The translations under genes and the position numbers were made by a program. A stretch of DNA of 39,352 nucleotides from an uncultured Luminiphilus sp. (GTDB lineage Bacteria; Pseudomonadota; Gammaproteobacteria; Pseudomonadales; Halieaceae). The notes under the pieces are model-generated. The model did not search any database, had not been told where the DNA came from, and saw only the letters and a program-made list of their open reading frames with translations. Every line of letters begins with the position of its first letter. Positions within the stretch are counted from its first letter, which is position 1. The stretch spans positions 1-39,352 of the forward strand of contig CAJQLP010000159.1 of assembly GCA_905479205.1 (NCBI GenBank), written 5' to 3'. Of this stretch, positions 1 to 39,352 are shown piece after piece.

Positions 1-1247
1 CGAGGCTTGTTATAGAGAAAGGCTGGATTCTTCGTGCACAGATAATTTCGTACGTTAGTTTCTTGCGCCACTCCCGTGTCAAATTTGTGCGTGAGTTCGT
101 TTTGAATCTGTTTGAATGATGAGGCGAACCCCATAGTCACGGTACTTATCCAAATCAGACCAAAGAAGTAATACGGCATTTTCTGAAGAGCGCTTGCTTT
201 ACTACACTGACTAACAATGACAAAAAAGTTCAGTAGCAACCCTATTGCAAAAATATCCATATATCGGGAGTTAAGAACGTTCTGCCCGCGGCCGTAGGCA
301 ATAGAAGCAAACTGCAGAAATACCCAGACCGATAAAGCCACAAGATATACGGAGTATGGATCGCGAAGTCCTTTGTTAACAAGCACCCGCACGCCAAATA
401 GAACTACGGGGGCTTGAATAATGACAAAGCTCCACTTTATTTGATTTTCAGGCCATGACGTCGCCAGCATTATTGCCTGTGTAAACTGCGACACCGAGTG
501 TGCTTTTAGCGGCTCATGGCCCTCAATGGACGGCGTCATTAAAATTGTAACGGCCGTGACGGTAAAACAAAGAAAAATAGCTACGAGTGACGCGTCGTTC
601 TGATCCCCAATAACAAAGCGTCTAAAGATCAAGGTAACCGCACCCGCGAGGAGAGTGAGGGCGCCAGAGGCGAGAGTTAGGGCGGAGAGGCACCCAACTG
701 CGAACGCTAACCACCACTTAAGAGAAGATGTTGTATAAGTGGAGGCTGCGTAGATAAAGAAAAAACTGAACAACAACAAAAAGTAGAACTGCGATTGAAA
801 TCCGGCAAGCGTGTTTTCCCAACCAAATGGAATGGAGAATACAATAGCTGAAAAGGCAAATACGGCGACAATGACCCCGGTAGACGAAGCCCTAGTTAAC
901 AGGTGTAGAAGAAGCAATGCCGCTAAAACGTGTAACCACGCATTGACATGCATTTGTAGAATGGGGTCCCACACCCTGCCGTTCCACTCAAAGAGAGTAA
1001 GTGCGAGAACTCTCGTAACAAGTATTCTATGCTCATTGTGAGCTGAGAAGAATTCTCGCCAAGACAAGTCGCCCCTGAGCCAAGGTCCATAGAGATTAGC
1101 CGCTTCAGCATCCCATTGGTCCCAGAAAGGAGTTTGAAATCCATATTGAGAAATTAAGACATACTTTGCGGCTATTACTACCGCCAAGAAACCCATATAA
1201 AGGAAAAAAGTCTTTTGTCCTCGAAGCGTTATCTCAGCCATCTTCAT
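1..1247 (-). CDS. Polytopic membrane protein, GT-C-like (partial, C-terminus off the left edge)
   Basis: The minus-strand frame is open from an ATG at 1247 to the window edge (415 codons), checked codon by codon. An AGGA lies about 8 nt upstream of the ATG. The N-terminus (Met-Lys-Met-Ala-Glu) is followed by a first membrane helix, then a periplasmic loop with FWDQWDAEA and HNEHRIL, and later PFGWENTLAGFQ, with several hydrophobic segments between and after. An acidic first loop followed by many helices resembles GT-C polyprenyl-phosphate-sugar glycosyltransferases and related O-antigen/cell-surface membrane proteins. The exact family is not recognised with certainty. The substrate cannot be deduced, and the C-terminal part is missing from the window. 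Confidence 0.75.
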   Translation of the reverse strand, partial: MKMAEITLRGQKTFFLYMGFLAVVIAAKYVLISQYGFQTPFWDQWDAEAANLYGPWLRGDLSWREFFSAHNEHRILVTRVLALTLFEWNGRVWDPILQMHVNAWLHVLAALLLLHLLTRASSTGVIVAVFAFSAIVFSIPFGWENTLAGFQSQFYFLLLFSFFFIYAASTYTTSSLKWWLAFAVGCLSALTLASGALTLLAGAVTLIFRRFVIGDQNDASLVAIFLCFTVTAVTILMTPSIEGHEPLKAHSVSQFTQAIMLATSWPENQIKWSFVIIQAPVVLFGVRVLVNKGLRDPYSVYLVALSVWVFLQFASIAYGRGQNVLNSRYMDIFAIGLLLNFFVIVSQCSKASALQKMPYYFFGLIWISTVTMGFASSFKQIQNELTHKFDTGVAQETNVRNYLCTKNPAFLYNKP

Positions 1248-1689
1248 TTTACATTTTCCTGCGACTGCTGTTCCTGCTCCGAAGACTAAAAATATCTATC
1301 GGATGTAAAGGAAACTAAGATGAGTGACCCGAGCAAAAGTGGTCCTCGGTAAGTGTGGCAATTAAATGCCTACGGGGCAATTGCTGACCGCAATACTCTA
1401 GTCACGCTTCTCCTATCGATCTTATCGACTCGGAGAGCTATGAGCGCACCGATAGTTCGCACAAGCCAAGCCACGCTGTGCGTTCGCAATTGTAGAGTGT
1501 GATTGCATGGTCTCTATTTTAGTCGATGATATTGAAATCGATTCTGCACGACCAAGAAAATTCCCAGACCTTCTATTTTGTGCGCAATCGTTGCCGGCTT
1601 CGCTGGCAACGCCAAACATCACCTTTAGAGGCTCAACTAGAGGCCTTCAATTAGGAGGCCTCTAGGGGGCTTTGAGAACGCCTATACGC
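1248..1689. other. Intergenic region without a clear gene; two hairpins
   Basis: No convincing coding frame was found in these 442 bp. A 7-bp hairpin (CGTTGCC / GGCAACG) lies at 1589-1611. A perfect 10-bp inverted repeat (CTAGAGGCCT / AGGCCTCTAG) lies at 1637-1665, just past the stop of the lipoprotein gene that ends at 1690 on the minus strand. The latter may act as its transcription terminator, although there is no clear T-run. Short frames on both strands here have no recognisable product. Confidence 0.5.
1637..1665. repeat. Perfect 10-bp inverted repeat, possible terminator
   Basis: The arms CTAGAGGCCT (1637-1646) and AGGCCTCTAG (1656-1665) are separated by 9 nt. The repeat sits about 25 bp beyond the minus-strand lipoprotein stop. 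Position suggests a 3' end for that transcript. The absence of a following T-tract on either strand leaves Rho-independent termination doubtful. Confidence 0.55.
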
Positions 1690-2514
1690 TTAGCTTTCAG
1701 AGACAAAGATGACTTTTGAGTCAAATAGCGCTGGGTCCTCACAGCTAGCATCGACCTGCTCTAAATTTGAATGTTCAGATTCAGTGTAGGCAGAATAGAT
1801 CGCATCGCGCTCTTCGTCAGAAGCGAAAAAGTTGGTCCACATGTAGTCAAAGTCACTTTCGGCATCAGGCTCGAAGAGGGGTGACATCACGGTCCACCAA
1901 TACGAGGTAGCCCCCATTTCGGCTTCATAGGCATCTGTGAATTCATTGTGCAACCCTTCGAAAGCGAGGCGATCGGCTTCTCCTTTCCCTTCTTTATACG
2001 TACAGAAAACAAACTCTACGACGCTCTCTCCACTGGTATTCGGGGTGGTGGACATGCGGCCGAGGGATGGCGCGAAACCATAGGCGTTTTCGGCTGAATA
2101 GCTGAAGGTGGCGCTAGTGAGATCAAGCCACTCGGCTTCATGATTTTCGGCCCAATCAGTCCAAGCCGCATCTCGAGCATCTACTGTGGGCCACACCATG
2201 ACCCAAAGAAAATCAAAGTTTTCGCTTTCAAAGCGTGGGGTATGGATCGCAGCGATATTTAAATCCCAGCCCGCATCAGCAGCTACGTTGGCCCAATAGG
2301 TGGCGTGGGACGATAACGCCTCATCGCTAAATTCAGCACCTTTCTTGTGCCAAACGAATTCCACCATTGCTGGACTGCTAGGCGTATCCGCGATGCCGGT
2401 CGACGCGCTCGACGTTGCCTCAGGCAGAGGCGACGGTGGCGCGTCGGTAACGTCAGATTGTTGACCACAGGCGGTTAGAGCCAATGCTATTAATACGGTT
2501 GATATTTTTTTCAT
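1690..2514 (-). CDS. Lipoprotein with two tandem alpha-beta (DABB/NIPSNAP-like) repeats, function unknown
   Basis: The 274-residue protein starts with a lipoprotein signal (MKKISTVLIALALTAC; lipobox Leu-Thr-Ala-Cys, Cys16), so it should be lipid-anchored in an envelope membrane. A Pro/Ser/Thr/Ala-rich linker follows. The rest contains two similar halves: VEFVWHKKG...FDFLWVMVWPTVDARDAAW and VEFVFCTYKEGKG...FDYMWTNFFASDEERDAIY. The pattern of strand, helix, Phe-Asp-x-x-Trp strand and an 'RDA' helix resembles a duplicated dimeric alpha-beta barrel (ferredoxin-like) fold. The fold assignment is inference, and no catalytic motif is visible. An AGGAG-type ribosome site precedes the ATG. It is transcribed away from a 13-bp tandem repeat in its upstream region. 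Confidence 0.8.
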   Translation of the reverse strand: MKKISTVLIALALTACGQQSDVTDAPPSPLPEATSSASTGIADTPSSPAMVEFVWHKKGAEFSDEALSSHATYWANVAADAGWDLNIAAIHTPRFESENFDFLWVMVWPTVDARDAAWTDWAENHEAEWLDLTSATFSYSAENAYGFAPSLGRMSTTPNTSGESVVEFVFCTYKEGKGEADRLAFEGLHNEFTDAYEAEMGATSYWWTVMSPLFEPDAESDFDYMWTNFFASDEERDAIYSAYTESEHSNLEQVDASCEDPALFDSKVIFVSES

Positions 2515-2566
2515 TATTATCTCCTTTTTACCGATATTTCATTCTCGCAGGCGTCTTTTAACACTA

Positions 2567-2610
2567 CCTTGCAACAGGACCTGGCAACACGACCTGGCAA
2601 CACGACCTTG
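2567..2610. repeat. 13-bp tandem repeat, about 3.4 copies
   Basis: Copies are CCTTGCAACAGGA (2567-2579), CCTGGCAACACGA (2580-2592), CCTGGCAACACGA (2593-2605) and a partial CCTTG. The array sits 53-96 bp upstream of the lipoprotein start, in its probable promoter/leader. Copy-number change there could alter promoter spacing. Confidence 0.8.
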
Positions 2611-2659
2611 CTTGACACCATCCTCAATTGCTACGACCGCTGCGCGACTAATACCCAAT

Positions 2660-3016
2660 TTACGTGATGATGTCAAAGTCAATAGGTATCGTGCCACCAT
2701 CGGCCTGATCTGCGAATAGGGCGAAGCTTTGCAGTTCATGCGAATTACCGTCAGTGACACGTATGCCTCGCATAGCGGTGGGGAGGTCCGCATCGAGAGC
2801 TGCAACCTTGACAGAATAGACGTCCTGGCCATTGCGCACCTGTCCGACGGTGTATCGTCCCGGCTCGATAGTCTGCAAGTGCTCACGCAGATCACTCATA
2901 CTCTCCAGCATGAGCTCTGCAAGTTCGCTTCCAACCTTTACCAACTCGGACATTGAAATCCCATCGGTGGCGAAGGTTTCTAACACTGGTGAGAGGTTGA
3001 TTGCTTGATCAGACAT
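2660..3016 (-). CDS. Hypothetical protein, 118 aa
   Basis: This is an unrecognised soluble acidic protein. The N-terminal half is predicted helical (residues about 18-48, with MSELVKVGSELAELMLESM). The C-terminal half looks beta-rich (GRYTVGQVRNGQDVYSVKVAAL...RGIRVTD). No signal peptide, membrane segment or catalytic motif is seen. It lies between the lipoprotein and a hotdog thioesterase on the same strand, with 76 bp to the latter's stop. There is no good Shine-Dalgarno before the ATG, so the start is uncertain. The amino-acid composition looks like real coding sequence, and the competing frames in the same stretch look like shadows. Confidence 0.6.
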   Translation of the reverse strand: MSDQAINLSPVLETFATDGISMSELVKVGSELAELMLESMSDLREHLQTIEPGRYTVGQVRNGQDVYSVKVAALDADLPTAMRGIRVTDGNSHELQSFALFADQADGGTIPIDFDIIT

Positions 3017-3092
3017 AAGGTCAATGCCGGTTGTGGAGAAAGGAGGTCAGAGATTTTAAAAAATCGTTTAGCACCTCGATATAGGCTCAGTA

Positions 3093-3506
3093 CTAGCGAC
3101 TAATTTTCGCTACCGAATGTGCGGTGGCGGTCAAATTGCCCTCAGCGTTGTGAATCTCAGCATCCAAAAAGGCAATAGATCGGGTCATTTTACGTATACG
3201 TCCCGTAACCGTTAGAACGTGCTCTCCGCGCGTTGCATCTTCATACCGGGTGCTGATTTCAAGACTAGAAAGGCGCGTAATAGTGGGGTCGAGACCGAAA
3301 ACTGCATGGGCCATGGCGGCATCGAGCATCGCGGTAACAAAGCCGCCCTGAACGACATTGCCGCTGTGGCAGTAATCGAGAGGGACGCAAAATTCGAAAA
3401 CACAGGTTTGCTTCTCGATGTCGACATCGACGATATTCCCCCCGAGAAAATTCAAGAATGGGGGTTTCTGCTCATTGAGCGTGGCGATGATGTCGTCTCG
3501 ATTCAC
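3093..3506 (-). CDS. PaaI-type hotdog-fold thioesterase
   Basis: The 137-residue protein belongs to the 4HBT/PaaI superfamily, which hydrolyses acyl- or aryl-CoA thioesters in the cytoplasm. The diagnostic segment HSGNVVQGGFVTAMLDAAMA (about residues 47-66) carries the VQGG turn before the central hotdog helix and the Asp of 'LDAAM'. The remainder forms the five-stranded sheet, ending in an alternating hydrophobic strand (LTATAHSVAKI). Length is normal for the family. The CoA substrate cannot be told from sequence. A second, divergent hotdog protein is at 12621-13034. Confidence 0.85.
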   Translation of the reverse strand: MNRDDIIATLNEQKPPFLNFLGGNIVDVDIEKQTCVFEFCVPLDYCHSGNVVQGGFVTAMLDAAMAHAVFGLDPTITRLSSLEISTRYEDATRGEHVLTVTGRIRKMTRSIAFLDAEIHNAEGNLTATAHSVAKISR

Positions 3507-3723
3507 TGGTAAAGTCCGTTGTTTGAAATTAGAGGGTTGAAGCGCCGAGCAATGATAACTAATTTGTGAAATTTATATCATTCATTTAGTCAGTAAGCGG
3601 TGAGTTTGATTCAAATCTATGGCAAGGTATCCGACGTCGATGCCCATGCTCTGAATGATACATAGCGCCGCAGTGCACCGATCACCTAATGCCATCATTT
3701 TGCTAGGGAGCGCCGAAACTATC

Positions 3724-4338
3724 ATGCGAGCCGCGATTGAAAATATGCTGTCTATGCAGCACCGAATGAATGCCCGAGTGCATGAAGATTGGATAGCACA
3801 GAACTTCGAGTGGTACCGGGCCGCGTGGATCGAGTGTGGCGAGCTTATGGATCACGTTGGGTATAAGTGGTGGAAAAAACAGACGGCAGATATGGAGCAA
3901 GTTCGACTCGAAGTTATTGATATTTGGCATTTTGGCATGTCCGCCATGTTTACACCCAGTTGCGATATCCCAGAATTGGCCCGACAAATTGAATTAGATC
4001 TTTATCACACCGAGCCGGAAACAGCTGACATTCATCAAGCGACTGAGGCACTGGCGCTGCACTGCTTGCAGCATCGGACTTTCTCTGTTCCCTTGTTTGC
4101 GCAGCTCATGCTTGCCTGTGAACTGAACTTTGACGATCTTTACCGACACTACGTCGGTAAGAACGTGCTCAATTTCTTCCGGCAAGATCACGGGTACAAG
4201 ACCGGCGAGTACGTAAAGATTTGGCAGGGACGTGAAGATAACGAGCACCTGTCGGAGATCATCGATAGTCTTGATAGCACTACAGAAGGGTTTCCGGATG
4301 ACGTCTATGCAGAGTTGACCCGGCGCTATCAGGCTTAG
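3724..4338 (+). CDS. Dimeric all-alpha dUTP diphosphatase
   Basis: This protein probably hydrolyses dUTP to dUMP and pyrophosphate, keeping uracil out of DNA and supplying dUMP for thymidylate synthesis. It belongs to the all-alpha NTP pyrophosphohydrolase superfamily (dUTPase_2, COG4508-like), not the trimeric beta dut family. Metal-binding motifs are visible: an ExxE pair in WIECGELMDHVGYKWWKK (Glu37, Glu40) and an ExxD pair in LEVIDIWHF (Glu63, Asp66). The ATG at 3724 is preferred (204 aa) because homologues begin near 'MLxxQxxMNxxVHxDWIAQ'. An upstream ATG at 3655 would add 23 residues that do not look conserved. It is monocistronic or co-transcribed with the hydrolase 80 bp downstream. 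Confidence 0.85.
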   Translation: MRAAIENMLSMQHRMNARVHEDWIAQNFEWYRAAWIECGELMDHVGYKWWKKQTADMEQVRLEVIDIWHFGMSAMFTPSCDIPELARQIELDLYHTEPETADIHQATEALALHCLQHRTFSVPLFAQLMLACELNFDDLYRHYVGKNVLNFFRQDHGYKTGEYVKIWQGREDNEHLSEIIDSLDSTTEGFPDDVYAELTRRYQA

Positions 4339-4418
4339 CACACGCGGGTCCATCGCCGCTATACATAGTCTTAACTGCACATGCGAGAACCTCCGTGAAC
4401 GATTCAAGGACACATACC

Positions 4419-5273
4419 ATGGCTGGCTTTGAAGATTACTTTTATCAGGTGAAGGATGGTTTGACCCTCTACGCACGCGACTATCGCGGGCCCTCAGCTA
4501 ACGCTCCCGTCGTACTGTGCATGCATGGTCTGTCACGCAATAGCCGCGATTTTTCTCGCATAGCACCGACGCTTGCCAAAACACATCGCGTAATCGTGGT
4601 GGAGCAGCGCGGGCGAGGGCGCTCAGCTTACGATCCACAAAGCGATCGTTATACGCCAGAGACCTATATTGGCGACATGTTTGAATTGCTCGCTAAGTTG
4701 GGCATTCAATCTTGTGCAACCATCGGAACATCGATGGGCGGATTGATGGCTATGGGTATGAATGCTATCGCGCCGACACTTTTCACGCATGTTGTGATTA
4801 ACGACATTGGTCCGGAACTTGCCACTGAAGGTTTGGATCGGATTAAAAAGTACGTCGGTACGGCAAGTGAATTCCCCGATTGGCAGAGTGCTGTAGCACA
4901 TACTAAAACTGTCAACGGCGTCGCTTTTCCCGATTATTCAGATGACGAATGGCGACAGTTCGCTGAGCAGATTTGCACCGAGAAAGGAGGCCGCGTGATG
5001 CTAGATTACGACATGCATATCTCCGACCCAATGAAGAATAGCGACGCCGCTACAGCGCCCGCAGTGCTCTGGTCACTATTTGATCATTTAGAGTCAAAGC
5101 CGCTTCTACTCGTTCGTGGTGAGCTCAGCGATTTACTGGATATGGATTGCGTTGAACAGATGCAGCGGCGACACCCTCGCATGCAGCGGCTAAGCGTGCC
5201 GCGGGTCGGGCACGCGCCGATGCTCGATGAGCCAGGCGTTCTCGACGCTATTGTCGCGTTTATTAATAACTAG
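4419..5273 (+). CDS. Alpha/beta hydrolase
   Basis: This is a cytoplasmic alpha/beta-hydrolase-fold enzyme of about 284 residues. It has an oxyanion-hole loop (CMHGLSRNSRDF), a nucleophile elbow Gly-Thr-Ser-Met-Gly-Gly (Ser near 105), a likely acid Asp in the RGELSDLLDMD strand, and a catalytic His in VGHAPMLDEP near the C-terminus. The ATG at 4419 is chosen because AAGGA lies 8 nt upstream; a GTG at 4395 would extend it by 8 residues. The family covers esterases, C-C hydrolases and haloperoxidase-like enzymes, so the substrate cannot be assigned. It converges with phhB, with only 7 bp between the stops. Confidence 0.85.
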   Translation: MAGFEDYFYQVKDGLTLYARDYRGPSANAPVVLCMHGLSRNSRDFSRIAPTLAKTHRVIVVEQRGRGRSAYDPQSDRYTPETYIGDMFELLAKLGIQSCATIGTSMGGLMAMGMNAIAPTLFTHVVINDIGPELATEGLDRIKKYVGTASEFPDWQSAVAHTKTVNGVAFPDYSDDEWRQFAEQICTEKGGRVMLDYDMHISDPMKNSDAATAPAVLWSLFDHLESKPLLLVRGELSDLLDMDCVEQMQRRHPRMQRLSVPRVGHAPMLDEPGVLDAIVAFINN

Positions 5274-5280
5274 CAGAGTC

Positions 5281-5562
5281 TCAAAAGGTATCGATAGCCT
5301 CTGCAAGCTGTAAATCCAGAGACGTAATTCCACCCGCATCGTGCGTAGTCAGCGTGATCTCTACTCGGCTATAGCTGTTACACCAATCAGGATGGTGGTT
5401 TAACTGCTCCGCAAGAAGCGCTACCCGGTTCATAAAGCCCCAGGCAGCACTAAAATCGGCAAATTTATGCTGTTTATAAAGGCTCTTTCCCTCTAAAGAC
5501 CATTGCGGGTGCGCGGTGAGCCACGCTTCAAGAGTTTCGCTGTTAATCAGTTGTCGATTCAC
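5281..5562 (-). CDS. phhB: 4a-hydroxytetrahydrobiopterin dehydratase (pterin-4a-carbinolamine dehydratase)
   Basis: At 93 residues this matches the PCD/DCoH family in length. The active-site motif E-Q-L-N-H-H-P-D-W (about residues 52-60) and the later Thr-His-Asp-(x)n-Asp pattern are present. The enzyme dehydrates 4a-hydroxytetrahydropterin, normally to recycle the cofactor of phenylalanine hydroxylase; no phhA is visible in the window. It is the last gene of a minus-strand run yccA, tusDCBE, trmA, phhB and overlaps the 3' end of trmA by 20 nt, which suggests translational coupling. Confidence 0.9.
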   Translation of the reverse strand: MNRQLINSETLEAWLTAHPQWSLEGKSLYKQHKFADFSAAWGFMNRVALLAEQLNHHPDWCNSYSRVEITLTTHDAGGITSLDLQLAEAIDTF

Positions 5563-6655
5563 TTCTCCTCCTTAAAATAACGCCACATTCGAGGTGATGG
5601 GTGTAGGGAAACTGGTCAAAGAACGCCAGATTTTCGATGCTGTGTGTGTGCTTAAGAGTATCGAGATTGGTGATGAGTGTGCTGGGATTGCAGGAAATAT
5701 AGATAATATTGTCAAACTGGGCGGCGAGACTGAGCGTTTTTTCATCGAGTCCTGCGCGAGGAGGATCCACAAGCAGAGTGTTCAAAGAGTAATCCGCAAG
5801 CGCATGCTTCAGATGAGCTAGTCGTCGAAAAGCTCGGTCGCCTGCCAATGCGCTGCTCATATCTTCTGCGGACAGACGGGCAAACTCAACGTTACTGATT
5901 TTATTAGTTTGTCGATTGAGTTCGGCGGCAGCAGTCGCGACCTTGGAAAGTTCGGTTGCTATTACGTTGTTAAAAGCTTGCGCCAATGGCAGCGTAAAGT
6001 TACCTATTCCGCAGTACAGTTCTAAGAGGTCGCCACCAAGCGGCCGTGCATATTTAAGGGCCCAGCTAATCATGTGCTGATTAACATGCCCATTGGGCTG
6101 CGTGAACGCTTGCTCGGGTTGCCGATAGTGATATTCACGTCCATCAATAGTTAAGCACTCATCAACCCAGTCTCGACTAATGACACGTTTTTGTTTTCGA
6201 CTTCGACCAATAAGCTGCACATCTAGCTCTGTCGCAAGTAGGGCGGCCTCGTTGTGCCAGTCATCCCCAAGTGTCCGGTGATAGATTAATGTCACCAACA
6301 TGTCGCCTGATAACGTGCAAAGAAATTCGGTCTGGAAAATTTTGTGGCGCAGAACGTGTGATGCCTTCAGACCATCTAATAGAGCGGGCATTAACGTTTG
6401 GATCGCATTACAGGCTATTGGGAAATCATTGATGACGACGGGTGTTTTTCGGTCGTCACTGCGGAACATTACGTAGTTTAGATCGTCGCCTTCATGCCAT
6501 AGGCGAAACTCAGCGCGTAGCCTAAAACCTTGCGCAGGTGACGAGAAAACCTCGGGTCTCGGTGCATTAAGCGCCCGAAACTTCTCAAGAACCGATGCTA
6601 TTTTTGTACTTAGTATTGCGTCGTAATGATCAGGCTGTACGTTCGATAGCGGCAT
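5543..6655 (-). CDS. trmA: tRNA (uracil-54-C5)-methyltransferase TrmA
   Basis: This enzyme makes m5U54 (ribothymidine) in the T-loop of tRNAs using S-adenosylmethionine. The 370-residue length fits E. coli TrmA (366). Visible motifs are the SAM-binding LELYCGIGNFTLPLA, the motif DPPRAGLD, and the catalytic-Cys motif ISCNPSTL with the downstream Glu in HLECGVIL. No TRAM domain or Fe-S cysteine cluster is seen, which argues against RlmC/RlmD. It begins 12 bp after the tusE stop and overlaps phhB, so it probably belongs to the tus operon, joining two tRNA-modification functions. Confidence 0.95.
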   Translation of the reverse strand: MPLSNVQPDHYDAILSTKIASVLEKFRALNAPRPEVFSSPAQGFRLRAEFRLWHEGDDLNYVMFRSDDRKTPVVINDFPIACNAIQTLMPALLDGLKASHVLRHKIFQTEFLCTLSGDMLVTLIYHRTLGDDWHNEAALLATELDVQLIGRSRKQKRVISRDWVDECLTIDGREYHYRQPEQAFTQPNGHVNQHMISWALKYARPLGGDLLELYCGIGNFTLPLAQAFNNVIATELSKVATAAAELNRQTNKISNVEFARLSAEDMSSALAGDRAFRRLAHLKHALADYSLNTLLVDPPRAGLDEKTLSLAAQFDNIIYISCNPSTLITNLDTLKHTHSIENLAFFDQFPYTHHLECGVILRRRSESTTD

Positions 6656-6667
6656 GAGAAATCCGGT

Positions 6668-6991
6668 TTACAGGCAGTTTTTCGGTTTAGGTAAGCCTGC
6701 TATCCGACTACCTCGGCGTGCGGGGCTTACTGGAAACAGTGTCATTAGATATATCGAACGACCTTTGTCTGGCCCCAGCCGTTTCTTAACAAAATTGACC
6801 AGCGCTCTGTTAGCGGGAGAGGCGTCATAGCGTTCATAATAGTCCCTCAGAAGATAAATAATCTCCCAATGCGCGTCAGTAAGCTCTAGCCCTTCATCTG
6901 CTGCAAATTGCTTTGCAATGTCCACGTCCCAGGTCTGCCAGTCGCGCAGGAAGCCTTTATCGTCACAGAGAGTTTCGAGTTTTGTCGTCAA
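6668..6991 (-). CDS. tusE: TusE/DsrC-family sulfur relay protein
   Basis: TusE accepts persulfide sulfur from TusBCD and passes it to MnmA for 2-thiouridine synthesis at tRNA position 34. The C-terminal arm GLPKPKNCL carries the conserved penultimate Cys, and the helical core (LTDAHWEIIYLLRDYYERY, SPANRALVNFVKK) is typical. The TTG at 6991, 4 nt after the tusB stop, gives 107 aa, the usual DsrC/TusE length; an ATG at 7021 would add 10 unrelated residues overlapping tusB. Only the C-terminal Cys of the two DsrC cysteines is present (there is no Cys about ten residues earlier), fitting TusE rather than dissimilatory DsrC. Confidence 0.9.
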   Translation of the reverse strand: MTTKLETLCDDKGFLRDWQTWDVDIAKQFAADEGLELTDAHWEIIYLLRDYYERYDASPANRALVNFVKKRLGPDKGRSIYLMTLFPVSPARRGSRIAGLPKPKNCL

Positions 6992-6995
6992 GCGG

Positions 6996-7271
6996 CTAAT
7001 CCCACAGCACCGATTTCGCATGTACTTCAGTCAGTTTAATCCATTGATCATAGGACACGCTTTCAACGATTACGTTGGGCCTTTCAATTAGCCCTGCGCG
7101 TTCGAGGTCAGCCCGTAGCGCTCCGGCCTGACACCTCATGGTGGGGTGCTGCGGTTGATCATCAGCGAGGAGATAAACCGCGTTATCGATAAAAATTAGA
7201 TAATCGTCTGCTCCAATAACGGCTAGGCATTCATCGAGGCGCGCGGGATTTTGCAGCGTGTGAATCGTCAT
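6996..7271 (-). CDS. tusB: TusB/DsrH-family sulfur relay subunit
   Basis: This is the small (91 aa) subunit of the hexameric TusBCD complex that relays sulfur from TusA to TusE for tRNA thiolation. Features of the family are MxxHTLQNP near the N-terminus, 'DDYLIFIDNAVYLL' forming strand and helix, and a C-terminal short segment ending in Trp-Asp. Its ATG overlaps the tusC stop by one base (TAATG). The identification leans partly on its position between tusC and tusE. Confidence 0.85.
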   Translation of the reverse strand: MTIHTLQNPARLDECLAVIGADDYLIFIDNAVYLLADDQPQHPTMRCQAGALRADLERAGLIERPNVIVESVSYDQWIKLTEVHAKSVLWD

Positions 7272-7639
7272 TAAAAAGTTAGCACGTGTCGCGTTGATTT
7301 GATCATGTCGCCAAATTGATGGGTATCAATTGTGGTAACAGCGAGATCTTCGATCATTGTCGGAGGTGGGCACGTTGGGTCCTCGTTGTCTTCTGCAACT
7401 ACGTATATTCTCTCGATATCATAAAGGGGAAGTGAGGTGAGCTGTTTGTATAAGTTTCGATGTCCTTCGGGGGCGGTCTGTGAGGCCCGCAATAGCTCGC
7501 GCCCTGAGCCCTTCAGCACGACGGACACCGATTGACCAAACGCACCACAGGCAAGAATGGCATCTATACCAGCGCTCGCGCGCGAGCTCCCATAAGGCGC
7601 TGAGCTAATCAGTACTAGCCAAGTGTTCGCTTCAGGCAA
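7271..7639 (-). CDS. tusC: TusC/DsrF-family sulfur relay subunit
   Basis: This 122-aa DsrE/F-like protein is a subunit of TusBCD. The N-terminal signature SSAPYGSSRASAGIDAILA (about residues 12-30) is characteristic of TusC/DsrF, followed by the Rossmann-like alternation 'GQSVSVVLKGSG'. It overlaps tusD by 8 nt upstream and tusB by 1 nt downstream, indicating tight translational coupling of the complex. Confidence 0.9.
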   Translation of the reverse strand: MPEANTWLVLISSAPYGSSRASAGIDAILACGAFGQSVSVVLKGSGRELLRASQTAPEGHRNLYKQLTSLPLYDIERIYVVAEDNEDPTCPPPTMIEDLAVTTIDTHQFGDMIKSTRHVLTF

Positions 7640-7976
7640 AGGTCATAACGCGATCTGAATCCAGACCGGCCTCCATCAGCGAGCCTAAGCCTGCGATTAC
7701 GAAGCCATCGGGCGGTACTTCAACGCCATAACGTTCTGCAGACGCACTGCACAAAATTAGCTCTCCATTCTTATTCGAGGCGGCGATTGACTGCCATGCG
7801 GTAAGTACATCGGGCTCCCATGGAAGGGCCACTCGCGCACCATCAGAATAGAAAAACACCCGCTGAAGTCGATGACCGTGATCCAGTAGTGCTTTTATGA
7901 AGTCAATACTGCGCTGATGGCAGGTACCCGCGTCCGGGCCTGATCTAACAAGAATTGTGTAGGTAAGTTGCGTCAC
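7632..7976 (-). CDS. tusD: TusD/DsrE-family sulfurtransferase subunit
   Basis: TusD is the catalytic subunit of TusBCD. In this 114-aa protein the active-site Cys lies in 'ELILCSASAERYGV' (near 76), equivalent to Cys78 of E. coli TusD. 'RVFFYSDGARVAL' and 'GFVIAGLGSLMEAGLDSDRVMTF' match the rest of the family. The start is a GTG with no visible Shine-Dalgarno. Its 5' side is immediately preceded by the terminator of yccA, so how it is transcribed and initiated is unusual (see findings). Confidence 0.9.
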   Translation of the reverse strand: MTQLTYTILVRSGPDAGTCHQRSIDFIKALLDHGHRLQRVFFYSDGARVALPWEPDVLTAWQSIAASNKNGELILCSASAERYGVEVPPDGFVIAGLGSLMEAGLDSDRVMTFA

Positions 7977-7983
7977 TAGAAAT

Positions 7984-8008
7984 AAAAAACCCCGGCAACA
8001 CCGGGGTC
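7984..8008 (-). terminator. Rho-independent terminator after yccA
   Basis: On the minus strand a stem ACCCCGG / CCGGGGT with a 5-nt loop is followed by six T. It lies 18 bp past the yccA stop, and its T-tract ends about 7 nt before the tusD GTG. Confidence 0.88.
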
Positions 8009-8026
8009 TCTAGGATTGACTAGCGA

Positions 8027-8710
8027 TCAGTCATCGCCGCCGGTGAAGGCGGTTATTAAGTGCAGAAGGTGAAGGAACAAATTATAGATGTTTAGGTAAA
8101 GCGATACGGTTGCTCGGATGTAGTTTGTTTCACCGCCGTGAATAATTCTGCTGGTATCAAACAAAATCAGTCCTGACATCACCATGACAATAGCGGCAGA
8201 AATAGTCAGTGACAGTGCGGGAATCCCTAAAAAGATATTAGCAATACCTGCAACCAACGCGACGATAAGACCTACCATCAAGAAGCCTCCCATATAGGAG
8301 AAGTCCTTACGGGTGGTCAACGCATAGGCGGAGAGTCCGAAAAACACGATAGCGGTGCCGCCTAGGGCTTGCATAACGAGCGATGGACCACCGGGCAGTG
8401 CGAGGTAGAAGTTAAGCGTTGGGCCTAAAGATGCACCCATAACACCCGTGAAGGCAAAGATAGCAGGTAAGCCTTTGGCGCTATCGGCCATACGATTAAC
8501 CACAAATAACAATCCAAAACCGACGAGCATCAGCACTAGGGCAACCGTGTGGGACAGGTTCATAGCCATAGCGACACCAGCGGTTGCTGCGCTAAATGCC
8601 AGTGTCATACCCAGCAGCATGTACGTATTCTTTAATACTTTGTTAGTGCTGACAATGCCGCTCGCGCCAAAGCTGGCATCTGAGGAAGTGAATACCGGTT
8701 TGTTGCTCAT
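8027..8710 (-). CDS. yccA: BI-1/YccA-family inner membrane protein
   Basis: This 227-residue protein of the Bax inhibitor-1/YccA superfamily has seven hydrophobic segments (for example YMLLGMTLAFSAATAGVAMA, VALVLMLVGFGLLFVV, LTISAAIVMVMSGLILF) and the conserved C-terminal Asp region 'SLYLNIYNLFLHLLHL'. E. coli YccA binds and modulates the membrane protease FtsH and has been linked to calcium flux. An AGGAG ribosome site lies 7-8 nt before the ATG. Its neighbourhood with tus genes mirrors E. coli, where yccA is next to tusE. Confidence 0.9.
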   Translation of the reverse strand: MSNKPVFTSSDASFGASGIVSTNKVLKNTYMLLGMTLAFSAATAGVAMAMNLSHTVALVLMLVGFGLLFVVNRMADSAKGLPAIFAFTGVMGASLGPTLNFYLALPGGPSLVMQALGGTAIVFFGLSAYALTTRKDFSYMGGFLMVGLIVALVAGIANIFLGIPALSLTISAAIVMVMSGLILFDTSRIIHGGETNYIRATVSLYLNIYNLFLHLLHLITAFTGGDD

Positions 8711-8810
8711 TTCTTTCTCCTGTTACGCGCTTGAAGCAGCACGCAGTAGTTGACCCATGTCATGTCTAATAATAAGGGCGTGGGCGTTGATTTCCAAGGC
8801 CTTCCGACGC

Positions 8811-9551
8811 TTATCGGGCTATTAGCTTAAAGGTGGCCGTAACGTTTGCACGCACCGTTAGCTCACCTGGGTTAAAGTTGTTGCTTTCAATGTCAGCGGC
8901 CATCGCTATACGGGCGTTACCAACGGGCAGGGGAGGGTTATTTCCCGCCACATTGACCTGATAAATGCTGCCTAACAGGGTGCCTGAAGCGTCAGCGATC
9001 GCCGCTGCCCTATTTTTTGCCTGTGCGACGGCTGTCCTGAGGGCTTTTAGGTAGGCCTCCTCATGCTCGGAGCTGTAAAGCCGAGGTTGAGCCACACGAT
9101 TCACACCGAGCGCTGTAACACGCTCAATAAGGGCACCAAGCTGAGATAAGTCTTTGAGCGTCACATCGATTTGTCGTTGAGCATGGAATCCATCATCGAC
9201 GGAGCGCTTGCTTACCTGGTCATAGCGGCTTCTGGGGCTTATTTGAATGCCTGTAGAGTCGATATCCTGCATGTCAATGTTCAATGCGGTTAGGGCGCTA
9301 ATCACATCGCTGACTTGGCGGCTAATCTGTTGCTCAATGTCGGTAACGCTTGCGCCGTTCTGACTGATTGTGAGGGACAGTGCCGCACGATCAGCGCTGA
9401 CTTTCTCCTCACCGTAGCCCAAGACAGTCACATGGGATTCGCTCGTAGCCGCCTGCGCCGACGCCATCGCCAGTGCTAACACAAAACCTACAGCGATTCT
9501 CTTTATGGCATGGCTATGCATGACGTGGCTATGCATGACGTGGCTATTCAT
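8811..9551 (-). CDS. Exported SIMPL-domain (DUF541) protein
   Basis: The protein carries a DUF541/SIMPL domain, found in periplasmic proteins such as BP26 and E. coli YggE, the latter linked to oxidative stress. Motifs include VTVLGYGEEKVSADRAALSL at the start of the mature part and 'AVAQAKNRAAAIADASGTLLG' near the C-terminus. A Sec signal peptide is present: positively charged AIKR, a hydrophobic stretch, then AQA before ATSES. Three in-frame ATGs (9551, 9536, 9521) fall inside a 15-bp tandem repeat encoding HVMHS units. The shortest form, MHSHAIKR..., looks most like a normal signal peptide, so the true start may be 9521. Confidence 0.85.
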   Translation of the reverse strand: MNSHVMHSHVMHSHAIKRIAVGFVLALAMASAQAATSESHVTVLGYGEEKVSADRAALSLTISQNGASVTDIEQQISRQVSDVISALTALNIDMQDIDSTGIQISPRSRYDQVSKRSVDDGFHAQRQIDVTLKDLSQLGALIERVTALGVNRVAQPRLYSSEHEEAYLKALRTAVAQAKNRAAAIADASGTLLGSIYQVNVAGNNPPLPVGNARIAMAADIESNNFNPGELTVRANVTATFKLIAR

Positions 9552-9557
9552 GACGTG
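9508..9557. repeat. 15-bp tandem repeat across the SIMPL gene start
   Basis: The unit CATGACGTGGCTATG (with small variations) recurs about three times across the 5' end of the SIMPL gene. It is in frame, so each copy adds residues His-Val-Met-His-Ser and an alternative ATG. Number of copies changes only the extreme N-terminus. Confidence 0.8.
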
Positions 9558-9766
9558 GCATCACTTAATCCCTTTTGCACTTTTTGTTTAGGCTCTGCTG
9601 CTTTTCCGCACCTACACTTACAATGGTTTTTACGTAAGCGGTTACGACCCGACTTCTGTCGTAGTTCGACCTTAAGATCCGGATCATAGACGCGTGACCT
9701 GTTAGCGTAGATTCTCTAAACTGCGCCCCATACCTATTCACGAAATGTAACACAGGAAGTGTCACT

Positions 9767-11197
9767 ATGAAGTACCTCTATCTGATCGCGCGCGCGAGTA
9801 TCGTCAGCTGCGCCCTCGGCGCTAGCTGCGTATCGTCAGCGCAAAGCGGTGATAACAATCCGTTAACGCACCTTGTACCAGCCGGGACGGTCGGTGAAGC
9901 CATTGCATTGCGCGATCAGGCCATGGGTGGATCTAGGGCATTTGAGTGGGTCGAGGCTCTCACAACGGAGGTGGGCCCGAGACTTGCAGGATCAGCGGGC
10001 GAGGCGCGGGCGCGGGATTGGGCGGTTGAAAAGCTTACCAGTCTGGGATTTGAAAATGTTCGTGTGGAGCCTTTCTCTATCGATGGGTGGGAACGCGGCG
10101 TGGAAGAGGGCGCAATCGTCCAGCCCTTTCCTCAGCCTCTAGCGTTAACGGCGCTTGGCGGCTCAGTTGCGACGAAGCCTAATGGTTTAACCGCTGAAGT
10201 TGCTGTGTTTGACAGTCTAGCGTCATTAAAGCGCGCGCCAGCGGGTAGTTTGAACGGCAAAATAGCGTATGTGGGTCATGCTATGCGTGCCACACAAGAC
10301 GGTTCTCACTACGGACACTTCGGTGCGTTACGCCGAACGGGTGCCAGCATTGCTGCTAGCAAGGGCGCCGTCGGCTTGCTTATTCGATCCATTGGAACCG
10401 ACAGTCATCGAATGCCGCACACCGGCAGTATGCGTTATGACACAGAGCATCCCAAGATTCCTGCAGCGGCAGTATCCAACCCCGATGCTGATCAAATAGA
10501 ACGCATTGCTAAAAGACAACGGCCGATCGTGGTCACAATGACCCTGACCCCAACGTTCACGGGTAAAGTACCCAGTGGAAACGTCATCGGTGAGATTACT
10601 GGCAGTGAGTTCCCCGAGCAGATCGTAGTGATCGGCGGACACTTAGATGCTTGGGATTTAGCTACTGGGGCAATCGATGATGGCGCGGGTGTTGCTATTA
10701 CCCTTGAAGCAGCGAGGCTTATCAAAGCATCTGGGGCGCGGCCCAAGCGAACTATTCGAGTTATTTTCTGGGGTGCGGAGGAAGTCGGGCTACTCGGTGG
10801 CTATGAATATGTTCGCCGGCACACGGACACGCTGAAAAATCATGTTGCAGCCACGGAGAGTGACTTTGGGGCGGGCAAGATTTGGCAGATTACCTCGCGG
10901 GTAGGCCAGCAAGCGGTGCCAGTAGTCGACCTCATTGCCGAGCTTGTGGAGCCGCTAGGCATTGCTCCGGGAGCGCGTGACGTAGCAAATGCTGGCCCTG
11001 ATCTAACTCCCATGATTCAAAAGGGAATGCCTGCGTTTCGATTTTTGCAGGATGGTGATGATTATTTTGACCTCCACCACACGCCTGATGACACACTGGA
11101 TAAAATCGACCCAAGCAATATGGATCAGAATGTTGCAGCTTATGTAGTGTTCACATGGATCGCTGCAAATACTTTCGTCAGTGATTGGGGTTGGTAA
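9767..11197 (+). CDS. Exported M28-family zinc peptidase (carboxypeptidase Q-like)
   Basis: This 476-residue secreted metallopeptidase begins with a signal peptide (cleavage expected after SSA, about residue 25). A PA-type insert domain occupies roughly residues 120-250. The M28 catalytic core shows ligands in order: His/Asp in GGHLDAWDLATG, the bridging Asp in AIDDGAG, the general base and ligand in WGAEEVGLLGG, an Asp in 'ATESDFGAG', and the C-terminal His in DLHHTPDDTLDKID. The order and spacing match PGCP/carboxypeptidase Q-like aminopeptidases, suggesting periplasmic peptide breakdown. An AGGAAG ribosome site sits 8 nt before the ATG. It is divergent from the SIMPL gene across 215 bp. 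Confidence 0.92.
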   Translation: MKYLYLIARASIVSCALGASCVSSAQSGDNNPLTHLVPAGTVGEAIALRDQAMGGSRAFEWVEALTTEVGPRLAGSAGEARARDWAVEKLTSLGFENVRVEPFSIDGWERGVEEGAIVQPFPQPLALTALGGSVATKPNGLTAEVAVFDSLASLKRAPAGSLNGKIAYVGHAMRATQDGSHYGHFGALRRTGASIAASKGAVGLLIRSIGTDSHRMPHTGSMRYDTEHPKIPAAAVSNPDADQIERIAKRQRPIVVTMTLTPTFTGKVPSGNVIGEITGSEFPEQIVVIGGHLDAWDLATGAIDDGAGVAITLEAARLIKASGARPKRTIRVIFWGAEEVGLLGGYEYVRRHTDTLKNHVAATESDFGAGKIWQITSRVGQQAVPVVDLIAELVEPLGIAPGARDVANAGPDLTPMIQKGMPAFRFLQDGDDYFDLHHTPDDTLDKIDPSNMDQNVAAYVVFTWIAANTFVSDWGW

Positions 11198-11221
11198 CCA
11201 TGGCTGTCAAAGTCGATTGCG

Positions 11222-11464
11222 CTAGCGCATCTTTTGCGTAGCGCAGCGAAACCGGCCGACGCCATAGCCTCTTAAGCTACGGTGTTTGGTTTTTCGCCCC
11301 GAGACTCGTTTGCGCCACATACGAAATGAGGAGGGCTTCATATTAGTGCGCATCAGCGCAATAACCTGCGCTTCACTCAACCCAAAGGTGGCCTCTATAA
11401 CCTCAAAGGGCGTGCGGTCTTCCCAGGCCATTTCAATAATTCGGCTAATTTCGCTTTCCTGCAT
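11222..11464 (-). CDS. TIGR03643/DUF2805-family small protein
   Basis: This is an 80-residue basic protein. It starts SEISRIIEMAWEDRTPFEVIEATFGLSE, a helix-turn-helix-like half, and continues with VIALMRTNMKPSSFRMWRKRVSGRKTKH. This is the pattern of the TIGR03643 (DUF2805) family, which is widespread and uncharacterised. It may bind nucleic acid (inference from the HTH-like pattern and strong positive charge). It converges on the M28 peptidase (24 bp between stops) and is divergent from the asparaginase gene. Confidence 0.85.
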   Translation of the reverse strand: MQESEISRIIEMAWEDRTPFEVIEATFGLSEAQVIALMRTNMKPSSFRMWRKRVSGRKTKHRSLRGYGVGRFRCATQKMR

Positions 11465-11521
11465 TGCGCGTTCTCATTAACGATAAGAGTATGTGAGTAT
11501 GATTAAAGAGTATCGAAGGCC

Positions 11522-12571
11522 ATGAAGCTTGGGGTTATTGTAACGGGGGGCACCATTGCCGCCACAGCTGATCAGCACTCTGAGGGGTTATACGCACCTC
11601 AATGCGGATCGGAGCTCATGGCGCTTACAGAAAATATTGGTCGAGAACGAGGCTTTGAGGTCGTTGTGGAGCATTGGCAAGCTGCCGGAGAGTGCATGCC
11701 GTTACTCGATTCCTGTGATGTTTCTCCCAAGCATTGGTTAGCACTTTCCGAGCACATTGACAGGCTGTTGGAATGCTGTGCGGGAGTCGTTGTACTTCAT
11801 GGCACCGATACCCTGGCGTACACCGCTTCGGCCTTGGCGCTACAAGCGCCCCGACGAAAAGGTCCTGTCCTTATTACCGGAGCGCAGATACCGGCCGTTG
11901 CCGTTGGGTCTGATGCAGCGGCAAATCTCAAGGTGGCACTTGACGCTGCTGCAGGTCGCTATGGGGATCTTTCGGGCGATACCGTGGTTGGTTTTGGCGA
12001 TTTGCTGATGCGAGGTATTCGAGCGACAAAACATTCAACAGTGTCAATGCGTGGCTTCAGGAGTTGGGCAAGTCCCGAGATTGATGTGCGTGCGCCGCAC
12101 ATGGGACACGAGGCACTATTGGCGAGCTGGCAGGCATCGCGGCAGGATAACCGGGAAGCTAAACCCTTTAAAAACTTCGAGGGCAACGTCGTCAATTTGC
12201 GCGTGACGCCCGGTACGCAATTCGACCCATTGCAAAGAATGCTACTCGCATCGCCACCCGAAGCATTGCTTCTCGAACTGTTTGGCGTCGGCACGGCACC
12301 TGAAGCGCAGCGCTGGGCCGGTCTTATCAATGATCTAGCCGCCCAAGGTGTACTGTCAGTTGGAATCACCGCGTGTCCTGAGGGTGCAGTTGACTGGGCG
12401 CGATACGAGGCCGCTAAACCGCTAGCGGACAGTGCGCTGTTAGATGGTGCTGATATGACCTTCGAGTGTGCGAGTGTGAAATTGCTGGGCGTCATTTCTG
12501 AAGATCTGAGCTACACTTCCGCCGCCGAGCGGTTTCTCTCCCCAGTGGCTTCAGAGCTCCATAACCGCTGA
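11522..12571 (+). CDS. ansA: Asparaginase (type I-like)
   Basis: This enzyme hydrolyses L-asparagine to aspartate and ammonia. The first catalytic Thr is in VTGGTIAA (Thr11 region) and the second catalytic triad segment is HGTDTLAYTASALAL (Thr about 93, Asp about 94). There is no signal peptide, so it is cytoplasmic, which with 349 residues fits the type I group. A glutaminase side activity cannot be excluded. GAAGG precedes the ATG closely. The downstream thioesterase gene is 49 bp away on the same strand. Confidence 0.88.
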   Translation: MKLGVIVTGGTIAATADQHSEGLYAPQCGSELMALTENIGRERGFEVVVEHWQAAGECMPLLDSCDVSPKHWLALSEHIDRLLECCAGVVVLHGTDTLAYTASALALQAPRRKGPVLITGAQIPAVAVGSDAAANLKVALDAAAGRYGDLSGDTVVGFGDLLMRGIRATKHSTVSMRGFRSWASPEIDVRAPHMGHEALLASWQASRQDNREAKPFKNFEGNVVNLRVTPGTQFDPLQRMLLASPPEALLLELFGVGTAPEAQRWAGLINDLAAQGVLSVGITACPEGAVDWARYEAAKPLADSALLDGADMTFECASVKLLGVISEDLSYTSAAERFLSPVASELHNR

Positions 12572-12620
12572 TCTAGGTCTGACTCTTAGGGAGTCATCGT
12601 CGTCAGAAAAGGAGTGAGTT

Positions 12621-13034
12621 TTGAATACCCCAGAAAGCTTTAATGCAAGATCGGCGGATCTGTTGCCCGGGTTTATGGGCGTTGTAGTCACCCGGTTGGC
12701 CGATGGTGAGGTCGATGCTGAAATTGAATTAGGTGCTAAACATATGGCACCTAATGGATTTCTTCATGCAGCAGCCGTGATTTCGCTTGCCGATTCGGCC
12801 TGTGGCCACGGCTGCCTCGCGAATCTGCCTGAGGGGGCAGAGAGCTTTACAACCGTAGAGTTAAAATCTAACCATTTAGGAACGGCCCGAGACGGAACAA
12901 TCACCTGTACCGCAAGAGCCGTTCATAAAGGGAGGACAACGCAAGTGTGGGACGCTCAGGTGGTTCATCAGCAGACTGGGAAAACCATTGCGCTGTTTCG
13001 CTGCACACAGATGATTCTGTACGCGCGAGCCTAA
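12621..13034 (+). CDS. PaaI/YdiI-type hotdog thioesterase
   Basis: The 137-residue hotdog protein carries HMAPNGFLHAAAVISLADSACGHG (about residues 41-64). This is the Asn-Gly-x-x-His turn and the catalytic Asp-bearing central helix of the PaaI/YdiI group, which hydrolyse acyl- or aryl-CoA. TTVELKSNHLG and the final TGKTIALFRCTQMIL strands complete the fold. The start is a TTG preceded by AAAAGGAG with ideal spacing. It differs clearly from the other hotdog protein in this window (3093-3506). Confidence 0.88.
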   Translation: MNTPESFNARSADLLPGFMGVVVTRLADGEVDAEIELGAKHMAPNGFLHAAAVISLADSACGHGCLANLPEGAESFTTVELKSNHLGTARDGTITCTARAVHKGRTTQVWDAQVVHQQTGKTIALFRCTQMILYARA

Positions 13035-13103
13035 ATGAGCGCCCTGCAGCTTTTTGTGTAGATACCTGTTTATTATCGATCATTCATTCGAGGGAGCTAA
13101 CTC

Positions 13104-13607
13104 GTGACTCACTTTTCTTGGTGTTGCCTATTCCTGTCGGCCCTGCTGTATGCCGCTAGTTCGACATATGCTGAAGAACATCACCATGAGCAACCCGAGG
13201 AGGTGATCAATCGGGTCGTTGATGGACTTCATGCGGATGCTGCGGGGGCACTTTTTACCAGTTACTTTGACCGCTTTGCGCCCGATGCCGTGTTTCTCGG
13301 GACTGACCGTACCGAGCGCTGGTCGATAGAAGAATTCAAGGCATACGCAAAACCGATTTTTGATTCGGGTCGGGGGTGGCGCTACGAGGTTGTCGAGCGA
13401 AATCTTTCGGGCGCAGAGAGTATTTATTGGTTTGATGAGGTTCTTTATAACCAAAAATATGGTTACTGCCGTGGCACGGGTGTGGTGAAGAAAGGCGACG
13501 AGGGCGACTGGAAAATAGCGCATTATTCCTTGACGTTTTTGGTGCCAAACGGTGTTGCGAGTGAGCTTGGAAAGCTCGTTTTGTCGGTGGATAGTGCGCC
13601 TAGATAG
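13104..13607 (+). CDS. Exported SnoaL/NTF2-like protein
   Basis: This 167-residue protein has a Sec signal peptide (hydrophobic LFLSALLYAASS, cleavage near TYA-EE) and a His-rich mature N-terminus (EEHHHEQPEE). The body resembles the NTF2/SnoaL-like fold: a helix (LFTSYFDRFAPDAVFLG), an acidic conical-pocket region, RTERWSIEEFKAYAKPIF, and paired strands WRYEVVER, IYWFDEVLYN and WKIAHYSLTFLVPN. Proteins of this type often act as small periplasmic binding or isomerase-like domains, but no function can be assigned. The start is a GTG behind GAGGGAG. A 12-bp duplication (ATAGTGCGCCTA) spans its stop codon. Confidence 0.75.
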   Translation: MTHFSWCCLFLSALLYAASSTYAEEHHHEQPEEVINRVVDGLHADAAGALFTSYFDRFAPDAVFLGTDRTERWSIEEFKAYAKPIFDSGRGWRYEVVERNLSGAESIYWFDEVLYNQKYGYCRGTGVVKKGDEGDWKIAHYSLTFLVPNGVASELGKLVLSVDSAPR

Positions 13608-13667
13608 TGCGCCTAAATAGTAACGAGCAAGGTGAAGGTATCTGCGGATTCAGGCATTCATCTTTTT

Positions 13668-14522
13668 TCAGTCTTCGTCGGCCAGCTTAATACGCTCTAT
13701 ACGCTCTTCTTCTTCCTCTAAAGCGGCCTGGATCTCTTTGAGCACCGCGTCGAGATCAGCTTCGTGAGTATCGAGGTCGGCGTATCCTGTGAGCTCATAG
13801 TTCTCATGTAAATCGCCCTCCTCGAAGAGGGCCCACATTTCAAGCGCATAGCGGGTGTCTAAAAGCTCTGGAGCGTACTGTCCGTAATACTCGGTCATAT
13901 TGCGCACATCCCGCTCAAACATTGCGCGAGCATTGTTATTCGAAGCCGCATCGACAGCCTGCGGCAAGTCAATAATCACCGGACCGTCGTTATTCACTAA
14001 GACGTTAAACTCGGAAAGGTCACCGTGAACAATACCCACACAGAGCATCCGCATCACGTAATGCATCATCAGTGCGTGGTCTTCGCGAGCTTGCTCCGCT
14101 GACATACTGACATCGTTTAAGCGTGGCGCGACATCACCTGCATCATCGGTTATTAACTCCATTAGCAGCACACCTTCGGTACAGCCATAGGGTGTCGGTA
14201 CGCGAACGCCGGCATTACTCACACGATAAAGGGCGTCGACCTCGGCGTTCTGCCAGGTTTCTTCTTGCTGCTGGCGGCCAAAACGTGACCCTTTTTCCAT
14301 GGCGCGGGCGCGCCGGCTGTTGCGGACTTTCCGTCCCTCTGTGTATTGCGCCGCTTTTTTAAAGCTGCGCTTGATGGAATCTTTATAGATCTTTGCGCAG
14401 CGCAGCTCACTGCCGCATCTAACGACAAATACATCTGCTTCTTTGCCACTCATGAGTGGACAAATGACCTCGCTGATCAAGCCATCTTCCATGAGTGGCT
14501 GCAGGCGTTTAGGAATTTTCAC
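13668..14522 (-). CDS. RIO-type atypical serine protein kinase
   Basis: This 284-residue protein of the bacterial RIO1-like kinase family shows a nucleotide-binding Lys in LRCAKIYKDS, the RIO-specific Arg/Lys-rich flexible region (RKVRNSRRARAMEKGSRFGRQ), a hinge (VLLMELITD), the catalytic loop IVHGDLSEFNVLVN (Asp base and Asn) and the metal-binding IIDLPQ. Canonical APE substrate motifs are absent, as expected for RIO. The C-terminus (from about 245) is very acidic (EEEEERIERIKLADED). The substrate is unknown in bacteria. The gene stands alone, downstream of cydB on the same strand with 189 bp between. Confidence 0.92.
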   Translation of the reverse strand: MKIPKRLQPLMEDGLISEVICPLMSGKEADVFVVRCGSELRCAKIYKDSIKRSFKKAAQYTEGRKVRNSRRARAMEKGSRFGRQQQEETWQNAEVDALYRVSNAGVRVPTPYGCTEGVLLMELITDDAGDVAPRLNDVSMSAEQAREDHALMMHYVMRMLCVGIVHGDLSEFNVLVNNDGPVIIDLPQAVDAASNNNARAMFERDVRNMTEYYGQYAPELLDTRYALEMWALFEEGDLHENYELTGYADLDTHEADLDAVLKEIQAALEEEEERIERIKLADED

Positions 14523-14711
14523 GAAAGTCCCATAGTCCGGGCGCTGGGAGGCCCTTTAGTCGGCGTGTAGTGGTCGCTGCCCCAGCAGTAGCGTTCCAAG
14601 ACTCTAGATTACTCGCTTAAGGGCCTTTTGTGCACGGTAAAATATGCGCGGTAAAGCAGCGGACGCGGTGCACCCTCGCTTCGAAAGTGCACCGGCTCGT
14701 GACTGGTTGCC

Positions 14712-15704
14712 TCAGTCGTAGGACAGTAGAGTGGCTTTACCGGCAAACACCCGGTGTACGTAGAGGGTATAGGCCAGAATGACAGGGAGCGTGACAACCG
14801 TCCCCCAGAAAATAAATTGCAAGGACTCCGTGGCCGCCGCCGCCTCCCAAAGTGTCAAGCGACCGATCACGATGTCGGGGTAAATGCTGTACGCGAGGCC
14901 TATCGCTGCCATCAGACAGATAACGATCAAGGCCACAAAGATAAACCAGCCGTATCCTGCGCGAAGAACGTTAGGCCGGCGCAGCATCCAAGCCATGCCC
15001 AGAATGGCCAGGCCGCAACTCATGGGAATTGGGAGTAGTCCTATTGCATCAGGCAGTTTGAACCAGCGGTCAGCGATGTCTTGGCTCACCAAGGGCGTGG
15101 CAATAGACACCAGCAGAAGTGCGACCGTCATCGGCGGCAGCGCCAGCCGGCACCAGCGGGTCGCCTTGTCAAATAATTCGCCTTCGGTCTTGATAAGTAA
15201 CCATGCGCCACCCAACATGACGTAAAGCGCGGGCAGTGTAAGCGCAATTAGAGCGGAGAAGGCTACGCTCATGGCATCCCCGGTTAAGCCAGTGATGTAG
15301 GCACCCAGCATCCAGCCCTGCGCCATAGATGCCATAAGTGAACCAAGAGTAAAAAGCTTGTTCCACATGGGCTGACGGTGATCGGCGGATTTCACACGGA
15401 AGTCAAAAGCGGCGCCACGCAGGATGAGCCCGACTAACATAATTGTCACGGGAATATAGAGTGCGGTCAGAATAATACCGTGAGCCTGTGGAAAGGCGAT
15501 CAGTAGCACGCCAACCCCCATAACGATCCAGGTTTCGTTGGCGTCCCAAAATGGGCCGATCGAGGCGATCATTACATCTTTCTCGGCAGCAGAACCAAAG
15601 GGCAGCAATAGACCCACGCCCAAATCGAAGCCGTCGAGTATCACGTATAGAAGCAATGACAAGCCCATCGCTGAGATGAAGAAGAGTGGCAGCGCTTCAC
15701 TCAT
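14712..15704 (-). CDS. cydB: Cytochrome bd-type quinol oxidase subunit II
   Basis: This is subunit II of the bd-type terminal oxidase, which reduces O2 with quinol electrons without pumping protons. The 330 residues contain about eight to nine membrane helices. The N-terminal DGFDLGVGLLLPF and the following WDANETWIVMGVGVLLIAFP are diagnostic of CydB/CioB. Its ATG overlaps the cydA stop (ATGA), giving translational coupling. No convincing cydX-like small membrane gene follows in the 189 bp before the RIO kinase, and no cydDC is present nearby. Confidence 0.95.
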   Translation of the reverse strand: MSEALPLFFISAMGLSLLLYVILDGFDLGVGLLLPFGSAAEKDVMIASIGPFWDANETWIVMGVGVLLIAFPQAHGIILTALYIPVTIMLVGLILRGAAFDFRVKSADHRQPMWNKLFTLGSLMASMAQGWMLGAYITGLTGDAMSVAFSALIALTLPALYVMLGGAWLLIKTEGELFDKATRWCRLALPPMTVALLLVSIATPLVSQDIADRWFKLPDAIGLLPIPMSCGLAILGMAWMLRRPNVLRAGYGWFIFVALIVICLMAAIGLAYSIYPDIVIGRLTLWEAAAATESLQFIFWGTVVTLPVILAYTLYVHRVFAGKATLLSYD

Positions 15705-17053
15705 GTTGGCGCACCCATCAACGGGGTCCCCACCGGGTTGGAATCTTGTTCCAGAGTCTTAGCCGGCTTTACAGCCATGATGCGCAATGCCTTCATGTAG
15801 GCAATCATTAGCGCGACGTAAAGGCCAACATAGCCAAACAGGGTTCCCGAAAGGGTAGCGGTGGGATGCTGTGCCACTACGTCAGCAGTTGACACCAAGC
15901 CTTGTACGATCCAAGGCTGACGACCAATTTCGGTGACATACCATCCAGCGACACTGGCAACCCAGCCTGAGAAGGTCATTAGGGACACGGCTTGTAAGGC
16001 GTACTTACTCAACGTGCCTTGTCGGAACAACTGCCATGCGGCCCACCACGAGACCAGCAGCATCAGTGTCCCCACACCGGTCATCACGCGGAAAGACCAG
16101 AATACCGGTGCCACTGGAGGATGGGCATCGAAATCGTTGAGTCCTTTTACCTCGCCATCCAGCTCGTGCGTAAGAATGAGACTTGCGGCGTAGGGAATTT
16201 TGACCGCAAAGCGAGTCTCTCGAGCTTCCTCGTCAGGTAGGCCGAATAGCGTAAAGCCTGCACCCTTTTCGGTATCCCAAACCGCCTCCATCGCAGCAAC
16301 CTTGGCGGGCTGATGCTTGAGCGTGTTAAGCCCGTGTAGGTCACCCGCGAGTATCTGCAGCGGTATGATAATGGCCGCAGTGAATATACTTGTCTTCAGC
16401 ACCATCTTGGTCGCAGGGCCATCCACTCCCTGAATAATCCGCCATGCGCTGATACCTGCCAGTAGAAACGCTGAGGTTAGCAAGCTCGCCAGCATCATGT
16501 GGGTGAACCGGTACGGGAACGACGGATTGAAAATAATCGCCGACCAGCTCTCTGCAAAGAACTGTCCCTCACGGATCACGTAGCCTGCTGGTGTGTGCAT
16601 CCAGGAGTTGAGCGCTAGAATCCAAAATGCTGACAATGAGGTTCCGAAGGCCACTAAAAAAGTCGCAAGTAAATGCACGCGATTAGAAACGCGCTGCTTG
16701 CCAAACAGCATAATGCCTAGGAAGGATGCTTCTAGGAAAAACGCCGTAAGCACCTCATAGCCGAGTAAGGGCCCTGCAATATTTCCGGCGCGCTCCATAA
16801 AGCCAGGCCAATTGGTCCCAAACTGAAAGCTCATGGTTATGCCGGAGACCACCCCAAGCGCGAAGGTCAGTGCGTATACCTTTACCCAAAAGTTGTAGGC
16901 GTTTTCCCAGTAGCCATTGCCTGATTGGGTGTAGCGCACGCGAAAGAAGAGCAGAAACCAACCTAGCCCTACCGTGATGGTCGGAAACAGAATATGAAAT
17001 GTGATGTTCGCCGCAAACTGAATGCGGGAAAGTACGAATGGGTCAAGTTCCAT
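15701..17053 (-). CDS. cydA: Cytochrome bd-type quinol oxidase subunit I (short, CIO type)
   Basis: This is the haem-bearing catalytic subunit. Conserved elements include His near residue 18 in ANITFHILFPTITVGLGW (haem ligand), the glutamates in GYEVLTAFFLEASFLGIMLFG, His in PYRFTHMMLASLL (second haem ligand) and GRQPWIVQG in the quinol-site loop. At 450 residues it is much shorter than E. coli CydA (522), matching the short Q-loop cyanide-insensitive (CIO) subgroup. A GGAGGTG ribosome site lies 5 nt upstream of the ATG. A -10-like TATACT is at 17079-17084 on the minus strand. Confidence 0.95.
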   Translation of the reverse strand: MELDPFVLSRIQFAANITFHILFPTITVGLGWFLLFFRVRYTQSGNGYWENAYNFWVKVYALTFALGVVSGITMSFQFGTNWPGFMERAGNIAGPLLGYEVLTAFFLEASFLGIMLFGKQRVSNRVHLLATFLVAFGTSLSAFWILALNSWMHTPAGYVIREGQFFAESWSAIIFNPSFPYRFTHMMLASLLTSAFLLAGISAWRIIQGVDGPATKMVLKTSIFTAAIIIPLQILAGDLHGLNTLKHQPAKVAAMEAVWDTEKGAGFTLFGLPDEEARETRFAVKIPYAASLILTHELDGEVKGLNDFDAHPPVAPVFWSFRVMTGVGTLMLLVSWWAAWQLFRQGTLSKYALQAVSLMTFSGWVASVAGWYVTEIGRQPWIVQGLVSTADVVAQHPTATLSGTLFGYVGLYVALMIAYMKALRIMAVKPAKTLEQDSNPVGTPLMGAPT

Positions 17054-17281
17054 GGAGCACCTCCGTGACGTGGTGCGCAGTATACGAAGCCCATCCCATT
17101 AACGACGACTAATACGCATGGTTTTTATTCATAGAGCGTATTCTTTGTATTTATGGAGCTCCACACAAGTTTCATGGCCGGGGCGTCGGGCAATACTTTA
17201 CCGAAAGTATTGTGCTCAGAGTGCTGGCTACATTTTGAGGCTCTACTTTGTTCGCTTACGAACCTGTTTGACACAGTAACC

Positions 17282-17692
17282 TTATGCGCAAACGACGCCT
17301 TCACCACCGAGTGCTATCGCCTCTATTTCAATTTCCAATTCAGGTAATGCCAAAGATGTTACTTCGACAATAGTGTCTGCAGGGTAGGGCGCTGTGAAAT
17401 ACTTTTCACGTAATGCCATGATCTTGCCGAAGTTAGCCATATCTCGGAGATAAATAGTAACTTTAACAATTTGTTCAAGGCTCGAGTTCGCGGCCGTTAA
17501 AACCGCTGACAGATTTTCCATTGTTTGCTCTACTTGCCTATCAAAGTCACCAATACCAACCAGCTCGCCCGTTGGGGAGATAGCAGCCTGCCCCGAGGTG
17601 ATGACTAAATCGCCCACGCGGAACGCTTGTGAGATTAAGAAAGCTTCAAACGGATCGGGGTTGGTACTTACTTTCTGCGCGTTAGTAGTCAT
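17282..17692 (-). CDS. RidA/YjgF/UK114-family protein lacking the catalytic Arg
   Basis: This 136-residue Rid-superfamily protein shows LVITSGQAAISPTGELVG, the helix 'QVEQTMENLSAVLTAANSSLEQIVKVTIYL', and the C-terminal strand IEIEAIAL with the conserved Glu (E. coli RidA Glu120). The arginine essential for imine/enamine deaminase activity in RidA (Arg105 in the PAR-S-C-V-E-V segment) is replaced by Asp here (PAD-T-I-V-E-V). Canonical RidA activity is therefore unlikely. It may belong to one of the Rid1-7 subgroups with other or unknown function. It lies downstream of a 2OG-Fe(II) oxygenase gene on the same strand with 109 bp between. Confidence 0.88.
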   Translation of the reverse strand: MTTNAQKVSTNPDPFEAFLISQAFRVGDLVITSGQAAISPTGELVGIGDFDRQVEQTMENLSAVLTAANSSLEQIVKVTIYLRDMANFGKIMALREKYFTAPYPADTIVEVTSLALPELEIEIEAIALGGEGVVCA

Positions 17693-17801
17693 CCGTAAAC
17701 ATCCTCAAAATAGGTAAAGCGTTAAAATTAGTTGCTTGAAGAGTTATGCCCGGTCTAAAAAAACGGCTGGCAGGATGGCTGCTGATTATCGGCGGTCCTG
17801 A

Positions 17802-18410
17802 CTAGCTCTGCCCCTTTTGGCTTCGCTCCTTTGTTATAAAATCTATCCAGCCTGTAAAAATCATTTTTTCATGGGTCTGAGAAACAACGCCACGGTGCAT
17901 ATGTGTCATGTCACTGGGCCAAAGAATGACGTGGCCCTTAATGCACTCAGTGGTTATGCCCTGATGGGGAAATTCAGTGCCACCACCGGGCGTATCAGTA
18001 AGGTACAGCATCCACACTAACGCTCTGTGACAATACTCGATGCGATCACGCTCACAGTGAATGGCGGGGTAGCCACCGCCAACAGGGTAGTACTGAATGT
18101 TCGACCACTCTGAAAAGCCGAGAGGCCCTAAGCCATCTGCCCCAGATTCGTAATAATACTTATCGATGTATTGCTTAACGAAGCCTGTTAATAACTCGAA
18201 GAAAGGATCGACTTGGCCATACATGCGAATAGGAAGACTCAAATCAGTAGAGTCCTTCATCGCTTTGTTAACCCGCGGCACTTCACCGAGTCGACCCGGT
18301 TGTGCGAGATGCTCATGCTCTTTAAAAAAAGCACAAATGTGATCACAGACATCGTGTTCAACGGTGTAAGTTTCAATGAAGTTGTAGGGGATATGACTTG
18401 CTGACGACAT
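17802..18410 (-). CDS. 2-oxoglutarate/Fe(II)-dependent oxygenase (prolyl 4-hydroxylase-like)
   Basis: This 202-residue protein has the double-stranded beta-helix signature of the P4Hc group. The iron ligands are H-C-E in YPAIHCERDR (an HxE variant of HxD) and the distal His in DMTHMHRGVVSQTHEK, with a following Lys in the 2OG-binding position. The segment LVWMLYLTDTPGGGTEFPHQG is typical of the family. Such enzymes hydroxylate protein residues or small molecules using O2 and 2-oxoglutarate. The substrate is unknown. Confidence 0.85.
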   Translation of the reverse strand: MSSASHIPYNFIETYTVEHDVCDHICAFFKEHEHLAQPGRLGEVPRVNKAMKDSTDLSLPIRMYGQVDPFFELLTGFVKQYIDKYYYESGADGLGPLGFSEWSNIQYYPVGGGYPAIHCERDRIEYCHRALVWMLYLTDTPGGGTEFPHQGITTECIKGHVILWPSDMTHMHRGVVSQTHEKMIFTGWIDFITKERSQKGQS

Positions 18411-18499
18411 AATTTCAGTGCCCGAATCACTGTTTAAATATTGTGTGAACCGCTAACAGCGCTAATCTAACATTGCGCGGGCGTTAGGAGCTCAGAACC

Positions 18500-19117
18500 T
18501 TACAAATCATTTTTAGTGGCGGCGCGACTCGTGCGGTCTGATCGCTGTTTTGCTACGGGCACGATAATCTCATTGCGCCTCATAAAGGGTAGTGTCCAAG
18601 GCGGATTGTATTGGTTGAGTGTGGGTTGCCCCGTGGTCTCAATGGATTCGCTTTCAAGAAAGGCGGACAGCGTAAGCCAATGTTCTTCAACACGCTCTTC
18701 GGTTGCGCGCCCGGTAAATCGTATAACTGCAGCGTGGTAGGCAGGCTCTTCGCTAAATTGTACACGCTCATCATTGGGCGCAGGGAGGCTTTCGATTGTG
18801 AATTCGGAGGGCATGACGAATGCCATATTTGGGTTCGGGCTCTCGGCCATACTCCGTTGGACGGGCGCTGTCATCGCTATTTCTTGTTCGGTCTCATTGC
18901 CGCCAAAAATGTAAGCTGCCAGCACGCGAAACCCAGAGTTTTCTCCCTCGGTCATCGCTGTTCGCGCTAACACGCGTGGTGCGTACAGCCGAACTTGAAT
19001 GTTTTTCCCATCCCATGATTGCAGTACTTCATAGGCGGGTTCTTCGATGGCATTCACGGTAGACGTCAAAAGCCCCATTAAAATTGCTAGCGATGCGAGG
19101 AAAGGCACTTTCTTCAT
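18500..19117 (-). CDS. Exported SOUL haem-binding family protein
   Basis: This 205-residue protein has a Sec signal peptide (MKKVPFLASLAILMGLLTST, cleavage near VNA-IE) and a SOUL/HBP domain: EEPAYEVLQSWDGKNIQVRLY, then FRVLAAYIFGGN, IAMTAPV, and FMRRNEIIVPV near the end. SOUL proteins bind haem or tetrapyrroles; in bacteria the role is unclear. The location should be periplasmic. It is divergent from ppnP over 138 bp. Confidence 0.88.
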   Translation of the reverse strand: MKKVPFLASLAILMGLLTSTVNAIEEPAYEVLQSWDGKNIQVRLYAPRVLARTAMTEGENSGFRVLAAYIFGGNETEQEIAMTAPVQRSMAESPNPNMAFVMPSEFTIESLPAPNDERVQFSEEPAYHAAVIRFTGRATEERVEEHWLTLSAFLESESIETTGQPTLNQYNPPWTLPFMRRNEIIVPVAKQRSDRTSRAATKNDL

Positions 19118-19255
19118 GATCTCGGTGTTCTGTTTTGGAGTATATAGATCTTACGTCAGAAGGCGCGAGTGGATCATTGTGCTCAAACTCGCCGTCAAAT
19201 CCATAGGGTCGCTTCGGGCGGCTCAACATATGTAAATTAGTTAAGGGTGTTACCA

Positions 19256-19537
19256 ATGCTAGATGTCAATGAATATTTCAATGGCCACGTTAAATCAATT
19301 GCATTTCAGACCCCAGCCGGGCCGGCCACGATGGGTGTGATGACGCCCGGCGAATATGAGTTTGCAACCAGTCAGGATGAAGAAATGACCGTGGTCAGCG
19401 GTGTAATGAAGGTCTTACTTCCGGCGCAGTCAGACTGGAAACTATTTCATGCCGGGGAGTCGTTTAACGTCTCTGCGAATAATAGCTTCGAGGTTAAAGT
19501 GGCGGGGGATACGGCTTACCTGTGTACCTACGGGTAA
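19256..19537 (+). CDS. ppnP: Pyrimidine/purine nucleoside phosphorylase PpnP
   Basis: This 93-residue single-cupin protein matches E. coli PpnP (YaiE, DUF1255) throughout: [44 protein letters not shown](K)[10 protein letters not shown], and a C-terminal AYLCTYG. PpnP phosphorolyses a broad set of nucleosides to bases and ribose-1-phosphate. The ATG at 19256, with AAGGG 8 nt upstream, matches the E. coli start (MLQSNEYF); a GTG at 19247 would add three residues. Confidence 0.93.
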
Positions 19538-19717
19538 TTTGAGGGCGCACAGCCCCAAACCTTACCAACATATAGAACTGACTTCATAGGGCAAGCGTTG
19601 CCTACAGGTTTGATTTGTGGACGGTTCCGAGGCGAGTGCTTAAATGGCAGATGCGTGGAAAGCGCTGACAGCAGATGGGGAGGCGGTGACCAGTCGGTCT
19701 TAGAGACACTAGAATAA

Positions 19718-19805
19718 TGGCGGTGGGCGTAGGATTCGAACCTACGGAGGGTTTCCCCTCAACGGTTTTCAAGACCGCCGCTTTCGACCACTCAGCCAGC
19801 CCACC
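19718..19805 (-). tRNA. tRNA-Ser (anticodon UGA)
   Basis: On the minus strand an 88-nt type II tRNA is visible: acceptor GGTGGGC / GCCCACC with discriminator G and an encoded CCA, anticodon loop with TGA flanked by a GCGGT/ACCGT stem, a long variable arm (GAGGG / CCCTC) and TTCGAAT in the T-loop. These features identify serine tRNA reading UCA and UCG. It stands as a single-gene unit with its own promoter. Confidence 0.96.
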
Positions 19806-19845
19806 AACATCCCAACAGCTTCGACTTCTTGTGCGGGAAGCGCGC

Positions 19846-19873
19846 ATTATAACGATGCCGACGCTGCTCGCAA
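19846..19873 (-). promoter_or_regulatory. Sigma70 promoter of tRNA-Ser
   Basis: On the minus strand, TTGCGA (19873-19868) is followed after 16 nt by a perfect TATAAT (19851-19846). A GC-rich discriminator (GCGCGC) follows, as usual for stringently controlled stable-RNA promoters. The tRNA 5' end is 40 bp downstream. Confidence 0.8.
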
Positions 19874-19942
19874 GGGGCTAAGTGCGATGAATTGCTTTTT
19901 CATTGCGATGAGTCGTATTTAAGTGCCTAGTACTTGATCTAT

Positions 19943-19962
19943 TGGCCTCTATAATGAGGCCA
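19943..19962 (+). promoter_or_regulatory. Inverted repeat centred on a TATAAT -10 box
   Basis: TGGCCTC (19943-19949) and GAGGCCA (19956-19962) form a perfect 7-bp inverted repeat whose 6-bp centre is exactly TATAAT. It precedes the decayed histidine kinase gene. It may be an operator over the -10 element or a cruciform/hairpin site. No good -35 is seen 16-18 bp upstream. Confidence 0.5.
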
Positions 19963-19974
19963 TGGTATGGATAA

Positions 19975-20640
19975 CATACTGAAAATAAGTGCCAGCTGTT
20001 TTGGTTACTGCAGCTGGGTGGGTGGTCTGCATGGGTCTTTACCTATTACTTAGCCGTTATTTTCTGGGGTGAGCCGCCCAAGCTTTACCCGCTCTATTTA
20101 TTGGCAGTGGCGATTTTTGGCTGTTTACTGACCTTTGTTCTGCGCGCTATTTGCTTTGGTATTGAGTATTACCTACTCAACCAAGAAGAAAAACAACGCT
20201 ACCTAACGGTTTTAAATCAAGCGCATCTGGCGCGGCATAAAATGCTGCGGTATCAGTTAAATCCACATTTTCTGTTCAACACGCTTAATGCCGTTTCGGC
20301 GTTGATTCTCGACATTGAGAAAGCACGCTTTGGTGATCGCCTGTCATTGCGCTACGAGCTCGGCCCCGATGTTCAAAACGCGCTGCTCCCGTCGCTACTG
20401 GTGAAGCCTTTAGTTGAAAACTCGATTAAATATGCAGTTTCTCAGTCAATTGATGGCTGGCAGATAAAGATTTCCGCATTAAATTGCGCGGGCAAGCTAG
20501 AGCTAATCGTATCTGATAATGGTCCTGGGATGCAGGCTGAGACGCTCGGCGCCACTAAGAAAAGTGGGGGAGTTGGGCTCGTCAATGTGCGTGAGGGAGT
20601 TGGTCGCTGCAATATAGCCATTCGGCACAAATTAATTGCA
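19975..20640 (+). pseudogene. Decayed LytS/AlgZ-type sensor histidine kinase
   Basis: The frame reads FWLLQLGGWSAWVF... with two or more membrane helices, then the His-box LNPHFLFNTLNAVSALIL with its phospho-acceptor His and the N-box LVKPLVENSIKYAV, then VSDNGPGM and GVGLVNVRE. This is the His_kinase plus HATPase architecture of LytTR-partner kinases. Three defects are seen. No in-frame ATG precedes the first helix (an in-frame TAA lies at 19972). About 40 residues normally found between 'SALIL' and 'DIEKARFGDRL' are missing, joined in frame. After NVRE the frame is lost, with the conserved continuation apparently in another frame and soon stopped. No response-regulator gene follows. It is not likely to be functional. 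Confidence 0.75.
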
Positions 20641-20664
20641 TATTGCGTCCCATATTGCTACAGT
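20636..20664 (+). promoter_or_regulatory. Candidate sigma70 promoter of the Csr/Rsm-like RNA
   Basis: TTGCAT (20636-20641), a 17-nt spacer and TACAGT (20659-20664) give a moderate sigma70 match, with the start expected near 20671. No clear GacA/UvrY palindrome (TGTAAG-N6-CTTACA type) was seen in the 100 bp upstream. Confidence 0.45.
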
Positions 20665-20670
20665 TGAATA

Positions 20671-20896
20671 TCTGGACGGAGAGCATGCCGGGTAGGGCAG
20701 CAGACGAGGGAAGAGCGTCAGCGGCGAAACCCGAAAACGTGCCTGAAAATGCGATAGCACCTCCACATCCAGTAGATGATGGTCAAGGATGAGCGGGGCA
20801 AGGAATGACCCACGAGCCAAGGAAGGCTTAGCGCAAGGCCCTATAGGGGCGAAGGGGTGTGTTGTAGAACAGGGACGTTCTGCCCCCCCTTTTTTT
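20671..20896 (+). ncRNA. Candidate CsrB/RsmZ-like CsrA-sequestering small RNA
   Basis: No coding frame fits this stretch, but six A-N-GGA motifs occur in about 226 nt: 20676, 20707, 20785, 20800, 20819 and 20871. Roughly one is expected by chance. Several are in hairpin loops: GACG/CGTC around AGGGAAGAG (20703-20719), AGCC/GGCT around the hexaloop AAGGAA (20815-20828), and AGAAC/GTTCT around the hexaloop AGGGAC (20866-20881). The last hairpin extends through GGGG...CCCC into a seven-T run, forming an intrinsic terminator. Multiple loop-displayed GGA motifs plus a terminator define the CsrB/CsrC/RsmY/RsmZ RNAs, which titrate the translational regulator CsrA/RsmA. The family assignment is inference and was not run against Rfam. 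Confidence 0.7.
20854..20896 (+). terminator. Intrinsic terminator of the candidate small RNA
   Basis: AGAAC / GTTCT with the loop AGGGAC, an outer GGGG (20854-20857) pairing with the C-run at 20883-20889, then seven T (20890-20896). Confidence 0.75.
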
Positions 20897-20913
20897 GTAG
20901 TTTAGGGCAATGG

Positions 20914-20943
20914 AGGCCACCGCAGCACTCGCTTGGGTGGCCT
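20914..20943. terminator. Hairpin between the small RNA and rne (convergent)
   Basis: AGGCCACC (20914-20921) pairs perfectly with GGTGGCCT (20936-20943) and is followed on the plus strand by TTT. It lies 15 bp past the rne stop on the other strand, so it may protect or terminate the rne mRNA and back up the small-RNA terminator. Confidence 0.6.
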
Positions 20944-20958
20944 TTTGCGTCAGGCGCT

Positions 20959-23913
20959 TCAGCCTTCAGCAGTATCCTCAAAGAGATCATTCGTGCCAGG
21001 CGCTCCTGGGTTTTCAGCGCCTATGGGCTTTGGCCCTCTGGGGTCATTGCTGGCTCGGGGCGCGTTTCGATGAATAACGCTCACGGGTGGAGCCTCTTGG
21101 GTCGTAAACAGCTCGCCACGTTCAGTAACAACCGCGACCTCGGCGACGGGCTTAGGGTCCACTCGAGGATCGTTAACGGCGCGTCCTTCTGTCGTCAAGC
21201 CAGATAGGTCAACCGAAACCTCTGGCGAGGATGCGGCTGGGGCAGTACTACTTACAGGCATCTCAGGCGCGGCCTGTGGTGGCGTGGCTGGCGCTTCTAA
21301 TGCCACCTCTAATGCCGCTTCTAATGCCGTTTCAGGCTCTTCTAATGCCGTTTCAGGCTCATCCGTAGTTTCTGCATGAGCGCCAATCGATAGGTCAACT
21401 GACGAGCCGGCGTGCTCCGTGCTCGCAGTGTCCGGCGATGTTTCAGCCACGGGTGTCTCGCAAGCTTCGGCAGGCGCTTCATCGACAACAGCCGCCTGGC
21501 TATTTTCGGAAGTCGAGGCCTGAGTTTCGCCTATGGTGTTGGCGGTCTCACTGTCACTGGCGTTGCCTATCGGCTGTGCAGTAACGGCTACAGCATCCTC
21601 AGCGAGCGGTGTGGCAAGGTTGGGGTCTTCAGGGCCCTGTGCGGAGTCCTCTGCAGCAAGCTCGGGTGAGGCATCAGTTGCAGCGTCTGGACGTGGGCCT
21701 CTCCGTCGACGGCGACCTTCGCTTTTCTGGCCGCTGGGACGGTGGCGGGCAGCGTTCTGATTGTCGACATCCTGCATAGCAGACTCGTTGACATCATCTT
21801 CTGCATCATTTTCTGCATCGCCGTCGGCAGCATCCATATCCATTGACAACTGCTGACTTGCTGGGTCATCCGTACCGGTGCGTCGCTGACCTCCGCGTCG
21901 ACCACGACGACGACGGCGCTTGGGCTTATCGTCATTCTCATCGTCACTGTAGGCGTCGTTATCCAGCTCGCCTTCTGCAAGTTGCTGCTCAACAGCATCG
22001 CCATTAACGGTTTCGTCGTCGCTCGCTCTGTCGCGCTTGCTTTGTGGTCGCTTGCGATTTCGGGCGCCGCGGGTTCTCGTATTGTCCTCGTCAGACCCAG
22101 TGCTTGCAGGTTCTGCGCTGCCAGCATTAGTGGTCGAGGATTCACTCGTTTCATCCTCGCCAGACGGTACAGGCGCAAACAAAGCGCCCCACACTTTGCT
22201 AAGAAATCCTGACTTTGTTGCTTTCGGTGCTGCCTTACGCTCAGGCGCCTGTGGTGCCATTTCCACAGCCGTTTCCGTCGCAGGCTCTTCTTGGCTAACG
22301 GGGGCGGGCGCTTGACGCTTAATGCCGCGCACCAATGGCTTTGGCACTGCTGGACTCTCGTTGTCTTCGTCGCGAATCAAAACGGGGCTGGGAACGTCTA
22401 GCTCGACTTCGAAGCTGATCACTTCCTCTTCTTCAACTTCATCATCGCGTAAGCGCGTCACCTCAAAGTGTGGCGTTTCCATATGCGGGTTCGGGATGAC
22501 GAGCAAGCGAACGCCATTGCTGCTTTCAATTGTGTTAATCGCAGCGCGTTTTTCATTGAGTAGGAAGGCGGCCACATCTACTGGTACTACAGTGCGTACT
22601 TCACCGGTACGCTCTTTCGCGGCTTCCTCTTGAAGAAGTCGCAAGATTGCCAAACCTAGAGATTTCGTGTCGCGGATTGTGCCCTGGCCGGTACAGCGGG
22701 GGCATACCATGCCACTCGTTTCACCGAGCGATGGGCGTAGCCGCTGCCGAGACATTTCGAGGAGGCCAAAGCGCGAAATGCGCCCGACTTGTACACGAGC
22801 TCTGTCAATTTCTAGAGCATCACGTACGCGATTTTCGACCGCACGCTGATTCTTGCTCGAACTCATATCGATAAAATCGATAACAATTAATCCGCCCATG
22901 TCTCGCAGACGCAGTTGGCGGGCAATTTCCTCCGCCGCCTCAAGATTGGTTTGCAGTGCTGTTTGCTCGATATCGGAACCCTTAGTCGCACGTGCCGAGT
23001 TGATATCAATGGACACAAGCGCCTCTGTAGGGTCGATTACGATCGATCCGCCAGAGGGCAGGCGCACTTCGCGCTGGAAGGCTGTTTCGATCTGGCCTTC
23101 TACTTGAAAACGGTTAAAAAGAGGTACGGTATCTTCATATTTTTTGACGCGCTGGCTAAAGCGTGGCATCACCATCGAGACGAAGTCGTTCGCCTGTTTA
23201 AAGGCGCCATCATCGTCAATGAGCACCTGATCAATATCATCGCGAAGGTAGTCCCGGATGGCACGTATTACAACGTCACTTTCTTGGTATAGAAGGGCTG
23301 GGCCTTTATTTTCGGCGCTGGCAGTCGAGATGGCATCCCATAGCTGTAAAAGATAGTCGAGGTCCCACTGCAGCTCTTCTGCGCTGCGACCGACACCTGC
23401 GGTACGAATAATTACGCCCATGCCATCAGGGATACTCAATTCAGACAGTGCTTCTCGTAATTCACTGCGGTTCTCGCCTTCGATACGACGCGAAATGCCA
23501 CCGGCACGCGGATTGTTGGGCATTAACACCATGTACCGGCCGGCGAGACTTACAAATGTCGTTAAAGCCGCGCCTTTGGTGCCACGCTCTTCTTTATCGA
23601 CCTGAACAATAATCTCAGTACCTTCCTTCAATACATCTTTTATGCGTGTCTTGCCCTCGCCATCGGGAGCAGAGCTACGATAGTACTCAGGGGATATTTC
23701 TTTTAGGGGCAAAAAACCATGACGGTCAGCACCAAAGTCGACAAAGGCGGCCTCGAGGCTGGGCTCTACTCGAGTGACTTTTGCTTTGTAAACGTTAGCT
23801 TTGGTAGAAACGCGAGCGCGGTTTTCAATGTCGAGATCATACAGTCGTTGACCGTCGACAAGAGCAACACGGACCTCTTCGGGTTGTGTTGCATTGATTA
23901 ACATCTTCTTCAT
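20959..23913 (-). CDS. rne: Ribonuclease E
   Basis: This 984-residue endoribonuclease is central to mRNA decay and to rRNA/tRNA processing. The catalytic half starts [22 protein letters not shown] and has the S1 domain (about 35-120), the 5'-sensor/RNase H-like regions, catalytic Asp residues in [13 protein letters not shown] and VIDFIDM, and the Zn-link CPRCTGQG. The C-terminal half (from about 540) is disordered and acidic, with Arg-rich RNA-binding patches ([25 protein letters not shown]) expected to scaffold a degradosome. A small internal repeat ([20 protein letters not shown]) is encoded by 21-bp and 12-bp DNA repeats at about 21293-21361. It is divergent from rluC behind a long structured leader; autoregulation through the leader is known in E. 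coli. Confidence 0.97.
21293..21361. repeat. In-frame short repeats in the rne C-terminal tail
   Basis: A 21-bp unit (TTCTAATGCCGTTTCAGGCTC) occurs twice in tandem, beside three shorter TCTAATGCC copies. All are in frame and encode Glu/Ala/Leu/Thr-rich repeats in the disordered tail, so copy number can vary without breaking the gene. Confidence 0.8.
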
Positions 23914-24413
23914 TGTATACGTCCAGTTTGCGTTAACACTGAACGGGTGCGCAGAAGCATAGGGCTTCTAATATCAAGTTGTCACCACAAATAAGTCTCG
24001 TGGCCTAGTGGCATACCTTGCCACTATGTCCTTCCTTGTTTTGGCAGCCAGACATCAGTGTCGACTACCTAAAATTCGCACCGCGTTCGTATTATCGCGG
24101 GTTATATTTCACTGCCTACTTACATCACCTCCTCTCTGACGTGTAATGTTCGTTGTTTCTACACGGAGTGGTTCGGTGACGCTCCTAGGCGTCCATTCAT
24201 CGGGCTGTGGGGTATTCTGTCTGGGGATTACCGGTTAGCTCACTTCCTTTGATGGCTTAGTAATGCCATATTGAGCCGGTACAAAACCAGAGTGCTAAAG
24301 TCTGGTGACGGGGTAGGTTATTGCGTTCATCTCTCTGTCAGGATTAACCCTGTCGCCCGGGCGAACTGCCCTCAGCCGGCGCCGAACGTACCACTAAAAG
24401 CGAAGTAATTCAA
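23914..24413 (-). promoter_or_regulatory. rne 5' leader / rne-rluC divergent intergenic region
   Basis: There is no gene in these 500 bp, but there is much structure. Read toward rne: CCAGA/TCTGG hairpin (24305-24287); a long three-part stem in which TACCG/CGGTA plus GCTCA/TGAGC enclose ATGGC/GCCAT (24281-24229); GACGC/GCGTC with loop CTAGGA (24193-24178); a perfect 10-nt Shine-Dalgarno complement AGGAGGTGAT running into ATG-TAA (24133-24119); and TAGTGGC/GCCACTA with loop AAGGTAT (24026-24006). In E. coli a 361-nt rne leader with hairpins mediates autoregulation by RNase E (Rfam rne5). This region is the positional counterpart, but homology was not tested. Confidence 0.6.
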
Positions 24414-25376
24414 TTGATAGATGTAAAGGATCCAAAAGGCATTAACCATGGGGTGCGTCTAGTCGAGGTTTCAGACGCCGAGTCTGGGCAGCGACTAGAC
24501 AACTATTTACTGCGCGTTTTAAACGGTGTGCCCAAAACACGCATCTACAAAGCCGTCCGCAAGGGCGAGGTAAGAATCAATAAGGGTCGTGCAAAGCCTG
24601 AGACAAAACTTCAGGCGGGCGACACTGTGCGTATTCCTCCTTTTCAAGAAGCGATCAAGTCAGTACCAAAAGCCGCGTCTCATCATTGGGTCGCGCGATT
24701 GGGAGCTTCGATAGTGCTGGAGACCGACCAGCTGCTGGTCATTAATAAACCATCCGGGTTGGCAGTGCACGGAGGTAGCGGTGTTAATGCTGGCCTGATT
24801 GAGACCTTGCGCTTGATGTATCCCGAGCAGCGATACCTGGAGTTAGTTCATCGTCTTGACCGGGATACCTCGGGACTTATTATGGTCGCCAAGCGTGCAA
24901 GCTTGCTCCGAGATTTGCATGCACAACTGCGAGGTGGTCGCATTGATAAGCGCTATCAGGCCCTGGTTATTGGTCGTTGGCCGGCGCACCTCAAGCGCAT
25001 TGACGCGCCGTTAGAGAAATTTTCACTGCCTTCGGGCGAGCGTAGGGTGAAAGTGTCAGGTGAAGGGCGCAGATCTCTCACGGAATTTCGCGTATTAAGG
25101 CGTTGGACGCAGGCAACCCTGGTCGAAGCTAAGCCTGTAACTGGCCGCACACATCAGATTCGGGTGCATTGTCGACATGCCAATATGCCGATTTTAGGGG
25201 AGCAGAAGTATGAAACACCCGAGTCTGAAATCTTGACATCATCCTTATCGGTGCCACGTCTGTTTTTGCATGCCGCAAAGTTAAGTTTCGACTTGGACGG
25301 TAAGCGTCAAACGTTAGAGGCACCACTGCCCGCCGACCTGCATGGGGTATGCGAGCGGCTGGGCCCCTCATTATGA
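24414..25376 (+). CDS. rluC: 23S rRNA pseudouridine(955/2504/2580) synthase
   Basis: This 320-residue protein has an N-terminal S4 RNA-binding domain (GQRLDNYLLRVLNGVPKTRIYKAVRKGEVRIN) and a pseudouridine synthase domain with the catalytic Asp in LELVHRLDRDTSGLIMVAK and the motif GRTHQIRVHCRHANMPILGE. Position opposite rne and the S4 domain point to RluC rather than RluA or RluD. The start is uncertain: TTG at 24414 is used here; GTG at 24453 is an alternative. It converges with yceF, leaving 16 bp. Confidence 0.93.
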   Translation: MIDVKDPKGINHGVRLVEVSDAESGQRLDNYLLRVLNGVPKTRIYKAVRKGEVRINKGRAKPETKLQAGDTVRIPPFQEAIKSVPKAASHHWVARLGASIVLETDQLLVINKPSGLAVHGGSGVNAGLIETLRLMYPEQRYLELVHRLDRDTSGLIMVAKRASLLRDLHAQLRGGRIDKRYQALVIGRWPAHLKRIDAPLEKFSLPSGERRVKVSGEGRRSLTEFRVLRRWTQATLVEAKPVTGRTHQIRVHCRHANMPILGEQKYETPESEILTSSLSVPRLFLHAAKLSFDLDGKRQTLEAPLPADLHGVCERLGPSL

Positions 25377-25392
25377 ATGGGCCCACTAGAGC

Positions 25393-25998
25393 TTACGGTA
25401 GGGCGTAACCGTGGGCTCTGAGTCTTTGGCAAAGTCGTAGGAGAGGGAGACCCTCGAGCGCTGTGGGGTCTTCGCTCACTAGGGACTCAAAGAGACTGAT
25501 GCCCAGCGACTCCCATTTGAAGCTTCCGGCGCAATCCAGTGGACTATCTAGCTCGATATAGCGGGCGATAGCATCGGCTGAAAGAGGGCGTAACGTTACC
25601 GTAGTGGTAACAGCACTTTGCCGTAGCTCGTCTTTTGATGGTCGCCAGACCGCGAGGCCAGTAATAAATGTAACCGGCTTTCCTGAACAAAACGTTAGCT
25701 GCTCTCTGGCCTTATGATCGGAGCCCGGTTTACCGAGCAAGCGCCCAGAGCAAAAGGCCACCTGGTCACTGCCTATATAAAGTGCATCCCCGTCTCCCTC
25801 GAGCGAGACGGCCTTGGCTTTGGCGCTTGAAAGCCGCATTGCCATCGCGGGAGGCTCTTCTCCAGTGATTGGCGCCTCATTGATATTAGGTGAGCGACAC
25901 TCGAAAGCCAGCTGAAGGCGAGAAAGCAATCGCTTTCGATAGGGCGAACTCGACGCCAAGACGAGTTTCACTGGTAATGTTTGTGTATTTTCCTGCAT
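25393..25998 (-). CDS. yceF: Maf-family nucleotide pyrophosphatase (YceF type, 7-methyl-GTP)
   Basis: This Maf/HAM1-like house-cleaning pyrophosphatase begins LVLASSSPYRKRLLSRL. It has the central motif YIGSDQVAFCSGRLLGKPG (catalytic Asp in SDQV) and the C-terminal DSPLDCAGSFKWESLGISLFESL. The E. coli YceF paralogue prefers m7GTP, and Ser-Asp-Gln-Val fits that subgroup, as does the location beside rluC. The ATG at 25998 (201 aa) gives the standard family N-terminus; an upstream ATG at 26079 would overlap the yceD start region and add 27 atypical residues. Confidence 0.9.
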   Translation of the reverse strand: MQENTQTLPVKLVLASSSPYRKRLLSRLQLAFECRSPNINEAPITGEEPPAMAMRLSSAKAKAVSLEGDGDALYIGSDQVAFCSGRLLGKPGSDHKAREQLTFCSGKPVTFITGLAVWRPSKDELRQSAVTTTVTLRPLSADAIARYIELDSPLDCAGSFKWESLGISLFESLVSEDPTALEGLPLLRLCQRLRAHGYALP

Positions 25999-26033
25999 TG
26001 TCGCCAAACCCTTTGAATTACGGCTATTTTTTT

Positions 26034-26062
26034 TTGACACACTGGGAGTGCGTACGTATGAT
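26034..26062 (+). promoter_or_regulatory. Near-consensus sigma70 promoter of the yceD-rpmF-fab operon
   Basis: A perfect TTGACA (26034-26039), a 17-nt spacer and TATGAT (26057-26062, 5 of 6) make the best sigma70 promoter in the window. Its start point falls at about 26068-26071, at or just before the yceD ATG (26071), predicting a leaderless mRNA. Confidence 0.85.
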
Positions 26063-26070
26063 CCGCCGCC

Positions 26071-26610
26071 ATGACGCACGGGGCATTGCCAAATACGGTT
26101 GAGGTGAGAACTTTAGCTGCTCGTGGCGTGGTAATCGAGGGTGGATTAACAATCGCTCGAATGCCCCGCTTAGAAGCCGCTACAGATGGTGCGGATGCGC
26201 CGGCTGCCGTTCACATTGATTTTCAACGAGATGAAGAAGGCCGGTACATTGCGGTTCTCGACGTCAGTATGCAAGTTAAAGTGCCCTGTCAGCGGTGTTT
26301 AGATGGAATGGTTATTGCGTTGAGCTCGCACAGCGCATTAGCAGCGGTGTGGACCGATGAGCAGGCGCAGGCCTTGCCCTCACGGTACGATCCACTGATA
26401 ACCGAAGGCGAGACAGATTTATGGCGGGTTGTTGAAGACGAGCTTTTGCTGTCGATGCCGGCGTTCAGTTACCACGACGATGTCCTGTGCGGCATTAAGA
26501 CGGGTGTGCTGACGGTTAGCACCGAAGGTGAGTACGTCATTGACGAGCCCGATAAGGAGAACCCTTTCAAGGTGCTTGCCGCGTTGAAAGCAGACAGTAA
26601 AATAGATTGA
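26071..26610 (+). CDS. yceD: YceD/DUF177 protein (23S rRNA accumulation protein)
   Basis: This 179-residue DUF177 protein is always found before rpmF and is linked to 23S rRNA accumulation in bacteria and plants. Conserved features are VPCQRCLDGM (Cys pair), RYDPLITEGETDLWRVVEDELLLSMPAFSYHDDVLCG, and the C-terminal NPFKVLAALKADS. The N-terminus (LPNTVEVRTLAARGVVIEG) aligns with known YceD starts, supporting the ATG at 26071 although no ribosome site precedes it. It is the first gene of the operon. Confidence 0.93.
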   Translation: MTHGALPNTVEVRTLAARGVVIEGGLTIARMPRLEAATDGADAPAAVHIDFQRDEEGRYIAVLDVSMQVKVPCQRCLDGMVIALSSHSALAAVWTDEQAQALPSRYDPLITEGETDLWRVVEDELLLSMPAFSYHDDVLCGIKTGVLTVSTEGEYVIDEPDKENPFKVLAALKADSKID

Positions 26611-26657
26611 AGCACTGTCGAAAATTGTGTTTCGAACGTTGAAAACAGGAGGCCATC

Positions 26658-26840
26658 ATGGCTGTTCAAAAGAACAAGAAAACCCGCTCTCGCCGCGGTA
26701 TGCGTCGCTCTCACGATGCACTCGAGGGGCAAACTTTGACCGTCGATCAGACGTCTGGTGAGACTCGGTTACGTCATCACATGAGTGCTGATGGTTTTTA
26801 TCGCGGCAAAAAAGTCCTCAACCTCGGTGATGACGACTAA
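26658..26840 (+). CDS. rpmF: 50S ribosomal protein L32
   Basis: This 60-residue protein begins [21 protein letters not shown] and is without cysteines, so it is the zinc-independent form. An AGGAGG ribosome site precedes the ATG by 6 nt. It is 47 bp after yceD. Confidence 0.98.
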
Positions 26841-26855
26841 TCTCTCGTCTGATCA

Positions 26856-26932
26856 CCTCTGAAGCGCTGAACCGCATCTGTTGCGTCAGTCGTTTCAGAG
26901 GCTGACGCCCTCGTATACCTTGCCAAGAGGGC
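26856..26932 (+). promoter_or_regulatory. Two hairpins in the rpmF-fabD spacer, the second covering the fabD SD
   Basis: CCTCTGAA (26856-26863) pairs with TTCAGAGG (26894-26901). Then GCCCTC (26907-26912) pairs with GAGGGC (26927-26932), which contains the AGAGGG Shine-Dalgarno of fabD, whose ATG is at 26936. No T-run follows, so this is not an intrinsic terminator. It may lower or regulate fabD translation, or stabilise a processed mRNA end. Confidence 0.55.
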
Positions 26933-26935
26933 ATT

Positions 26936-27877
26936 ATGAGTAAAACCGCCTTTATTTTTCCGGGCCAAGGCTCTCAATCGGTTGGGATGCTTTTACCTGC
27001 GCATGAGGCGTGGCCTCAAGTCGCCGATACCTTTGCTGAAGCGTCGGATGTCCTAGGCTTCGACTTGTGGCAGATGGCCTGCGATGGGCCAGCAGAAACC
27101 CTTTCTCTTACCGCAAATACACAACCACTCATCCTCACAGCCAGCGTGGCGCTCTTTAGGGCTTATCGCGCGCTCGGCGGACCTATGCCTGCTGTCGCTG
27201 CAGGCCATAGTTTGGGTGAGTTTTCAGCACTTGTCGCCGCTAACAGCTTAGATTTCAGCGATGCGGTGCGTCTGGTGCGTCAGCGCGGTGAAGCGATGCA
27301 GGTGTCTGTGCCCGTTGGCGTAGGCGCCATGGCTGCGATTATCGGCCTGGACGACGACACTATTAACGCAACGTGCGCTACGATTTCTCGCAGTAATGAG
27401 CACGTGGTACTCGCGGTGAATTACAACTCACCGGGGCAAGTCGTTATTGCAGGACACTCGGCTGCAGTCGAAGAAGCCGTTGTGGCGTTGAAGGAGGCCG
27501 GCGCCAAGCGAGCGTTGCCTCTGCCCGTCAGCGCACCTTTCCACACCCCCCTTATGACGCATGCTGGCGACGTGTTGAGAGAGGTACTCGCGACTACCGA
27601 TCTACGTGATCCTTTAATACCGGTCATTAGTAACGTCGATGCTCAGGCGCAACAAACAGCATCAGCCATTCGCGACTTACTGGTGCAGCAGGTGTCCGCG
27701 CCCGTTCAGTGGACAGGCTGTGTGGCAACCATGATCGATATGGGCTGCGAGCGTTTTGTAGAGTGCGGCCCCGGAAAGGTGCTTTCGGGTTTGGTAAAGC
27801 GCATCGATAAAAGTAAGCCTTGTTCAGTCGTCGAAACTCCTGATGACATGGGTACCACATTGGCGGAACTTGGATAA
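26936..27877 (+). CDS. fabD: Malonyl-CoA:ACP transacylase
   Basis: FabD moves malonyl groups from CoA to ACP for fatty-acid elongation. The 313 residues show the N-terminal FIFPGQGSQSVGM, the nucleophile motif AAGHSLGEFSA (Ser92), the active-site Arg in VRLVRQRGEAM, and the catalytic His in PVSAPFHTPLM. It is next to rpmF, where plsX and often fabH would normally come first; both are absent. fabG follows after 8 bp. Confidence 0.97.
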   Translation: MSKTAFIFPGQGSQSVGMLLPAHEAWPQVADTFAEASDVLGFDLWQMACDGPAETLSLTANTQPLILTASVALFRAYRALGGPMPAVAAGHSLGEFSALVAANSLDFSDAVRLVRQRGEAMQVSVPVGVGAMAAIIGLDDDTINATCATISRSNEHVVLAVNYNSPGQVVIAGHSAAVEEAVVALKEAGAKRALPLPVSAPFHTPLMTHAGDVLREVLATTDLRDPLIPVISNVDAQAQQTASAIRDLLVQQVSAPVQWTGCVATMIDMGCERFVECGPGKVLSGLVKRIDKSKPCSVVETPDDMGTTLAELG

Positions 27878-27885
27878 TTAACATT

Positions 27886-28626
27886 ATGACTTCACCAGAA
27901 AAACGTGTGGCTTTGGTAACCGGGGCCAGCCGAGGGATCGGCAAAGCTATCGCCGAGCAACTAGCCAATAGCGGATTCACGGTCGTAGGTACGGCAACGT
28001 CCGAGTCGGGTGCTGCACTCATCGAGGAGTGGTTAGCGCCCCTTGGCGGGTCGGGCATGTGCTTAAACGTCACAGATGCTGAAAGCATTAGCTCGGTGGT
28101 TGCATCGACAGTTGAGCGTTTTGGGGCGCCCACTGTTTTAGTCAATAATGCAGGTATCACGCGCGATAACATTCTCATGAGAATGAAAGATGACGAGTGG
28201 AACAGTGTCATCGATACTAATCTCAATGCTATTTTCCGCGTTACTAAAGCGTGCTTACGGGGTATGACAAAGGCACGTTTTGGTCGAATTGTGAATATTT
28301 CATCTGTTGTGGGTTCGATGGGTAACGCAGGGCAGAGCAATTATGCGGCAACCAAGGCTGGTGCTGAGGGCTTCACGCGAGCCCTTGCGAAAGAATTAGG
28401 TTCGCGCGCAATCACGGTCAATGCGGTCGCGCCCGGCTTTATCGACACTGATATGACGGCGGAATTGTCCAATGAAAACAAGGAATTGATGCTAAATCAG
28501 ATACCGCTTACTCGTTTAGGTCAGCCAGAAGAAATTGCTGCGACTGTTGCTTTTTTATGCAGCGATGCGGCAGGCTACATAACCGGAGAGACAATCCACG
28601 TAAATGGTGGAATGTATATGGGCTGA
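27886..28626 (+). CDS. fabG: 3-oxoacyl-[ACP] reductase
   Basis: This NADPH-dependent short-chain dehydrogenase reduces beta-ketoacyl-ACP. The 246 residues contain the cofactor motif VTGASRGIGKAIA, NNAG (about 87-90), and the catalytic Ser140, Tyr153 and Lys157 (SNYAATKAG). The C-terminal IDTDMTAEL and ITGETIHVNGGMYMG are FabG hallmarks. Confidence 0.97.
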   Translation: MTSPEKRVALVTGASRGIGKAIAEQLANSGFTVVGTATSESGAALIEEWLAPLGGSGMCLNVTDAESISSVVASTVERFGAPTVLVNNAGITRDNILMRMKDDEWNSVIDTNLNAIFRVTKACLRGMTKARFGRIVNISSVVGSMGNAGQSNYAATKAGAEGFTRALAKELGSRAITVNAVAPGFIDTDMTAELSNENKELMLNQIPLTRLGQPEEIAATVAFLCSDAAGYITGETIHVNGGMYMG

Positions 28627-28719
28627 TTTATTGCCCGTCAAGGGTTTTACTTCTTGAAAATCAAGGTAAAATCCCGACCACACTTGGGCTGGTGCCCGAT
28701 ACTTTAGACTGGAGAGACA

Positions 28720-28956
28720 ATGAGCAGCATTGAAGATCGCGTTAAGAAAATAGTCGCCGAGCAATTAGGTGTTAAGGAAGGCGAAGTCAGCAACGATGCG
28801 TCCTTTGTGGATGATCTGGGTGCAGACTCGCTAGACACCGTTGAATTGGTTATGGCTCTCGAGGAAGAGTTTGAGACTGAAATTCCTGACGAGGAAGCTG
28901 AAAAAATCACCACTGTTCAGTTGGCAATAAGCTACATTAACGAAAATCTCGGCTGA
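28720..28956 (+). CDS. acpP: Acyl carrier protein
   Basis: This 78-residue acidic protein has the 4'-phosphopantetheine attachment motif [16 protein letters not shown] (Ser37). A GGAGAG ribosome site lies 4 nt before the ATG. It is followed by a strong terminator, which would let acpP be made in excess over fabF. Confidence 0.98.
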
Positions 28957-28979
28957 GGTTTTTCGAGAGAATAGCGAAA

Positions 28980-29011
28980 AGCCGTTCTACTCCCGTAGAG
29001 CGGTTTTTTTT
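28980..29011 (+). terminator. Rho-independent terminator after acpP
   Basis: A 9-bp stem CCGTTCTAC / GTAGAGCGG (one G-T pair) with loop TCCC is followed by eight T. It lies 24 bp after the acpP stop and 37 bp before fabF, so it partly separates the two halves of the cluster. Confidence 0.92.
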
Positions 29012-29047
29012 GCCTGATCAGTTCGTCGTCTGTTAGGGAGAGAATTA

Positions 29048-30289
29048 ATGCAGGGCAAGCGCGTAGTGGTTACCGGACTCGGTATGGTGTCTCCGGTAGG
29101 GTTAGACGTCGACACTAGTTGGAAGAATATCTGTAACGGTGTCAGTGGTGCAGCGATGATCGAGTCTTTCGACACTGAGGCATTCACCACACGTTTTAGC
29201 TGCTCTGTGAAAAACTTTTCAGTCGATGGCTTTATTGCGCCCAAGGATGCCAAGCGCATGGACCCGTTTGTTCAGTTTGGTATGGTCGCTGGCGTACAAG
29301 CATTCCGCGATAGTGGCATTGAGATTACCGATGCTAACAATCGCCGTGTGGGCTGCGCGATTGGCTCGGGAATCGGTGGTATTGGGTCAATCGAAAACAA
29401 TACTCGCTTAATCGCAGAGACGGGGCCTAGGAGAATTTCTCCATTTTTTGTGCCTGGCGCTATTATCAATATGATCAGCGGCAATCTGTCTGTCATGTAT
29501 GACCTACGCGGCCCTAATCTTGCCGTGGTGACAGCCTGCACAACAGGCACCCATAATATAGGTTTGGGAGCGCGCTTAATCGCCTCTGGCGATGCCGACG
29601 CAATGCTCGTTGGTGGTGCCGAAATGGCGACCACCCCTGTAGGCCTTGGGGGTTTCGCGGCTGCGCGTGCGCTTTCAACGCGTAATGATGACCCAGTAGC
29701 TGCATCGCGGCCTTGGGATGCGAACCGAGATGGATTTGTTTTGGGTGATGGTGCCGCCGTCCTTATGCTCGAATCGCTGGAAAGTGCCCAAGCTCGCGGC
29801 GCGAAAATTTATGCTGAAGTGTCTGGTTTTGGCATGAGTGGGGACGCTTACCACATGACGTCCCCACCCGAGGATGGTCGAGGCGCCGCTGCATCCATGG
29901 CTAATGCTTTGGACGACGCGGGACTCAATCCAGAGGACGTAAAATACATCAACGCCCACGGCACATCGACCTCTGCGGGCGATCTAGCAGAAACTATGGC
30001 AGTAAAGTCAGTGTTCGGTGCGTCGGCACAGTCCGTCGCAGTAAGCTCGACTAAATCAATGATTGGCCACCTTTTAGGTGCTGCCGGTGCGGTGGAAGCC
30101 ATATTTTCTATTCTCGCCATTCGCGATGGTATCGCGCCACCGACTATTAACTTGGATGCGCCCGGCGACGGCTGTGACCTCAACTATGTGCCACACACGG
30201 CGCAAGAATTTGAAATTGACCATGCGTTGAGTAACTCGTTTGGCTTTGGTGGTACCAACGGCTCGCTGGTTTTTAGCAAGTTTAAGTAG
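29048..30289 (+). CDS. fabF: 3-oxoacyl-[ACP] synthase II
   Basis: This is the condensing enzyme that elongates acyl-ACP with malonyl-ACP. The 413 residues show the active-site Cys in [12 protein letters not shown] (near 164) and catalytic histidines in [11 protein letters not shown] and [15 protein letters not shown], plus the C-terminal [21 protein letters not shown] precedes the ATG. Confidence 0.97.
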
Positions 30290-30298
30290 CAAATCCCA

Positions 30299-31141
30299 AT
30301 GGCCGAATGGTTCTGGGTTGATGGTGCGCAAACCAGCTTGGTCTCAGCAGATGATCGAGGCCTCGCACTAGCTGACGGAATATTCGAAACAATGCGCCTA
30401 GAGCATGGCGTGCTGTGTCTCGGCAATTATCATCAATATCGGTTAACTGAAGGTCTTCAGCGCCTAGCCTTTAGGGATCCGGATGGCATTGCTAAGCAGG
30501 CTCTTGAGGCAGTGAGTTCGTGGGCGCTGTCACTCGCCGCTGATTATGAGGGCTCGTCTCTTAGATTGAGTATCACGCGAGGCTCCGGCCCCCGCGGCTA
30601 TGCGCCGAGTGCGTCAGCTCCTCCCCGATTCATTGGACGGTTATCGACGGGCTTGCCCGCGCTGCAGCTGCCAGCATGCGCAGGCGTTGCCGATATTGCG
30701 TGGCCTACACAACCCGCGTTAAGTGGTTTGAAGCTAATAGCCCGAACAGAACAAGTGCTCGCGGCGCAGCAGCTTTCGTTATCAGGCTACGATGAGTTAC
30801 TAATGGCTAATCAGCGTGGTGCTATCGTGTCGACGACGAGTGGGAACCTCTTTTTCCGCCGCGGCAGTCAGCTAGTAACCCCTGATCTGTTTGAGGCGGG
30901 TATTGCGGGGACTCGACGACGCTACATTATAGAATGCCTGGCAAAAGCATGTGAAATGTCAGTTAGCGTGACCGATGTTTTCCCCGAAATGTTAAGCGAA
31001 TTTGAAGAGGCCTTTTTCTGCAACAGCATTATTGGCATTCGCTCGTTAGCTAATGTCGTATACGGAGATCGCAAGGCTACCTACGATTCAGTCGCAGCGG
31101 CCGAGAAATTGAGGCCGGCTATTCACGGCATGAACCATTGA
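30299..31141 (+). CDS. pabC: Aminodeoxychorismate lyase
   Basis: This class IV PLP aminotransferase-fold enzyme converts 4-amino-4-deoxychorismate to 4-aminobenzoate for folate. The 280 residues include the N-terminal DRGLALADGIFETMR, the PLP Lys in SGLKLIARTEQV (Lys145), and DELLMANQRGAIVSTTSGNLFF. The position between fabF and mltG is the conserved gammaproteobacterial order. It lies 9 bp from fabF. Confidence 0.93.
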   Translation: MAEWFWVDGAQTSLVSADDRGLALADGIFETMRLEHGVLCLGNYHQYRLTEGLQRLAFRDPDGIAKQALEAVSSWALSLAADYEGSSLRLSITRGSGPRGYAPSASAPPRFIGRLSTGLPALQLPACAGVADIAWPTQPALSGLKLIARTEQVLAAQQLSLSGYDELLMANQRGAIVSTTSGNLFFRRGSQLVTPDLFEAGIAGTRRRYIIECLAKACEMSVSVTDVFPEMLSEFEEAFFCNSIIGIRSLANVVYGDRKATYDSVAAAEKLRPAIHGMNH

Positions 31142-31176
31142 TAATCACAGTTCGAGTAGTGCAAGCGAGTGCATGA

Positions 31177-32229
31177 TTGGTGAAAAAAGTAAGTCTCAAA
31201 ATAGTTTTAGCGGCTTTCACGGCGTTAATAGGCGTGTTGCTAATGTCGGCATTGCTCGGACTGCGGTGGTGGCAACATGTGCTTGAGCAGCCGTTGACAA
31301 AAAATAAGCCCGAAATCATCTTAACGGTGCAGTCGGGAGATGGCCTGGGAACCGTGTTAAGGCAGCTATCTGCGAGCGGCCATGTCAAATATCCACGATT
31401 GACACGTTTGTGGGCTAAATGGACTGAATTGGATCGAGGGCTGCAAGTTGGCGAGTATCGCCTTGATCGAAAAACAAATCTCAAGCAGCTACTTCAAATG
31501 TTGAATAAAGGTCAGGTAATCCGTTACGGCGTCACTCTTCCCGAAGGAATTACGTTAGCTCAAGCCCTGGCTATTCTCCATGCTACCCCAGAACTTTCCG
31601 CGTCGATTGATGGCGTGGGAGACCCCAAACTCGCTGAGCTTACTGAATATCCAGGCCACCCCGAGGGCTGGTTTCTACCTGAGACGTATTTTTTTGTGCG
31701 CGGAGATTCGGATGCAGACATTCTTGCTCGCGCTAATCTACTCATGCGTGAGGCTTTAAACGATGCATGGCAGTCTCGTGACGATGGTTTGCCGTTAGCA
31801 AATCCTTATGAAGTTTTGATATTGGCATCCATTGTTGAGCGCGAAACCTCGGTCCCCGCAGAGCGCGAGTCTATTGCTGGTGTGTTCGTTCGGCGTCTTA
31901 AAAAAGGTATGCGATTACAAACAGATCCCAGTGTCATCTATGGACTCGGTGAAAATTACAAAGGAAACTTACGGCGTAGCCACTTACGCGATGATAAGAA
32001 TCCGTGGAACACTTATCGGATACCTGGATTGCCACCCACGCCAATAGCCTTGCCAGGAAAAGAGGCCTTGAATGCTACAGTACACCCTGGACAGGGTAGA
32101 GACCTCTACTTTGTGGCAAAAGGCGATGGATACCATGCTTTCGCTGAGACCCTAGAGGCGCATCAGAGCAACGTTCAGCGCTACCAACTGCAACGCAGAG
32201 CAGATTATCGCTCGACGCCCGTTAAATAA
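31177..32229 (+). CDS. mltG: Endolytic murein transglycosylase
   Basis: MltG is an inner-membrane lytic transglycosylase that cuts nascent glycan strands and may act as a terminase. Of 350 residues, about 10-30 form a membrane anchor (IVLAAFTALIGVLLMSALLGL). A LysM-like region follows, then the YceG domain with the catalytic Glu in LASIVERETSVPAERE and the motifs MRLQTDPSVIYGLG and YRIPGLPPTPIALPG. The start is TTG (31177) or the adjacent GTG (31180); no strong ribosome site is visible. Confidence 0.94.
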   Translation: MVKKVSLKIVLAAFTALIGVLLMSALLGLRWWQHVLEQPLTKNKPEIILTVQSGDGLGTVLRQLSASGHVKYPRLTRLWAKWTELDRGLQVGEYRLDRKTNLKQLLQMLNKGQVIRYGVTLPEGITLAQALAILHATPELSASIDGVGDPKLAELTEYPGHPEGWFLPETYFFVRGDSDADILARANLLMREALNDAWQSRDDGLPLANPYEVLILASIVERETSVPAERESIAGVFVRRLKKGMRLQTDPSVIYGLGENYKGNLRRSHLRDDKNPWNTYRIPGLPPTPIALPGKEALNATVHPGQGRDLYFVAKGDGYHAFAETLEAHQSNVQRYQLQRRADYRSTPVK

Positions 32230-32297
32230 TGTGTAAGCGCGGCCGGATTCACCTATGACTAAAAAGATTAGCGACTAATGAATATTGAGATAGGCAC

Positions 32298-32936
32298 GTG
32301 ATTGAGCGCGGAAAATTCATTACCTTAGAAGGCGGAGAGGGCGTAGGTAAGTCCACAAACCTTGCCTTTCTTCAGGCGCGATTATTGGACGCGGGCATTG
32401 ACGTTCGTGTTACACGAGAACCGGGCGGGACACCTTTGGGCGAAGCTATTCGCAGCTTGTTGCTCAATGAGGGTCCGACAGCGCCTTCAGCGTTGGCTGA
32501 AGTATTGCTGGTCTTTGCCGCCCGCGCGCAACATATTCAAGAGGTGATTGAGCCCGCACTCGCTGCTGGGCGCTGGGTTCTGTGTGATCGCTTTACTGAT
32601 GCAACCTACGCCTATCAGGGATTTGCTCGTGGCTTGTCACAGTCCGCTATTGCGACTCTGGAGTCATTGGTTCAAGGGTCACTGCAGCCGGATTTGACCG
32701 TGCTCCTAGATTTGCCCCCGTCAATAGGCCTTAAGCGAGCCTCACAGCGAGCAGAATTGGATCGTTTTGAGGTGGAGGATGAAGCATTTTTCAATCGTGT
32801 GAGAGAAGGGTATCTAACGCGAAGCCTCGAAAACCCCGAGCGCTGGTTGGTTATTAATGCTGGGCAAGACCTCGAGGGAGTGCAGCGCGCATTGGCGCAA
32901 GGCTTCAGTAGTTGGATGGCATCTCATGGTAGTTGA
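32298..32936 (+). CDS. tmk: Thymidylate kinase
   Basis: This enzyme phosphorylates dTMP to dTDP. The 212-residue protein has the P-loop LEGGEGVGKST (residues 10-20), the DR(Y/F) motif WVLCDRFTDATYAYQG, and TREPGGTPLGEAIR near the dTMP site. The start is a GTG. The stop overlaps the probable holB ATG by 11 bp. Confidence 0.95.
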   Translation: MIERGKFITLEGGEGVGKSTNLAFLQARLLDAGIDVRVTREPGGTPLGEAIRSLLLNEGPTAPSALAEVLLVFAARAQHIQEVIEPALAAGRWVLCDRFTDATYAYQGFARGLSQSAIATLESLVQGSLQPDLTVLLDLPPSIGLKRASQRAELDRFEVEDEAFFNRVREGYLTRSLENPERWLVINAGQDLEGVQRALAQGFSSWMASHGS

Positions 32937-33885
32937 CGCACAAACACGCTGGTCTGCGACTCCATTGCCATGGCAGAGCGACGAATTTGAAAGGCTTCTA
33001 GTCATGCAGCAGCAAGAGCGTCTACCTCACGCATTAATGTTAGTAGGGCCCGAAGGCTGCGGAAAGCGTATTTTAGCAGCCACGCTGGCAGCATCATTAC
33101 TGTGTCACAAGCGTAGCGGCGGCAGTTGCGGGACTTGTGACGGCTGCCTTTTAGCTAAAGCGGGAAGTCATGGGGACAGTCGCTGGCTCGAGCCTGAAGA
33201 GGGTAAGCGCGCAATTGGCATTGATCCAGTCCGTGAGGCTATACGATTTACGCAGCAAACGGCGGGCTACGGACAGCATAAAGTGTTAATTGTCAGTCCT
33301 GCAGAGGCAATGACCACTTCGGCGGCTAATGCCATATTGAAGACGCTTGAAGAGCCGCCTGGGAACAGCTTTATTATTTTTGTGTGCCACAGGCCAGGTG
33401 ATCTACCCGCCACGGTGCGCTCTCGGTGTCAAAAAGTCACCGTACCGGCGCCGGATCAAGGCCAGGCGCTCATGTGGCTTGGCGAGCAGGGTCTTGAGGC
33501 GGATCTTGCCCGTCAAGCTTTTGATGTGTCTGGCGGTCGGGTTATGGCCGCGCTGGCCATGGCACGTACGGGTGTGCTCGAGGGTAGAGCTGCCATTCGA
33601 AGAACGTTCGAACAGCTGCTAGAAGCAAGTTTGGCCCCGGCTGGAGCCGCTGCCGATCTGTCCAAAGTAGAGCTGGAAACAGTCCTCGAAACTGGACTTA
33701 GCGTGCTGCAACATCGCTTGAAGTCCCATTCAAAGAGCGAGTTACATAAGAATCAGGCCATGTTTTTATTGTGCGACGATATTTCGCAGTGGTGCGCTGC
33801 GGTCCGTGGCGGTCTGAACTTGACTCGAGAGGGCTTAATCCTGCAGCTGTGCATGCGCATATCGACGGTGACAAAACTCCGTTAA
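32926..33885 (+). CDS. holB: DNA polymerase III delta' subunit
   Basis: This is the clamp-loader subunit. The 319-residue form starts at ATG 32926 (MVVDAQTRWSATPLPWQ), overlapping tmk by 11 bp; an upstream in-frame ATG at 32857 would add 23 unlikely residues. Features are a Walker A-like GPEGCGKR, a zinc site of four cysteines (LLCHK...CGTCDGC), KTLEEPPGNSFIIFV and the sensor SRCQ motif. The C-terminal third forms the collar. Confidence 0.92.
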   Translation: MVVDAQTRWSATPLPWQSDEFERLLVMQQQERLPHALMLVGPEGCGKRILAATLAASLLCHKRSGGSCGTCDGCLLAKAGSHGDSRWLEPEEGKRAIGIDPVREAIRFTQQTAGYGQHKVLIVSPAEAMTTSAANAILKTLEEPPGNSFIIFVCHRPGDLPATVRSRCQKVTVPAPDQGQALMWLGEQGLEADLARQAFDVSGGRVMAALAMARTGVLEGRAAIRRTFEQLLEASLAPAGAAADLSKVELETVLETGLSVLQHRLKSHSKSELHKNQAMFLLCDDISQWCAAVRGGLNLTREGLILQLCMRISTVTKLR

Positions 33886-33948
33886 AGATGCTGTACAGCT
33901 TGGGGACAGTTGCTATAGTCGCAGGACGTTTACCGAGGGTGGGTTTTT

Positions 33949-34293
33949 ATGAGTGAAGGCACTCGACAGGGGATTTTGTCGCTTACTATTAAGGACAAGG
34001 CGGTCTTGTATGCCGCCTATATGCCATTTTTGCAAAATGGTGGCCTTTTTGTGCCCACCAGCAAAGAGTACAGCATTGGCGATGATATTTTCATGCTGCT
34101 AACGCTCATGGAGGAGCCGGAAAAAATACCCATAGCGGGGCGCGTGGTTTGGATAACACCTGCTGGAGCTCAAGGTAATCGGCAGGCTGGCATCGGTGTA
34201 CAATTCTCGGAGCAAGATGCCGCTGCAAACGCAAAAATAGAGAACCATTTAGGCGGTGCTCTCAATTCTGAGCGGCATACTCACACAATGTAG
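33949..34293 (+). CDS. pilZ: PilZ-domain protein (type IV pilus assembly, PilZ type)
   Basis: This 114-residue PilZ orthologue is next to holB as in Pseudomonas. It contains the segments GGLFVPTSKEYSIGDDIFMLLTL and GRVVWITPAGAQGNRQAGIGVQF. The RxxxR and (D/N)xSxxG c-di-GMP motifs are not intact, as in the founding PilZ, which does not bind the nucleotide and instead works with FimX/PilB in pilus extension. The expected tatD gene does not follow. Confidence 0.88.
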   Translation: MSEGTRQGILSLTIKDKAVLYAAYMPFLQNGGLFVPTSKEYSIGDDIFMLLTLMEEPEKIPIAGRVVWITPAGAQGNRQAGIGVQFSEQDAAANAKIENHLGGALNSERHTHTM

Positions 34294-34412
34294 CCAGACG
34301 TGGCCGTTGGGAATTGCAGGCGAGGGCTAGTGCGGATGGTCGCGTCAAGGCGCAGCGCGCTCACAAAAAAGGCACCGCGATCTCATATGAAAAGGCACTG
34401 CTAGCCCACATG

Positions 34413-34436
34413 AAAAAGGGCCCGCTTAGGGGCCCA
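34413..34436 (-). terminator. Rho-independent terminator on the minus strand
   Basis: On the minus strand TGGGCCC, a 6-nt loop and GGGCCC are followed by five T. No confirmed minus-strand gene lies upstream, so it implies an unannotated transcript or the tail of a lost gene. Confidence 0.7.
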
Positions 34437-34784
34437 GTAAAACGTTTAGGAGTGTTACGCCGCCCGCACTTTCATGTACAGAATAGTCAGCGCTGGGTGT
34501 AGCCAACCTGAAGTCTATCACCCGTGGAAGGAGAGCTGCGCTAGTGGCCGACCTACCAGTGTCCAGTATGCCTGAACCAGATCTGCTTTCCAGAGCAAAC
34601 AAAAACTTTATTAGATCGATGCAGAATAAGCACGATTCCTTTTGAGTCATACGGAAAAATACCGCTAAAACACTTCACATTTGACTATTAAGTATTTGAT
34701 TTTAAAAAATTAAAGCTAATTTTTTCCGGAAGAAAAGCCTTGATATAGCAATTGGTTATTCGGAGCGTCATACGTAATATCGCG

Positions 34785-34813
34785 TTGAAACTCTGCTCAG
34801 GCTATGAGAATAT
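34785..34813 (+). promoter_or_regulatory. Candidate promoter of tRNA-Leu (and tig)
   Basis: TTGAAA (34785-34790), a 17-nt spacer and GAATAT (34808-34813), followed by a GC-rich discriminator (CCGCGCC) as in stable-RNA promoters. The -10 match is weak. Confidence 0.4.
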
Positions 34814-34859
34814 CCGCGCCCTTGATCGCAACAGCGCAAACGTTGTGTTCACGTGATGT

Positions 34860-34944
<85 letters not shown>

Positions 34945-35025
34945 AGTTTTAGAACAGCGGCTGGCGTTCGGCCTCTGCTGTCCCTTTGCTCAGCCAGCAA
35001 ATAGATTTATTTTCAGGAGAGAACC

Positions 35026-36351
35026 ATGCGGGTTTCTATCGAAACGACTTCAGGGTTGGAGCGTCGCCTTTCTGTCGGAGTACCGGCCGATCGCGTCGAC
35101 GGCGCCGTTGACCAGCGTTTGCGCGAAGCATCGCGCAATGTTCGTCTGCCAGGCTTCCGCCCCGGCAAAGTGCCAATGCGCGTCATGAAACAGCGCTTTG
35201 GCGCTGGAGTACGTCAGGAAGTATTAGGCGAAGTAATCAGCCAAACATTTCAAGAGGCCGTGCAGTCGGAAAATTTACGGCCGGCAGGTCAGCCTAAAAT
35301 AGAGCCCAAGAGCTTTGATGCAGGCAAGGACATTGAGTACACGGCGATATTTGAGATCTTCCCTACTGTGGCTGTCAAAGAAGTCGCTGGATTCGACGTT
35401 AAGAAGCCGGTCGCTGATGTTACTGAAGATGATGTCAACGAGATAATCGAAGTGTTTCGCAAGCAGCAGGGCTCGTTAGAGACTGTCGAGCGGGCCGCCG
35501 AAGAAGGCGACACTGTCGTTATCGATTTCGTGGGCACTCGGGATGGCGAAGCATTTGAGGGTGGCAGCGGCGACGATTTATCGCTCGAGCTCGGTTCTGG
35601 TCGTATGATTCCTGGTTTTGAGGATGGGATTTCAGGTATGTCAGCTGGCGATAAGAAGTCGCTTGATTTGACGTTCCCCGATGATTACCAGCAAGAAGAT
35701 CTTCAAGGTGCAGCTGTTCAATTCGATATTACAGTGAAAGAAGTGAAAGCGATGGAGCTTGCGCCCCTTGACGAGAAGCTTTTTGCTAGCTACGGCGTCG
35801 AAGAGGGTGGTGAGGAAACATTCCGTGCCGAAGTGAAGAAAAACATGGAGCGCGAGTTGCGTAATGCGGTCCAGAATCACGTCAAGCAGCAAGTCATGGA
35901 TGCAATCGTTGAGGCTCATGCGGACCTGGAAATCCCCTCGAGCTTGGTGGGCCAGGAGATAAACGTCATGCGTAGTCAGATGTTCCAGCAGTTTGGCGGT
36001 CAGCCCAACCAAAATATGGATTTACAGAGTATTCTGCCCGACGACATGTTTAAAGAGCAGGCGGAACGGCGCGTCAAGCTCGGTTTGTTATTGTCTGAAA
36101 TGATCGGCAAGTTCGATTTACAAGCAGATTCGGCTAAAGTAAGGGCGATGATCGAAGACATCGCGTCGACTTACCAAGAACCAGAGGAAGTCGTGAACTA
36201 TTACTACTCTGAGAACGAGCAGCTTGCTCAGATCGAGTCTCGAGTCTTGGAAGACCAAATTGTCGATAAGGTTTTGGAAGCTGCGAGCGTGGCTGAAGAG
36301 ACCTGTAGCTACCAGGAAGCACTTGCAGCGGCACGACCACAGCAGGGCTAA
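35026..36351 (+). CDS. tig: Trigger factor
   Basis: This ribosome-bound chaperone and peptidyl-prolyl isomerase has 441 residues. It has the N-terminal ribosome-binding signature NVRLPGFRPGKVPMRVMKQRFG (Gly-Phe-Arg-x-Gly-Lys), a central FKBP-type domain (EEGDTVVIDFVGTRDGEAFEGG...MIPGFEDGISGM), and the helical C-terminal arms. CAGGAGAG precedes the ATG. It is the first protein gene of the proteostasis block. Confidence 0.97.
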   Translation: MRVSIETTSGLERRLSVGVPADRVDGAVDQRLREASRNVRLPGFRPGKVPMRVMKQRFGAGVRQEVLGEVISQTFQEAVQSENLRPAGQPKIEPKSFDAGKDIEYTAIFEIFPTVAVKEVAGFDVKKPVADVTEDDVNEIIEVFRKQQGSLETVERAAEEGDTVVIDFVGTRDGEAFEGGSGDDLSLELGSGRMIPGFEDGISGMSAGDKKSLDLTFPDDYQQEDLQGAAVQFDITVKEVKAMELAPLDEKLFASYGVEEGGEETFRAEVKKNMERELRNAVQNHVKQQVMDAIVEAHADLEIPSSLVGQEINVMRSQMFQQFGGQPNQNMDLQSILPDDMFKEQAERRVKLGLLLSEMIGKFDLQADSAKVRAMIEDIASTYQEPEEVVNYYYSENEQLAQIESRVLEDQIVDKVLEAASVAEETCSYQEALAAARPQQG

Positions 36352-36381
36352 CTTTTTTACGAGACAGATAGAGGCAGCATA

Positions 36382-37017
36382 ATGAGCTACGACCGAGCGC
36401 CCATGGACGTTAACAGCCTAGGATTAATTCCTATGGTTATTGAGCAAACGGCTAGGGGAGAGCGATCATTCGATATTTACTCGCGCCTTCTGAAAGAGCG
36501 CGTCGTATTTATGGTGGGGCCTGTTGAAGATCAGATGGCCAATTTGATTGTGGCTCAGCTGCTGTTCCTAGAGTCAGAGAATCCAGACAAAGATATTCAT
36601 CTTTATATCAATTCACCTGGCGGTTCTGTGACGGCGGGCTTGTCAATTTATGACACCATGCAGTTTATCAAGCCGGATGTCAGCACCATGTGTATTGGCC
36701 AAGCGGCCTCCATGGGTGCGTTCCTCCTTGGCGGTGGCGCAAAAGGCAAGCGTTTTATTCTGCCTAATGCGAGAACCATGATCCATCAGCCATCCGGCGG
36801 AGCTCAGGGTCAAGCGACGGATATTGACATCCAAGCGCGGGAGATACTCATTATTCGTGAGCGACTCAACCGTTTAATGGCGGAGCATACAGGGCAATCC
36901 ATAGAAACCATTGAGCGCGATACCGAGCGTGATAGGTTCATGGATGCCGAGCAAAGCGTAGAGTATGGCTTGATCGATGAAGTTGTCCGCTCACGTATGC
37001 CCGCAGAAAGCGCTTAA
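36382..37017 (+). CDS. clpP: ATP-dependent Clp protease proteolytic subunit
   Basis: This 211-residue serine protease forms the ClpP tetradecamer. The catalytic Ser110 lies in [13 protein letters not shown] and His135 in [10 protein letters not shown], with the Asp in the C-terminal third ([14 protein letters not shown]). [20 protein letters not shown] is the oxyanion/substrate strand. It works with ClpX encoded 100 bp downstream. Confidence 0.98.
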
Positions 37018-37117
37018 ATACCCTTCTATGGGATGATGAGCACTTGCATTGCACGTCGAAACATATCAAGGTTTACGATGAGCACAAACCATTCATCCGC
37101 CAGAGGCAAAGGTTTTT

Positions 37118-38401
37118 ATGGCTAACGACAGTGTAACCGGCGATAACGAGAAGCTGCTTTACTGTTCGTTCTGCGGCAAGAGCCAGAACGAAGTACGTAA
37201 GCTTATTGCGGGGCCGTCCGTTTTTATCTGCGACGAATGTGTCGATCTGTGTAACGACATTATTCGTGAAGAAGTCCAGGAAGCCGCGGCTGAAACCGCC
37301 AGCGAGCGTCTGCCGATTCCCCATGAGATAAAAGGCATCCTAGATCAGTACGTGATTGGCCAGCAGCGCGCCAAGCGCGTGCTAGCCGTTGCCGTTTACA
37401 ACCATTACAAGCGATTGCGCTACGCTCCCGATGCGAAAAGCGATGATGTCGAATTGAGCAAGTCCAATATCTTGCTCGTTGGGCCTACCGGTTCAGGTAA
37501 AACGCTATTGGCTGAGACGTTGGCAAGGTTACTTGATGTTCCATTCACTGTTGCCGACGCAACGTCACTCACCGAGGCGGGTTACGTCGGTGAAGACGTC
37601 GAGAACATTATTCAAAAGCTGTTGCAAAAGTGCGATTACGATGTCGAACGCGCCCAAATGGGGATTGTCTACATCGATGAGATAGACAAAATCTCGCGTA
37701 AATCTGACAATCCGTCAATCACTCGTGACGTTTCAGGTGAGGGCGTGCAGCAAGCGCTTTTGAAACTTATCGAAGGCACGGTTGCCTCAGTACCCCCGCA
37801 AGGTGGTCGAAAGCATCCGCAGCAAGAGTTCTTGCAAGTGGACACCAGCAACATCCTATTCATTTGCGGTGGTGCATTCTCTGGACTTGATAAAGTCATT
37901 CGTAATCGCTCAGAAAAAGGCGGAATTGGTTTTGGTGCCGAAGTTAAGAGCAAGGATGAGACCCGAAAGTTTGGGGAGACTCTTGCAGACCTCGAACCAG
38001 AAGATCTCGTGCAATATGGCTTGATCCCTGAATTTGTTGGCCGCTTGCCCGTTATCGCAACACTTGATGAGCTCGATATTGATGCGCTGGTTCAGATCCT
38101 CACCGAGCCGCGTAACGCGTTGACTAAACAGTATGCAAAAATGTTCGAGATGGAAGATGTCGAGATTGATTTCCGTGAAGACGGCTTAAGAGCCGTCGCC
38201 GAACGCGCCATGGAGCGCAAGACCGGGGCTCGTGGCTTGCGCTCGATACTCGAAGGCGTTCTCCTCGACAGCATGTACAGCATCCCCTCCGAGAAAAATG
38301 TTGCTAAATTAGTCATCGATGAAAGCGTGATTAACGGCGACTCCGATCCCTTGTTGGTGTATGAAAGCCAGGAGACTGCTGCTGTCAGTGGCAGCGAATG
38401 A
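37118..38401 (+). CDS. clpX: ATP-dependent Clp protease ATP-binding subunit ClpX
   Basis: This 427-residue AAA+ unfoldase has an N-terminal zinc-binding domain with cysteines 16, 19, 38 and 41 (YCSFCGKSQ...[10 protein letters not shown]). It also has Walker A GPTGSGKT, the pore loop [10 protein letters not shown], Walker [10 protein letters not shown], the ClpP-contacting IGFGAE loop and [11 protein letters not shown] sensor 2. AAAGG precedes the ATG. A terminator follows. Confidence 0.98.
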
Positions 38402-38414
38402 TCCTCAGTTAAAA

Positions 38415-38437
38415 GCGGGCTAGCGCCCGTTTTTTTG
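38415..38437 (+). terminator. Rho-independent terminator after clpX
   Basis: CGGGC / GCCCG with loop TAGC and a run of T from 38430 to 38437, 14 bp beyond the clpX stop. Confidence 0.9.
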
Positions 38438-38487
38438 CTTTTTTCGCTCAGAAACGTCTCTTATTTTCGATTTGGGTCATCCTGCTA

Positions 38488-38515
38488 TTGCAGAATGTGC
38501 GTATGATCCCCATAT
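38488..38515 (+). promoter_or_regulatory. Candidate sigma32 (heat-shock) promoter of lon
   Basis: A perfect heat-shock -10 element, CCCCATAT (38508-38515), lies 28 bp before the lon ATG. A weaker -35-like TTGCAGAA (38488-38495) is 12 nt upstream of it. Heat-shock control of lon is established in E. coli. The -35 is degenerate, so dual or weak sigma32 use is possible. Confidence 0.55.
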
Positions 38516-38542
38516 AAAATGGAAGTGTAATCGGAGATTTTT

Positions 38543-39352
38543 ATGACTGACGTTGTTGCAACCGAACTACCATTACTCCCGTTACGGGACGTTGTTGTTT
38601 ACCCTCATATGGTTTTGCCGCTATTTGTTGGCCGCGAGAAGTCTATCGAGGCCCTTGAGCAGGCCATGGCGGGGGACAAGCAGGTGCTGTTGGTCGCTCA
38701 GCGCAACGCTGCTGATGACAACCCCGGTGTCGATGATCTACATCAAGTCGGTACGGTTGCAAATATTCTGCAATTACTGAAGCTGCCAGACGGCACTATT
38801 AAGGTTTTAGTGGAAGGTGATTTCCGCGCCGCTATCGAGTCGATGGATGACGACGGTGATTACACCGTGGCCCATGTGCGCCAGATAGAGAGCGATGATG
38901 TTCCCGAGGCAGATGCTCCAGCGCTCATTCGAACGGTTGTCGAGCAGTTTGAAAAATACGTGAGTATGAGTAAGAAGGTACCTAGTGAGGTGCTGACCTC
39001 GCTTTCAGGTATTGATGAGCCCGGTCGCCTTGCTGACACCATCGCCGCGCACATGAGCGTGGATTTAGAGGAAAAGCAGCGAATACTAGAAATAGCGCCA
39101 ACTCGCGACCGTCTAGATCGCCTGCTTGAGCTCATGGATGCAGAGATAGACCTCTTCCACGTTGAGAAACGTATCCGCGGGCGCGTTAAAAAGCAGATGG
39201 AGAAAAGCCAGCGCGAGTATTACCTCAACGAACAGATGAAAGCGATTCAAAAAGAATTGGGCGATATGGATGACGCGCCCAATGAGGCGGACGAGCTTCA
39301 GGCGAAAATTGACGATGCTCAAATGCCAGAAGAGGCCCATGAGAAAGCCTCA
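38543..39352 (+). CDS. lon: Lon protease (partial, N-terminal domain; runs off the right edge)
   Basis: The visible 270 codons cover the N-terminal substrate-recognition domain of the ATP-dependent protease Lon. It opens ATELPLLPLRDVVVYPHMVLP and LFVGREKSIEALEQAM, continues through VEGDFRAAIESM, and enters the coiled-coil segment EKRIRGRVKKQMEKSQREYYLNEQ(MKAIQKELG). The AAA+ and Ser-Lys protease domains lie beyond the window. A GGAG ribosome site precedes the ATG. Confidence 0.96.
   Translation, partial: MTDVVATELPLLPLRDVVVYPHMVLPLFVGREKSIEALEQAMAGDKQVLLVAQRNAADDNPGVDDLHQVGTVANILQLLKLPDGTIKVLVEGDFRAAIESMDDDGDYTVAHVRQIESDDVPEADAPALIRTVVEQFEKYVSMSKKVPSEVLTSLSGIDEPGRLADTIAAHMSVDLEEKQRILEIAPTRDRLDRLLELMDAEIDLFHVEKRIRGRVKKQMEKSQREYYLNEQMKAIQKELGDMDDAPNEADELQAKIDDAQMPEEAHEKAS

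Follow-up and report, generated by a model that had tools for sequence, protein, structure and literature searches.

A predicted CsrA-sponge RNA beside rne in an uncultured Luminiphilus species and similar candidate RNAs in its genus

The region between tRNA-Ser and rne

The window, a stretch of 39,352 nucleotides from an uncultured Luminiphilus sp., belongs to a draft genome that is 83% complete and consists of 230 contigs. Between a tRNA gene and rne it contains a kinase remnant and an intergenic stretch with six ANGGA motifs. The features of this region were compared with those of a sister species (genome G060, locus L052) and of another relative (genome G068, locus L053):

19718..19805, minus strand: tRNA-Ser(TGA), the left-hand neighbour common to the window and G060
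19975..20667, plus strand: remnant of a LytS/AlgZ-type histidine kinase gene (a subtype that we presume), with about 43 internal residues missing and the C-terminus lost relative to G068
20632..20647, plus strand: promoter element TTAATTGCATATTGCG, which contains TTGCATATTGC; 15 of 16 bases are common to L052, at a matching distance
20636..20664, plus strand: weak sigma-70-like pair, TTGCAT - 17 nt - TACAGT, assigned from sequence
20661..20896, plus strand: predicted Csr/Rsm-type sponge RNA, with an RNA at the equivalent place in G060 (L052:3088-3335, minus strand)
20703..20719, plus strand: hairpin GACG / 9-base loop with AGGGA / CGUC, the strict-hairpin site at 20707
20783..20792, plus strand: short hairpin UC-AAGGAU-GA, its GGA mostly paired in the full-length fold
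20795..20811, plus strand: weak hairpin around the AAGGA at 20800, in which 3 of 5 aligned pairs form
20814..20829, plus strand: hairpin GAGCC-AAGGAA-GGCUU, with a two-sided change of one pair in L052
20839..20849, plus strand: hairpin CCCU-AUA-GGGG, which has no GGA; in L052 one of its pairs differs on both sides
20852..20896, plus strand: terminator region with an outer stem AAGGGG/CCCCUU, an inner hairpin UAGAAC-AGGGAC-GUUCUG (GGA in the loop) and T7
20959..23913, minus strand: rne (RNase E), convergent with the RNA

The initial annotation described the upstream kinase gene as dead, and this decay was borne out by the comparison with G068, which holds the only tblastn match to the remnant among the 100 loci L052-L151 (43%, residues 55-206). 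The kinase frame of G068 is free of the gap and runs off the contig end; then follows a response regulator, presumably of the LytTR type, convergent with rne. No response-regulator gene follows the kinase remnant in the window, and the RNA occupies the place that this gene has in G068.

The 5′ end of the RNA is uncertain by about 10 nt, and its alignable core spans 20764-20896. All six ANGGA motifs reported earlier (at 20676, 20707, 20785, 20800, 20819 and 20871) were recovered from the sequence, and the claim that at least three of them lie in hairpin loops also held, as those at 20707, 20819 and 20871 are in loops closed by at least four pairs. The same is true of the two ideal GGA hexaloops, AAGGAA (20819) and AGGGAC (20871). 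In the full-length ensemble two of the six GGAs were fully open (20800 and 20819), while those at 20785 and 20871 were mostly paired, and the stability of the whole fold was not unusual (z -0.87). The intrinsic terminator with seven T was borne out in part: the T run is present at 20890-20896, but it abuts the outer AAGGGG/CCCCUU stem and not the GGA hairpin, and it is absent from the output of a simple terminator scan. A second terminator-like hairpin, GGCCACC...GGTGGCC-TTTT (T4), was seen at 20915..20946 on the plus strand, the strand of the RNA, just after the T7 run.

Chance, conservation and competing explanations

The initial annotation expected about 0.9 ANGGA at random, which is understated, as dinucleotide shuffles of the stretch contain 2.05 on average. 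Six motifs were reached by 0.85% of 2000 local dinucleotide shuffles, and no 226-base stretch in the window, on either strand, exceeded the six of the candidate RNA. GGA per se is not enriched (7 versus 7.52 in shuffles, 70% of which reach 7), and clusters of at least six ANGGA were present in 41 of 200 whole shuffled windows. Three strict GGA hairpins (stem of at least 4, loop of 5-9) were counted in the RNA; 12 of 2000 local shuffles reached this number, and 137 of 300 whole shuffled windows contained three somewhere. A low strict count means little because the measure does not single out csrB of E. coli either (124 of 500 shuffles reach its count). The motif and hairpin counts of the window are within look-elsewhere chance, so that the window alone is suggestive and the case rests on the relatives.

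These chance levels, and the position of the RNA directly after the kinase remnant, speak for another reading, in which the decaying kinase gene ends in a structured stretch, its 3′ UTR or terminator region, where GGA occurs by chance and CsrA has no role. We consider this explanation unlikely in view of G060, the closest relative by rne (93% identical over 500 residues). In G060 blastn detected nothing kinase-like in the interval from tRNA-Ser to rne, yet the interval has the GGA hairpins, and no cluster on the contig is denser. At this place beside rne, which had been set beforehand, the G060 RNA has seven ANGGA (reached by 0.25% of 2000 shuffles) and five strict GGA hairpins (reached by 1 of 2000), and it ranks first on its own 367,983-base contig for both ANGGA density and strict hairpins. 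Four of its seven GGAs were open in the full-length ensemble. In its local minimum-energy fold L052:3141-3182 instead adopts a competing hairpin, a point against the sponge reading.

The proposed check of GGA loops downstream of rne in relatives showed that they are kept in one other species, G060. When the two RNAs were aligned, 44 of 46 cells paired and 21 of 23 pairs formed in both sequences. Five of the 23 pairs were changed on both sides, compared with 0-1 in slid-partner controls. Letter shuffles reached the pair measures in 42-52 of 500 cases, a control that is weak because the alignment consists of two sequences. Three of the changed pairs lie in the inner hairpin of the terminator region, which in L052 reads GAGGGAC-AAGGAU-GUCCCUC, followed by TGC and T5. 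A GGA site in the terminator loop of both species fits an RNA of the CsrA-sponge kind. In L052 the counterpart of the weak hairpin at 20795..20811 encloses a hexaloop and forms all five pairs. Over the aligned 3′ part, 15 of 20 ANGGA columns were identical against 67 of 112 other columns; the motifs are thus only a little better conserved in primary sequence, and structure is the stronger conservation signal.

Between tRNA-Ser and rne, the sole collinear blastn pieces shared by the window and G060 were the RNA core at 20782-20827 (81% identity, E 3.5e-4) and the promoter element at 20632-20647. The latter has an E-value of 0.63 on its own, which is equalled by a non-collinear piece from the same region. 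The 5′ half of the window RNA had no blastn match.

Taken together, the motifs, the paired changes in the sister species, the similar upstream element and the csrA gene in the genome are the basis on which we consider it probable that 20661-20896 (plus strand) encodes an intergenic CsrA-sponge RNA of the CsrB/RsmZ type. The Csr/Rsm reading put forward initially is thus supported by the paired changes, by the CsrA gene and by similar RNAs in the genus. Such an RNA would be transcribed from the TTGC-rich promoter region, its GGA-loop hairpins, including that of the terminator, would bind CsrA dimers, and when abundant it would draw CsrA off its target mRNAs by titration.

It is very improbable that the stretch is instead a leader or small-protein gene read by CsrA in cis. 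GGA hairpins do occur near start regions elsewhere in the genus (L204, L212), and both the window RNA and L052 have one frame that stays free of stops across the 3′ half. However, three single-base gaps shift these frames relative to each other in the alignment, no common start codon was seen between the window and L052, and the putative terminator would end the RNA before the next gene, rne, which is convergent. We give equally little credence to a base-pairing sRNA of the Hfq/ProQ type with incidental GGA loops, or to an RNA acting on rne mRNA. The RNA converges on rne, so that the two transcripts would overlap if a terminator failed. Against these readings stand the two-sided changes in the stems that enclose the GGA loops, the likeness of the terminator loop context ACAGGGACGU to the CsrA SELEX consensus, and the location beside rne, which was seen in 2 of 57 genomes.

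For the same reason a function tied to RNase E, which had seemed intriguing from its proximity, was rejected: the position is not conserved, and decay of the E. coli type needs CsrD, which the account in PMC7652899 confines to Enterobacteriaceae, Shewanellaceae and Vibrionaceae. The adjacency to rne probably means nothing.

Distribution in the genus and family

Forty-four of the 57 genus genomes have an rne match. Besides the window, the rne neighbourhoods of 20 of the 43 others were fetched, and a matching RNA was found beside rne in G060 only. In L062, L063 and L065 counts of motifs 'downstream' of rne are misplaced because the rne frame is broken; the search with R1, a model built from the window RNA and the G060 RNA, still covered all fetched stretches. 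Under stricter filters R1 was convincing in 2 of the 57 genomes, many of which are incomplete, namely in that of the window and in G060. R1 hits in G024, G016, G072 and L168 were set aside, as each falls within a long frame without stops (148-497 residues) and the strand of the hit carries 0-2 ANGGA; a hit in G073 (L166, E 6.44) amounts to one short hairpin, with three ANGGA nearby. When the stretch was compared by blastn with 58 genomes of the genus and order, nothing beyond the window was convincing (next best E 0.0239, short pieces); the G060 RNA was missed because G060 is outside those 58 genomes. Phage records contained no match to the stretch.

A second model, R2, which contains the window RNA and L052 and therefore returns these as top hits by construction, gave 28 genus loci (L199-L226) that were screened, eight of them being read by eye. 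L202, L204, L205, L212 and L221 look like coding or leader sequence, and L199 was assigned to no class. GGA hairpins at or next to start regions were seen near 1498-1545 in L204, near 1500-1530 in L202 and L205, and near 1500-1570 in L212, beside genes that we take to be AraC-like, dprA-like and small lipoprotein-like; these are possible CsrA targets at the mRNA level.

The R2 hits L201 and L207, together with L162, led to a different RNA, which we call type A. Weak R1 and R2 hits thus pointed to RNAs in G068, G002 and G033, from which model R3 was built and run on 40 hand-chosen genomes of the 57. Type-A RNA (R3, E below 1e-5) was found in 16 of the 40, the three sources included (L227-L242; for instance L240:1501-1596). 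The initial description of the window RNA as the sponge RNA of this lineage is therefore too broad, as R1 is convincing in two genomes and a different RNA is found elsewhere in these 16. The matches are 89-107 nt long, a size nearest to that of RsmX/RsmY/RsmZ, and consist of a GUC-AGGA-N-GAC hairpin, a GGCCA-NGGA-NGGCC-like hairpin and a GGGGCANGGA...GCCCC hairpin. Fourteen of the 16 keep at least three GGA hairpins; in L238 and L242 the last loop has lost its GGA.

Seven type-A loci lie beside an Lrp-like gene (tblastn), and in these the T run is short or missing, whereas it is clear in the nine loci without this gene. Among these nine, what we presume to be a folD-like gene was present in the six whose flanks were read, and two tRNAs in the four of these six that were scanned. 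In the alignment of all 16, 97.6% of cells pair and 14 two-sided changes were counted versus 5.5 in shuffles, figures that are favoured because the alignment was fitted to the model; the number of pair types is not above that of shuffles (371 of 500 reach it). No Rfam Csr-type match was obtained in the nine type-A loci scanned. Type A, similar in design to the window RNA, may be a new family of CsrA-sponge RNAs. R3 hits in L244 and L245 lie in long frames and were set aside.

The link between the rne-side RNA and type A is weak, and common descent is possible. In the 40-genome search the best R3 hit in G060 was the rne-side RNA (E 0.028, about chance), and in the genome of the window the best hit (E 2.78) lay elsewhere and the window RNA was not listed. 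In a small search the E-values were 0.00054 for L052 and 0.031 for the window.

In G297, from another genus of the family, two loci (L167:1327-1845 and L169) carry four ANGGA in a row each. They are 85% alike over 521 bases and have R1 E-values of 0.0026 and 0.0035 per genome in a search of 293 genomes. Their sequences would possibly represent two paralogous CsrA sponges.

Comparison with known systems and regulation without GacA

Rfam was searched for the Csr-type families as suggested initially, and CsrB, CsrC and RsmX/Y/Z gave no match to the window RNA. Nothing in the window reached a gathering score; at E<=10 other families gave three weak hits in the region 20400-21000, all of them outside the RNA. 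L052 likewise had no match to Csr-type families. The window RNA resembles CsrB and CsrC of E. coli in being intergenic, in its repeated GGA in hairpin loops, in its putative intrinsic terminator and in the presence of CsrA in the genome, but it differs in having no Rfam match and in that no UvrY was found. In addition, CsrB has 369 nt with 22 GGA (7 ANGGA) compared to about 236 nt with 7 GGA (6 ANGGA). For the mechanism of CsrB and its decay through RNase E and CsrD we refer to the description in PMC7652899. Like the window RNA, RsmX/RsmY/RsmZ of Pseudomonas have fewer GGA hairpins than CsrB. Their promoters, as given in PMC4950607, carry the GacA UAS TGTAAG-N6-CTTACA; no UAS was seen near the window RNA. 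The same source describes RsmW of Pseudomonas aeruginosa as an RsmA-binding RNA that is not activated by GacA. RsmW probably arises by processing of a 3′ UTR, and its host possesses GacA, whereas the window RNA has an upstream putative promoter element common to the sister species. Pf2 and Pf3 of Pseudoalteromonas fuliginea were found via GGA motifs, putative promoters and terminators, and Csr sponge sRNAs are described in that context as usually lacking sequence conservation (PMC11882849). Pf1-Pf3, from another lineage, have 25, 21 and 9 GGA motifs, compared with 7 in the window RNA. No description of CsrA-sponge RNAs in Halieaceae appeared among the papers listed in full-text searches of an open-access library.

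The CsrA/RsmA gene that the initial annotation called for is present in the genome (G000:C59:4827-4976, PF02599, 88 bits) and encodes arginine at position 44, a residue called essential for RNA binding in PMC7366521. With UvrY of E. coli as query, no GacA/UvrY orthologue was found in the same genome (best match 34%), in 57 genus genomes (matches of 23-24% in four) or in 120 family genomes (matches in 35, best 36%). Six of eight control genomes (Pseudomonas, Marinomonas, Cellvibrio, Shewanella and two order members) gave a UvrY match of 47-68%. As for the two other controls, the order member G045 reached 27% and Chromatocurvus, which we take to be of the same family as the window's genome, had no match. 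Since neither a GacA orthologue nor a GacA box was found, control of the RNA by GacA was rejected. Another regulator presumably drives these RNAs, acting on the TTGC-rich promoter region.

The -35/-10 pair with 17-nt spacing, reported earlier, exists but is weak (3/6 and 4/6 consensus bases) and is not in the list of a promoter scan; CATATT at 20651-20656 is an alternative -10. In L240 and L241 the type-A RNAs are likewise preceded by TTGCATATTGC. Together, the regions upstream of the 16 type-A RNAs contain 54 TTGC/GCAA versus 8.9 in base shuffles (maximum 20), an enrichment that is a lead because the base shuffle ignores promoter composition. Upstream of the window RNA and L052 there are four each (P about 0.002). 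In 4 of the 16 regions (L239-L242) two half-sites have the spacing of those in the window element, and they are identical in L240 and L241. TTGC[AG]NATTGC is found once in the window on both strands, against 25 occurrences of the looser TTGCN1-4TGC.

Recognition of a Csr sponge usually relies on its control by GacA/UvrY or on Rfam models, and both fail for the window RNA. It is most likely a known kind of RNA, in marine bacteria where the usual switch was not found. More tentatively, and with considerable doubt, we propose that the Csr circuit of Luminiphilus, and perhaps that of Halieaceae as a whole, operates without GacA, with sponges at varied loci (lrp-like, folD-like, rne) under TTGC-rich promoters read by one regulator, and that the RNA of the window's lineage replaced a dying two-component system beside rne. 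If this is true, a sponge layer can outlive its usual activator, as in these marine gammaproteobacteria without detectable GacA, and the replacement of GacA would become testable through one promoter region.
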